Shown here: positions 1 through 35,735 of the stretch, piece after piece | Layout of the letters: each line of letters opens with the position of its first letter | Numbering within the stretch: position 1 is the first letter of the stretch | Source of the DNA: Armatimonadota bacterium | GTDB taxonomy: Bacteria > Armatimonadota > DTGP01 > JAKQQT01 | Length of the DNA: 35,735 bases | Direction: 5' to 3' | NCBI GenBank assembly: GCA_036504095.1 | Contig: DASXVS010000028.1 | Coordinates: forward strand, 1 to 35,735 | Notes under the pieces: model-generated | What the model was told of the DNA's origin: nothing | Database searches by the model: none | What the model saw: only the letters and a program-made list of their open reading frames with translations | Translations under genes and position numbers: made by a program

Positions 1-1
1 C

Positions 2-187
2 ACAACGGACGTAACGGGCAACATGGACCTTCCCGAAGGCGTGGAGATGGTGATGCCCGGTGACAACGTGACGATCAAGGCGGAACTGATCGTTCCGATC
101 GCGATGGAGATCGGTCTCCGCTTCGCGATTCGCGAAGGCGGTCGCACGGTTGGAGCCGGCGTCGTCTCCGAAGTTCTGCCCGATTAG
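2..187 (+). CDS. tuf: Elongation factor Tu, C-terminal end (partial)
   Basis: The open frame entering from the left edge encodes the last 61 residues of EF-Tu, the GTPase that delivers aminoacyl-tRNA to the ribosome. It is the third (beta-barrel) domain: residues read [14 protein letters not shown], then the basic/Arg-rich strand [17 protein letters not shown], ending in SEVLPD and TAG. This tail is almost invariant in bacterial EF-Tu, so the call is secure. The gene starts outside the window. It is followed by rpmG and tRNA-Trp, the usual order downstream of one tuf copy in many bacteria. Confidence 0.97.
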
Positions 188-203
188 TAGAGGCAAGAGC
201 CGG

Positions 204-253
204 GGGCTGAGGTAATCTACTCCCTCAGCCCTCGTGTCTCAGCCCTCAGCCCT
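204..253 (+). repeat. Hairpin plus three CTCAGCCCT copies between tuf and rpmG
   Basis: GGGCTGAGG (204-212) pairs perfectly with CCTCAGCCC (223-231) across a 10-nt loop. The CTCAGCCCT unit recurs directly at 224-232, 238-246 and 245-253, ending next to the rpmG ribosome-binding site. The hairpin could weaken transcription beyond tuf, but it has no T-run. The design (one inverted copy, then direct copies up to the next gene) also occurs at 6437-7008 and 17871-17945 with different unit sequences. Confidence 0.7.
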
Positions 254-266
254 GGAGGATGTTGGT

Positions 267-431
267 ATGGCAAAGGCCGAAAATAGGATCGTGATATCGC
301 TTGCCTGCTCTGAATGCAAAGAGCGCAACTATCACACCACTAAGAATCGTAAAAACACGCCGAACCGGCTTGAACTGAACAAGTTCTGCCCGCGCTGCCG
401 CGCCCACAAGATGCACCGTGAAGCCAAGTAA
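267..431 (+). CDS. rpmG: 50S ribosomal protein L33
   Basis: A 54-residue protein of the large ribosomal subunit. It begins [22 protein letters not shown], where the CxxC pair and the later CPRC pair form the zinc ribbon of the C+ (zinc-binding) type of L33; the [12 protein letters not shown] stretch and basic C-terminus are typical. The start at 267 is chosen because GGAGG lies at 254-258 and the protein then has the normal family length; an upstream in-frame ATG at 234 would add only repeat-derived residues. It lies between tuf and tRNA-Trp, a conserved order. Confidence 0.96.
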
Positions 432-433
432 GG

Positions 434-442
434 TGATATAAT
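434..442 (+). promoter_or_regulatory. Extended -10 promoter for tRNA-Trp
   Basis: TGATATAAT begins three bases after the rpmG stop. It is a consensus TATAAT (437-442) with an extended TGn motif, which would start transcription near 449, about 25 nt before the mature tRNA. No good -35 is visible inside the end of rpmG, as expected for an extended -10 promoter. The same 9-mer occurs at 30238-30246. Confidence 0.7.
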
Positions 443-473
443 GCGGATGGGCGGTTCGCGCCGCCCTTGTCAC

Positions 474-549
474 AGGGGTATAGCTCAGCTGGTAGAGCAG
501 CGGTCTCCAAAACCGCAGGTCGCGGGTTCGATCCCTGCTGCCCCTGCCA
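474..549 (+). tRNA. trnW: tRNA-Trp (anticodon CCA)
   Basis: A complete 76-nt cloverleaf. The acceptor arm AGGGGTA (474-480) pairs with TGCCCCT (539-545) with one G-T pair, the discriminator is G546, and CCA (547-549) is encoded. The D-arm carries TAGCTCAGCTGGTAGAGCA and the T-arm GGTTCGATCC. The anticodon loop CTCCAAA places CCA at 507-509, reading UGG (Trp). In many bacteria tRNA-Trp sits between rpmG and secE-nusG; here those genes do not follow. Confidence 0.97.
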
Positions 550-571
550 AACTGGAACTTGGAAGAGAGAC

Positions 572-615
572 GATGGAGGTTGGACCCGAACGGTTCTACC
601 TCCGTCTTGCTTTTT
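572..615 (+). terminator. Rho-independent terminator after tRNA-Trp
   Basis: GATGGAGGT (572-580) pairs with ACCTCCGTC (598-606) over 9 bp with one G-T pair, and TTGCTTTTT follows at 607-615. With the promoter at 434-442 it makes tRNA-Trp a self-contained transcription unit. Confidence 0.7.
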
Positions 616-666
616 GGCGCCGAATCCTTCTCGCTATCTCGGCGTCGAACCACCGATACTAAGCAC

Positions 667-1653
667 ATGACTATCACGACAATAATGGTCGGTTCCCTCA
701 GCGTGCTCCTCGCCTCGTCTGCGTTGGCGGCTCCCCGCCGCCACGCCAAAGTGCGCATCATCGCGGTCCAGATGAAAGTATCGATGGACATGTACCGCGA
801 TGCGGCGACCTTCAGGCAGGCGATGGACAGCGTTGTCTCCAAAGCTGCCGGGCGGCGCGCCCGGAACTGCCCAACCCTGGTTGCACTGCCCGAGGACGTC
901 GGCCTCGGTCTCGTCTTCCTGGGGCATTGGGATACTGTCAGGAACGCGAAAGATATCCGCGATGCGGGAGCGCTGCTGGGTGCCAGGCTGGGGCAGGCCG
1001 TAGCGGCCAATGCGGCACGGCACCGCGTCTCCCCTACCCGCGCGCTGCTTATCACCGCGAACGACCTCTACCTTCGCGACGCGTACTACCGCACCTTCAG
1101 CGAACTCGCTGCCAGACATAAGGTCTATCTGGCTGCCGGAAGCGCGCCCCTGAGCCGGCCCGGGTCTCCGGACGTTACAAATCGCGCCGTGCTGTTCGGC
1201 CCGGATGGCAAGATCCTGGGCGAGTGGGACAAAGTCCATCTCATCGACCTGGAGGGCCCCGCGGGACTCGATCTGGCCCCAGGAAAGGTCGAGGACCTCG
1301 CAGTCGTGAATACGCCCTTCGGCAGGGTGGGCACATCGGTATGCTGGGATGGCTTCCACGACGACGTCCTGGACCACCTGGTGGCCCGTGGAGCGCATTT
1401 CATCCTGCAGCCCTCGTTCAATCCGGGGGCGTGGACGAAGGAACAGGAGGCGGACTGGTCCACCGGCCTGTGGCAGCGCCTCCAAACCCGGCCGGGCGTG
1501 GTGGGAATCAACCCCATGGCCGTCGGTAATCTCTTCGATGTCGTCTGCGAGGGCAGGACCAATATCGTCGGCGCCGAAGCGCCCCCCGGCGGCTATTACG
1601 GCCGGGCCAAATCGCCTGCGGATCCGGGAATGCTCCTGGTAGACGTGTACTGA
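667..1653 (+). CDS. Secreted carbon-nitrogen hydrolase (nitrilase superfamily)
   Basis: A 328-residue protein of the nitrilase/amidase superfamily, which hydrolyses C-N bonds of amides or nitriles through a Glu-Lys-Cys triad. The triad is visible as Glu76 in VALPEDVG, Lys189 in GEWDKVHL and Cys226 in TSVCWDGFHDD. The start at 667 is chosen because it gives a clean signal peptide (MTITTIMVGSLSVLLASSALAA); upstream in-frame starts run through the tRNA terminator. No strong ribosome-binding site is seen. Export is less usual for this family, most of which are cytoplasmic. The substrate cannot be named from sequence. The gene stands alone, convergent with the regulator that follows. Confidence 0.88.
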   Translation: MTITTIMVGSLSVLLASSALAAPRRHAKVRIIAVQMKVSMDMYRDAATFRQAMDSVVSKAAGRRARNCPTLVALPEDVGLGLVFLGHWDTVRNAKDIRDAGALLGARLGQAVAANAARHRVSPTRALLITANDLYLRDAYYRTFSELAARHKVYLAAGSAPLSRPGSPDVTNRAVLFGPDGKILGEWDKVHLIDLEGPAGLDLAPGKVEDLAVVNTPFGRVGTSVCWDGFHDDVLDHLVARGAHFILQPSFNPGAWTKEQEADWSTGLWQRLQTRPGVVGINPMAVGNLFDVVCEGRTNIVGAEAPPGGYYGRAKSPADPGMLLVDVY

Positions 1654-1745
1654 ATAGGTCTACGGTGATTCCGCCCGGTTCCCGGGAGTAACGCCGCCAA
1701 TTCCCGTGACGCCGGCGTCCCTGCCGGCATCTCACGTCCCATAAA

Positions 1746-1777
1746 TGAACCGGGCGCCCTTACAGGCGCCCCATTCA
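1746..1777. terminator. Hairpin between convergent genes
   Basis: GGGCGCC (1752-1758) and GGCGCCC (1765-1771) form a 7-bp stem with a CTTACA loop, flanked by complementary ATGAA and TTCAT. It lies between the convergent hydrolase and LuxR-type gene and could terminate either; there is no T-run, so this is a structural call only. Confidence 0.4.
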
Positions 1778-1833
1778 TCCAACTGTACGCGGTCCGGCGC
1801 GTACGCCTTTCCCAACTCAATCGCCACGGTGAA

Positions 1834-2484
1834 TCATTCGGCCTGGCGCGTGGTGAGTTCTTCCAGAGAGAGCATCTTGTTCTGCACAGCGTACAGGACT
1901 GCCTGTGTGCGCGATTGCAGGTTCAGTTTGTCCAGAATGTTGTGCATGTGCGTGTCCACAGTCTTCAGGGACGAATGGACTTCCTCGGCGATCTCGCGGT
2001 TGCTCTGCCCGCACGCCGCGCGCTTGAGGATTTCGAGTTCGCGGGGACTCAGCCGTGGGGCTTCGCGAACGGCCTGATCGCGGCGCCAACCCAGTGTCTC
2101 CGCCGGGATACCGGAGGTGACGCGCCGGATGACGTCAAGCAGGCCGGCGATCCCGGTTTGCTTGGATACGAAACAGGCGTCGTGCCCGACGACCTCGGCC
2201 GCCGCGCGCCACTCGCTCTGGTCCGTCAGGATCACAGCGGCGCATTTCCTGCTCTTGCGATACTCCGCAATGGCCTGAAACACCGCGTCCATTCCAGGGT
2301 AGTAGCCCGCCAGAATGACGTCCGGAGCGCTCTTCATCAACGCGGCGCCAACGTCCTCTCCGCCGCTCGACGCGGCGACCCACACCCCTTCCGCCTCGTT
2401 GATCGTATTCGCGGTGATTTCCCTGACCAAGCGTCGGCGTTCTATTAGGAACACCCCAACCGATTTGTCTGCGTTGCCCAGCAC
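1834..2484 (-). CDS. LuxR/NarL-type regulator with degenerate receiver
   Basis: A 216-residue protein with an N-terminal receiver-like domain (about residues 9-125) and a C-terminal LuxR helix-turn-helix (about 145-210: LSPRELEILKRAACGQSNREIAEEV, SLKTVDTHMHNILDKLNLQSR). The DNA-binding domain is textbook. The receiver is not: where a phosphoacceptor Asp is expected after PDVIL, the sequence reads AGYYPGMD (Gly60), and the acidic pair at the domain start is reduced to Glu15. The switch Lys (CFVSKQ) remains. It is therefore probably not controlled by Asp phosphorylation. The start is GTG, with AAGGAGG seven bases upstream. No histidine kinase is nearby. Upstream lies mraZ in the same orientation. 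Confidence 0.9.
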   Translation of the reverse strand: MLGNADKSVGVFLIERRRLVREITANTINEAEGVWVAASSGGEDVGAALMKSAPDVILAGYYPGMDAVFQAIAEYRKSRKCAAVILTDQSEWRAAAEVVGHDACFVSKQTGIAGLLDVIRRVTSGIPAETLGWRRDQAVREAPRLSPRELEILKRAACGQSNREIAEEVHSSLKTVDTHMHNILDKLNLQSRTQAVLYAVQNKMLSLEELTTRQAE

Positions 2485-2689
2485 AGCGCTTCCTCCTTGA
2501 GACCGAGCCTATCGAACGAGAATTCCGTCCAATGATCTTGTACCATGCCTGGGTGTTCAACTGAGGGGATTAATGCTGGCCTCCAGGACGAATGTTGCAC
2601 CAGCGAATGCTGGACGGGAGTCATACTTTTCCCCTATGCCCGGCCGCTTAGGCGGACAATCGAGGCAACGGGATGACGCCAAACGGAGG

Positions 2690-2710
2690 CAGCCGGGGTA
2701 ATCCCGGCTG
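2690..2710 (-). terminator. Hairpin downstream of mraZ
   Basis: CAGCCGGG (2690-2697) and CCCGGCTG (2703-2710) form a perfect 8-bp stem with a 5-nt loop, 28 bp after the mraZ stop. There is no T-run on the minus strand, so termination is plausible but unproven; it would separate mraZ from the regulator gene. Confidence 0.4.
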
Positions 2711-2738
2711 ACGGGGATCCGCGGTTTCCAGGACCCTC

Positions 2739-3521
2739 TCAGGCGCGGTTGAGGGCGGCGCCGTCCTGGATGTGCCACAGCGCCGCTTCCACGCTGGGAA
2801 ACACGGGACGCGAAAAGCCGAGGTATTGATCGAAGAACCCGTAGATGGACTCCGGTGCGACGATGAGCAGGTTGCTCCATCGGTCCTCGGGCCATTGGAA
2901 ACGCATCCCGGCCAGCATCGCATCGAGCCTCGAGACCTCGCGGACATCGAGCACAACCGGCTCCTGGCCTGCCAGAGGATGCTGGGCGAGCATGTCCCCA
3001 AGCTGAACGGCGGCATTGGCATCAGGCTCTCCGACGCATTCCAGGATAGGGATGCCGAACAGGCTTCGCCGGACAACGTGAAACGGCCCGGGATCGGCGC
3101 TGTTCCCCACGCTGAGTTCAAACGGGCTGCTGTGCCGGGACACACCGCGGGGCAGGTCCTTGCACAGCCGGTCCCACCGCACCTTGTCCCAAACCTCAAC
3201 ACCCTCGCCGATTCCAACCACGGCAACGTCCGCGCCGGGACGAACGTGGGCGAATTCCCGAAGGGGCGCCGGGACCAGGAACCGGCCCGTACGCTCGTGC
3301 GCCCGGGCCTCATGCGCCGCGGAAAGATAGAAACGCTGGAATGTAACGCTGGCGCTGAAACGGGTCATCACCTGGCTCCATTGGTCGGCGCTGACAGCCA
3401 GCAGACAGCCTCCGAGGCCCTTCGTCAGGACAAATGGATCGCCTAAAAGGGAACGGAAGCGTTGGGGCATAGTGACCCGTCCCTTGGGATCCACGGTATA
3501 GACAAAGGTGCCAGAGAACAT
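2739..3521 (-). CDS. mraZ: MraZ-family protein with STAS-like C-terminal domain
   Basis: A 260-residue protein. Residues 1 to about 140 are a tandem SpoVT/AbrB-fold MraZ: MFSGTFVYTVDPKGRVTMPQ is the first repeat, and ERTGRFLVPAPLREFAHV is the second with the usual R-ahead-of-I/L-P motif. Ordinary MraZ ends near residue 140-150 and regulates the mra/dcw division cluster. Here about 110 residues follow with the pattern of a STAS/anti-sigma-antagonist fold (PVVLDVREVSRLDAMLAGM, then a late SVEAALWHIQ helix). No rsmH, ftsL or other division gene is adjacent. AAAGGA precedes the start codon. MraZ is confident; STAS is a pattern-based inference. Confidence 0.88.
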   Translation of the reverse strand: MFSGTFVYTVDPKGRVTMPQRFRSLLGDPFVLTKGLGGCLLAVSADQWSQVMTRFSASVTFQRFYLSAAHEARAHERTGRFLVPAPLREFAHVRPGADVAVVGIGEGVEVWDKVRWDRLCKDLPRGVSRHSSPFELSVGNSADPGPFHVVRRSLFGIPILECVGEPDANAAVQLGDMLAQHPLAGQEPVVLDVREVSRLDAMLAGMRFQWPEDRWSNLLIVAPESIYGFFDQYLGFSRPVFPSVEAALWHIQDGAALNRA

Positions 3522-3539
3522 TCGAAGGTCCTTTCGCAG

Positions 3540-3595
3540 GGTGTTAAATGAAATAGCAGGAACAATGACGCTCAGGTGTTAAGGAAATTGACACC
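3540..3595. promoter_or_regulatory. Three GGTGTYAA boxes upstream of mraZ
   Basis: GGTGTTAA occurs at 3540-3547 and 3575-3582, and its inverted form TTGACACC at 3588-3595. The last two make a near-palindrome with a 5-bp centre (AGGTGT/ACACCT). MraZ proteins bind repeated short GTG-containing boxes ahead of their own genes, so autoregulation is a reasonable idea, but the box differs from published consensus as I remember it. The site also lies upstream of the divergent gene at 3783. Confidence 0.45.
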
Positions 3596-3782
3596 TTTGT
3601 ATAAATCATTGGCAGCGAGGCCGCGGGCCTTGAGGGCAGAACCATACGTAACATGTACATATTTCCAGCCCTTACCTACACTGGGTAACACCCCCACCGC
3701 AGGGTCTGCCACGATTTATCACCTGGACCAATGCGCCGTCCTGGGATCTCCGCGTTCAATCTGAGATTGGAGGTGCCACACG

Positions 3783-3992
3783 GTGGTCAGATTGCACAGT
3801 CGACTCCTCGGAGAAGACATTATATGCGTCGAGGATGGGCAGAAATCCCCTGAGGAACCCGGGATCGTCTGCTATACCCGCGGCGAATTGGCCGCGCTGA
3901 AGGGGTTGGACCCGGCGGCGGTGAAGGCCGTTCATCGTGCCAAAAAACACTTCGGGGGCAAATACATCGGCCCGAGCCCGGCCGGCGGCTAA
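3783..3992 (+). CDS. Small hypothetical protein, 69 residues
   Basis: I do not recognise a named family. The start is GTG with GGAGGT at 3769-3774, eight bases upstream, which is ideal spacing. The protein is hydrophilic with a central ordered-looking part (EEPGIVCYTRGELAALKGLDPAAVKAVHRAKKHF read in pieces), one Cys in each half, and a basic C-terminal helix. There is no signal peptide or membrane segment. It is divergent from mraZ and followed by a hairpin at 4065-4098. The good ribosome-binding site and non-random composition make it likely to be a real gene. Confidence 0.65.
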   Translation: MVRLHSRLLGEDIICVEDGQKSPEEPGIVCYTRGELAALKGLDPAAVKAVHRAKKHFGGKYIGPSPAGG

Positions 3993-4064
3993 CCCGCGCC
4001 ACACATGGATGCGTTCGCTCTCGTACAACTTCGTCTCGGGCGCATCCCCTCGTTGAGCGCGTTC

Positions 4065-4098
4065 AGGCCCTGAATTGACCGTAAACCGCTCAGGGCCT
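4065..4098. terminator. Perfect 9-bp inverted repeat upstream of the sugar operon
   Basis: AGGCCCTGA (4065-4073) and TCAGGGCCT (4090-4098) are exact inverted copies separated by 16 bp, twelve bases before the chosen start of the solute-binding protein. It could terminate the small gene upstream or be an operator for the carbohydrate operon; the sequence alone does not decide. No T-run is present. Confidence 0.45.
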
Positions 4099-4110
4099 AA
4101 TAATGTTCCC

Positions 4111-5394
4111 GTGAGTATACGCTTCCCACGGCTCCTGTTTCCGATTGCCGCTGCCTTGCTCCTCGCCGGTTGCGCACGCGCGCCTCAGCGCCCCTTCATC
4201 AGCCTCTGGATCGTTGACTGGAATCAGGACACAAAGGACCTGCTCGACAAGCAGATTCTCCCCGCCTTCGAACGCGAACACAAAGTGGACGTGCGCGTAC
4301 AGTATCTGGACTGGGGGCATCTAGACGAGAAGCTCACTATCTCGTTCGCCGGTGGTGTCCAGCCGGACGTTTTCCAGTTGGGCGCGGAGTATGTTGGCAG
4401 CATGGCGTATCGCCGGCAGGCCATGGAACTCGATGATCTGGTAAAGGATTGGCCGGAAACCGGCGACTTCATCCCGTCTGCCTGGAGCACTGTCTGCGCG
4501 GACAATCACGTTTACGGCGTGCCGTACCTCAGCGCGCCCCGTGCTCTGGTATACCGCAAGGATCTCTACCGCAAGGCGGGCCTCCCCTTCCCTCCGAAAA
4601 CCTGGGCGGAATGGGCGAAGGCCGGCAGCATCCTCTCCGAAAAGAATGAACGCGGCTCCCTCACCCGCGCCGGCATCAACCTCAGCGCAGGCGTGAACTG
4701 GACGACCTTCATCACCCTGTTGTGGCAGAACGGTGGCGACGTCCTGACCGCGGACGGCCGGCACGCGGCCTTCAACTCACCGCAGGGCGTTGAGGCGCTT
4801 CAATTCCTCTGCGATCTTTACGGAAAGTACAACGTCTGCCCTCGCGAGGGGATCCCGAGCTCTTCCGTGAGCGTGCCGTTGTTCGCTGCGGGACAGGCCG
4901 CTCAGGAGATGAACAACCAGTTCGCGATCAAGAACGTCCTCAAATACGCCCGGGAGTTCAGCATCAAGGACGTGGCGGTCGACGTAGCCCCCGCGCGCGA
5001 CGCGACGAAAAAGCCCGTCGTCACCGTTTGGACCGATTGGCTCGCTATCAGCGCGGACACCCAGAAAAAAGACCTGTCGTGGGCCCTCGTGAAACACCTC
5101 ACGCGGCCGGACAATCTCATCAAGTACAACGAAACGCAGTACTTCCTGCCGCCCATCCGCTCCGCGGCCAACAGTGATTACGTCCGGAACACGCCGTTCA
5201 TGCCGAAATACCTGGAATTGATGGAACGCTACGGCAGGAGCCTGCCCCCCATCCCGGAGTGGTTTGAGATTCGCGCCGGCATCAAGAACGCCGTCGATTC
5301 CGCCGTTTACGGCACGAAAACGCCGAAGCAGGCCCTCGACGATTACGCCAGGACCGTGGATGCGATGATCGCGGAGAGGGAGCGCACACAGTGA
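4111..5394 (+). CDS. ABC sugar transporter, solute-binding lipoprotein
   Basis: A family 1 extracellular solute-binding protein of about 427 residues, which captures a sugar outside the inner membrane and delivers it to an ABC permease. The N-terminus has a lipoprotein signal (FPIAAALLLAGC, Cys lipobox). Family features follow: SLWIVDWNQD and EREHKVDVRVQYLDW at the start of lobe 1, PDVFQLG, the GVPYLSAPRALVYRKDLY hinge and KTWAEWAKAG. The start at GTG 4111 leaves a normal-length signal; an upstream TTG at 4075 would add residues read through an inverted repeat. It overlaps the permease start by four bases, so translation is coupled. Neighbouring alpha-galactosidase suggests an alpha-galactoside or similar ligand. 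Confidence 0.93.
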   Translation: MSIRFPRLLFPIAAALLLAGCARAPQRPFISLWIVDWNQDTKDLLDKQILPAFEREHKVDVRVQYLDWGHLDEKLTISFAGGVQPDVFQLGAEYVGSMAYRRQAMELDDLVKDWPETGDFIPSAWSTVCADNHVYGVPYLSAPRALVYRKDLYRKAGLPFPPKTWAEWAKAGSILSEKNERGSLTRAGINLSAGVNWTTFITLLWQNGGDVLTADGRHAAFNSPQGVEALQFLCDLYGKYNVCPREGIPSSSVSVPLFAAGQAAQEMNNQFAIKNVLKYAREFSIKDVAVDVAPARDATKKPVVTVWTDWLAISADTQKKDLSWALVKHLTRPDNLIKYNETQYFLPPIRSAANSDYVRNTPFMPKYLELMERYGRSLPPIPEWFEIRAGIKNAVDSAVYGTKTPKQALDDYARTVDAMIAERERTQ

Positions 5395-6419
5395 ACCCGG
5401 CAGGGCCTCCTCGGTATAAACGGTCGGCCGCCGAACGCCGGGAAGCCCGCGCGGCCTACGGGTTCCTCGCCCCGGCGATGGCGTTGTTTGTCGTCTTCGT
5501 CGCCATCCCGGTTGTCGCGGCCCTCTACCTGAGTTTCACCCGGTACGACATTTTTCACGCCCCGCTCTGGGTAGGCCTGGACAACTACCGGGCCCTCGAA
5601 ACCGACACCGTGTTTCGGCAGAGCCTGGCGAATACGTTCTACTACGCCGCCTGCACCATCGTTCCGGGCATGAGCCTTTCGCTCCTCCTGGCGATGATTC
5701 TGAACGCCAAACTGCGGGGAATCACGTTCTATCGCGCGGCGTACTACCTCCCGGTGGTAACCTCGCTGGTCGCGGTCGCAATGATCTGGATGTGGCTGCT
5801 GCAGCCCGCCAATGGGCTCGTCAACCAGATGCTGGCCAACGTCTGGGAGCCATCGGTCCGGGCGTTCGGCCATCTGGTCCAGTTCATCACGTTCGGGCAC
5901 GCCGGGCAAGGCTGGGCGCACTACCTGACTCAGCAGCCCACCTGGCTCGGCGATCCCACGGGCGACAAATATCTCAGCTTCCTGAGTTACCCTTTGAGCC
6001 TCGCCATGCGTTCCATCGTGATGGTGGCGTTGTGGTCCGGTCTCGGCTGGAATATGGTCATCTACCTTGCCGGCCTTCAGGGAATACCCGTCCACCTCTA
6101 CGAGAGCGCTGTCCTCGACGGTGCGGGGCCGTGGGCCCGGTTCAGGCACATCACGTGGCCGCTGTTGAAGCCAACCACCTTCTTCATTTTCGTCACCAGT
6201 GTCATCGGCGCCAGCCAGGTCTTCGGGACCGTGTACGTAATGACTAACGGCGGCCCCAACAACACCACCACAACCATCGTCCACCAGATATTCCAGAACG
6301 CGTTCGCATTCCTGAAAATGGGATATGCAAGCGCCATGGCCTTCGTGCTCTTCCTGATCATCTTCGTGATCAGCATGATCAACTGGGTATTCCTGAAGGG
6401 CGACGTAGAGTACTCGTAA
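5391..6419 (+). CDS. ABC sugar transporter permease (MalF/UgpA type)
   Basis: A 342-residue inner-membrane permease with a short cytoplasmic N-terminus rich in Arg, then six predicted membrane segments beginning GFLAPAMALFVVFVAIPVVAALY. The cytoplasmic EAA loop that docks the ATPase is clear (YESAVLDGAGPWARFRHITWPLL), followed by the typical FGTVYVMTNGGP and TTTIVHQIFQNAF. It carries about 40 extra residues between segments (roughly 145-195, including the PTWLGDPTGD stretch). It starts with GTG overlapping the upstream stop. These importers need a second MalG-type permease and an ATPase; neither is adjacent, and the next coding space is taken by a four-helix-bundle element. Confidence 0.94.
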   Translation: MNPAGPPRYKRSAAERREARAAYGFLAPAMALFVVFVAIPVVAALYLSFTRYDIFHAPLWVGLDNYRALETDTVFRQSLANTFYYAACTIVPGMSLSLLLAMILNAKLRGITFYRAAYYLPVVTSLVAVAMIWMWLLQPANGLVNQMLANVWEPSVRAFGHLVQFITFGHAGQGWAHYLTQQPTWLGDPTGDKYLSFLSYPLSLAMRSIVMVALWSGLGWNMVIYLAGLQGIPVHLYESAVLDGAGPWARFRHITWPLLKPTTFFIFVTSVIGASQVFGTVYVMTNGGPNNTTTTIVHQIFQNAFAFLKMGYASAMAFVLFLIIFVISMINWVFLKGDVEYS

Positions 6420-6424
6420 GGAGG
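6418..6424 (+). other. Shine-Dalgarno sequence with no gene behind it
   Basis: AAGGAGG overlaps the permease stop codon and is a perfect ribosome-binding site, yet no start codon follows within 15 bases. A MalG-type second permease normally begins here in such operons. The inverted-repeat element starts about 13 bases on, so this may be the surviving ribosome-binding site of a displaced gene. Confidence 0.5.
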
Positions 6425-6545
6425 CAGAAGGTACGGACTAGTCTGTAGACACTAGGCGGGCGGCGGTAGGCGAAAGCCGGCGGTTGGAAGCGGGTAGGCG
6501 GCTGATGTACGTGTTCGTAGTCTCCACGAGAAAGGCAGTCGGAAA

Positions 6546-6902
6546 ATGGGCAGCGAACGCTTTGAGGATGTTGATGTCTGGAAGAGGGCGCACGGATTCG
6601 TGCTGGACGTTTACCGGCTGACCGAACGCTTTCCGAAGTGCGAGACGTTTGGTCTGACCTCTCAGTTGAGGCGGGCCGCGGTCTCTGTGCCTGCCAACTT
6701 CGCCGAAGGATTCAGGAAGCGGACCCATGCGGACAAGGGAAGGTACTACAACATCGCGCAGGCCTCCTTGGAGGAGTGTCGCTACTACCTCATACTGGCT
6801 CGCGATCTGCAATACGATGACACAGCCGCTCTCTCGCACGAGCTGGATGAAGTGGCCCGAATGCTGGATCGCTACGCGCGAGCCATGTTGCAGTCCGGGT
6901 AA
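6546..6902 (+). CDS. Four-helix-bundle protein (S23/Avd-like family)
   Basis: A 118-residue protein of the family known from Leptospira 23S rRNA intervening sequences (S23) and related to Avd of diversity-generating retroelements. Family marks in order: DVDVWKRAH near residue 8, LTERFPKCETFGLTSQLRRAAVSVPANFAEGF (about 25-57, read in pieces), then AQASLEECRYYLILARDL. It is predicted to be wholly helical, basic and cytoplasmic. No reverse transcriptase or variable-protein gene lies nearby, so it is an orphan rather than part of a recognisable DGR. It has weak GC contrast with its neighbours but interrupts the transport operon and lies between inverted repeats. Its function is unknown. Confidence 0.9.
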   Translation: MGSERFEDVDVWKRAHGFVLDVYRLTERFPKCETFGLTSQLRRAAVSVPANFAEGFRKRTHADKGRYYNIAQASLEECRYYLILARDLQYDDTAALSHELDEVARMLDRYARAMLQSG

Positions 6903-6924
6903 TTGCCTACTACCCACCGCCTAC

Positions 6925-7008
6925 TGTCTACTGACTACTGTCTACTGACTACCGTCTACTGACTACCGTCTACTGACTACTGTCTACTGACTACTGTCTA
7001 CTGACTAC
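6925..7008 (+). repeat. Six tandem copies of a 14-bp unit (YGTCTACTGACTAC)
   Basis: Copies start at 6925, 6939, 6953, 6967, 6981 and 6995. The third and fourth begin with C, the rest with T, and all are otherwise identical. The array ends two bases before the ATG of the alpha-galactosidase and leaves no ribosome-binding site there. There are no spacers, so it is not CRISPR. Two degenerate copies appear at 17049-17086. Confidence 0.95.
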
Positions 7009-7010
7009 TA

Positions 7011-9047
7011 ATGAATTACCTCCTCCCACTGCCGCGCCTGCCGCGACACATTTGCCTCGCCGCGATCGGCCTCACGCTCGCGGCCACGCTCAACGGGGTT
7101 TCTGCCATGCCTGCCAAATTGCCCGCATCGGAGTGGGTCAAGCGGATCGCTTCCGTTTCGAAACCGCTCCCATTCTCCATGACCATCGGAGGCCGCGGCA
7201 TCCGCGACCTGCTCCCCGCCTGGGAAGTCCGCACAAAGGCGGCGAAAGGGCCCGACGGCCGCTCGGTTCGCACAACGACTTGGTCCGACCCCGCCACCGG
7301 CCTGCGACTGACCCGTGAGATGACGCAGTTTCCCGGTTATCCCGCGGTCGATTGGGTCCTGCGCATCGAAAACACCGGGAAAGCCGACTCTCCGCTCATC
7401 GAGGACGTCCTCCCGCTGGATGCGGAGATTTCGGCTCCGCTGCCCGGCGCGAACCCCTACGTCCTCCACCGGACAAACGGCGCCCCGGCGAACGCCACCG
7501 ATTTCGAGCCGCGCACCGTCCAGTTGCCGCCCGGCGCTACCGAGTCACTCGGCGGCGGCGGCGGGCGCTCCTCCAACCGCGATTTCCCTTTCTTCAAGAT
7601 CGAAGCCGCGGATGGCTCCCGCATCATTGCGGTCGGCTGGTCGGGCCAATGGGCGGCTCGCGTTGAGTGCGATGAGGATCGGCGTCTCCGCTTCACAGCC
7701 GGCATGGAGCGGACACATTTCGTCCTCCATCCGGGTGAATCCGTACGAACTCCGCGTATACTGATCCTCCACACGTCGGGTGATACCCTCGAGGGTAACG
7801 CCCGCTTCCGCGAGCTCATTCAGAAGTTCTACGCAGCGAAGCGCTCGGGCAAAACGCCGGAGCCGACCCTGTTCTGCAACACCTGCTTCACGCGCGGAGG
7901 TGGCTGGCTGAATGAGTGCAACGCCGAAAACCAGATCTCGCTCATCAAGGCGTATGCTCCCCTTGGGTTGGAGGCGCTCATCACCGACGCCGGCTGGTTC
8001 GAAGGCGGCTGGCCGGACGGCGCGGGAAACTGGACCCCGCGGAAGGATGCCTACCCGGACGGCATGCGCCCGGTCGCCGCTGCCGCCCGCGACAACGGGC
8101 TGATCTACGGCCTCTGGTTTGAACCGGAACGCGTGGTGAAAGGGACGGGGCTCTTCAAGGACCACCGCGACTGGATCCTGTCGGACGGCTCGCCGGAACA
8201 GGGATCGTTCCTGGCCGATTTCGGGCGAAAGGAAGTGCAGGACTACTTCTTCGACATCGTGAGCGGCTTTATGGCCTTGCCGGGCTTCCGGGTGTATCGC
8301 CAGGACTTCAACATGGACCCGCTGCCCAACTGGCGGCACACCGATGCGCCGGACCGACAGGGCATCTCCGAGATCCGTTACGTGGAAGGGCTTTACGCCT
8401 ATTGGGACCGCATCGCCGCCGCTTTCCCGGACAGTCTTCGCGAGGAATGCGCGAGCGGAGGCCGGCGCATCGACATCGAGACAATCCAGCGGATGCACCT
8501 CCACCAGTCAACCGATTACTGGTTCAACGACAACGTGAACCAGGCACGTTGCTGGGGATACAGCCAGTATCTTCCCAACGGTGTGGTCACGGATCCCGTC
8601 AACAGCCTGGAACCGTATTCCGTTTACTCCGCCTTCGCGTCGTCGCTCTGCCTCGGCTGGATTGCGGACGACCCCGGCTTTGACGCCGCTCTCGCCAGAG
8701 GCTACACCGAACGGTACCGCGCCCTCCGCCATCTGCTGATCGGAGCCTGGTATCCGCTGTTGCCCTATTCGCGCGAACTGGATGCCTGGATGGCTTCCCA
8801 ATACCATCGCGCCGATCTGGACGAGGGAATGATCGTCGCCTTCCGGCACTCAGACAGCCCGCGGGACACAATGGAAGTACGGCTTCACGGTCTCAGCCCG
8901 ACAGCGAAGTACGAGATCACACCTGACGGCGCCGCCGGATTCACGCGTGTCTCCGGCAAGTCTCTGGCGGCCGGCTTCGACCTGACTATCCCGGCGAAAC
9001 CGGGCTTCTCGCTCATCACCTACAAACGCATCCCTGCCAAGCCCTGA
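7011..9047 (+). CDS. Alpha-galactosidase (GH36), secreted
   Basis: A 678-residue glycoside hydrolase of family GH36/clan GH-D that removes terminal alpha-galactosyl residues. The N-terminal signal peptide ends near GVSA. A beta-sandwich domain runs to about residue 280. The catalytic barrel then shows EALITDAGWFEGGW and GLIYGLWFEPERV, the nucleophile Asp432 in VYRQDFNMD, and the ECASGGRRID motif; Asp502 in HQSTDYW is the likely acid/base. A short C-terminal sandwich domain ends in YKRIPAKP. The start lies two bases after a tandem array with no ribosome-binding site; the signal peptide supports it over the internal ATG at 7107. It probably processes the sugar imported by the upstream ABC system. 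Confidence 0.93.
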   Translation: MNYLLPLPRLPRHICLAAIGLTLAATLNGVSAMPAKLPASEWVKRIASVSKPLPFSMTIGGRGIRDLLPAWEVRTKAAKGPDGRSVRTTTWSDPATGLRLTREMTQFPGYPAVDWVLRIENTGKADSPLIEDVLPLDAEISAPLPGANPYVLHRTNGAPANATDFEPRTVQLPPGATESLGGGGGRSSNRDFPFFKIEAADGSRIIAVGWSGQWAARVECDEDRRLRFTAGMERTHFVLHPGESVRTPRILILHTSGDTLEGNARFRELIQKFYAAKRSGKTPEPTLFCNTCFTRGGGWLNECNAENQISLIKAYAPLGLEALITDAGWFEGGWPDGAGNWTPRKDAYPDGMRPVAAAARDNGLIYGLWFEPERVVKGTGLFKDHRDWILSDGSPEQGSFLADFGRKEVQDYFFDIVSGFMALPGFRVYRQDFNMDPLPNWRHTDAPDRQGISEIRYVEGLYAYWDRIAAAFPDSLREECASGGRRIDIETIQRMHLHQSTDYWFNDNVNQARCWGYSQYLPNGVVTDPVNSLEPYSVYSAFASSLCLGWIADDPGFDAALARGYTERYRALRHLLIGAWYPLLPYSRELDAWMASQYHRADLDEGMIVAFRHSDSPRDTMEVRLHGLSPTAKYEITPDGAAGFTRVSGKSLAAGFDLTIPAKPGFSLITYKRIPAKP

Positions 9048-9072
9048 CACCTGACGAAAGGAGGTCCGAGCC

Positions 9073-10014
9073 ATGTCCGATTCCGGTCCATGGGTAACGC
9101 TTCTGGCCTGCGCCGTCTGCCTGCTGCCGGCCGTTTCCGCTCACGCGGCCGCAAGCGCTCCGCGTGCGCGCTTCATCCTGGATACAGACATCGGCGACGA
9201 CATCGATGATGCCTACGCACTCGCGCTGCTCGCCTCGAGGCCAAACATTGAACTCTTGGGTGTGACAACAACATATGGTCAAACCCGCGAACGCGCCGAG
9301 ATTGCCGCGAAGCTCCTGTCGGTGATGAGGCGCCCGGAGATCCCCGTCTTCGCCGGCCGCCGGGGCGCGGCGGAAATCCGCCGGCAGTACGATTGGGCCC
9401 GGGGGTACAAGAGCCGCTCGCTGCGCGCTGAGGACGCCGTATCGTTCATCAGGCGTCAGATTGAGCGTTACCCAGGCGAGGTCACGCTCATCTGCATCGG
9501 CCCGCTGACCAACATCGGAGACCTGATGTCGCGCTATCCCCAGGTCCGCAGCAAGATCGCCCGCGTCGTGATCATGGGAGGGTCGATCCTTCAGGGTTAC
9601 GGCCCGACGGATCCGCCTGCCCCCGAATGGAACATCCGGTGCGATCCGGCGGCCGCGCGCGCCGTGTTCCAGAGCGGAGTTCCGCTGACCATGGCCGGCC
9701 TGGAGGTGACAACCGGCATGCGGCTGGACTCGGAGCGTCAGAAGCGCCTCTTCGCCGTCGGAACGCCAACCACGAATGCGCTGGCGGCGCTGACCAATCT
9801 CTGGGGCGGCGGAGTGCCCGTGCTGTATGACGTAGTGGCCGTGGCCCACGCGCTCGGTCACAGCCTCTGCGAGGGAGAGCCCCGCTGCGTTCGGATAGAC
9901 GACGACGGGATGACCCGCGTTGTCGCGGGGCCCAGCAACGTGACGCTTCTCCTGCGCCCGCACGAACCGGCGCTTATGGACTGGTATATCGAGTCAATGC
10001 GCCCCCACGTGTGA
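9073..10014 (+). CDS. Secreted nucleoside hydrolase (IUNH family)
   Basis: A 313-residue inosine-uridine-preferring nucleoside hydrolase, which splits the N-glycosidic bond of ribonucleosides. The diagnostic calcium-binding motif is ILDTDIGDDIDDAYAL near residue 36-51. Later family marks are VTLICIGPLTNIGDLM, VVIMGGSI, EWNIRCDPAAARAVF and VLYDVVAVAHAL. A signal peptide (LLACAVCLLPAVSAHA) directs it out of the cytoplasm, and many IUNH-like proteins near glycosidases act on other N- or O-ribosides, so the substrate is open. AAAGGAGGT lies just upstream of the ATG. It follows the GH36 gene by 25 bases and is likely co-transcribed with it. Confidence 0.93.
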   Translation: MSDSGPWVTLLACAVCLLPAVSAHAAASAPRARFILDTDIGDDIDDAYALALLASRPNIELLGVTTTYGQTRERAEIAAKLLSVMRRPEIPVFAGRRGAAEIRRQYDWARGYKSRSLRAEDAVSFIRRQIERYPGEVTLICIGPLTNIGDLMSRYPQVRSKIARVVIMGGSILQGYGPTDPPAPEWNIRCDPAAARAVFQSGVPLTMAGLEVTTGMRLDSERQKRLFAVGTPTTNALAALTNLWGGGVPVLYDVVAVAHALGHSLCEGEPRCVRIDDDGMTRVVAGPSNVTLLLRPHEPALMDWYIESMRPHV

Positions 10015-10058
10015 TGTCTTCTCGCGAGGGGGCCGGCCCCCCGGTTCAGCCAAACACG

Positions 10059-10096
10059 AGTGGGGGCGGGAAGGGAAATCCCTTCGTGCCCCCACT
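10059..10096. terminator. Bidirectional terminator between nucleoside hydrolase and tonB
   Basis: AGTGGGGGC (10059-10067) pairs perfectly with GCCCCCACT (10088-10096), and inside it GGGAAGGG pairs with CCCTTC. It lies between convergent genes and could stop transcription from both sides, although T-runs are absent. Confidence 0.6.
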
Positions 10097-10116
10097 GCAT
10101 AACGGTCTACGGTCGC

Positions 10117-11019
10117 TTATTGAGCGACGAAATGGTACGTTCTCGTGAGAGTGGAAGACCGCGGAACATCGTCCTGAATGGCCGGCTGCGCCTTGATCTG
10201 TTTCGCCGCGGCGATGGCGTACGGATCCAGTCGATGATCGGTCGACTCCAGCACCTTCACATCGACGATACTGCCATTCGCCTCAACGGTGAACTCCACT
10301 GTTACCGTGCCCTCCCCGCCTTCCTCACCGAGGAATGCCGGAATCTCGGGCTGCGGGAAGCTGGTGACCACGGCGACGGATCGGTTCGCGGTCCGGTTGA
10401 CGTGATGCGGCTTCTCTGCCGGCGGTGGCGGCGGTGGCGGCGGCGGTGGTGGCGGTGGCGGCGCTTGGACAACGGGCTTTTCCACCGGCTTTTCGGACGG
10501 TCCGGGCGGCAGCGGGGCCGGCGTCGGAGTGCCGGTTCCTGTTCCGCCACCGGTGCCCGTCGCGTTTTCGTGAACGCCGAATCCCGCTCCGGAAGTGCCT
10601 GATCTCTGGCCACCCTCACCGAGTGACGGCATCTCTATGCCACGGGTGCTGCCCTTGCCGGCGTCGATACGCTGGCCCGGGTTGAACACCGGGAGGGGCG
10701 GCGGCTTTACCTTAAGCTGCTTGACCGGTTTCGACGGAGGCGGCGGAGGCAGTTTTTCCTTCTTGGGCGCGGGCTTGGGCTTCGCCGGCTCTTTTTTCGC
10801 GCGGGCAGCCATCTCGCGCTGCATCTCGATCTGCGCCCTCTTCACGTCCACGATCGCCAGCTGCGTTACGTCCACTTCCTTGGTCAGGCTGGCCGATGCG
10901 CGCTGGACCGTGTACGCGTGGATGAGCAGACTGACGAAAAGCGCTCCCGCGAACAGGCGGTTGGTGCCGTAATGCTTGAACCCGCTGCCGGGCATTTTCT
11001 GTTCTGTTTCGTTCAACAT
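10117..11019 (-). CDS. tonB: TonB-type energy transducer
   Basis: A 300-residue periplasm-spanning protein that passes proton-motive force from ExbB/ExbD to outer-membrane receptors. One N-terminal membrane anchor (LFAGALFVSLLIHAYTV, about 24-40) is followed by a long Lys/Pro region, a Gly/Thr-rich stretch and a run of 14 prolines near residues 188-201. The C-terminal TonB domain (about 215-300) shows TVTVEFTVEANGSIVDVKVLEST and LDPYAIAAAKQIKAQPA. It is the last gene of exbB-exbD-exbD-tonB. The GGT/GGC run on the plus strand at 10421-10462 is only the reverse of the proline codons. No TonB-dependent receptor is in the window. Confidence 0.92.
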   Translation of the reverse strand: MLNETEQKMPGSGFKHYGTNRLFAGALFVSLLIHAYTVQRASASLTKEVDVTQLAIVDVKRAQIEMQREMAARAKKEPAKPKPAPKKEKLPPPPPSKPVKQLKVKPPPLPVFNPGQRIDAGKGSTRGIEMPSLGEGGQRSGTSGAGFGVHENATGTGGGTGTGTPTPAPLPPGPSEKPVEKPVVQAPPPPPPPPPPPPPPAEKPHHVNRTANRSVAVVTSFPQPEIPAFLGEEGGEGTVTVEFTVEANGSIVDVKVLESTDHRLDPYAIAAAKQIKAQPAIQDDVPRSSTLTRTYHFVAQ

Positions 11020-11081
11020 GCTATCTCAGACCCCCACTCTACCCAACACCTTCACCCGAGTAAGGGGATTTTTCTTTCAAC

Positions 11082-11498
11082 TCAGCCGGCCGGAATCACC
11101 AGCGGCGCGCCGGAGCCCTTCACCTGGTCCACAATCGCGGCGCCCTCGGCGAACGACGCGTTATCCTCGACGTTGATCAGCACGGCCACGTCTCCGTTTC
11201 GCTTGTATTCCGCGGCGACAAGCGGCTGTATCTCGGAGATGGTCCGGATGTTCAGCTGGCCTTCTCTGTATGGCGTCTCATACGTGAGGAACAGTTTGCC
11301 CTTGATATCGTTTACGGTGATGCGGTTGACCGTCCCGCCGCCGGTACTGCCCGCCTTCGGGACGTCCGTCTGCAATCGGTTCAGTTCCGCCATGCTCAGC
11401 GCGCTCAGCATGGAGAACACCAGCAGGAAGAACACAACGTCGATCATCGGGATGATCTCGATGCGCCCCTTCTTTGATTTTCTGGATTTGAGTCGCAA
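11082..11498 (-). CDS. exbD: ExbD/TolR-family proton channel protein (second copy)
   Basis: A 138-residue ExbD/TolR protein. It has a short basic N-terminus (RLKSRKSKKGRIEIIP), a single membrane helix with the essential Asp of the proton pathway (PMIDVVFFLLVFSML), and a periplasmic domain ending VLINVEDNASFAEGAAIVDQVKGSG. The start appears to be TTG, with a purine-rich GAGAGG just before it. It is closely similar in its first 35 residues to the ExbD encoded immediately upstream (11514-11939) and diverges beyond, indicating an old duplication. Two different ExbD proteins per ExbB are found in several phyla. It lies between the other exbD and tonB. Confidence 0.93.
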   Translation of the reverse strand: MRLKSRKSKKGRIEIIPMIDVVFFLLVFSMLSALSMAELNRLQTDVPKAGSTGGGTVNRITVNDIKGKLFLTYETPYREGQLNIRTISEIQPLVAAEYKRNGDVAVLINVEDNASFAEGAAIVDQVKGSGAPLVIPAG

Positions 11499-11513
11499 TG
11501 TGCCTCTCCCGTG

Positions 11514-11939
11514 CTATTTCTTCGTGGCGGGCGCTGCCGCACTTGACACGGTCATGATCGCGATATTCTTGGGATCGGCCTTGTACGCGGCGCCCATCAG
11601 CGCGCGGAACTCGCCCCAGGAGTTATCGCGGTCGCAGTTCATAATCACGAAGACTTCGGGATTCCTGTCCACTTGTGTCCGGAGTTCTTCCGTCAGTTGT
11701 GCCGGCTGAATCTGCTTGCGGTTGACGAACAGCCTCCGATCCGGGGTCAGCGTGACGAAACAACGCGTGGGCGTGCCGCCTTCGCTGTAAGCGGCGGCCG
11801 GCACGTTCACCTTTTCCGTATCGATGGCCGCCAGCGCCAACGAACTCAGCATGGAGAACACAAGCAGGAAGAACACCACATCGATCATAGGAATGATCTC
11901 GATGCGGCCCTTCTTCAAGTTGGATTGGTGTATCTTCAT
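11514..11939 (-). CDS. exbD: ExbD/TolR-family proton channel protein (first copy)
   Basis: A 141-residue ExbD/TolR protein with the same plan as its downstream neighbour: a basic N-terminus (MKIHQSNLKKGRIEIIP), the Asp-bearing membrane helix (MIDVVFFLLVFSMLSSLAL), and a periplasmic domain with TPDRRLFVNRKQIQPAQL and VFVIMNCDRDNSWGEFRALMGAAYKADPKNIAIMTV in pieces. The periplasmic domain is typical of ExbD in shape. It starts with ATG, 12 bases after the exbB stop, with a purine-rich GAGGCGGGA upstream. Together with ExbB it forms the stator-like motor that energises TonB. Confidence 0.93.
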   Translation of the reverse strand: MKIHQSNLKKGRIEIIPMIDVVFFLLVFSMLSSLALAAIDTEKVNVPAAAYSEGGTPTRCFVTLTPDRRLFVNRKQIQPAQLTEELRTQVDRNPEVFVIMNCDRDNSWGEFRALMGAAYKADPKNIAIMTVSSAAAPATKK

Positions 11940-11951
11940 CGTCCCGCCTCG

Positions 11952-12605
11952 TTACCTCGAAACCGTTCTGTTGGTTTCTTCCCGGGACCGCATGGTGGAG
12001 ATCACGTTCAGCAACTGGGTTGCGCGCAGTTCCATGGTCCCAACGATCTCGCGGACCTTATCCGTGAGGAGGTTGTAGAATACGAGGGACACAACGGCGA
12101 CGGTAAGACCGGTCGCGGTTGCATACAAGGCTTCGGCCACGCCGCCTGTTACAGCGGTGATGTTCTTGGCGCCGGCGCCGCCCACAAAATGGAAGGCGCG
12201 GATCATTCCGGTAACCGTTCCCAGAAGGCCCAGCAACGGGGCCAATGTCACGATTGTGTCAAGCCATGCGAGCCGCTTGCTCAGCTCGGGAACTTCGGCG
12301 AGGGCGAGTTCCTCCATCGTGCGCTCGATCTCGGATTGGTCCAGTTTGTAGTTCCGAAGGCCGTTGGCGATGACCGCGGCGGCCGGGCCCTGCGTGTTCT
12401 CAGCCAGTTCAACGGCTGCCTTCACGTTTCCGGACATCACAGCGTCCTTCACGTCTTCCATCAGGCGTCCCGTATCCGAAGACGCGCGAAAAAGAGCGAT
12501 CGTGCGCTCGATGATGACCGCGACCGCGATCACGGAGCAAATGAGCAGCGGCACCATGATGTATGGGCCGCCCTTCTGGATAAACTGAAAAAACTGATTC
12601 TGCAT
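11952..12605 (-). CDS. exbB: ExbB/TolQ/MotA-family proton channel protein
   Basis: A 217-residue inner-membrane protein. The first membrane segment is GPYIMVPLLICSVIAVAVIIER, and two more lie in the C-terminal half (LDTIVTLAPLLGLLGTVTGMI and ALYATATGLTVAVVSLVFYN); the LGLLGTVTGM signature is diagnostic for the family. The start at 12605 (MQNQFFQF) has GGGAGGA upstream; a longer reading adds a basic segment with no family match. It is the first gene of exbB-exbD-exbD-tonB, and the divergent rplY promoter lies beyond. A TATACT on the minus strand near 12676-12681 may be its -10. Confidence 0.94.
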   Translation of the reverse strand: MQNQFFQFIQKGGPYIMVPLLICSVIAVAVIIERTIALFRASSDTGRLMEDVKDAVMSGNVKAAVELAENTQGPAAAVIANGLRNYKLDQSEIERTMEELALAEVPELSKRLAWLDTIVTLAPLLGLLGTVTGMIRAFHFVGGAGAKNITAVTGGVAEALYATATGLTVAVVSLVFYNLLTDKVREIVGTMELRATQLLNVISTMRSREETNRTVSR

Positions 12606-12909
12606 TCCTGAACTGTTCCTCCCGGACCCTTGCTTCCTTCCTGCTCGGGCCGTCTTATTCCATACGGATATTAGTATATTCGTCGCAAAGACCCGAATTG
12701 GAAGTGTAATACGCATGGCCACCAAGCATCGGATCTGCCTGGCCACGGTAGGGCGGCCGGTTTCCTCAACGATGGCCCGGGTGCGCTCCTATAGCTATCG
12801 ACTGTTACCCCGGCAGCCAGGGTTCCCCGGGCCGGGCGCGTCGCCGGTTATCGGCGGGTATTCACGCACGCTTCGGTGTCAGGCGCGCACTCTCACTGGG
12901 CGCCGCGCC
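12606..12909. other. Divergent intergenic region, no gene seen
   Basis: This stretch separates exbB (minus) from rplY (plus). An open frame on the plus strand (12715-13071) has no family resemblance, a proline/arginine-rich translation typical of non-coding GC-rich DNA, and overlaps the rplY promoter and start, so it is not called. The left third is AT-richer than its surroundings and probably holds the exbB promoter. Nothing else is recognised. Confidence 0.6.
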
Positions 12910-12939
12910 TTGACCGCGACGTCATGTCACGCTTATACT
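12910..12939 (+). promoter_or_regulatory. Sigma-70-type promoter for rplY
   Basis: TTGACC (12910-12915) and TATACT (12934-12939) are separated by 18 bp. Transcription would start near 12946, about 94 nt before the rplY ATG. Each box differs from consensus at one position. Confidence 0.65.
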
Positions 12940-13039
12940 AATTCGGCACATGCGCCGACTGGCTTCACCAGGCCGCGCACAGTTTATCCGCTCCCCCGGG
13001 GTCCCCGCCGGAGGGACTGCTCAGCAGGAGTGACAATAT

Positions 13040-13651
13040 ATGAAGCATCTTCAACTAGAAGCCTGGACTAGAATTACGTCCGGAACCGCCGGAGCCGTGG
13101 CCGTCCGAAACGAAGGCTGCATCCCCGGCATCCTCCTTGGTATGAAAGAGACTCCGGTCCCCTTCAAAATCAAGGCCGGAGACATGACCCGCATCCTCAA
13201 GGCCGGCGGCCGGAACGCATTGGTCGACCTCAATCTCGATGGGCAGAGCACCTTCGCTATGATCAAGGAGTTCACCCGAAACCCCGTCTCGCGTCGCATC
13301 ATCCACGTGGACTTCCAGAGGATTTCCGCCACGGAGGCTGTCGAAGCCGCGATCCCGCTTGTTTTCGTCGGCCAACTGGACGAGAGCCTCGCGGACTGGA
13401 CCGTTGAGCACGAACTCAACACGATCCATGTGAAGGCCCTGCCGGACGCGCTGCCGTCACGAATAGAGGTTGACGTCGCCACCCTGAAGCCCCACCATCC
13501 TTTCACCGCGGGTGACATCGTCCTCGGCGAAGGCGTTACGCTGAACGCCGACCCGACACAGGCGGTCGCGATGCTCGTCCCGCCGAAGGTCCAGGAAGCG
13601 GAAGAAGAAGTGGCCGCGGCGCCCGCCGCAACGGAAGCGCCGGCTGAGTAG
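13040..13651 (+). CDS. rplY: 50S ribosomal protein L25/general stress protein Ctc
   Basis: A 203-residue L25 of the long Ctc (TL5) type, which binds 5S rRNA. The N-terminal L25 domain includes the short basic-and-aromatic start, AVRNEGCIPGILLG, and the conserved NPVSRRIIHVDFQRI. The C-terminal beta domain contains VTLNADPTQAVAMLVPP and an acidic/Ala-rich tail (EAEEEVAAAPAATEAPAE). The ATG has AGGAG ten bases upstream, a promoter at 12910-12939 and a strong terminator at 13671-13707, so the gene is monocistronic. In many bacteria rplY is next to pth or prs; here it is not. Confidence 0.95.
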   Translation: MKHLQLEAWTRITSGTAGAVAVRNEGCIPGILLGMKETPVPFKIKAGDMTRILKAGGRNALVDLNLDGQSTFAMIKEFTRNPVSRRIIHVDFQRISATEAVEAAIPLVFVGQLDESLADWTVEHELNTIHVKALPDALPSRIEVDVATLKPHHPFTAGDIVLGEGVTLNADPTQAVAMLVPPKVQEAEEEVAAAPAATEAPAE

Positions 13652-13670
13652 CCGCCGTCATCCACCTTTC

Positions 13671-13707
13671 AAAATCGAGCCGCCCCTTAAGGGGCGGCTC
13701 GATTTTT
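13671..13707 (+). terminator. Strong rho-independent terminator after rplY
   Basis: A perfect 16-bp stem, AAAATCGAGCCGCCCC (13671-13686) with GGGGCGGCTCGATTTT (13691-13706), around a TTAA loop and ending in a run of five T. With A-rich and T-rich ends it should work in both directions. Confidence 0.92.
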
Positions 13708-13806
13708 CTGCCGGTTTCCGCGTTTCTCGCCGCTGTCCCGTCTCTCCCACGCCTTCTCTCCTGCTAGGATACCCATGAAAGCACACGAGGAGGCGGCAGA
13801 CATCCC

Positions 13807-14778
13807 ATGAAACGCATCGCGGTGTTGACCAGTGGCGGCGATTCCCCCGGTATGAACGCTTGCATCAGGGCCGTAGTCCGGCAGGCGCTCGCCATGGGGA
13901 TTGATCCCTATGGGGTCCGGAGAGGATTCGAAGGGCTCATCGATCAGGAAATCGTCCCGATGACTTCCCGCAGCGTTGGAAGCATCATGCGGCACGGCGG
14001 TACCGCGCTGTTAACCGCCCGCAGCCAAAGGTTCCGGATGCCCGCCGTCCGCACCGAGGCCGTCCAGGGCCTCCGCGACCACGGCATCGAAGGCCTGATC
14101 GTCATCGGAGGCAACGGGAGCTTCCAGGGCGCCCTCAAGGTCGCTGAACTCGGCATTCCCACCATCGGCGTCCCCGCTTCCATTGATAACGACATCGGCG
14201 GAACGGATATGGCGATCGGCGTCGATACCTGCCTGAACACGATCCTCGATTCTGTCGATAAGATAAAGGATACCGCCGGCAGTTCACCGCGCCCGTTTCT
14301 GATCGAGGTAATGGGGCGCCACTCCGGCTATCTGGCGCTTTTGGCCGGCATCGCCGGCGGCGCGGAGTTGGTCGTCACTCCCGAACAGAAGATGACGCTC
14401 GAGGAGGTCGCCTCGGAAGTCGAGAGCGCGTATCACCGTGGCAAGCCGCTGTTCATCGCGTTGATCGCGGAAGGCGCCGCAGTGCGCGCGGCCGATGTCT
14501 GCGAGTACCTGAAAACCAGATACCCCGTCGAAGGCGCCGGCCCCCGCCTCACCATCCTCGGACACGTTCAGCGCGGCGGCAGCCCATCGGCCTTCGACCG
14601 CATACTGGCTACGCGACTGGGGGTTGCCGCGGTCAAGGCGCTGGCTGCGGGAGAATCAAGCGTGATGGTTGGCATAAGGTCCGGCGTAGTCGGCACAACG
14701 CCGCTCGTGGAATCCCTCGCAACTTGCCCGACGCTGGACCCGGACCTTTTCGAGATGTCCCGCGCCCTCGCGGCGTAG
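13807..14778 (+). CDS. pfkA: 6-phosphofructokinase
   Basis: A 323-residue glycolytic kinase that phosphorylates fructose 6-phosphate. Marks in E. coli-like numbering: AVLTSGGDSPGMNACIRAVV at the N-terminus, IGGNGSF at 101-107, the catalytic Asp127 in SIDNDIGGTD, the MGRHSGY motif, and GHVQRGGSPSAFDR near the C-terminus. Gly104 and the absence of Lys at 124 (Ala here) argue for ATP rather than pyrophosphate as donor. Position 103, which is Asp in the E. coli enzyme and helps hold Mg-ATP, is Asn here. A GAGGAGG lies upstream of the ATG. It follows the rplY terminator and so is probably transcribed from its own promoter. Confidence 0.94.
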   Translation: MKRIAVLTSGGDSPGMNACIRAVVRQALAMGIDPYGVRRGFEGLIDQEIVPMTSRSVGSIMRHGGTALLTARSQRFRMPAVRTEAVQGLRDHGIEGLIVIGGNGSFQGALKVAELGIPTIGVPASIDNDIGGTDMAIGVDTCLNTILDSVDKIKDTAGSSPRPFLIEVMGRHSGYLALLAGIAGGAELVVTPEQKMTLEEVASEVESAYHRGKPLFIALIAEGAAVRAADVCEYLKTRYPVEGAGPRLTILGHVQRGGSPSAFDRILATRLGVAAVKALAAGESSVMVGIRSGVVGTTPLVESLATCPTLDPDLFEMSRALAA

Positions 14779-14868
14779 TGGCTCCGGCATCTGCGCCGGA
14801 CTCTGGCAGGGGCCCGGCTTGCCGTGCCCGCGAACAACGCGGTCCCTTGGACCGCTGCACGAAACAGG

Positions 14869-16245
14869 ATGGAAGCTGTGAAAACCGGACTGATTGCCCT
14901 GGCCATTCTGGCCGCCATATCCGCTGTACGCGCCGACGACTGGCCCGTCGTGCGCCATGACCCGCTCAACACCGGCGCAACCGCCGCCGCAGTGGCGCCT
15001 CCCCTAGCAAAGATGTGGACGAAAACCGGAGCCACCAAGGAACCGATCATCGTCGCCGGGAACACCCTGCTCTACACCGCGAAACAAGGAAAAATGGGCC
15101 TCCGCGACCTCGTGGCCATCGACGCCGTGACCTCCAAACCGCTATGGACAGTGAAGAACGTGGCGCAGACCGGCGCAGCGTCTGCTGCCCTGGGATTGGC
15201 ATTCACCGTTCAGCGCACGTCGGCAGAACCCACCTCCATCTCCCGCTTCGGCGCCAATCTCTGGCCGGCAGCCATCGTGGCGCTGGACTTGAAGACCGGC
15301 AAGCGTAAATGGGCCTACCCGATTGGAGACCATCCCACTTATCCGGCTGTGTCGCCGCTCACCGTCGCGGACGGAGTCCTCTATATGGTGAACATCCCGT
15401 ACTGTCTCCCGCCGGACAAGTGCTCGGGAAGCCTCATCGCCCTCAAAGCCTCGAACGGCGCCGAATTGGCCAGATACGCGTGGAATGACCTGTGGAACGG
15501 GCAGATTGGCGTCGTGGACGGCCCGCCGGTGGTGGACACCAAGGCGAATCGCATCTGGGTGACGCTGGGATACAACATTGCGCCGCAGAAACCGGGTGGC
15601 CAGCTTTGGATCTTCCCGGCGGGAGAGAAACTCGCGGACGGTCCGATCGCCAGGCTCGGCGACCCGGGCAAGGCCGATGCCGCTCCGGCGTCGGACGCGC
15701 ACAGCTATGGCGATTCCTGGCCCATGAAGGTGGGTGACTATCTGTCCGTGCAGGGGCCCAGGGCGATCGCGCAATCGTGGCTGGTCACCGGCACATCCGC
15801 GCAGGCGATGTGGGAGACCCGGTTCACCAAGGATGTGGCGCACAGCGTTCTTCGCGGCGGGCCGAAACCGATCGTTCTCGAGTACAACGGTGGAATCCGG
15901 CTCCTCAGCGCGATGTTCACAAACACCGCCAAGCTGGCCTGGTCCAAACCCCTCCGCGCCACAGCCTTGAGCGCAACGTCAGGCCCGGTGGTATGGGTTC
16001 CGGCGGAAGGCAAGCGGCAGGTGGACGGCACGCTGTATGCCCTGGATACGCTCACCGGGAAGTCCTTGTGGTCGGAAACGCGGAAGGCCGTTCAGTTCAA
16101 CGCTCCCGTGCTCGCGAATGGCAGGCTGTTCGTAACGGATACCGCCGGCAATCTGACATGCTACCGGGGAAGCGCTCTCAAAGCGGCAAGCCGCAAGAAG
16201 ATCCAGGCAAGCAACTACATCAGAGGGAAGAGCTCGAATGGGTGA
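14869..16245 (+). CDS. Secreted PQQ-type beta-propeller protein
   Basis: A protein of about 458 residues with a signal peptide (KTGLIALAILAAISAVRA) followed by blades of the PQQ/quinoprotein type: IAGNT-LLYTA-like strands then DLVAIDAVTSKPLWTVK, AAIVALDLKTGKRKWAYP, GSLIALKASNGAELARYAW and GTLYALDTLTGKSLWSET. The repeating A-x-D-x-x-T-G-K-x-x-W pattern is diagnostic for the fold. No dehydrogenase or kinase domain is attached, so it is probably a binding or scaffold protein rather than an enzyme. The start at 14869 is favoured; GTG at 14878 would also fit. Its end overlaps the next gene by eight bases, suggesting translational coupling with the sugar isomerase. Confidence 0.85.
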   Translation: MEAVKTGLIALAILAAISAVRADDWPVVRHDPLNTGATAAAVAPPLAKMWTKTGATKEPIIVAGNTLLYTAKQGKMGLRDLVAIDAVTSKPLWTVKNVAQTGAASAALGLAFTVQRTSAEPTSISRFGANLWPAAIVALDLKTGKRKWAYPIGDHPTYPAVSPLTVADGVLYMVNIPYCLPPDKCSGSLIALKASNGAELARYAWNDLWNGQIGVVDGPPVVDTKANRIWVTLGYNIAPQKPGGQLWIFPAGEKLADGPIARLGDPGKADAAPASDAHSYGDSWPMKVGDYLSVQGPRAIAQSWLVTGTSAQAMWETRFTKDVAHSVLRGGPKPIVLEYNGGIRLLSAMFTNTAKLAWSKPLRATALSATSGPVVWVPAEGKRQVDGTLYALDTLTGKSLWSETRKAVQFNAPVLANGRLFVTDTAGNLTCYRGSALKAASRKKIQASNYIRGKSSNG

Positions 16246-17008
16246 GATCAAGATCGTCGCGCAGCTTTACACGCTGCGCGACGAGTGCGCGAAGGATTAC
16301 GCCGGCACGATGCGCGCGGTCGCTGCGATCGGCTACAAGTACGTCCAAGTCTCCGGTTTCCACGGCCTGGAGCCCCAGCAGATCCGCGAGACCATCGACG
16401 ACGCCGGGATGCGATGCGTCAGCACCCACGAGTCCTATGACGCGGTGACTAAGGACCTGGACGCCGTGATCGCGCGCAACCGCATCCTCGGCGCGGAAAC
16501 CATCATCTGCCCGTGGGTTCCGGGAACGCGGGAGGAAACCGCCGACGCCGCTACCTGGCAGGCTCTCGCGGCCGTACTCAACACGGTCGGCCGCGCGGTG
16601 CGGAAGGCCGGCCTCACATTCGGCTATCACAACCACGATCACGAATTCCGGATCTTCAACGGCAGGTATGGGATGGATATCCTGATGGAAGGCGCCGATC
16701 CGGAAAACGTGGCGCTGGAACTGGACGCAGGCTGGGCGTGGTTCGCCGGAGTGGACCCCGCCGCATACCTGCGCAAATACCCGGGACGCGCGCCGATCAT
16801 CCACGCAAAAGACCACGATACGGCGGACAAAACGAAGAATCGCCCGGTGGGTGACGGCGCGCTGAACTGGCCGCCGTTCTGGGACGCGTGCCGCGCCGTA
16901 GGGACCAGCTACGCCGCGGTTGAAGAGGATACCTGCATCCTCCCTCCCATCGAAAGCATGGCACGAAGCTTCAACAACATGGTCGCCATGGGCCTGAGCG
17001 CGGAATAG
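16238..17008 (+). CDS. Sugar phosphate isomerase/epimerase, copy 1
   Basis: A 256-residue TIM-barrel protein of the AP-endonuclease-2/xylose-isomerase-like superfamily (IolE/YcjR-like). Recognisable strands and metal-site motifs are AQLYTLRDECAKDYAGT, IGYKYVQVSG, FGYHNHDHEF, ELDAGWAWFAGVDP, PIIHAKDHD and YAAVEEDT; the His, Asp and Glu residues in these would bind a divalent metal. No signal peptide is present, so it acts in the cytoplasm. It overlaps the preceding propeller gene and is followed, after 101 bp, by a paralogue sharing all these motifs. The precise sugar substrate is unknown. Confidence 0.9.
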   Translation: MGEIKIVAQLYTLRDECAKDYAGTMRAVAAIGYKYVQVSGFHGLEPQQIRETIDDAGMRCVSTHESYDAVTKDLDAVIARNRILGAETIICPWVPGTREETADAATWQALAAVLNTVGRAVRKAGLTFGYHNHDHEFRIFNGRYGMDILMEGADPENVALELDAGWAWFAGVDPAAYLRKYPGRAPIIHAKDHDTADKTKNRPVGDGALNWPPFWDACRAVGTSYAAVEEDTCILPPIESMARSFNNMVAMGLSAE

Positions 17009-17048
17009 AGGCGTATCGGGGGGCAATCGATCCGGCTCTCCGGCCTCC

Positions 17049-17086
17049 TGTATACTGACCACTACCGACTGCTGTCTCCTGAACAT
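17049..17086 (+). repeat. Degenerate copies of the 14-bp TGTCTACTGACTAC unit
   Basis: 17049-17062 matches the unit at 12 of 14 positions and 17073-17086 at 10 of 14. The unit is otherwise arrayed at 6925-7008, so these look like a decayed or solitary relic. They lie in the gap between the two isomerase genes. The second match is weak alone. Confidence 0.5.
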
Positions 17087-17109
17087 AACGTTACACGAAG
17101 GGTTACCAA

Positions 17110-17868
17110 ATGTCCGAAATCAAGATCGGTTTACAGATGTACACCGTGCGCGACGAATGCGCACAGGATTTCCCCGGCACGCTCCGCAAGGTCGCGGAAA
17201 TCGGCTACAAGTACGTTGAACTGGCCGGCACATACGGCCTGTCACCGGAGGCCCTGAAGGACGTCCTTGACGACTGCGGCCTCGCGGCGATCAGTACGCA
17301 CGAGGGGCTGGATCCATTGAGGGACGACATGCTGGCTGTCCTCGCCCGCTGCAAGACGCTGGGCATCGAGTATATCGTTTGCCCCTACGCTCAAGGCACG
17401 AATGGCAGCGATCCCGCGGTGTGGGATGGCCTGGCCAAGGATTTCAACGCCATCGGCAAGTCGTGCTCCGACGCCGGCTTCACGTTCGGTTATCACAACC
17501 ACGCACACGAGTACGTAATGGTGAACGGCATGTACGGGCTCGACTACCTGATGGAGAAGACTGACCCGAACCTGGTCAAGATGGAAGTCGACGCCGGATG
17601 GACGTGGTTCGCCGGCGTTGACCCGGCCGAGTACATTCGAAAGCACGGTTCGCGCGTCGCCCTCATCCACGCCAAGGACCACGATGCAGCGAACAAGGAC
17701 CTCAATCGGCCCGTGGGTGATGGCGCCCTGAATTGGAAGGCCATCTTCGACGCGTGCCACGAGGTCGGCACTAAAGTCGCTATTGTCGAGGAAGACCGGA
17801 CCATCGCCCCGGCCCTCGAGAGCGTCGCCAGGAGCTTCGCCAACCTCAAGGCGATGGGCCTTGCGTAA
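17110..17868 (+). CDS. Sugar phosphate isomerase/epimerase, copy 2
   Basis: A 252-residue paralogue of the preceding gene, with the same motifs in the same order: LQMYTVRDECAQDFPGT, IGYKYVELAG, FGYHNHAHEY, EVDAGWTWFAGVDP, ALIHAKDHD and KVAIVEEDR. By eye more than half of aligned residues are identical, so this is a tandem duplication that has since diverged, mostly in the loop after HE (residues 60-95), which in this fold helps shape the active-site entrance. AAGGG lies upstream of the ATG. The pair may act on successive or alternative sugars. No frameshift or loss of a metal-site residue is seen. Confidence 0.9.
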   Translation: MSEIKIGLQMYTVRDECAQDFPGTLRKVAEIGYKYVELAGTYGLSPEALKDVLDDCGLAAISTHEGLDPLRDDMLAVLARCKTLGIEYIVCPYAQGTNGSDPAVWDGLAKDFNAIGKSCSDAGFTFGYHNHAHEYVMVNGMYGLDYLMEKTDPNLVKMEVDAGWTWFAGVDPAEYIRKHGSRVALIHAKDHDAANKDLNRPVGDGALNWKAIFDACHEVGTKVAIVEEDRTIAPALESVARSFANLKAMGLA

Positions 17869-17870
17869 GA

Positions 17871-17945
17871 CGATGAACGATGAGCGATGAAGCCGGAGTC
17901 GGTTCCGTCGTTCATCGTTCATCGCTCATCGTTCATCGCTCATCG
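17871..17945 (+). repeat. 21-bp perfect inverted repeat made of TTCATCGCTCATCG units
   Basis: 17871-17891 is the exact reverse complement of 17918-17938, separated by 26 bp. The right side continues as direct TTCATCG/CTCATCG copies from 17911 to 17945, stopping eight bases before the exonuclease ATG. It can fold into a strong hairpin and might terminate the isomerase operon, but the repeated-unit structure is what stands out. It matches the design at 204-253 and 6437-7008. An ATG at 17887 inside it would encode only repeat peptide (FIVHRSSFIAHR) and is not used as a start. Confidence 0.92.
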
Positions 17946-17952
17946 TTTCCAA

Positions 17953-18714
17953 ATGCTCACTTCCACCTTTATCCATGCCCCCGGCGTCGGCCTCACGACG
18001 GAACGCAAGCTGTGGGACGCCGGCATCCGCGACTGGGACGCCTTCCTGGACTCCCCGGACGAACTACCCCTCGGTCCGGGCAAACGCGAGATCATCACGC
18101 CGGTGATCGAGGAATCGCGCATCCGCCTCGCCGAGCACGACCACCGCTGGTTTGCGCGCGCCCTGCCCGCAAGCGAGCACTGGCGCGCCGCCGGCGAGTT
18201 CTCGGACAAACTGGCCTTCCTGGACATCGAAACCACCGGTAGCGGCACCCATGCCCACCCAACGGTCGTCGGCATCTACGATTTCGCCGAAGGGGAGTAC
18301 CGGCACTGGGTATATGGCGAGAACCTGGCGGAGTTCACCGATTTCATCGATGAATTCGAGACCATCGTCACCTTCTTCGGCACCGGCTTTGACCTGCCGT
18401 TCCTCCAGCGCTGGGACCAGCGGATCCACTGGCACCAGCTTCACGTGGACCTTTGTCCGCTCCTGCGCCGCCTCGGGTACAAGGGCGGCCTCAAGCGCGT
18501 GGAAAAGCAGTTGGGTATCGAGCGGCCGTACGGCATTGACGGGATGGACGGCATGGACGCCGTTCGTCTCTGGTGGCAATTCAAGCGCGGCGACGAAATG
18601 GCCCTCGACCAGTTGATCGCCTACAACCGCGAGGACGTGGTGAACATGGTCAGTCTGCTCCAAACCGCCAGCCAGAAGATGATGGCGGCCAGCGGATTCA
18701 CAGCCCTACCGTAG
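17953..18714 (+). CDS. DEDD-family 3'-5' exonuclease domain protein (YprB-like)
   Basis: A protein of about 253 residues with an RNase H-like fold. Catalytic motifs are ExoI LAFLDIETTG (Asp/Glu), ExoII TFFGTGFDLPF (Asp) and ExoIII IAYNREDVV (Tyr and Asp), spaced as in the DEDDy nucleases and the YprB/RNase_H_2 group. The first 75 residues (TFIHAPGVGLTTERKLWDAGIRDWDAF) resemble the helix-hairpin region common in this group. The start at 17953 is chosen because it lies just past an inverted repeat; no ribosome-binding site is visible. Whether DNA or RNA is the substrate is not settled for the family. Confidence 0.85.
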   Translation: MLTSTFIHAPGVGLTTERKLWDAGIRDWDAFLDSPDELPLGPGKREIITPVIEESRIRLAEHDHRWFARALPASEHWRAAGEFSDKLAFLDIETTGSGTHAHPTVVGIYDFAEGEYRHWVYGENLAEFTDFIDEFETIVTFFGTGFDLPFLQRWDQRIHWHQLHVDLCPLLRRLGYKGGLKRVEKQLGIERPYGIDGMDGMDAVRLWWQFKRGDEMALDQLIAYNREDVVNMVSLLQTASQKMMAASGFTALP

Positions 18715-18740
18715 GTTCGGTGTCGTCTTTGACGTCCGGG

Positions 18741-19169
18741 CTAATCGCTAAGGATGTGCCCTTCATTCTGCGCCATCTTCGCCCTCACCGCATCCGCGAT
18801 GGCATCCTCAACGGTCACCGCCAGCAGCACTTCGCCATCGGCGAGCGCGGCGGCCCCAGTGCCGGCAGCCTCTTCGGAAAGCCCGAAATCCATTAGGCTT
18901 GCCTGCACACCTTCAGAGGTATCCGCGACGATCCCCCCGGGCATGCCACCGCGTGCGCCCATTGGGTAGACAAGTTGCACGATGGTGCTGATATCGGTCG
19001 AACCCCGACCGGGCGACAGCGTTTGCGCTGTTCCAAACACCGTTCCGGCCCCGATTTCCAGTTCGGCTACAGAGATATCGGAGGCGTGCAATCCAAAATG
19101 CGTGAGTTCCGACACGGCGTCGCGCGCCTTGACGCGGCTCTGGAAGGCGGCGGCGATAGTGGTTTCCAT
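18741..19169 (-). CDS. Putative stress-protein-like small protein (GSP17M/YflT-like)
   Basis: A 142-residue protein opening with TTIAAAFQSRVKARDAVSELTHFGLHASDISV, the pattern of the general-stress-protein 17M/YflT domain (a ferredoxin-like fold that begins with a short strand and an A/D/A helix). The middle is Gly-rich (YPMGARGGMPGGIVAD), and the second half has a DFGLSEEAAGTGAAALADGEVLLAVTV strand-helix pattern. An AAAGGA lies ten bases before the ATG. It is predicted to be soluble. It is convergent with the exonuclease gene. The family call is by pattern only; the gene itself looks real. Confidence 0.65.
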   Translation of the reverse strand: METTIAAAFQSRVKARDAVSELTHFGLHASDISVAELEIGAGTVFGTAQTLSPGRGSTDISTIVQLVYPMGARGGMPGGIVADTSEGVQASLMDFGLSEEAAGTGAAALADGEVLLAVTVEDAIADAVRAKMAQNEGHILSD

Positions 19170-19572
19170 TAGCTCGTGGTCCTTTCGTAAATGAGACGGT
19201 CAGTGCGGGTCCAGGTATTCCCCGGCGCGTCACGCACCTGGTTGCGAAGCTTGTCATCGGTCAGGGTTCCACAGGAGCGTACAATATGATCCCTGGAGAT
19301 CGTACGCGCCTGGCAGGCGAACTCAATGGACTCGTTGCAGCGGAACGATCACCAGGTAGGTGACGGGGAAGGCGCCGAAGGAAGGTGCCCTGCCGGCCGT
19401 CAGTGCGGCCGAGAAGATCGCATTGGCGTCATGGTTATGACGTCCTCGCGTTCCTCTTCAGGAAGCTGCGCCTTGCGATACTGAGGTCGCAAGGCAACCG
19501 CCGCGGCGCGTTCCGAGTCAACGAGTCAGTGAATCTCAGGTGACTCGTTTATTCATTGACCCAGACAGTGAC
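19170..19572. other. Intergenic region with hairpin and possible gene remnants
   Basis: No confident gene. A perfect 9-bp inverted repeat, AACGAGTCA (19520-19528) with TGACTCGTT (19541-19549), is a candidate terminator or operator near the end of the minus-strand gene at 19573. On the minus strand around 19335-19520, two short open stretches in different frames (one ending GAFPVTYLVIVPLQRVH) have amino-acid runs that look coding but lack starts, so a decayed gene is possible. Confidence 0.4.
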
Positions 19573-19782
19573 TCACGCAAACGTTCCGCCGCCCTTGCGA
19601 CCGAGGATCACAATCGCCCGGCCGTCCGGCAGCGTATTGAAAGACATCACCTGCCAGCCTTCCGCGCCTACGGCGTTGATGACAGATGGCAGGCTGCCCG
19701 GATATTGCTCGCGCGTTTGCAGGTCGGTGAAGCCTACCACGCCTTGCGGCTGCTCCAGAACCATGTACTCCCATGCTTCCAT
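19573..19782 (-). CDS. Small DUF4177-like protein
   Basis: A 69-residue protein with the DUF4177 layout: a start of the WEYMVLEQPQG type, then a helix and the signature INAVGAEGWQVMSFNTLPDG, and a final strand AIVILGRKG. Members are small soluble proteins of unknown role. It is preceded by an 87-residue gene only 10 bp upstream on the same strand and so is probably co-transcribed with it. The start at 19782 gives the normal family length. Confidence 0.7.
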   Translation of the reverse strand: MEAWEYMVLEQPQGVVGFTDLQTREQYPGSLPSVINAVGAEGWQVMSFNTLPDGRAIVILGRKGGGTFA

Positions 19783-19792
19783 TGAAGTTACC

Positions 19793-20056
19793 TCACTGCG
19801 GATTTGTCAGCACGGCGACCACTCCCGACCAAGCGTAATACGTCGAGTGCCCCCCGCCGTCCTGATAGATGATGAAATCGTCCGTGTACGACCACGCTGC
19901 GGGCGGGTGCCCGGCGCGGCTCACCGTCATGCTAACGCCGCCGCCAAATTGGCTCACGATGATCGTGACCTCCCTCAGATCCGGCGGGCAGACGAATCTC
20001 CCGTCGGCCAGGCAACCCAGACCCGTCAAAAGGCCCTTGTAGCAGCTTTCGCTCAT
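19793..20056 (-). CDS. Small hypothetical protein, 87 residues
   Basis: I do not recognise a family. The start at 20056 is supported by AGGAG nine bases upstream (CAGGAGCGTTGAAATG). The protein has two Cys near the N-terminus (ESCYKGLLTGLGCLADGRFVC includes three), and then alternating strands: EVTIIVSQFGGGVSMTVSR, AAWSYTDDFIIYQDG, YAWSGVVAVLT. It is predicted to be soluble and beta-rich. It lies between the S10 peptidase and the DUF4177-like gene on the same strand; both could be translated from one message. Confidence 0.65.
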   Translation of the reverse strand: MSESCYKGLLTGLGCLADGRFVCPPDLREVTIIVSQFGGGVSMTVSRAGHPPAAWSYTDDFIIYQDGGGHSTYYAWSGVVAVLTNPQ

Positions 20057-20085
20057 TTCAACGCTCCTGTCAGAGGTTTCGCCGC

Positions 20086-21708
20086 TCACCGGGCGGGCTT
20101 CGCTTTCACGGCGCCATCGATGAACGCGCCAACGTCACCGTTCAGCTTCTCGCGCTCGACGGCATCCAGGTACATCATATGCCCGGCCGCATACTGGCCG
20201 GACACGATGCTGCCCTTCATCGACGGGTCCAGGTTCATGTGGCTGAAAGTATATTCAACGGACGCCCATGGCGTGGCCATATCGTAGTAACCTTCGGCGA
20301 CGTAGACCTTCAGATACGGGTTCTTGGCAAGTGCGGCACGAAGGGCTTCAGCCATATTCGCGCTTCCGGGGCCTCTCTGTCCCCAGTCCCACGGGCCGAT
20401 ACCGGTCAGCACCTCATACTCGCGGTCGGTCTTGAAGCCCAGTTCCGTGCGAACGTACTCGTTGAATGTCATTGTGAACGGCGGTCGGGCAACGGCTTCG
20501 CTGGGGTCGTAATCCGGATATTCCGCGGCATTATCGGGGTCGATGCCGGTCATCCGGGCGTCATACCTGCCAATCGTGCGGTGCCTGTCACGCAGCAGCT
20601 CCTTATAGAACCGTTCCGCCCCGACGCGCAGGTTGACGTTGTCGATAAAGGTCTTGTCCAGGCCGGTATACCGCGCCATCCTGTCGATCACGGCCCGACG
20701 ATCCGACTGCGGCAGTGCGTCCCCTGTGTTCAGGGCCAGCAGGTAGTCCGTGTTCGCCCACTGACGGACCTCGGTGACGACCGACTTCAGGTCGCGCGCC
20801 TCCAGGTCGGCCGGGAGCCGCTTGTGGTACCAGGCGGCGGCCGTAAACGTCGGGAGGAATTGCGGATACGTCAGGTCGTTTCCACCGCTTCCACCGCCGG
20901 CAGCGCTCAAGTTCAGAACCGTCGATATGAGCACGACCCCGTTCAATGCGATCCCGTTGTCGATCAGGTCGCCCGCCAGCCCTGCCGCGCGGAACGTTCC
21001 ATAGCTTTCACCGGCGACGAAGAGGGGGGATGACCAACGGTCGTTCCGCGTGATGTATAGGCGGATGAAATCGCCCACCGAACGTAGGTCCTGGCGCACG
21101 CCCCAGTAATTGCGGTTATTCTCGGGTTTGTCTGCGTGACTGTAACCCGTGCCCACCGGATCGATGAAAACGAGGTCCGCGTTTCGCAGCCACGTCGACT
21201 GGTTGTCCACCAACTCGAAAGGCGGGGGCGGCATATGCCCGTCATCCATCATCTTCACGCGGCGCGGGCCGATCGTGCCGAGGTGCAGCCAGACCGACGC
21301 CGATCCGGGGCCGCCGTTAAATGCGAACAGCAGAGGGCGTTTCGGGGACCCGGCCGGTGTATCAACCGTGTAGGCAATGTAGAAAATCCGCGCTTCCACT
21401 TCGCCGGTTGCGCCCTTGAGAGGCATCATCCCCGCCGTCGCCGTATATTTGAGCGCCTTTCCGGCAACTGTAATCTGGTGATGCGTAACGACCGGAGTCT
21501 CCGTTTCCGCGGGATCGGTTGGCCTTTCATCGGGTTTGCCGGCGGGCGGGGGCGGGGCCTGCCGGGGCGCTGGCCTGCCCCCCTGTCCGCTCACAGCGGG
21601 AGGCGGCGCCACCGGAGCGTGCCCCGGTGGCGGGGCATCGGGAGCCTGCGCAAGAAACAACCCCATCAATATCGCGGGTGCGATCACCATCAGGTACCTC
21701 CAGGCCAT
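20086..21708 (-). CDS. Secreted S10 serine carboxypeptidase
   Basis: A serine carboxypeptidase of about 540 residues with a signal peptide (WRYLMVIAPAILMGLFLAQA) and a long Pro-rich linker before the enzyme domain. The oxyanion strand NGGPGSAS and the motif SPLFVAGESYGTFRAAGL carry the catalytic Ser; Asp lies in VAEGYYDMATPW and His in YAAGHMMYLD. Together these are the alpha/beta-hydrolase triad of family S10. The start at 21708 gives a positively charged n-region; an ATG at 21690 has GGAGGT at ideal spacing and is equally possible, while 21774 adds unlikely residues. The S10 gene follows mlaD by 93 bp on the same strand. Confidence 0.9.
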   Translation of the reverse strand: MAWRYLMVIAPAILMGLFLAQAPDAPPPGHAPVAPPPAVSGQGGRPAPRQAPPPPAGKPDERPTDPAETETPVVTHHQITVAGKALKYTATAGMMPLKGATGEVEARIFYIAYTVDTPAGSPKRPLLFAFNGGPGSASVWLHLGTIGPRRVKMMDDGHMPPPPFELVDNQSTWLRNADLVFIDPVGTGYSHADKPENNRNYWGVRQDLRSVGDFIRLYITRNDRWSSPLFVAGESYGTFRAAGLAGDLIDNGIALNGVVLISTVLNLSAAGGGSGGNDLTYPQFLPTFTAAAWYHKRLPADLEARDLKSVVTEVRQWANTDYLLALNTGDALPQSDRRAVIDRMARYTGLDKTFIDNVNLRVGAERFYKELLRDRHRTIGRYDARMTGIDPDNAAEYPDYDPSEAVARPPFTMTFNEYVRTELGFKTDREYEVLTGIGPWDWGQRGPGSANMAEALRAALAKNPYLKVYVAEGYYDMATPWASVEYTFSHMNLDPSMKGSIVSGQYAAGHMMYLDAVEREKLNGDVGAFIDGAVKAKPAR

Positions 21709-21801
21709 TTGCGATGTGATGAACCGGCGGTCCACCCTGCGCTCGCCCGCCGGCGCATCCGGCAAGCGGGGCATATGACTGCGGGCGCACCCGCGATCCG
21801 C

Positions 21802-23289
21802 CTATTTCCGGTATGTCAGCCCGATCGCCGGATGGCCGCGGTGCAGCAGATCCTGCATGCCGATCCCCAGCCCGACGCTGTCCGTCACCTGTCCCTGATA
21901 CATCAGATCCAGATGGGGATTATTCGGACTGTACAGATCCAGCGTCATCCGGCGGTTGCCGCGGATCATGGGCTCTCCGGCCGGTGCCGGCGCGCCCTTC
22001 AGCAGATAATCCGCGCCGGCACCGAGTTTGCTGGCGTGAATGCCATAGCGAATCTGCATGCGTTGCGTCGCACCGTCCACCATCTGGAGGTTGAATTTGT
22101 TGCCGTCACCCATGTCGTACAATCCCAGGAGGTAGGCTGTGTTGTTTGGCCGCGGGATCAACAGGTTCCAGTCCGCGCGGAACCGGCTCCCCTCACCGAA
22201 TGTCTGGACCGTGTCGATCTGCGATGCGATGCTCAGGCTCGGCGCGTGACGCGCGCCCGCCTTGTCCGCTACACCGTTGATCTTGTCGAGCAGGCTGCTC
22301 GCCTTTTCAGACACCTTCTGCACGGACATGATCGCCTCGCCGACCCGCGAGTTGGCCTGCCCGGTGGACGCCAGGTCGGCCATCACCTTCGCCGCGTCCG
22401 CCGACACTGCCTTGAAGTTCGCGGAAGCCGCCGCGATGTTCTGCATGGCTATCTTGGCGTTCGGCGCGATTTCGGCCCCATCGATGGTATCCTTGAGCGT
22501 AGCCCGCAGAAACGTGATGCTTTCATCGAAATTCTTCACCACACGGTTTGCGTTCGCCGTCATCTGCGCCATGTTGTGCGTGGTCAGTTCGGCGTTCTTT
22601 GTGATCGGGCCGATCGAGGACGTTCCGGACTCTACATCGTTCATAATCTTGTGAAGCGTCGGGATTTCGGTGTCGAGCACGGAGTTCAGCCTCGAGGCGG
22701 CAAGGACCGCCTGGCGCGAGACTTCCCGGGCGTTGCCCGCAGTCTCCTTCAGCGAATTCTGCAGGTTCGGGTCCCCGGAAAGCGTGGCAAGGTGCTGAGT
22801 CACCCGTTTCAGGTCCTTGATGATGTCGTTGGCGCCTTCCCCGAAATCGTTCGCTTTGAGGCGCAGGTCATCAAACGTCGGCAGGTCGGTCCCCACGATG
22901 ATAGGCACGGACCCGCCTTTGCTTGGGAGGAACTTGCCGGTGTCGCGCTTCGGGTCCGGCGATATCTGAACGAACATTTCGCCGAGCAGCCCGCCGGACG
23001 TAACCGTGTAGATGGCGCCCTCCGGTATCCGGCGGTCCGGGAAAATATTGAGGTGCATCACCGCCCGGCGTCCTGACGCATCCACGTCGATCTTCCGGAC
23101 CGTCCCGATCTTTACGCCGGCCAGGTGCACGTCCGCCCCTTCCTTCGTCCCCTGAGCGTCTTTGAAGGACACGTCCACGGGATAGCCGCCTATGCCCCGG
23201 CCAAGGAAGAACCAGAGAACGGCCGCCAAAAGGATGGCCGTTCCGATCACCACCGCGCCCACCTTTGCCGCCGCGTTTGTCTGCGCCAT
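21802..23289 (-). CDS. mlaD: MlaD-type MCE protein with long beta-rich C-terminus
   Basis: A 495-residue MCE-family protein that carries lipid between membranes with MlaE and MlaF. One N-terminal membrane anchor (VGAVVIGTAILLAAVLWFFLG) precedes the MCE domain (about 38-120: YPVDVSFKDAQGTKEGADVHLAGVKIGTV, GGLLGEMFVQISP). A long helical region (about 130-350) with many NxxxxxA/T heptads forms a coiled tunnel part. From about 360 to the end the sequence turns to alternating strands (AYLLGLYDMG, NLQMVDG, MQIRYGIHAS, MTLDLYSP, LDLMYQG, AIGLTYRK), like an outer-membrane barrel. E. coli MlaD is about 183 residues. A fused barrel is known from other diderm Terrabacteria. Confidence 0.9.
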   Translation of the reverse strand: MAQTNAAAKVGAVVIGTAILLAAVLWFFLGRGIGGYPVDVSFKDAQGTKEGADVHLAGVKIGTVRKIDVDASGRRAVMHLNIFPDRRIPEGAIYTVTSGGLLGEMFVQISPDPKRDTGKFLPSKGGSVPIIVGTDLPTFDDLRLKANDFGEGANDIIKDLKRVTQHLATLSGDPNLQNSLKETAGNAREVSRQAVLAASRLNSVLDTEIPTLHKIMNDVESGTSSIGPITKNAELTTHNMAQMTANANRVVKNFDESITFLRATLKDTIDGAEIAPNAKIAMQNIAAASANFKAVSADAAKVMADLASTGQANSRVGEAIMSVQKVSEKASSLLDKINGVADKAGARHAPSLSIASQIDTVQTFGEGSRFRADWNLLIPRPNNTAYLLGLYDMGDGNKFNLQMVDGATQRMQIRYGIHASKLGAGADYLLKGAPAPAGEPMIRGNRRMTLDLYSPNNPHLDLMYQGQVTDSVGLGIGMQDLLHRGHPAIGLTYRK

Positions 23290-23333
23290 TTCCCGCCCTC
23301 CCTGCCATACGCCGGGTAACCCGGCGCGTATCG

Positions 23334-24083
23334 CTACACCACTTCGATCGGCCCGTGCGGGCTGCCCTCGATGAATTGCCGCACCCGCCCGTCCGTGCTG
23401 CCTCGCACTTCATCGGGCGTTCCGCTTATGATAACTTCTCCGTCGTGCAGCATCGTCACTATGTCCGCAATCCGAAACACGCTGGATACGTTGTGTGACA
23501 CAACCAGCGACGTTACTTTCAACCGATCGCGCATCTCCACGATCAGCTCATCGATGACCGCCGCTGTTACGGGGTCCAGCCCGCTGGTGGGTTCGTCATA
23601 CAGCAGCACGGTCGGGTCGGACGCCAGGGCGCGCGCCAGGCCTACGCGCTTCTGCATGCCACCGGACAACTGCGAGGGCATCATCCTCTGCGTCCCGTCC
23701 ATCCCGACGAGACTCAGTTTCGCCGCCACGAGGTCGTCCAGCTCCCCGCCATGTTTCATGCCGCGCCGCAAAGGGCCGAACGCCACGTTATCGAACACCG
23801 TCATGGAGTCAAATAACGCCGCATACTGGAAGACATAGCCTATCGAAAGCCGAACCTCGTTCAAATCCCGTTCCGGGAGCCCCACGATTTGCTTGTCGCC
23901 GATCCAGACCTCTCCGCCGGATGCTTCAACCAACCCGGAAACGCATTTCAGCAGCGACGTCTTGCCGGTGCCCGAGAGCCCCATCACGCACATTGTCGTG
24001 CCGGACGGGATTTCCAGCGACACGTTCTTCAAGACTTCGAGCCCGCCCGGTACCGAGTATGTCAGATTACGAATTGAAATCAT
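23334..24083 (-). CDS. mlaF: MlaF-type ABC transporter ATPase
   Basis: A 249-residue ABC ATPase that powers MlaE/MlaD lipid transport. The Walker A is VMGLSGTGKTS, the Q-loop region YVFQYAALFDSMTV, the signature LSGGMQKRVGLARAL, and the Walker B VLLYDEPTSGLDP with the switch His in VVSHNVSSVF. These variations (Gly-Met-Gln-Lys in the signature, SGLDP) are typical of MlaF. It lies between mlaE (upstream) and mlaD (downstream), which is the expected order in many genomes. MlaB and MlaC equivalents are not nearby. Confidence 0.94.
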   Translation of the reverse strand: MISIRNLTYSVPGGLEVLKNVSLEIPSGTTMCVMGLSGTGKTSLLKCVSGLVEASGGEVWIGDKQIVGLPERDLNEVRLSIGYVFQYAALFDSMTVFDNVAFGPLRRGMKHGGELDDLVAAKLSLVGMDGTQRMMPSQLSGGMQKRVGLARALASDPTVLLYDEPTSGLDPVTAAVIDELIVEMRDRLKVTSLVVSHNVSSVFRIADIVTMLHDGEVIISGTPDEVRGSTDGRVRQFIEGSPHGPIEVV

Positions 24084-24240
24084 GATGGTTGGCTGAGAGC
24101 CAGGGGCTCGCGGACAGGGCCGGGAAAGCGTCCCGGCTTCGCCAATCGATTCTCCGGAGCGTTCACCCGCTTGTACACGCGATGCGCGCCTCGTTGTGTC
24201 ACGACCTACGCCGTTTGCCTGTTATTCAAGTCCGGACCGC

Positions 24241-25041
24241 CTACTGGATCGTTCCTACAAGCAGCCGGACGATTGCGAAGTCCGCCGCGTAGATGAGCAC
24301 GATGCAAAGCACCACGCTGCGCGTCGTCGCTCTTCCGACTCCGCTCGCTCCGCCTGAGGTCGTCAGGCCCTGATGGCATGATACGATCGCGATGATCGCC
24401 CCGAAAACGGTGGTCTTCAGGACGCCGATCACCACGTCCGAGACGCTGACATATTGCAGGACGGAGTCGAAATATTCCTGCCGGCCGATACCCTCGGTCT
24501 GAGCGACGATGAACCCGCCGAGCGTGCCCACCACGATGCCGAAGAGCGCCAGCACGGGAAGCATCGTGACGCATGCGATGAAGCGCGGGGCAACGAGGTA
24601 CTGGACAGGGTTCGTGGCCAATGAACGCAGCGCATCGATCTGCTCCGTTACCTTCATCGTGCCAAGCTCGGCCGCGATGGAGGAGCCAACCCGAGCGGCC
24701 ACCACAACGGCGGCGAGGACCGGGGCCAGTTCGCGCGCCATCGTGATCCCCACGAGGCCGCCGACATATGTCCCCAGGCCCAGTTTTGCCATCTGGCTGG
24801 CAGTGTACAGCGAAAGCACCATGCCGCTGAATGCGATCGTGATCAGCGAAATGGGCATGCTGTTCATGCCGACATTCGCCATGGCAGGAAAGGCATCGCC
24901 CGGCGATAGAACGTACCGAAGCGCCTGCCAGAACAGGATGGAGACCTCTCCAATGTAGCCGAGAGTCCGTACCACCACATTATCCGCGGTGTCGAATGTC
25001 CTCAACGCCGGGCGATAGAAATATCGGATGATCTTTCGCAT
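24241..25041 (-). CDS. mlaE: MlaE-type permease
   Basis: A 266-residue MlaE/YrbE permease of the inner membrane, which together with MlaF and MlaD moves phospholipid. It begins MRKIIRYFYRPALRTFDTADNVVV with an amphipathic helix and then five hydrophobic segments, including PISLITIAFSGMVLSLYTASQ. The family marks VGLVGITMARELAPVLAAVVVAARVGSSIAAELGTMKVTEQIDAL (in pieces) are complete. The ATG at 25041 lies five bases after the stop of the upstream glycosidase gene; a GTG at 25068 is in frame but would overlap that gene. The gap to mlaF is 157 bp. Confidence 0.94.
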   Translation of the reverse strand: MRKIIRYFYRPALRTFDTADNVVVRTLGYIGEVSILFWQALRYVLSPGDAFPAMANVGMNSMPISLITIAFSGMVLSLYTASQMAKLGLGTYVGGLVGITMARELAPVLAAVVVAARVGSSIAAELGTMKVTEQIDALRSLATNPVQYLVAPRFIACVTMLPVLALFGIVVGTLGGFIVAQTEGIGRQEYFDSVLQYVSVSDVVIGVLKTTVFGAIIAIVSCHQGLTTSGGASGVGRATTRSVVLCIVLIYAADFAIVRLLVGTIQ

Positions 25042-25046
25042 GATTG

Positions 25047-26681
25047 TCAGGTCGTCGGCGCGGGCCACGTTCGGGTCAGCACACCGCTCACCAGCGTGAC
25101 CGCTTCCTTTTCGTCTTTCAGCCAGCCCTTCGGCACGTCGGCGCGGCCGTCCGCGCCGGTCGCCACTTCTGTTTGCGTGCCGCCGGGCTTCGTCAGTATG
25201 ATCTCCTGCCCCTTCACGGGATTGTTATTCACGTCACGGATCGTGATTCGGAGCGTGCCCTCGTTCCAGGCAAGCAGCATCTTGCCGGCGGGGCCGGGCA
25301 ACACGTTGTACGTGCGGTTCAGGACCACCTTGCCGGCCGGGTCCATTGCGGCGACGGTTGCGCGGCCCGGCTTGTAGCCGTACAAGCCTGCGTCCTGCCC
25401 CACAAACGCTCCGCCATTGAGAGTACCCCAGAGACCGGCCTTTAGTCCCGCGGGATGGGCCACGTTCTGTCGGGAACCGTCCGACGGGAGGTCCGAGGGC
25501 TCGCCACCCCTCGCGTCAAGGGATCCGCCCGGGGTGATCTTGAGGGAATCGTCGAACACCAGCAGCGCATCCGCCACCTTTCGCACCTGCCCATCGGATG
25601 GGCAGTTGATGACCAGGCCGCGCACGCTCAAACACGTCGATCCGCCGCCGTCCAGGTTCAGCGCGTCTACCGCGCCGAGGCCCTTCATGGCTGCGGCAAG
25701 TTCCGGAAGGCTCATACCCCGGCTCAACGCCTGCCTGCCATCCACCGCAACGATCAGCACGGTGCCGTCGTTCTTCACCCCCACGGCGCTTCGCGGGTGC
25801 CGCGTGGTGCTGAAATCCGCAGCCACGTGCTCGCGTTCCAGCTCCAAGTCTTCCTTGCCAGCGGACAGGATGATCGGCCGGCCGGAAACGGCTTCGCGAA
25901 CGGCCGCCCAGTCCTTTCCACCGTCCACAATATCGGTGCGAATTCTGATCCGCTTGCCGGATGCCGCGTGGGATTTCAGCCAACCCGCGGCCGCGCCGGT
26001 ACCAGTCAGGACCAGGCCCTTTTTGGGGATTGCAACCGCGCCCGCTTCATCGCTCAGTGCCGTCACCACGGCATCCATTATTGAGCCTGCGCGGGGCGTG
26101 GGCTTCGAAGCCTCCAGCACGGCAACGGTCGCGGCCTTATCCGGGGTCCTCTCACCATAGACAGGAGCAAACAGGATGAGCTCACCGTCCCCCTGCTTGC
26201 GGTTCAGGCCGTTAAGCGCGACCCTGGCGCCGTCTTCCGCCGTCACCTCCGCCTCGAACACGGGACGGCCGAAGACCGTCTTTCCCCCGATGGTCAGTCC
26301 GAAAGCGCCGCACCCGTTCGCGGGTTCGCTGACGAGTTCGCCGTTGTGGATTTCCAGGCCCAGCGGGTCACCCGTGTACGGGAAGAAATCCGCGTTGATC
26401 CCTGCCAGCGCCCCCGTGCGGAGCACCTGATGGTTCACCGCCTCCATCCCGCCGCCGGGCTCTTCCACCGTGCCGCCGCCCAGCGATGCTTCCATACGGA
26501 TGCCATGCTCGGCCGGTTTGACGGACAGCACATGGATCAATTCCGGGCCACCCGGCTCCGCCGCGGAGATGACAATCTGTGTCAATTCCACTCCGTGCGC
26601 AACGCTCACCCGAGTCGTCTGCGACGCTGCGGCGGGCAGACAGAGCGCTAGCAGCCAGAGTGACAGACGGGGTCTTCGCAT
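25047..26681 (-). CDS. Phosphodiester glycosidase (NAGPA-type), secreted
   Basis: A 544-residue exported protein. A short signal peptide (LSLWLLALCLPAAAS) is followed by a phosphodiester glycosidase (NAGPA, formerly DUF2233) domain: RMEASLGGG, LAGINADFFPYTGDPLGLEIHNGELV, SAVGVKNDGTVLIVAVDGRQALSRGMSLPEL, and the diagnostic DALNLDGGGSTCL. This family removes sugars from phosphodiester-linked or exopolysaccharide conjugates. A C-terminal Ig-like segment (about 440-540, KVVLNRTYNVLPGPAGKM and GTLRITIRDVNNNPVKGQEI) may bind carbohydrate. It is the first gene of an apparent unit with mlaE-mlaF-mlaD and the S10 peptidase. Confidence 0.9.
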   Translation of the reverse strand: MRRPRLSLWLLALCLPAAASQTTRVSVAHGVELTQIVISAAEPGGPELIHVLSVKPAEHGIRMEASLGGGTVEEPGGGMEAVNHQVLRTGALAGINADFFPYTGDPLGLEIHNGELVSEPANGCGAFGLTIGGKTVFGRPVFEAEVTAEDGARVALNGLNRKQGDGELILFAPVYGERTPDKAATVAVLEASKPTPRAGSIMDAVVTALSDEAGAVAIPKKGLVLTGTGAAAGWLKSHAASGKRIRIRTDIVDGGKDWAAVREAVSGRPIILSAGKEDLELEREHVAADFSTTRHPRSAVGVKNDGTVLIVAVDGRQALSRGMSLPELAAAMKGLGAVDALNLDGGGSTCLSVRGLVINCPSDGQVRKVADALLVFDDSLKITPGGSLDARGGEPSDLPSDGSRQNVAHPAGLKAGLWGTLNGGAFVGQDAGLYGYKPGRATVAAMDPAGKVVLNRTYNVLPGPAGKMLLAWNEGTLRITIRDVNNNPVKGQEIILTKPGGTQTEVATGADGRADVPKGWLKDEKEAVTLVSGVLTRTWPAPTT

Positions 26682-26978
26682 AACGGGCTAACTCCAGAAC
26701 GGTGGTCGTGGCCGCAAACGCGGCGTTCCTTGGCCCCATCTTAGCACTTGCGACGCACGCGCGACGCGCCGCCAGGCAAGTCGGATTGGGCGCAGGCCCC
26801 GGCACGAATCCGGCGTTTGCGCTGCTTTGGGTGCTTTGCGCAGTGAATTGGATGGTATTGTGCACAATCACACGTCATATGCTCGGTCGCTAACAAAAAC
26901 GCACTCCTCAGGACGACGCGTGATATCGTCTGGCGGAATCTCCAGTGAAGGCCCACCCTGTCCCCCGCCGATAATACA
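26682..26978. other. Divergent intergenic region, no gene called
   Basis: This 297-bp gap separates the divergent glycosidase and CBS-GGDEF genes. An open frame at 26702-26893 (plus, 63 residues) has one hydrophobic stretch but no ribosome-binding site, so it is not called. TTGTGCACAA (26856-26865) is a perfect 10-bp palindrome and a possible operator. GATAAT at 26970-26975 may be the -10 of the CBS-GGDEF gene. Confidence 0.5.
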
Positions 26979-28367
26979 ATGAGAACAATATCCCACCCAG
27001 ATGGTAATGAACCTGCGCAGCCTCATGAGGATGCCTCTTTGAGAACAGTACGAGACGTGATGACGGCGCACACTGTTAGCGCCCGCCCCACAACCCCGGT
27101 ACATAACGCCGTGCTGCTGATGCGAACCCATTCGCTCTGCGCCATGGCAGTCATCGACGACGGCCAGGTAGTCGGAGTCGTGGACGCGGCCACGTTGTTC
27201 ATGTACCAGCCGGACATTATGCTCCGGGACATTATGGGGCCAAGCGTCAGCGTCGATGCCGAGGCAACCCTCTCCACCGCCGCCTCTCTCATGCGCGCAC
27301 ACGGTCTCGCTGAGCTCCCGGTCGTAGATAGCGATCTGTGCGGCACCGTCAAGGCGGTTGACCTGCTCGGCGCATGGGCGATGCCGGTCGATCCGCTCAC
27401 CGGGCTTCCCTGGCAGGACTCTTTCCGGCTCCGGTCGTCAACCGCATTGGCATCCGGCGAGGAACTGACTCTGCTCTTCTTCGATCTCGATGATTTCGGG
27501 GCTCTGAACAAGAAGCACGGACACATCGTCGGCGACCGCGCCCTCAAGGCCGTCGCGCACGCCATCCGGTCTGCGCTGGACACCAAGCTTGACATCGGAT
27601 GCCGTTTCGGCGGCGATGAATTCGTGGTCAGCACGACCCGCCCGCGCGCGGAGGCAGTCGAATGGGCGGCTTCGGTCCGCCGCGAAATCCAGGCTCTTGT
27701 CGTCGAAGGACTCGAAGGCGGAGTGGGCGTCAGCGTAGGGATCGCCGGCGGCCTGCGTCACGGCGACCGGCCCGGCACCCACGGTCCCGCAACCCTCGAT
27801 GACCTCATTAACCGTGCCAGCCAGGCATCTACCGTGGCGAAAGCCACGCCGTCCCACATCATGAGCCTGGACAAGGACGTCCCGCACGCCACGCCACGCC
27901 CGCAGGAACCGGCCTTCGAGCCCCGCGCGGCGCGCATCCGCATCCGCGGGATACAGGCGGATGTCGAAGGCGCCAGGATGCAGGCGTCGGTCCGCCTTGA
28001 ACTGAAGGGCGTCCTGTACAACGGCCTGCACGAGGGCGCGTCCGACGACGCCCCGGCCACTATTGCGGAAGCCGCCGCCAAAGCCCTCAGCGGCTTCCTT
28101 CCAGCCGCCCACGCCATCCATCCCTCCTCCGTGAAACTGCATACACTGGACGACGGCAGCAAAGTGGTGATGGCGATGGTCCGTATGGACAGCCCGCACG
28201 GCCGCCAGAACCTCGTCGGCGTGGCCGATGCTTCAACGGACCCGCACCACGCGGTCGTGAAAGCCATCCTGGATGCCGTGAACCGTCCGCTGGAGGCCAT
28301 CACGCTCCTGTCCGCCCCCGAACTCATCGCATCCCCATCGGTCCAAACAGCCGCCTCCCGAAACTAG
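26979..28367 (+). CDS. CBS-pair and GGDEF protein with unassigned C-terminal domain
   Basis: A 462-residue cytoplasmic protein. Residues about 22-130 are two CBS domains (DVMTAHTVSARPTTPVHNAVLLM and DIMGPSVSVDAEATLSTAASLM), which bind adenine nucleotides. Residues about 137-300 are a GGDEF diguanylate cyclase with intact RFGGDEF (211-215), preceded by LFFDLDDFGALN. The RxxD inhibitory site is replaced by TKLD. Residues about 315-450 form a third domain I cannot name; it has a strand-rich start (RIRIRGIQADVEGARMQ) and AVVKAILDAVNRPLEAI at the end. A TTG at 27039 with GAGGA seven bases upstream is a serious alternative start just ahead of the CBS pair. Confidence 0.88.
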   Translation: MRTISHPDGNEPAQPHEDASLRTVRDVMTAHTVSARPTTPVHNAVLLMRTHSLCAMAVIDDGQVVGVVDAATLFMYQPDIMLRDIMGPSVSVDAEATLSTAASLMRAHGLAELPVVDSDLCGTVKAVDLLGAWAMPVDPLTGLPWQDSFRLRSSTALASGEELTLLFFDLDDFGALNKKHGHIVGDRALKAVAHAIRSALDTKLDIGCRFGGDEFVVSTTRPRAEAVEWAASVRREIQALVVEGLEGGVGVSVGIAGGLRHGDRPGTHGPATLDDLINRASQASTVAKATPSHIMSLDKDVPHATPRPQEPAFEPRAARIRIRGIQADVEGARMQASVRLELKGVLYNGLHEGASDDAPATIAEAAAKALSGFLPAAHAIHPSSVKLHTLDDGSKVVMAMVRMDSPHGRQNLVGVADASTDPHHAVVKAILDAVNRPLEAITLLSAPELIASPSVQTAASRN

Positions 28368-28451
28368 AAGCAGATGGCGGCGGCCCGCATTCTGAAGCCC
28401 TGCCCATGAATGCCGTTCCCAGCGGCCGGCACGCGCTACCATGAAGGTGCG

Positions 28452-30161
28452 ATGAAAAACCGATCAACCCATTTGAGACGCGCCGCGCTCCGCGGCGCGT
28501 TGTTTGTGTGCGTGGCGTCGCTCGGGGCGGCGCGTGCCGAAGACGGCTATGCGCGCGAGACGCTGAACGGCCTGGCCTTGCTCAGGGCGGGTGATCCGGC
28601 CGGCGCGGCTGTTGCCCTGGGACGCGCGATACGGTATGACGCCAACGACCCGACGGCGTGGATCACCTTCGGCGCCGTGCTCCTCGACACGTCCAACGTA
28701 ACGGCCGCCCGCGGTTGCTTCCAGCGCGCAGGACGCCTGGACCCGTCATCGCCGCACGCCCCCCTCGGCCTTGCGCTCTGCGCCATGGCCGACGGCAAGA
28801 ACGGCGATCCGGCGCGCCTTCTTGCCCAGTCCGCATCCCGGGGCTCCGGCGCCGCCTCGGCCCTGGCAACCTATCTGGACGCACTAAACGGCCGGCAATT
28901 CCAGCCACCCGCCGCGAGCGGCGCGTTCTCGTCCGCTCTCACGGCGTTCGCGGCGCGAAAATCGGGCGCGGAACCCGACTGGGGGTCGGCGCTCCCACTG
29001 ACCTTCGCGCCGGTCCACTGGCCCCTCACCGCGTCGTTTGACGCCAAGCGCCCTCTGGAAATCCGCTGGCAGTCCAACCCGCGAATTCAACGCCCGCCGC
29101 GCGAGCCGGTGGAAGCGGTTTCAGGCTCCTCGGTGCTGAAGGCGCCGGGCTCAAGCGCCCTGGCCACCGCCAGCTTCGACATCGACGGCTCCCTGGCGTC
29201 GTTCACAAACGTCTCGCCGTTCGAGTGGACTTGGGACACCGGCCAGTGGCCGGACGGCTGGCACTTTGTTCATGCGACCGCGGTCACCACTTCCGGGTCA
29301 ACTGTAACGCGCGACCGATGGGTGGCGACCTCGAACGCGCACAAATCGCCTCCCCGCGCCTATCCGGAACTCAAGGACGTCGCGGTGCTGTTGGACCAAG
29401 CGCTTGCGGTGCAGCCCGACGTGCGTTACCTGCATTTCGCCCTGGCGAAATCCGCCCTCGCCCAGCGCAGGCCGGAGGACGCCCGTGCCCAGCTGGAGGA
29501 CGTGGTCGCCGAGGACCCCCGCTATCTCGACGCTGCCCACCTCTTGCGCGGACTGTCCGCCGCGGCGCGGCCACTGGAGATATGGCGCGGCGATCGGGCG
29601 TCGAAGCGCGTGGCCCTCACGTTTGATGACGGCCCGGACCCCCGCCATACGCCGCAACTGCTCGATGTGCTCGATCGGCTCAAAATCCCGGCGACCTTTT
29701 TCGTTGTCGGGAAGCAGGCGGCCGCTTATCCGGACACCATCAAACGGATGGCGCGGGCCGGCTACGAGATCGAGAATCACACTTGGAACCACCGAAATCT
29801 GAACCGCCTGTCCGCCGCGGACGCTCTTCGCGAACTGGCCTCCACAAAGCGGCTGATCGCCGGCCTTACCGGCGCTCCCACCCGATACTTTCGCCCGCCC
29901 GGTGGCAATATCGGCAAGGCCGCCCACCTCGCCGGCCGGGCGTTGGGTCTGCCGGCAGTAATGTGGACCTTCGCCAGCGGCAAGAGCGAAGGGCTGCCCC
30001 TCGAGGATATGGTCCCGCGCTTTGTCCACGCCGCGAAACCGGGATCCATCTACCTCATTCACAACGGAACTGAGAAGATTGAGGAATTGCTGCCCCTCGT
30101 GGTCCAGGCGCTTCACGCGAGGGGATATGAGTTCGTCCGCCTCGATGCGCTGGCGCCATAG
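28452..30161 (+). CDS. TPR and NodB-type polysaccharide deacetylase, secreted
   Basis: A protein of about 569 residues. After a signal peptide (GALFVCVASLGAARA) comes a TPR-like region (GLALLRAGDPAGAAVALGRAIRYDANDPTAW, in pieces; about 30-110), then a spacer with an Ig-like segment (about 200-290: SVLKAPG... FEWTWDTGQWPDGWHFVHATAVT), one more TPR (about 300-375), and the NodB domain from about 385. NodB motifs are TFDDGPD (Asp392-Asp393), HTWNH (His443, His447), RPPGG and VMWTF. Motif 5, normally L-H-D-type, reads LIHNG with Asn538. The ATG has GAAGG before it. Its substrate is unknown. Confidence 0.88.
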   Translation: MKNRSTHLRRAALRGALFVCVASLGAARAEDGYARETLNGLALLRAGDPAGAAVALGRAIRYDANDPTAWITFGAVLLDTSNVTAARGCFQRAGRLDPSSPHAPLGLALCAMADGKNGDPARLLAQSASRGSGAASALATYLDALNGRQFQPPAASGAFSSALTAFAARKSGAEPDWGSALPLTFAPVHWPLTASFDAKRPLEIRWQSNPRIQRPPREPVEAVSGSSVLKAPGSSALATASFDIDGSLASFTNVSPFEWTWDTGQWPDGWHFVHATAVTTSGSTVTRDRWVATSNAHKSPPRAYPELKDVAVLLDQALAVQPDVRYLHFALAKSALAQRRPEDARAQLEDVVAEDPRYLDAAHLLRGLSAAARPLEIWRGDRASKRVALTFDDGPDPRHTPQLLDVLDRLKIPATFFVVGKQAAAYPDTIKRMARAGYEIENHTWNHRNLNRLSAADALRELASTKRLIAGLTGAPTRYFRPPGGNIGKAAHLAGRALGLPAVMWTFASGKSEGLPLEDMVPRFVHAAKPGSIYLIHNGTEKIEELLPLVVQALHARGYEFVRLDALAP

Positions 30162-30237
30162 GGGGGCCGCGATAGGCGCCCGCGGCGGCCCAACGGTACG
30201 CGAAAGCGAACCAACAGGGGGTTCCTACCGTCCAATT

Positions 30238-30277
30238 TGATATAATGAGTGTGTGCGGGGCGCAAGGCGTGTATAAT
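30238..30277 (+). promoter_or_regulatory. Two -10 elements for the secreted Gly/Pro protein
   Basis: TGATATAAT (30238-30246) is an extended -10 identical to the one before tRNA-Trp. A second TATAAT lies at 30272-30277. Starts would fall near 30253 and 30284, giving leaders of about 100 and 70 nt before the ATG at 30353. Clear -35 boxes are not visible for either. Confidence 0.6.
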
Positions 30278-30352
30278 ACCGTGTGCGCCCGTCTCGGTGT
30301 ATGCGCGCCGATCCGGATTGAGGCCGGAACCTAATCAAGGAGAACGATTTCC

Positions 30353-31165
30353 ATGACCGTAACACCCAAACTGGCCCTGGTGGGCTTATGCGTGGCGGCC
30401 CTTGCGGCCACCGCCGCCCCGGGCCACGCCCAGAAGAAGCGCGCGCCGCGCGCCAAGTCGCGCATCACGGTGACCACATCTCGAGTGGAGCGCTCGCTGG
30501 CCGGCGTTCGGCTGGGAACCCGCCTGAACACCCTTTTCAGGCTGTTCGGTTCGCCCTCTGAAATCCAGTTGGGCGCGGGCAACGCCTCCGGATCCGGCGA
30601 TCCAAATGCCGCATTTGGAGGGACCCCCTCTCCGTTCGGTGGCGGCGGCTTCCCGACTCCGGGCGGCGTACAGACGCTGGGCGGTCCCCCGATGCCGGGA
30701 GGCTCAACCCTGCCGATGCCAGGTGGTCCCCCGATGCCCGGCGGCCCCCCGATGCCCGGAGGGATGCCCACTTTGCCGATGCCCGGCGCTACCATGGACG
30801 CTGGCGGATTCCCCGGCGCTGGTGGGGCCACGGGAACCGATGCCACGGCCAACGTACCCACCGCAACCTATGTGTATCGTAATTTCAATCACCACAAGGG
30901 CCTTGAACTCGACGTCCAGGTGGATGCAGACGGCCGCGTGATCCAGATCATCGGCACCAGTCTGAAGAGCGTTCCCGGCGTCACCACCGCCCGCGGAATC
31001 GGCTTTGGCTCGCAGTACATCTCCACCACCGCACGCTACGGCGTCCCCGAATCCATGACCATGGCCAACGCGTTCATCCAGGCGAGTTACCAGGAGAAGG
31101 CGCACGTCGCCTTCCAGTTCCTGAACCAGAAGGTCGTGCGCATCGTCATCGCCGAAGTAGACTGA
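30353..31165 (+). CDS. Secreted protein with PMPGG repeats
   Basis: A 270-residue exported protein of unknown function. The signal peptide (LALVGLCVAALAATAAPGHA) is followed by a basic patch and SRVERSLAGVRLGTRLNTLFRLFGSPSEIQ, which resembles the small helical unit used in lipoprotein and outer-membrane assembly factors. Residues about 75-155 are low-complexity Gly/Pro with PMPGG repeated. The last 100 residues are folded, with TATYVYRNFNHHKGLELDVQVDADGRVIQII and VAFQFLNQKVVRIVIAEVD strands; LFGSP plus this pattern may bind the SmpA/BamE-type fold, but that is a guess. AAGGAG lies ten bases before the ATG. Confidence 0.8.
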   Translation: MTVTPKLALVGLCVAALAATAAPGHAQKKRAPRAKSRITVTTSRVERSLAGVRLGTRLNTLFRLFGSPSEIQLGAGNASGSGDPNAAFGGTPSPFGGGGFPTPGGVQTLGGPPMPGGSTLPMPGGPPMPGGPPMPGGMPTLPMPGATMDAGGFPGAGGATGTDATANVPTATYVYRNFNHHKGLELDVQVDADGRVIQIIGTSLKSVPGVTTARGIGFGSQYISTTARYGVPESMTMANAFIQASYQEKAHVAFQFLNQKVVRIVIAEVD

Positions 31166-31276
31166 GGGACTGAGCGGGGCCGGGGGCGTTGGGTCTGGGA
31201 CCGGAACGGATCGTGAGCGGGCATTCAGCCCTCTTCTCCCCCCGGCTCCCAACCTCGCATCCCTGGCCCCTATCGC

Positions 31277-33094
31277 ATGGATTCCAAGGAAGAGATCCGC
31301 AGCAGGCTCGACATCGTGGATTACATCTCCGCGTACGTGCGCCTCACAAAGAAGGGTAAGAACTACCTCGGACTCTGCCCGTTCCACAGTGAGAAGACAC
31401 CGTCGTTCAACGTCAATCGCGAGCAGCAATGGTACAAATGTTTCGGCTGCGGCGAGGGCGGAGACATCTTCAAGTTCGTCATGAAGACGGACAGCCTCAC
31501 CTTCCGCGAAGCCCTCGAGCGCCTTGCCGACAAGGCGGGAGTCAAGCTCGAGGACCGAGGACCGTCCGCACCCAGCGCGGATAAGAAGGAGCGCGCCCGC
31601 GCCATGCACCAGGAGGCCGCCCGCTTCTACGCGGAACGCCTCTGGAACACGCCCGCGGCCCTCGAGTATGCCCGCCAGCGCGGCCTTCGCGATGAGTCGA
31701 TCCGTGATTTTGGAGTCGGATGGGCCCCTGACGAGTGGGAAGCGCTGACAGGGCACCTGGCGCATATCGGCTGGACCGGGCGCGACGTCTATGAGGCCGG
31801 TCTGGCATCTACGCGCGAAGGCTCATCCACGTATTACGACCGTTTTCGCGGACGCCTCATGTTCCCCATCTTCGACATCCAGAACCGCGTCATCGCCTTC
31901 GGCGGTCGCATCGTCGGCGACGGCGAACCCAAGTACCTGAACTCCTCCGAGTCCGCAATCTTCTACAAATCCGGAACGCTCTACGCGCTCAACTTCGCGA
32001 ATAAGCCCATCACGGAGCAAGACCGCGTCCTCGTGATGGAAGGCTACATGGACGTCATCGCCGCGCATCAGGCCGGCTTCGGGATCGCCGTCGCCACGCT
32101 CGGGACATCCCTCACGCCGGAACACGTAGCGATGCTCGCCCGGAAGACGAAACACGTGATCCTCTCCTACGACGGTGATTCCGCCGGCGTAAAGGCCACG
32201 CTCCGAGCCGGCCCGATGTTCGAAGACGCCGGAATGGACCTCCGCCTCCTGATCCTGCCGGACGGGCACGACCCGGATTCCTACATCAAACAGCATGGCT
32301 CCGCCGAATTCGCGGCCCGCCTTAACGACGCCGTACCGCTGATGGACTTCCAGCTATCCAACCTCAGAGCCGGCTACGACCTCGCGACCTCCGAGGGGCG
32401 CACCGAATACGTCAATGCATGCCTGCCTGTCCTGGTCACGCTCAGAAGCAACGTAACCCGCGACCGCTATGTCCGCCACCTTGCCGAGCTCTGGGCACAG
32501 GGCGATATGTCGCGCGTCGCGTACCGCGAGGAGGACATCCGGCGCGACCTTGCTTCGCTGCAGCGCCGGAAGCTGGCGGAACAGCGCGCCAAGTGGCATT
32601 CGCCCCAGGGACAGACACCGGCCCCCGGAACCCTGACGCGTTACGAGGAACCCGCGTCCCGCCCGGAACCTGCGTCAGGAATCTCCATGGCCGAACGTGT
32701 CGTACTCCGGGCACTACTTCTCGAGCCCGAATTGGTACGTCCCTTGCACATCCAGGCAGAGGAGTTCTCTGAGGGGCCCCATCGCCAAATCGCCACGCTG
32801 GCGCTTCAGACAGAAGCCGGTGAGCCCAGCCCGCTGTCCGACGTGACGAGCCTGCCGGACGCGCTGGCCAGGATCGTCACGGAGCTCTCATTGATGGAGT
32901 CACCGCCTATTGCTGCCGTCGAAGTGGAACAGGCGATCAACAAAGTGCGCATCCGCGCAAGACAACGCCGCCTCGCCGAACTATCCGCCTACATCGATAC
33001 GCTGGAGCGGCTCGATCCGAATGACCCGATGGTCCAGGAGTGGAAAACGCTCCAGACCCAGCCCAGGGCGTCGGATCCGACCCGCCTCGGTTAG
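31277..33094 (+). CDS. dnaG: DNA primase
   Basis: A 605-residue primase that makes RNA primers for replication. The N-terminal CHC2-type zinc ribbon has Cys34, His37, Cys55 and Cys58 (LCPFHSEKTPSF, YKCFGCGEGG). The polymerase core begins near residue 110, and the TOPRIM domain shows VLVMEGYMDVIAAH and LSYDGDSAGVKATLRAG. The C-terminal third (from about 440) is the DnaB-binding helical part. The ATG at 31277 has no recognisable ribosome-binding site. It is followed by the primary sigma factor gene, the classic dnaG-rpoD pair. Confidence 0.97.
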   Translation: MDSKEEIRSRLDIVDYISAYVRLTKKGKNYLGLCPFHSEKTPSFNVNREQQWYKCFGCGEGGDIFKFVMKTDSLTFREALERLADKAGVKLEDRGPSAPSADKKERARAMHQEAARFYAERLWNTPAALEYARQRGLRDESIRDFGVGWAPDEWEALTGHLAHIGWTGRDVYEAGLASTREGSSTYYDRFRGRLMFPIFDIQNRVIAFGGRIVGDGEPKYLNSSESAIFYKSGTLYALNFANKPITEQDRVLVMEGYMDVIAAHQAGFGIAVATLGTSLTPEHVAMLARKTKHVILSYDGDSAGVKATLRAGPMFEDAGMDLRLLILPDGHDPDSYIKQHGSAEFAARLNDAVPLMDFQLSNLRAGYDLATSEGRTEYVNACLPVLVTLRSNVTRDRYVRHLAELWAQGDMSRVAYREEDIRRDLASLQRRKLAEQRAKWHSPQGQTPAPGTLTRYEEPASRPEPASGISMAERVVLRALLLEPELVRPLHIQAEEFSEGPHRQIATLALQTEAGEPSPLSDVTSLPDALARIVTELSLMESPPIAAVEVEQAINKVRIRARQRRLAELSAYIDTLERLDPNDPMVQEWKTLQTQPRASDPTRLG

Positions 33095-33171
33095 CGCCAC
33101 CGCGTACGCTCGGCGCTATTCGCGCCCGAATGGGGCGCCGCAGGCCCGGACCCCACTGGGAAAGGTTCACA

Positions 33172-34266
<1,095 letters not shown>

Positions 34267-34268
34267 CC

Positions 34269-34294
34269 GCCCCATCGGCGAACGCCGATGGGGC
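34269..34294. terminator. Perfect 11-bp hairpin between rpoD and the GH172 gene
   Basis: GCCCCATCGGC (34269-34279) and GCCGATGGGGC (34284-34294) enclose a GAAC loop, three bases after the rpoD stop. The genes on either side converge. There is no T-run, so this may act as a weak bidirectional terminator or RNA-stabilising hairpin. Confidence 0.55.
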
Positions 34295-34354
34295 AAGTCG
34301 TCGCCCTGAAGGGGCGCCATGTCCCGCCGCATTCACTGCTGCGCCGCTGATCGC

Positions 34355-35440
34355 CTAGATCACTTCCAGATAGTCGCGATCCGGAAGCGTCGGGAAAACG
34401 GCGTGCGGCTCCGCCTGATACCAGAACGCCGTGCTGCTGATGTCGTCCTGCATTGGCAGGTAACGCCCGCCCGAGCGCCATCCCAGCGCCTGGATCGTGA
34501 CCTTCAAATCCTGCTCGAAGCGGATCGGGTCCATTACGTGCCATCGGTAGATGCTGAACCGCTGGTTGCACTGGTAGAGGCCGTCACCCTTGATAACTTG
34601 CGTCAAGCCCGTGAATGGCGTGCTGTAGAGGCAGTACTGCCCCTGCGGTTGCTCCCAGTCCCACGCTCCGCCGAAATAGTCCTCGGTGCCGGTTCCGCAG
34701 ATGGTCGGGAACGCGCCGTCACCGTCCATATAGAACTTGATCTCGCCTTCACCCCACCAGTTGTTGTTGTTCACGCCCCACGCCAGGTACGTGCCGACGT
34801 AATGCCCCCAGCCCTTCACTCCGTCGAGGATCGTGTGCACTTCCTTGTACGGCAGCGGGTTGTTGCGACGCCATTGCGCGTGGAAATACGCCGAATCAGA
34901 AGGCACCTCGGTCAGGGTGTAGTCGACCTGATAGAAATAGCCGCCGCAGTCCTCATCCCACAGGTTCTCGATCGTGATGCGGGCGGATTTTCGGAACGGC
35001 ATCTCCCAATAAGAGTTGAACCCGCCAGCCGGGTTCACGGCGATCGGCAGACTGTTTACGTTCGCCCTCTGGCACCATCCGTTGCAGAAGAAGTCGCCGA
35101 TCGGCGTTTCCACGCTGGGCGTCTCTTCACCATCCCAATAGATGCGCAGCACCAGACGGCGCCACCAGTCCGGGTGCACAGTACTCCAAATATGCTGGAT
35201 CGCGCCCGGGCCATCGATCTCCGCAATGGTGGCGATGGACTTCGCCGGGACGGTGATGCAGGGTGACACCTTCCAGCCCTGGCCCAGATCACGGGCGGCG
35301 CCTCTGCCTGGCGGCGGCATGGCCATTCCGCCCTTACCCTTTTCCCCTTTGAAGTTCTCCGCGCTGATGCTTCGCGTTTGCGCCTTTGAGAGCCGCGAAA
35401 TACTGTGCAGGCCCATCCCAAGCCCGTTGAATCCGTCCAT
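34355..35440 (-). CDS. GH172-family (DUF2961) glycoside hydrolase
   Basis: A protein of about 361 residues of the DUF2961/GH172 family, whose characterised members act on alpha-D-fructofuranosides or D-arabinofuranosides. Family marks in order: GPGAIQHIWSTVHPDWWRRLVLRIYWDGEE, FCNGWCQRANVNSLPIAV, YYQVDYTLTE-like FYQVDYTLTE, WWGEGEIKFYMDGDGAFPTICGTGTEDYFGGAW; the Glu residues of GEGEIKF and GTGTEDY are the catalytic candidates. No signal peptide is evident. The start at 35440 is supported by AAAGGGG upstream (AAAGGGGCGCAGCATG); the frame continues open upstream but enters the 3' end of a group II intron. No regulator or transporter is adjacent. Confidence 0.92.
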   Translation of the reverse strand: MDGFNGLGMGLHSISRLSKAQTRSISAENFKGEKGKGGMAMPPPGRGAARDLGQGWKVSPCITVPAKSIATIAEIDGPGAIQHIWSTVHPDWWRRLVLRIYWDGEETPSVETPIGDFFCNGWCQRANVNSLPIAVNPAGGFNSYWEMPFRKSARITIENLWDEDCGGYFYQVDYTLTEVPSDSAYFHAQWRRNNPLPYKEVHTILDGVKGWGHYVGTYLAWGVNNNNWWGEGEIKFYMDGDGAFPTICGTGTEDYFGGAWDWEQPQGQYCLYSTPFTGLTQVIKGDGLYQCNQRFSIYRWHVMDPIRFEQDLKVTIQALGWRSGGRYLPMQDDISSTAFWYQAEPHAVFPTLPDRDYLEVI

Positions 35441-35595
35441 GCTGCGCCCCTTTGCGTGTGTGTTCTGGGAGCCCGATGGCCCCAACCAGTTTAGCAACTT
35501 GCCGCGGGCCGTATGCGGGGTGTGAACCTGAAATCGGGACCTTCCCGGTCCGCAACCCGGCATTCCTCGCGCAACGCCCCGTCCGCGCCGGACTA
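35441..35595. other. 3' exon side of the group II intron, upstream of GH172
   Basis: These 155 bp lie between the intron's predicted 3' end and the GH172 start codon, on the minus strand. They hold no gene of their own and presumably contain the GH172 leader, so an intron inserted here could change its transcription. CTTGCCGCGGGCCG and a GGTTGGGGCC are GC-rich but no clear promoter or terminator is seen. Confidence 0.6.
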
Positions 35596-35666
35596 ATCGG
35601 GTAGGCGGGGTCGTTACCGGCCCCGCCTCCCACACCACCCGGCATGCGGGTCCGCACCGGGCGGTT
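35596..35666 (-). ncRNA. Group II intron domains V and VI
   Basis: Domain V: ACCGCCCGG pairs with CCGGGTGGT (9 bp with one G-T at the triad), then TGCG/CGCA with a GACC loop and a two-base TG bulge on the 3' side, which is the standard architecture; the triad is of the CGC type. Domain VI: GGCGGGG pairs with CCCCGCC, followed by GGG/CCC with a bulged A (plus-strand position 35602), the branch-point nucleotide, seven bases from the CCGAT 3' end. These hallmarks together are not found by chance. Confidence 0.88.
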
Positions 35667-35735
35667 CACTCAGACTTAAGCGCGTGGTATCTCTCCGCGA
35701 GAGACGAGAATCCCATCTGGATGAGCTTGGCGTTA
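35666..35735 (-). CDS. Probable group II intron-encoded protein, last 22 codons
   Basis: An open frame enters from the right edge and ends with GAG-TGA, its stop overlapping the first bases of domain V. The visible end reads LIQMGFSSLAERYHALKSE, with a plausible helical composition. In bacterial group II introns the reverse-transcriptase/maturase gene lies in domain IV, directly before domain V, so this placement is what is expected. The stretch is too short to prove the family. Confidence 0.5.
   Translation of the reverse strand, partial: NAKLIQMGFSSLAERYHALKSE

Follow-up and report, generated by a model that had tools for sequence, protein, structure and literature searches.

What does an MraZ regulator do when it is encoded away from the division genes and carries an additional C-terminal domain? 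MraZ is expected as the first gene of the division (dcw) cluster, with a length of about 150 residues, and we know of no signal to which it responds. Within the stretch of DNA analyzed here (the window, 35,735 nucleotides from an Armatimonadota bacterium), the mraZ gene instead encodes 260 residues and stands alone, with the dcw cluster elsewhere in the genome. The original prediction had read the C-terminal ~110 residues as a STAS-like domain and suggested that MraZ output could respond to a partner-switch signal. We favor, at a probability of roughly 60%, a reading in which the protein is an MraZ-type regulator with a diverged operator that would control its own gene, rsmH-ftsL, and murA in trans, and whose STAS domain would dock a partner. 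The gene and its parts are:

2739–3521, minus strand: mraZ-STAS gene, 260 amino acids, ATG start (open reading frame list and ten orthologues)
3162–3521, minus strand: MraZ (double AbrB/SpoVT-like) domain, residues 1–120 (Pfam, Foldseek, and residue table)
3084–3161, minus strand: linker, residues 121–146, mostly of low model confidence (pLDDT)
2745–3083, minus strand: STAS domain, residues 147–259 (AlphaFold2, Foldseek, and profile matches)

For the N-terminal part, Pfam PF02381 (MraZ) matched residues 1–120 in two stretches (E = 2e-17), and both MraZ/AbrB-like half-domains were found with their DxxxR-type loops, the residue table showing D11-x-K13-G14-R15 and G79-R80 retained and an inserted residue in the second loop. 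The double AbrB/SpoVT-like fold and the D-x-K-G-R loop are shared with the MraZ proteins of E. coli and Mycoplasma genitalium, as is the occurrence of an operator-like element both at the gene's own promoter and at dcw. Unlike these proteins, however, the fusion carries an extra STAS domain, is about 110 residues longer, lies away from dcw, and has changed loop residues. It scored 66 bits against the NCBI equivalog model TIGR00242, below the cut-off of 98.35, and is thus an MraZ paralogue rather than an equivalog.

The tail, taken alone, gave a weak match to STAS_2 (E = 0.0016; 19.1 bits vs a curated Pfam cut-off of 29.2). Its relatives within the fusion family reached E-values of about 3e-7 for STAS or STAS_2, and a profile built from ten tails retrieved, among solved structures, the anti-sigma antagonists RsfB (4.8e-5) and 4hyl (2.2e-4), so that the profile matches are weak but consistent. 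In an AlphaFold2 model built with eight family members (mean pLDDT 78, pTM 0.50), the tail followed the STAS order b-b-a-b-a-b-a-(b)-a, while pLDDT fell below 50 at linker residues 125–128 and 130–142; at this pTM, the placement of the two domains relative to each other is uncertain. Foldseek ranked crystal and cryo-EM structures of MraZ first, those of M. genitalium and M. pneumoniae among them, followed by 4hyl, RsfB, SpoIIAA, and RsbS, each with a probability of 1.00. A disordered or unrelated C-terminus was ruled out by the AlphaFold2 and Foldseek results, and, at the level of predicted structure, the reading frame is confirmed as an intact MraZ followed by a genuine STAS domain, so that an assignment first made by pattern turned out to be right. 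Neither Pfam nor NCBIfam holds a model for an MraZ-STAS fusion, and a search of the accessible literature found no paper connecting MraZ with STAS domains, the two that mention both being unrelated by title.

Next, we surveyed the distribution of this architecture. Complete fusions were identified in 10 of 291 Armatimonadota genomes, distributed over five families (f1, to which the window belongs, and f3, f7, f18, and f22); since the same architecture is kept across all of these, an assembly or frameshift artefact was ruled out. Within f1, two genera were examined, represented by the window genome (G000) and by G001. All fusions found among 397 relatives belong to Armatimonadota, with sparse sampling beyond the phylum, and a scan for close relatives across 84,980 species yielded a single locus, from the second f1 genus. 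In a tree of the MraZ domain, the ten fusions, together with a variant from G030, formed a single clade (bootstrap 99/SH-aLRT 98) separate from the dcw-encoded MraZs of their own genomes. The G030 variant (f3; L041:565-1551) carries an unrelated tail of ~200 residues without a Pfam match, in which a D...ECKNK pattern reminiscent of PD-(D/E)XK nucleases was noticed by eye.

The fusion coexists with a normal mraZ directly before rsmH in f3 and f22, which identifies it as a divergent paralogue by origin and, together with the single clade in the tree, as one old paralogue line. In f1, f7, and f18, rsmH lies on a different contig from the fusion, which is the only MraZ detected, although genome completeness is just 69–88% in f7 and f18. 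The window genome is 98.6% complete and yielded a single MraZ gene; a second, normal mraZ was searched for in this genome and not found. The possibility that the fusion is a divergent paralogue beside a normal dcw copy therefore does not apply to the window genome, but does apply to its f3 and f22 relatives. Its dcw cluster (rsmH-ftsL-ftsI) is located inside the 373-kb contig C71, where it begins at rsmH and is preceded by a divergently oriented gene instead of mraZ. As had been predicted, no division gene lies beside mraZ-STAS within the window. Across the fusions, we found no conserved neighborhood or partner genes, except for one neighbor common to the f7 pair.

Could the STAS domain be the input of a true partner switch, as first suggested? 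An RsbW/SpoIIAB-type kinase would then phosphorylate the domain and thereby switch DNA binding, or the domain would sequester an anti-sigma factor. Anti-sigma antagonists are indeed the closest fold to the tail, and SpoIIAA, RsbV, RsfB, and 4hyl resemble it in predicted fold and topology. The phospho-acceptor motif of SpoIIAA and RsbV is D-S-S-G-L-G. The window protein, however, has D-A-M-L-A-G at this position, without the phosphorylatable Ser/Thr of D-[ST]-x-G, and the second f1 genus has E-T-I-L-V-G, so that the two f1 genera differ in the acceptor itself. Over the ten proteins, the acceptor varies: four have Thr, as a switch would allow, but G007 has Pro, and Ala is found in the window, in f18, and in each of the three f22 members. 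The fusion further differs from these antagonists in its attached DNA-binding domain and in the lack of a kinase neighbor, no gene for an anti-sigma kinase, phosphatase, or sigma factor being seen next to the window gene. The one case of a candidate partner is in an f3 genome (G003), where a protein joining a receiver domain to an RsbW-type HATPase_c_2 domain is encoded ~3.5 kb upstream of mraZ-STAS (L037:5162-6262); it has no counterpart beside the fusion of the f3 relative G017, and an anti-sigma kinase with a sigma factor is otherwise not encoded beside the fusions. A phosphorylation switch of the classical Ser type is probably not how the domain works, and we consider a partner switch unlikely. 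The STAS domains of the stressosome proteins RsbS and RsbR, which serve as scaffold parts rather than free antagonists, provide another comparison, as RsbS was among the Foldseek matches; unlike these, the fused domain has no stressosome gene context and is joined to MraZ.

Alternatively, the STAS domain may be a relic, or a plain dimerization add-on without signal input. Conservation is lower in the tail than over the whole protein (15–28% vs 27–44% identity between the window protein and its f3, f7, f18, and f22 counterparts), and the G030 variant carries an unrelated tail in its place. Against this, the fold, two Gly, D192, R194, and L248-W249 are invariant in all ten fused proteins from the five families, which argues for a function that has been kept, for instance protein docking, and we consider a relic or plain add-on rather unlikely. 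Under the favored reading, the STAS domain would most likely be a docking site for a partner protein, through which DNA binding or oligomerization would be tuned.

To identify what the fusion might bind, we turned to the upstream region of the gene, where three elements stand out in f1:

3576–3594, plus strand: predicted operator, an N7 dyad GTGTTA-AGGAAAT-TGACAC (dyad search and murA promoter match)
3541–3547, plus strand: a further half-site, GTGTTAA, in the same orientation as the dyad and at a distance of 35 bp (motif scan)
3566–3574, plus strand: TGACGCTCA (TGAGCGTCA), with further copies in the promoters of rsmH and mraZ-STAS in the second genus

The GTGTTA motif was first spotted by eye, before any genome-wide scan, and the later scans are therefore the stronger evidence. 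GTGTTAA occurs 67 times in the 4.68 Mb of the window genome, where ~203 copies are expected from base composition, i.e., it is about three-fold rarer than expected, a scarcity that would fit avoidance everywhere except at a few promoters. Two of these copies precede mraZ-STAS (3541 and 3576), one precedes rsmH, and one lies in the rsmH-ftsL gap. A longer form, GTGTTA-N17-TAACAC, is found in the rsmH-ftsL gap and before a HAD hydrolase gene of G000, and before rsmH in G001. Genome-wide, with at most one mismatch, this N17 dyad has three copies in G000; G001 has two, which lie at the promoters of rsmH and mraZ-STAS, the latter not having been among the sequences from which the pattern was derived. 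We estimate the chance of an N17 match in a 300-bp promoter at ~2e-4, with a background of at most about three per genome in a reversed control.

The N7 form in the G000 mraZ-STAS promoter (GTGTTAAGGAAATTGACACC) is matched at murA of the same genome (GTGTTAAGGAAATAGACACC), the 20 bases from 3576 agreeing with the murA promoter at 19 of 20 positions, and murA of G001 carries GTGTCAGACAAATAGACAC (GTGTCA-GACAAAT-AGACAC) at the equivalent position. In the loci selected by GTGTTAA, the four exact dyads found all have 7 or 17 bases between their halves, a difference of about one helical turn. Sites lie upstream of the orthologous rsmH, murA, and HAD genes in both f1 genera. TGAGCGTCA was detected in the mraZ-STAS promoters of both genera and in the rsmH promoter of one (window 3566–3574; L218, L033), with 11 copies of the TGACGCTCA element in 408,700 bases of the window genome; it may be an additional element or belong to the operator itself. 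A scan of window positions 2480–3900 for sigma-70 promoters and terminators returned nothing.

These elements could also belong to a different regulator of mraZ-STAS and of dcw and murA, in which case MraZ-STAS would be its target and would read other DNA. This is the main rival to the favored reading because MraZ operators consist of direct repeats spaced by ~10 bp, and an inverted pair with 7- or 17-bp spacers, as in f1, would better suit an ordinary dimeric helix-turn-helix regulator. Some dyad sites are also found at genes without an evident division link, and an orphan LuxR/GerE-type regulator without a receiver-domain match is encoded just downstream of mraZ-STAS (window 1834–2484, minus strand). 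In the second f1 genus, however, this LuxR gene was not found next to the fusion, while in both genera examined the element accompanies the MraZ gene as well as the classical MraZ target cluster. MraZ autoregulation is, moreover, established in E. coli (PMC8475190, citing Eraso 2014), and a clear MraZ-like array is present at the f22 fusion. Overall, we regard ownership of the dyad by another regulator as possible but doubtful.

The comparison with other MraZs of the phylum offers a further view of operator divergence. All ten fusions keep D11-x-K-G-R but share a Q78 to T/S change, an insertion at position 76, and an R/K107 to A/E/G change, which 36 further MraZs from the phylum show rarely or not at all; the fusions also have P, R, or G at position 12, where the others mostly have D, and F at position 81. 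Operators differ in accordance with these changed loop residues. Upstream of several mraZ genes located in dcw clusters of the phylum are GTGGA boxes 10–11 bp apart, which served as a positive control of the box scan, whereas the fusions have a GTGTTA dyad in f1 and a GTGCC array in f22. The latter, which has the MraZ operator layout of 3–4 direct boxes ~10 bp apart, consists of GTGCC, GTGCC, GTGAC, and GTGCC at a spacing of 10-10-12, is kept in three genomes, and in its exact three-box form occurs once in each of them, at the fusion; the window has the inverted dyad and half-site. In the f22 genome G051, the dcw mraZ has retained GTGG-type boxes, as seen by eye. No canonical GTGGA boxes were found before the fusion in f1, f3, f7, or f18, and no operator was recognized there in f3, f7, and f18. 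K-mers common to the upstream regions of the fused mraZ and rsmH were at chance level in f7, and 11-mers common to both regions in the f18 genome G021 were reached in 2–5% of shuffles.

Taken together, this suggests a scenario in which a paralogue of the dcw-borne MraZ would have arisen once within Armatimonadota, and its DNA-reading loops and operators would have diverged afterwards. By analogy with other MraZs, the fusion probably forms a ring oligomer, displaying one STAS domain per subunit. The f1 fusion, encoded alone, would most likely act in trans through the predicted GTGTTA-N7/N17-TAACAC dyads on its own gene, the rsmH-ftsL end of dcw, and the cell-wall gene murA. Regulation would be repressive by analogy, since MraZ is a repressor in E. 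coli and M. genitalium (PMC8475190). More tentatively, a protein signal received by the STAS domain may gate division and cell-wall expression, with dcw and murA taken over in trans through a re-invented operator and the cluster-borne MraZ replaced in up to three families.

For M. genitalium, the repressor activity of MraZ was reported to need linkage of mraZ, operator, and division cluster (PMC8475190). The present locus is a natural case of an MraZ outside the cluster, with a candidate input domain and a rare operator-like element common to dcw and murA, and lends itself to directly testing MraZ control without linkage as well as signal input. The two families with both paralogues may in turn illustrate how operator specificity can split.

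A few minor observations were made along the way. G243 has four MraZ genes (L064 and others), two of which are the most like the fusion clade but have no STAS domain. G051 encodes, ~1.5 kb downstream of the f22 mraZ-STAS, a fusion of a sigma-70 factor with a GGDEF (diguanylate cyclase) domain (L043:11313-12689). Finally, the window includes a gene for a 23S rRNA intervening-sequence (four-helix-bundle) protein (6546–6902, plus strand), located between a sugar ABC permease gene and an alpha-galactosidase-like gene.

Follow-up and report, generated by a model that had tools for sequence, protein, structure and literature searches.

The gene and its predicted product

The window, meaning the whole analysed stretch of 35,735 nucleotides from an Armatimonadota bacterium, carries on its forward strand a gene whose reading frame runs exactly from an ATG at 26979 to a stop codon ending at 28367. 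Its product of 462 amino acids is organized as CBS-CBS-GGDEF-LeuA-like, which is a new combination of known domains. A tandem CBS (Bateman) module occupies residues ~21-132 (27039-27374), the GGDEF domain occupies residues 137-290 (27387-27848), and a linker (27849-27926), which corresponds to a gapped and variable stretch of the alignment of long-form proteins (alignment A6; the window protein with 23 of 25 long relatives), leads to the LeuA-like tail (27927-28313), conserved over residues ~317-445. Pfam detected the CBS domains in two stretches (PF00571, 63.8 bits), the best being 83-132 and the lower limit of CBS1 being estimated from alignment A6, as well as the GGDEF domain (PF00990, 72.7 bits, E 3.8e-20), both above the cut-offs; the NCBIfam model TIGR00254 scored 75.1 bits. 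Searched whole against Pfam at E<=10, the protein matched no family beyond CBS and GGDEF. Long antisense open reading frames overlap the gene.

A gene on the same strand coding for a TPR and polysaccharide deacetylase protein (28410-30161; Polysacc_deac_1, 129.5 bits) starts 42 bp downstream. An operon is not established despite this short gap, given a terminator-like hairpin at 28477-28501; eight such sites were found, and shuffling predicts 2.6. Upstream, the reverse strand (21802-25068 and 25047-26681) carries MlaD, ABC ATPase and MlaE lipid-transport genes together with a divergent phosphodiester glycosidase (NAGPA) gene.

The GGDEF domain has the hallmarks of a diguanylate cyclase (PF00990, TIGR00254). 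The GG[DE]EF motif (residues 211-215, 27609-27623, read from the translation and alignment A6), the acidic metal ligands and the guanine-binding N and D are present (D169, N177, D186, D213, E214 and F215, in 24/24), and R209, G212 and K288 are likewise kept in all 24 rows. We take the roles of the metal and guanine residues, and the presence of the equivalent of K442, from PleD-type numbering. The window protein reads DPLTGLPW where the canonical form is DxLTGLxNR. The family has no I-site, the column that presumably corresponds to R446 of PleD is variable (S292 in the window protein), and an additional stretch, GGxRxxxRxxxHxxATxDxL, specific to this GGDEF subfamily, lies near the end of the domain (residues 257-277, 27747-27809). 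Its R260, R264 and H268 are invariant in 24/24 tail-bearing proteins.

At the I-site position, TKLD replaces RxxD (residues 202-205, 27582-27593): T202 stands nine residues ahead of the GGDEF motif, D205 is kept at -6, and the arginine at -9 is absent in 24/24 rows of alignment A6. Because the arginine is missing throughout while the catalytic residues are invariant, its absence is a trait of the family and not a local loss, and classical RxxD product inhibition is unlikely, judging from the sequences. Other diguanylate cyclases, too, not uncommonly lack RxxD. The initial annotation, which had noted the missing inhibitory site and had gone on to propose a loss of product inhibition, was thus right about the site; the second proposal is likely to hold as far as RxxD-type inhibition is concerned. 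We predict that the protein is a diguanylate cyclase without the RxxD feedback site.

Fold and ancestry of the C-terminal domain

AlphaFold2 applied to 30 tails (alignment A1, the window tail and 29 of 30 others, L013 being left out) yielded a model with a mean pLDDT of 93.4 and a pTM of 0.87, in which the elements follow the order βββα-βββα. The first unit comprises strands at residues 321-330, 333-342 and 345-354 followed by an Ala-rich helix (355-371); the second comprises strands at 379-389, 395-405 and 408-417 and the last helix (422-445), which contains AVVKAILDAVNRPLE at 425-439. With a pLDDT of 93, a disordered tail is ruled out. The strands, Ala-rich helix and final motif described in the initial annotation thus belong to an ordered third domain, and the presence of tail relatives at E<=0.001 in 69/291 genomes of the same phylum (Armatimonadota; 48/194 of the good-quality ones), in a translated search, makes this layout more than a product of chance.

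The regulatory domain of LeuA is also built of two βββα units (PMC10464499; the fold is also described in PMC11057210), and by AlphaFold2, Foldseek and VIA-align 2 the tail model contains both units in a single domain. A Foldseek search of the PDB returned eleven matches at E<=0.001, ten of them to Mycobacterium tuberculosis LeuA or to the regulatory domain of the Leptospira citramalate synthase. The eleventh, a Dicer/TARBP2 chain, was discarded at an rmsd of 28 Å, as were the other dsRNA-binding chains of the list (rmsd >15 Å). VIA-align 2 placed the citramalate synthase (LiCMS) regulatory domain on top (Z 10.5 and 10.2, 120 and 109 aligned residues, rmsd 3.3 and 2.7) and LeuA next (Z 8.6-9.2). 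The scores then fall to Z<=7.8, where matches such as ribosomal protein uS5 and RAD52 cover only part of the model. The match to M. tuberculosis LeuA (1sr9/3fig) and L. interrogans citramalate synthase (3f6g/3f6h) spans nearly the whole domain.

Comparison of profiles points the same way. An hhalign of 59 tails (alignment A4, the window tail and 58 of 112 others) with 28 LeuA/CimA domains of the same phylum (alignment A3, 28 of 29, the masked L186 being dropped) gave a probability of 95.8 and a pairwise E of 7.3e-9, which is not a database E, over 113 columns; controls gave 0.26 for a reversed profile and 0.16-0.78 for ten column shuffles. Long forms alone reached 3.5e-7, and short forms alone 5.2e-9. 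Against the Pfam family LeuA_dimer (PF08502), the window tail scored 13.1 bits, under the cut-off of 24.9, one short relative passed it at 25.0, and 16/46 short relatives matched at E<=1 (alignment A5 contains 46 of 87 short forms). Several searches were negative: LeuA was not among the matches at E<=10 when PDB sequences were searched with the tail-profile HMM (the best was a de novo design, 0.0068), the single tail sequence matched no PDB sequence, and no family of PHROGs or NCBIfam was found for the tail. Weak Pfam names (MAGE, DUF3725, WH4_Lhr, Ntox10, TonB_C and others) were set aside, each being found in one or two members and lying below the cut-off where shown.

Weighing the fold, the hhalign result and the Pfam scores of the short relatives together with the negative HMM search of PDB sequences, we conclude that the tail is a distant but real homologue of the allosteric (regulatory) domain of 2-isopropylmalate and citramalate synthases. 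The domain that the initial annotation had left unassigned is therefore identified by both its fold and its profile-level homology.

The last helix is similar in the two (A..A.L.A.NR and A.AY..ALNK). The architecture differs, as the tail is fused to CBS-GGDEF and is not attached to a DRE-TIM synthase. The window genome has two separate, ordinary LeuA_dimer genes elsewhere. The loop ahead of helix 1, AxGxGPVDA in the LeuA/CimA consensus, is not kept and reads EGASDDAPAT in the window tail. In the short relatives, the first loop and helix start follow the columns G-x-x-A-x-G (G 33, A 28, G 33, then R 25 and L 27, of 36); the window tail has A-T where they have R-L at the start of helix 1, and its first loop is shortened, but it retains both glycines there and, in the second loop, the G-x-A...D. 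Given these differences in the loop and helix start, the pocket may differ or be dead, and on residue patterns the window copy may bind another ligand, or none.

Long and short carriers of the domain and their neighbours

The tail occurs in two forms, namely CBS-CBS-GGDEF-tail proteins of ~430-540 aa and short proteins of ~220 aa with a different N-terminal domain, so that the comparison suggested in the initial annotation turned up both GGDEF and non-GGDEF carriers. Between the two forms, the tails are closely homologous (hhalign E 1.3e-32). Relatives of the whole window protein (P0001) were found at E<=1e-25 in 18/61 sampled genomes of the phylum, the match ending at the end of GGDEF in three of them; among the named loci that match the whole protein, 7/10 are Armatimonadetes or Fimbriimonad(al)es/Fimbriimonadia. 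The window genome contains the long form, and the short form was not found in it. One genome of the same family (G059, the one shown) gave neither a tail match nor a P0001 relative at E<=1e-25, and a genome of the same class (G058) carries a short gene paired with an HD-GYP gene (L061). Two clostridial CBS-GGDEF proteins (L036 and L038) stop soon after GGDEF, and the tail is therefore not general to CBS-GGDEF proteins. Four others (L032, L033, L034 and L039) have tails that appear strongly diverged by eye, with a weak tail-profile match in L034 (E 6.5e-6). A match in Wenzhouxiangella (L040) lies in GGDEF only and was left unused.

The short proteins share the tail domain with the window protein, but a ~70-residue alpha/beta domain takes the place of CBS-GGDEF and their neighbouring gene would degrade c-di-GMP instead of making it. 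The model of the short protein (pLDDT 93.3, pTM 0.67) has LeuA as its best Foldseek match (E 3.2e-7) with an rmsd of 15 Å over both domains, so only the C-terminal domain reads as LeuA-like. The N-terminal domain (for example in L054:7411-8067) carries the motif E.HVL....R.PKQ.VRDIESAL...G...DHKK.S.AQ and is probably the source of the model's weak structural matches to ZnT zinc transporters (Foldseek E 0.016-0.03). No NCBIfam family was found at E<=0.01 for the three short proteins scanned.

Beyond the Armatimonadota, the genome of L038 (Candidatus Formimonas warabiya) gave access to a second phylum, here called Bacillota, and 106/249 sampled genomes of this phylum have a match to the short protein, two of them weak (E 6e-4 and 1e-3). 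A same-strand HD-GYP gene starts within 1 kb downstream of the short gene in 22/23 testable regions of the first phylum and in 21/39 of the second. These counts include related genomes and are not independent events. They derive from 69 regions (27 + 42), seven of which (4 + 3) were dropped for having less than 2 kb downstream, leaving 62. The 27 first-phylum regions were hand-picked across families; the 42 others comprise 35 taken at about every third match and five divergent regions, the L036 and L038 genomes supplying the last two, and three genomes gave two regions each. The profile used to recognize HD-GYP genes was custom-built, and of its ten seed loci seven also belong to the counted regions. 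Pfam HD_5 was found in each of the three HD-GYP neighbours scanned. Two belong to L054; the third, which also has MASE9, comes from L069, a locus outside the counted regions.

Chance adjacency would amount to ~0.1-0.2% per gene as computed from HD_5 counts (11 and 14 genomes), the 25 genomes counted besides that of the window having 3-20 HD_5 genes each. In the second phylum, HD_5 genes are present in 106/106 genomes with a short match versus 124/143 without one (Fisher p 3e-5, uncorrected for kinship). The genes flanking the pair differ, with pheT in L053 and L054 (by profile) versus hpf, comF and secA in L067 (by eye), which makes the short/HD-GYP pair itself the shared element there. In first-phylum loci such as L052, L053, L054, L128 and L137, two tandem HD-GYP genes often follow the short gene, the longer of them bearing an N-terminal part and the other, in several cases, coding for ~230 aa. 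In L052 and L130, a CBS-GGDEF-tail gene and the short/HD-GYP group lie inside one stretch of ~7 kb.

No HD-GYP gene on the same strand begins within 1 kb downstream in the other 18 of the 39 second-phylum regions. In nine of them, the short gene directly precedes secA (five by profile, four by eye), and in two (L121 and L125) an HD-GYP gene is nearby in another arrangement. At one exception (L108:5934-7004, reverse strand), the short gene is immediately preceded by a gene for an amino-acid dehydrogenase, the best NCBIfam model being tryptophan dehydrogenase ScyB (424.6 bits, below its cut-off of 600).

Altogether, a LeuA-type allosteric domain is recurrently tied to genes of c-di-GMP turnover, which was unexpected. 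Borne both by a cyclase and by short proteins encoded next to HD-GYP genes, it may act as a shared metabolic switch.

Regulatory input and competing explanations

In LeuA, the regulatory domain lies at the dimer interface, where leucine occupies pockets beneath a closing loop (PMC11057210). GGDEF enzymes in turn require dimers, catalysis needing two GGDEF domains to come together (PMC7825114), and a ligand-gated dimer at the C-terminus would therefore be a plausible on/off device. The computations establish how the domain folds, what it is related to, which residues are conserved and that it recurs in short proteins whose genes often precede those of HD-GYP phosphodiesterases; dimerisation, ligand, activity and direction of control are what we infer, as follows. 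The tail would dimerise like LeuA regulatory domains and bind a small metabolite at the dimer interface, an amino acid or a related acid being the first candidate. Binding would bring together or part the two GGDEF domains needed to condense two GTP, and this switch would replace product feedback on c-di-GMP synthesis. We therefore favor, with a probability of about one half, a cyclase without RxxD feedback whose LeuA-type allosteric tail would let the metabolic state inside the cell switch c-di-GMP synthesis, the same module being used on both arms of turnover. A broader proposal, which we put forward more tentatively, is that LeuA-type domains were recruited as metabolite sensors for c-di-GMP in at least two phyla, fused to CBS-GGDEF or separate beside HD-GYP, such that the supply of amino acids or branched-chain acids would set the sessile/motile signal from both sides.

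Other explanations share part of this evidence. The tail could be a constitutive scaffold in which the LeuA fold pairs two cyclases and binds no ligand, as would fit both the dimeric state of LeuA and the dimer requirement of GGDEF enzymes, as well as the shortened first loop of the window copy, unlike that of LeuA. CBS pairs, however, already dimerise as a rule, and the loop and helix-start residues conserved in the short proteins (G-x-x-A-x-G and G-x-A...D) are not obviously needed by a mere scaffold, making this explanation rather doubtful. Even less credit is given to a protein-protein adaptor, in which the cyclase and the short protein would pair through their LeuA-like domains and couple synthesis to HD-GYP degradation in those relatives that have both. 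Such pairing would suit the close homology of the two tails, their co-occurrence in the ~7 kb stretches of L052 and L130, and the 37/69 tail-positive genomes with two matches, not all of which are classed as one long and one short; in many of the genomes listed, however, the two matches are widely spaced or do not share a contig, and the short protein is missing from the window genome. We consider equally improbable that the GGDEF domain is a sensor of GTP or c-di-GMP and not a cyclase. Its score is the second lowest among the eight of the genome (75.6 bits, range 55.4-164.5), and both the unconserved R446 equivalent and the family-specific stretch near the domain end would be in keeping with such a role, against which stands the conservation in 24/24 of the residues that we take to be the metal and guanine ligands and the K442 equivalent.

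The CBS pair offers the remaining candidate input. By Pfam, the protein has two CBS domains, as an adenine-nucleotide-binding pair would, and the initial annotation had linked them to energy state. The usual CBS ligand motif is [ST]xx[DN]. CBS1 of the window protein reads VGVVDAAT and CBS2 GTVKAVD, so that neither repeat has it, and the case for adenine-nucleotide or energy sensing is accordingly weak for this copy; in alignment A6 the motif is present in CBS2 of 16/24 members and in CBS1 of 1/24, which leaves such sensing possible in relatives. A cyclase that takes its main control from the CBS pair, whether through adenine nucleotides or some other ligand, with the tail as a minor stabiliser, would agree with CBS scores over the Pfam cut-off and with the motif kept in CBS2 of those relatives, but is unlikely for the window protein, which lacks it in both repeats. 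The LeuA-like tail is the more likely metabolic input, instead of or besides the CBS pair.

CBS domains beside GGDEF are known in c-di-GMP metabolism from the EAL-CBS-GGDEF proteins PA3258 / RapA (PMC12900916). These carry EAL, unlike the window protein, the homologue RapA being termed a phosphodiesterase, and the passage that describes them names no further tail domain. The stimuli that act on c-di-GMP enzymes were reviewed in 2022 (PMC8846402). Amino-acid inputs are described there through dCACHE1 and SBP_bac_3 (SpdE, STM1987, RmcA), whereas CBS domains are only presumed to sense energy; the term "isopropylmalate" was not found within that paper. In the open-access literature, our searches found no paper combining CBS domain, GGDEF and LeuA, no occurrence of PF08502, and neither MASE9 together with HD-GYP nor HD-GYP and GGDEF together with Armatimonadetes. 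A LeuA-like module on a cyclase and beside a phosphodiesterase gene would link biosynthetic state directly to c-di-GMP. The short protein, present in 106/249 genomes of the second phylum, gains a likely fold and a genomic context. As to output in the window genome, exopolysaccharide is a possible target of c-di-GMP through the TPR and polysaccharide deacetylase protein encoded downstream.
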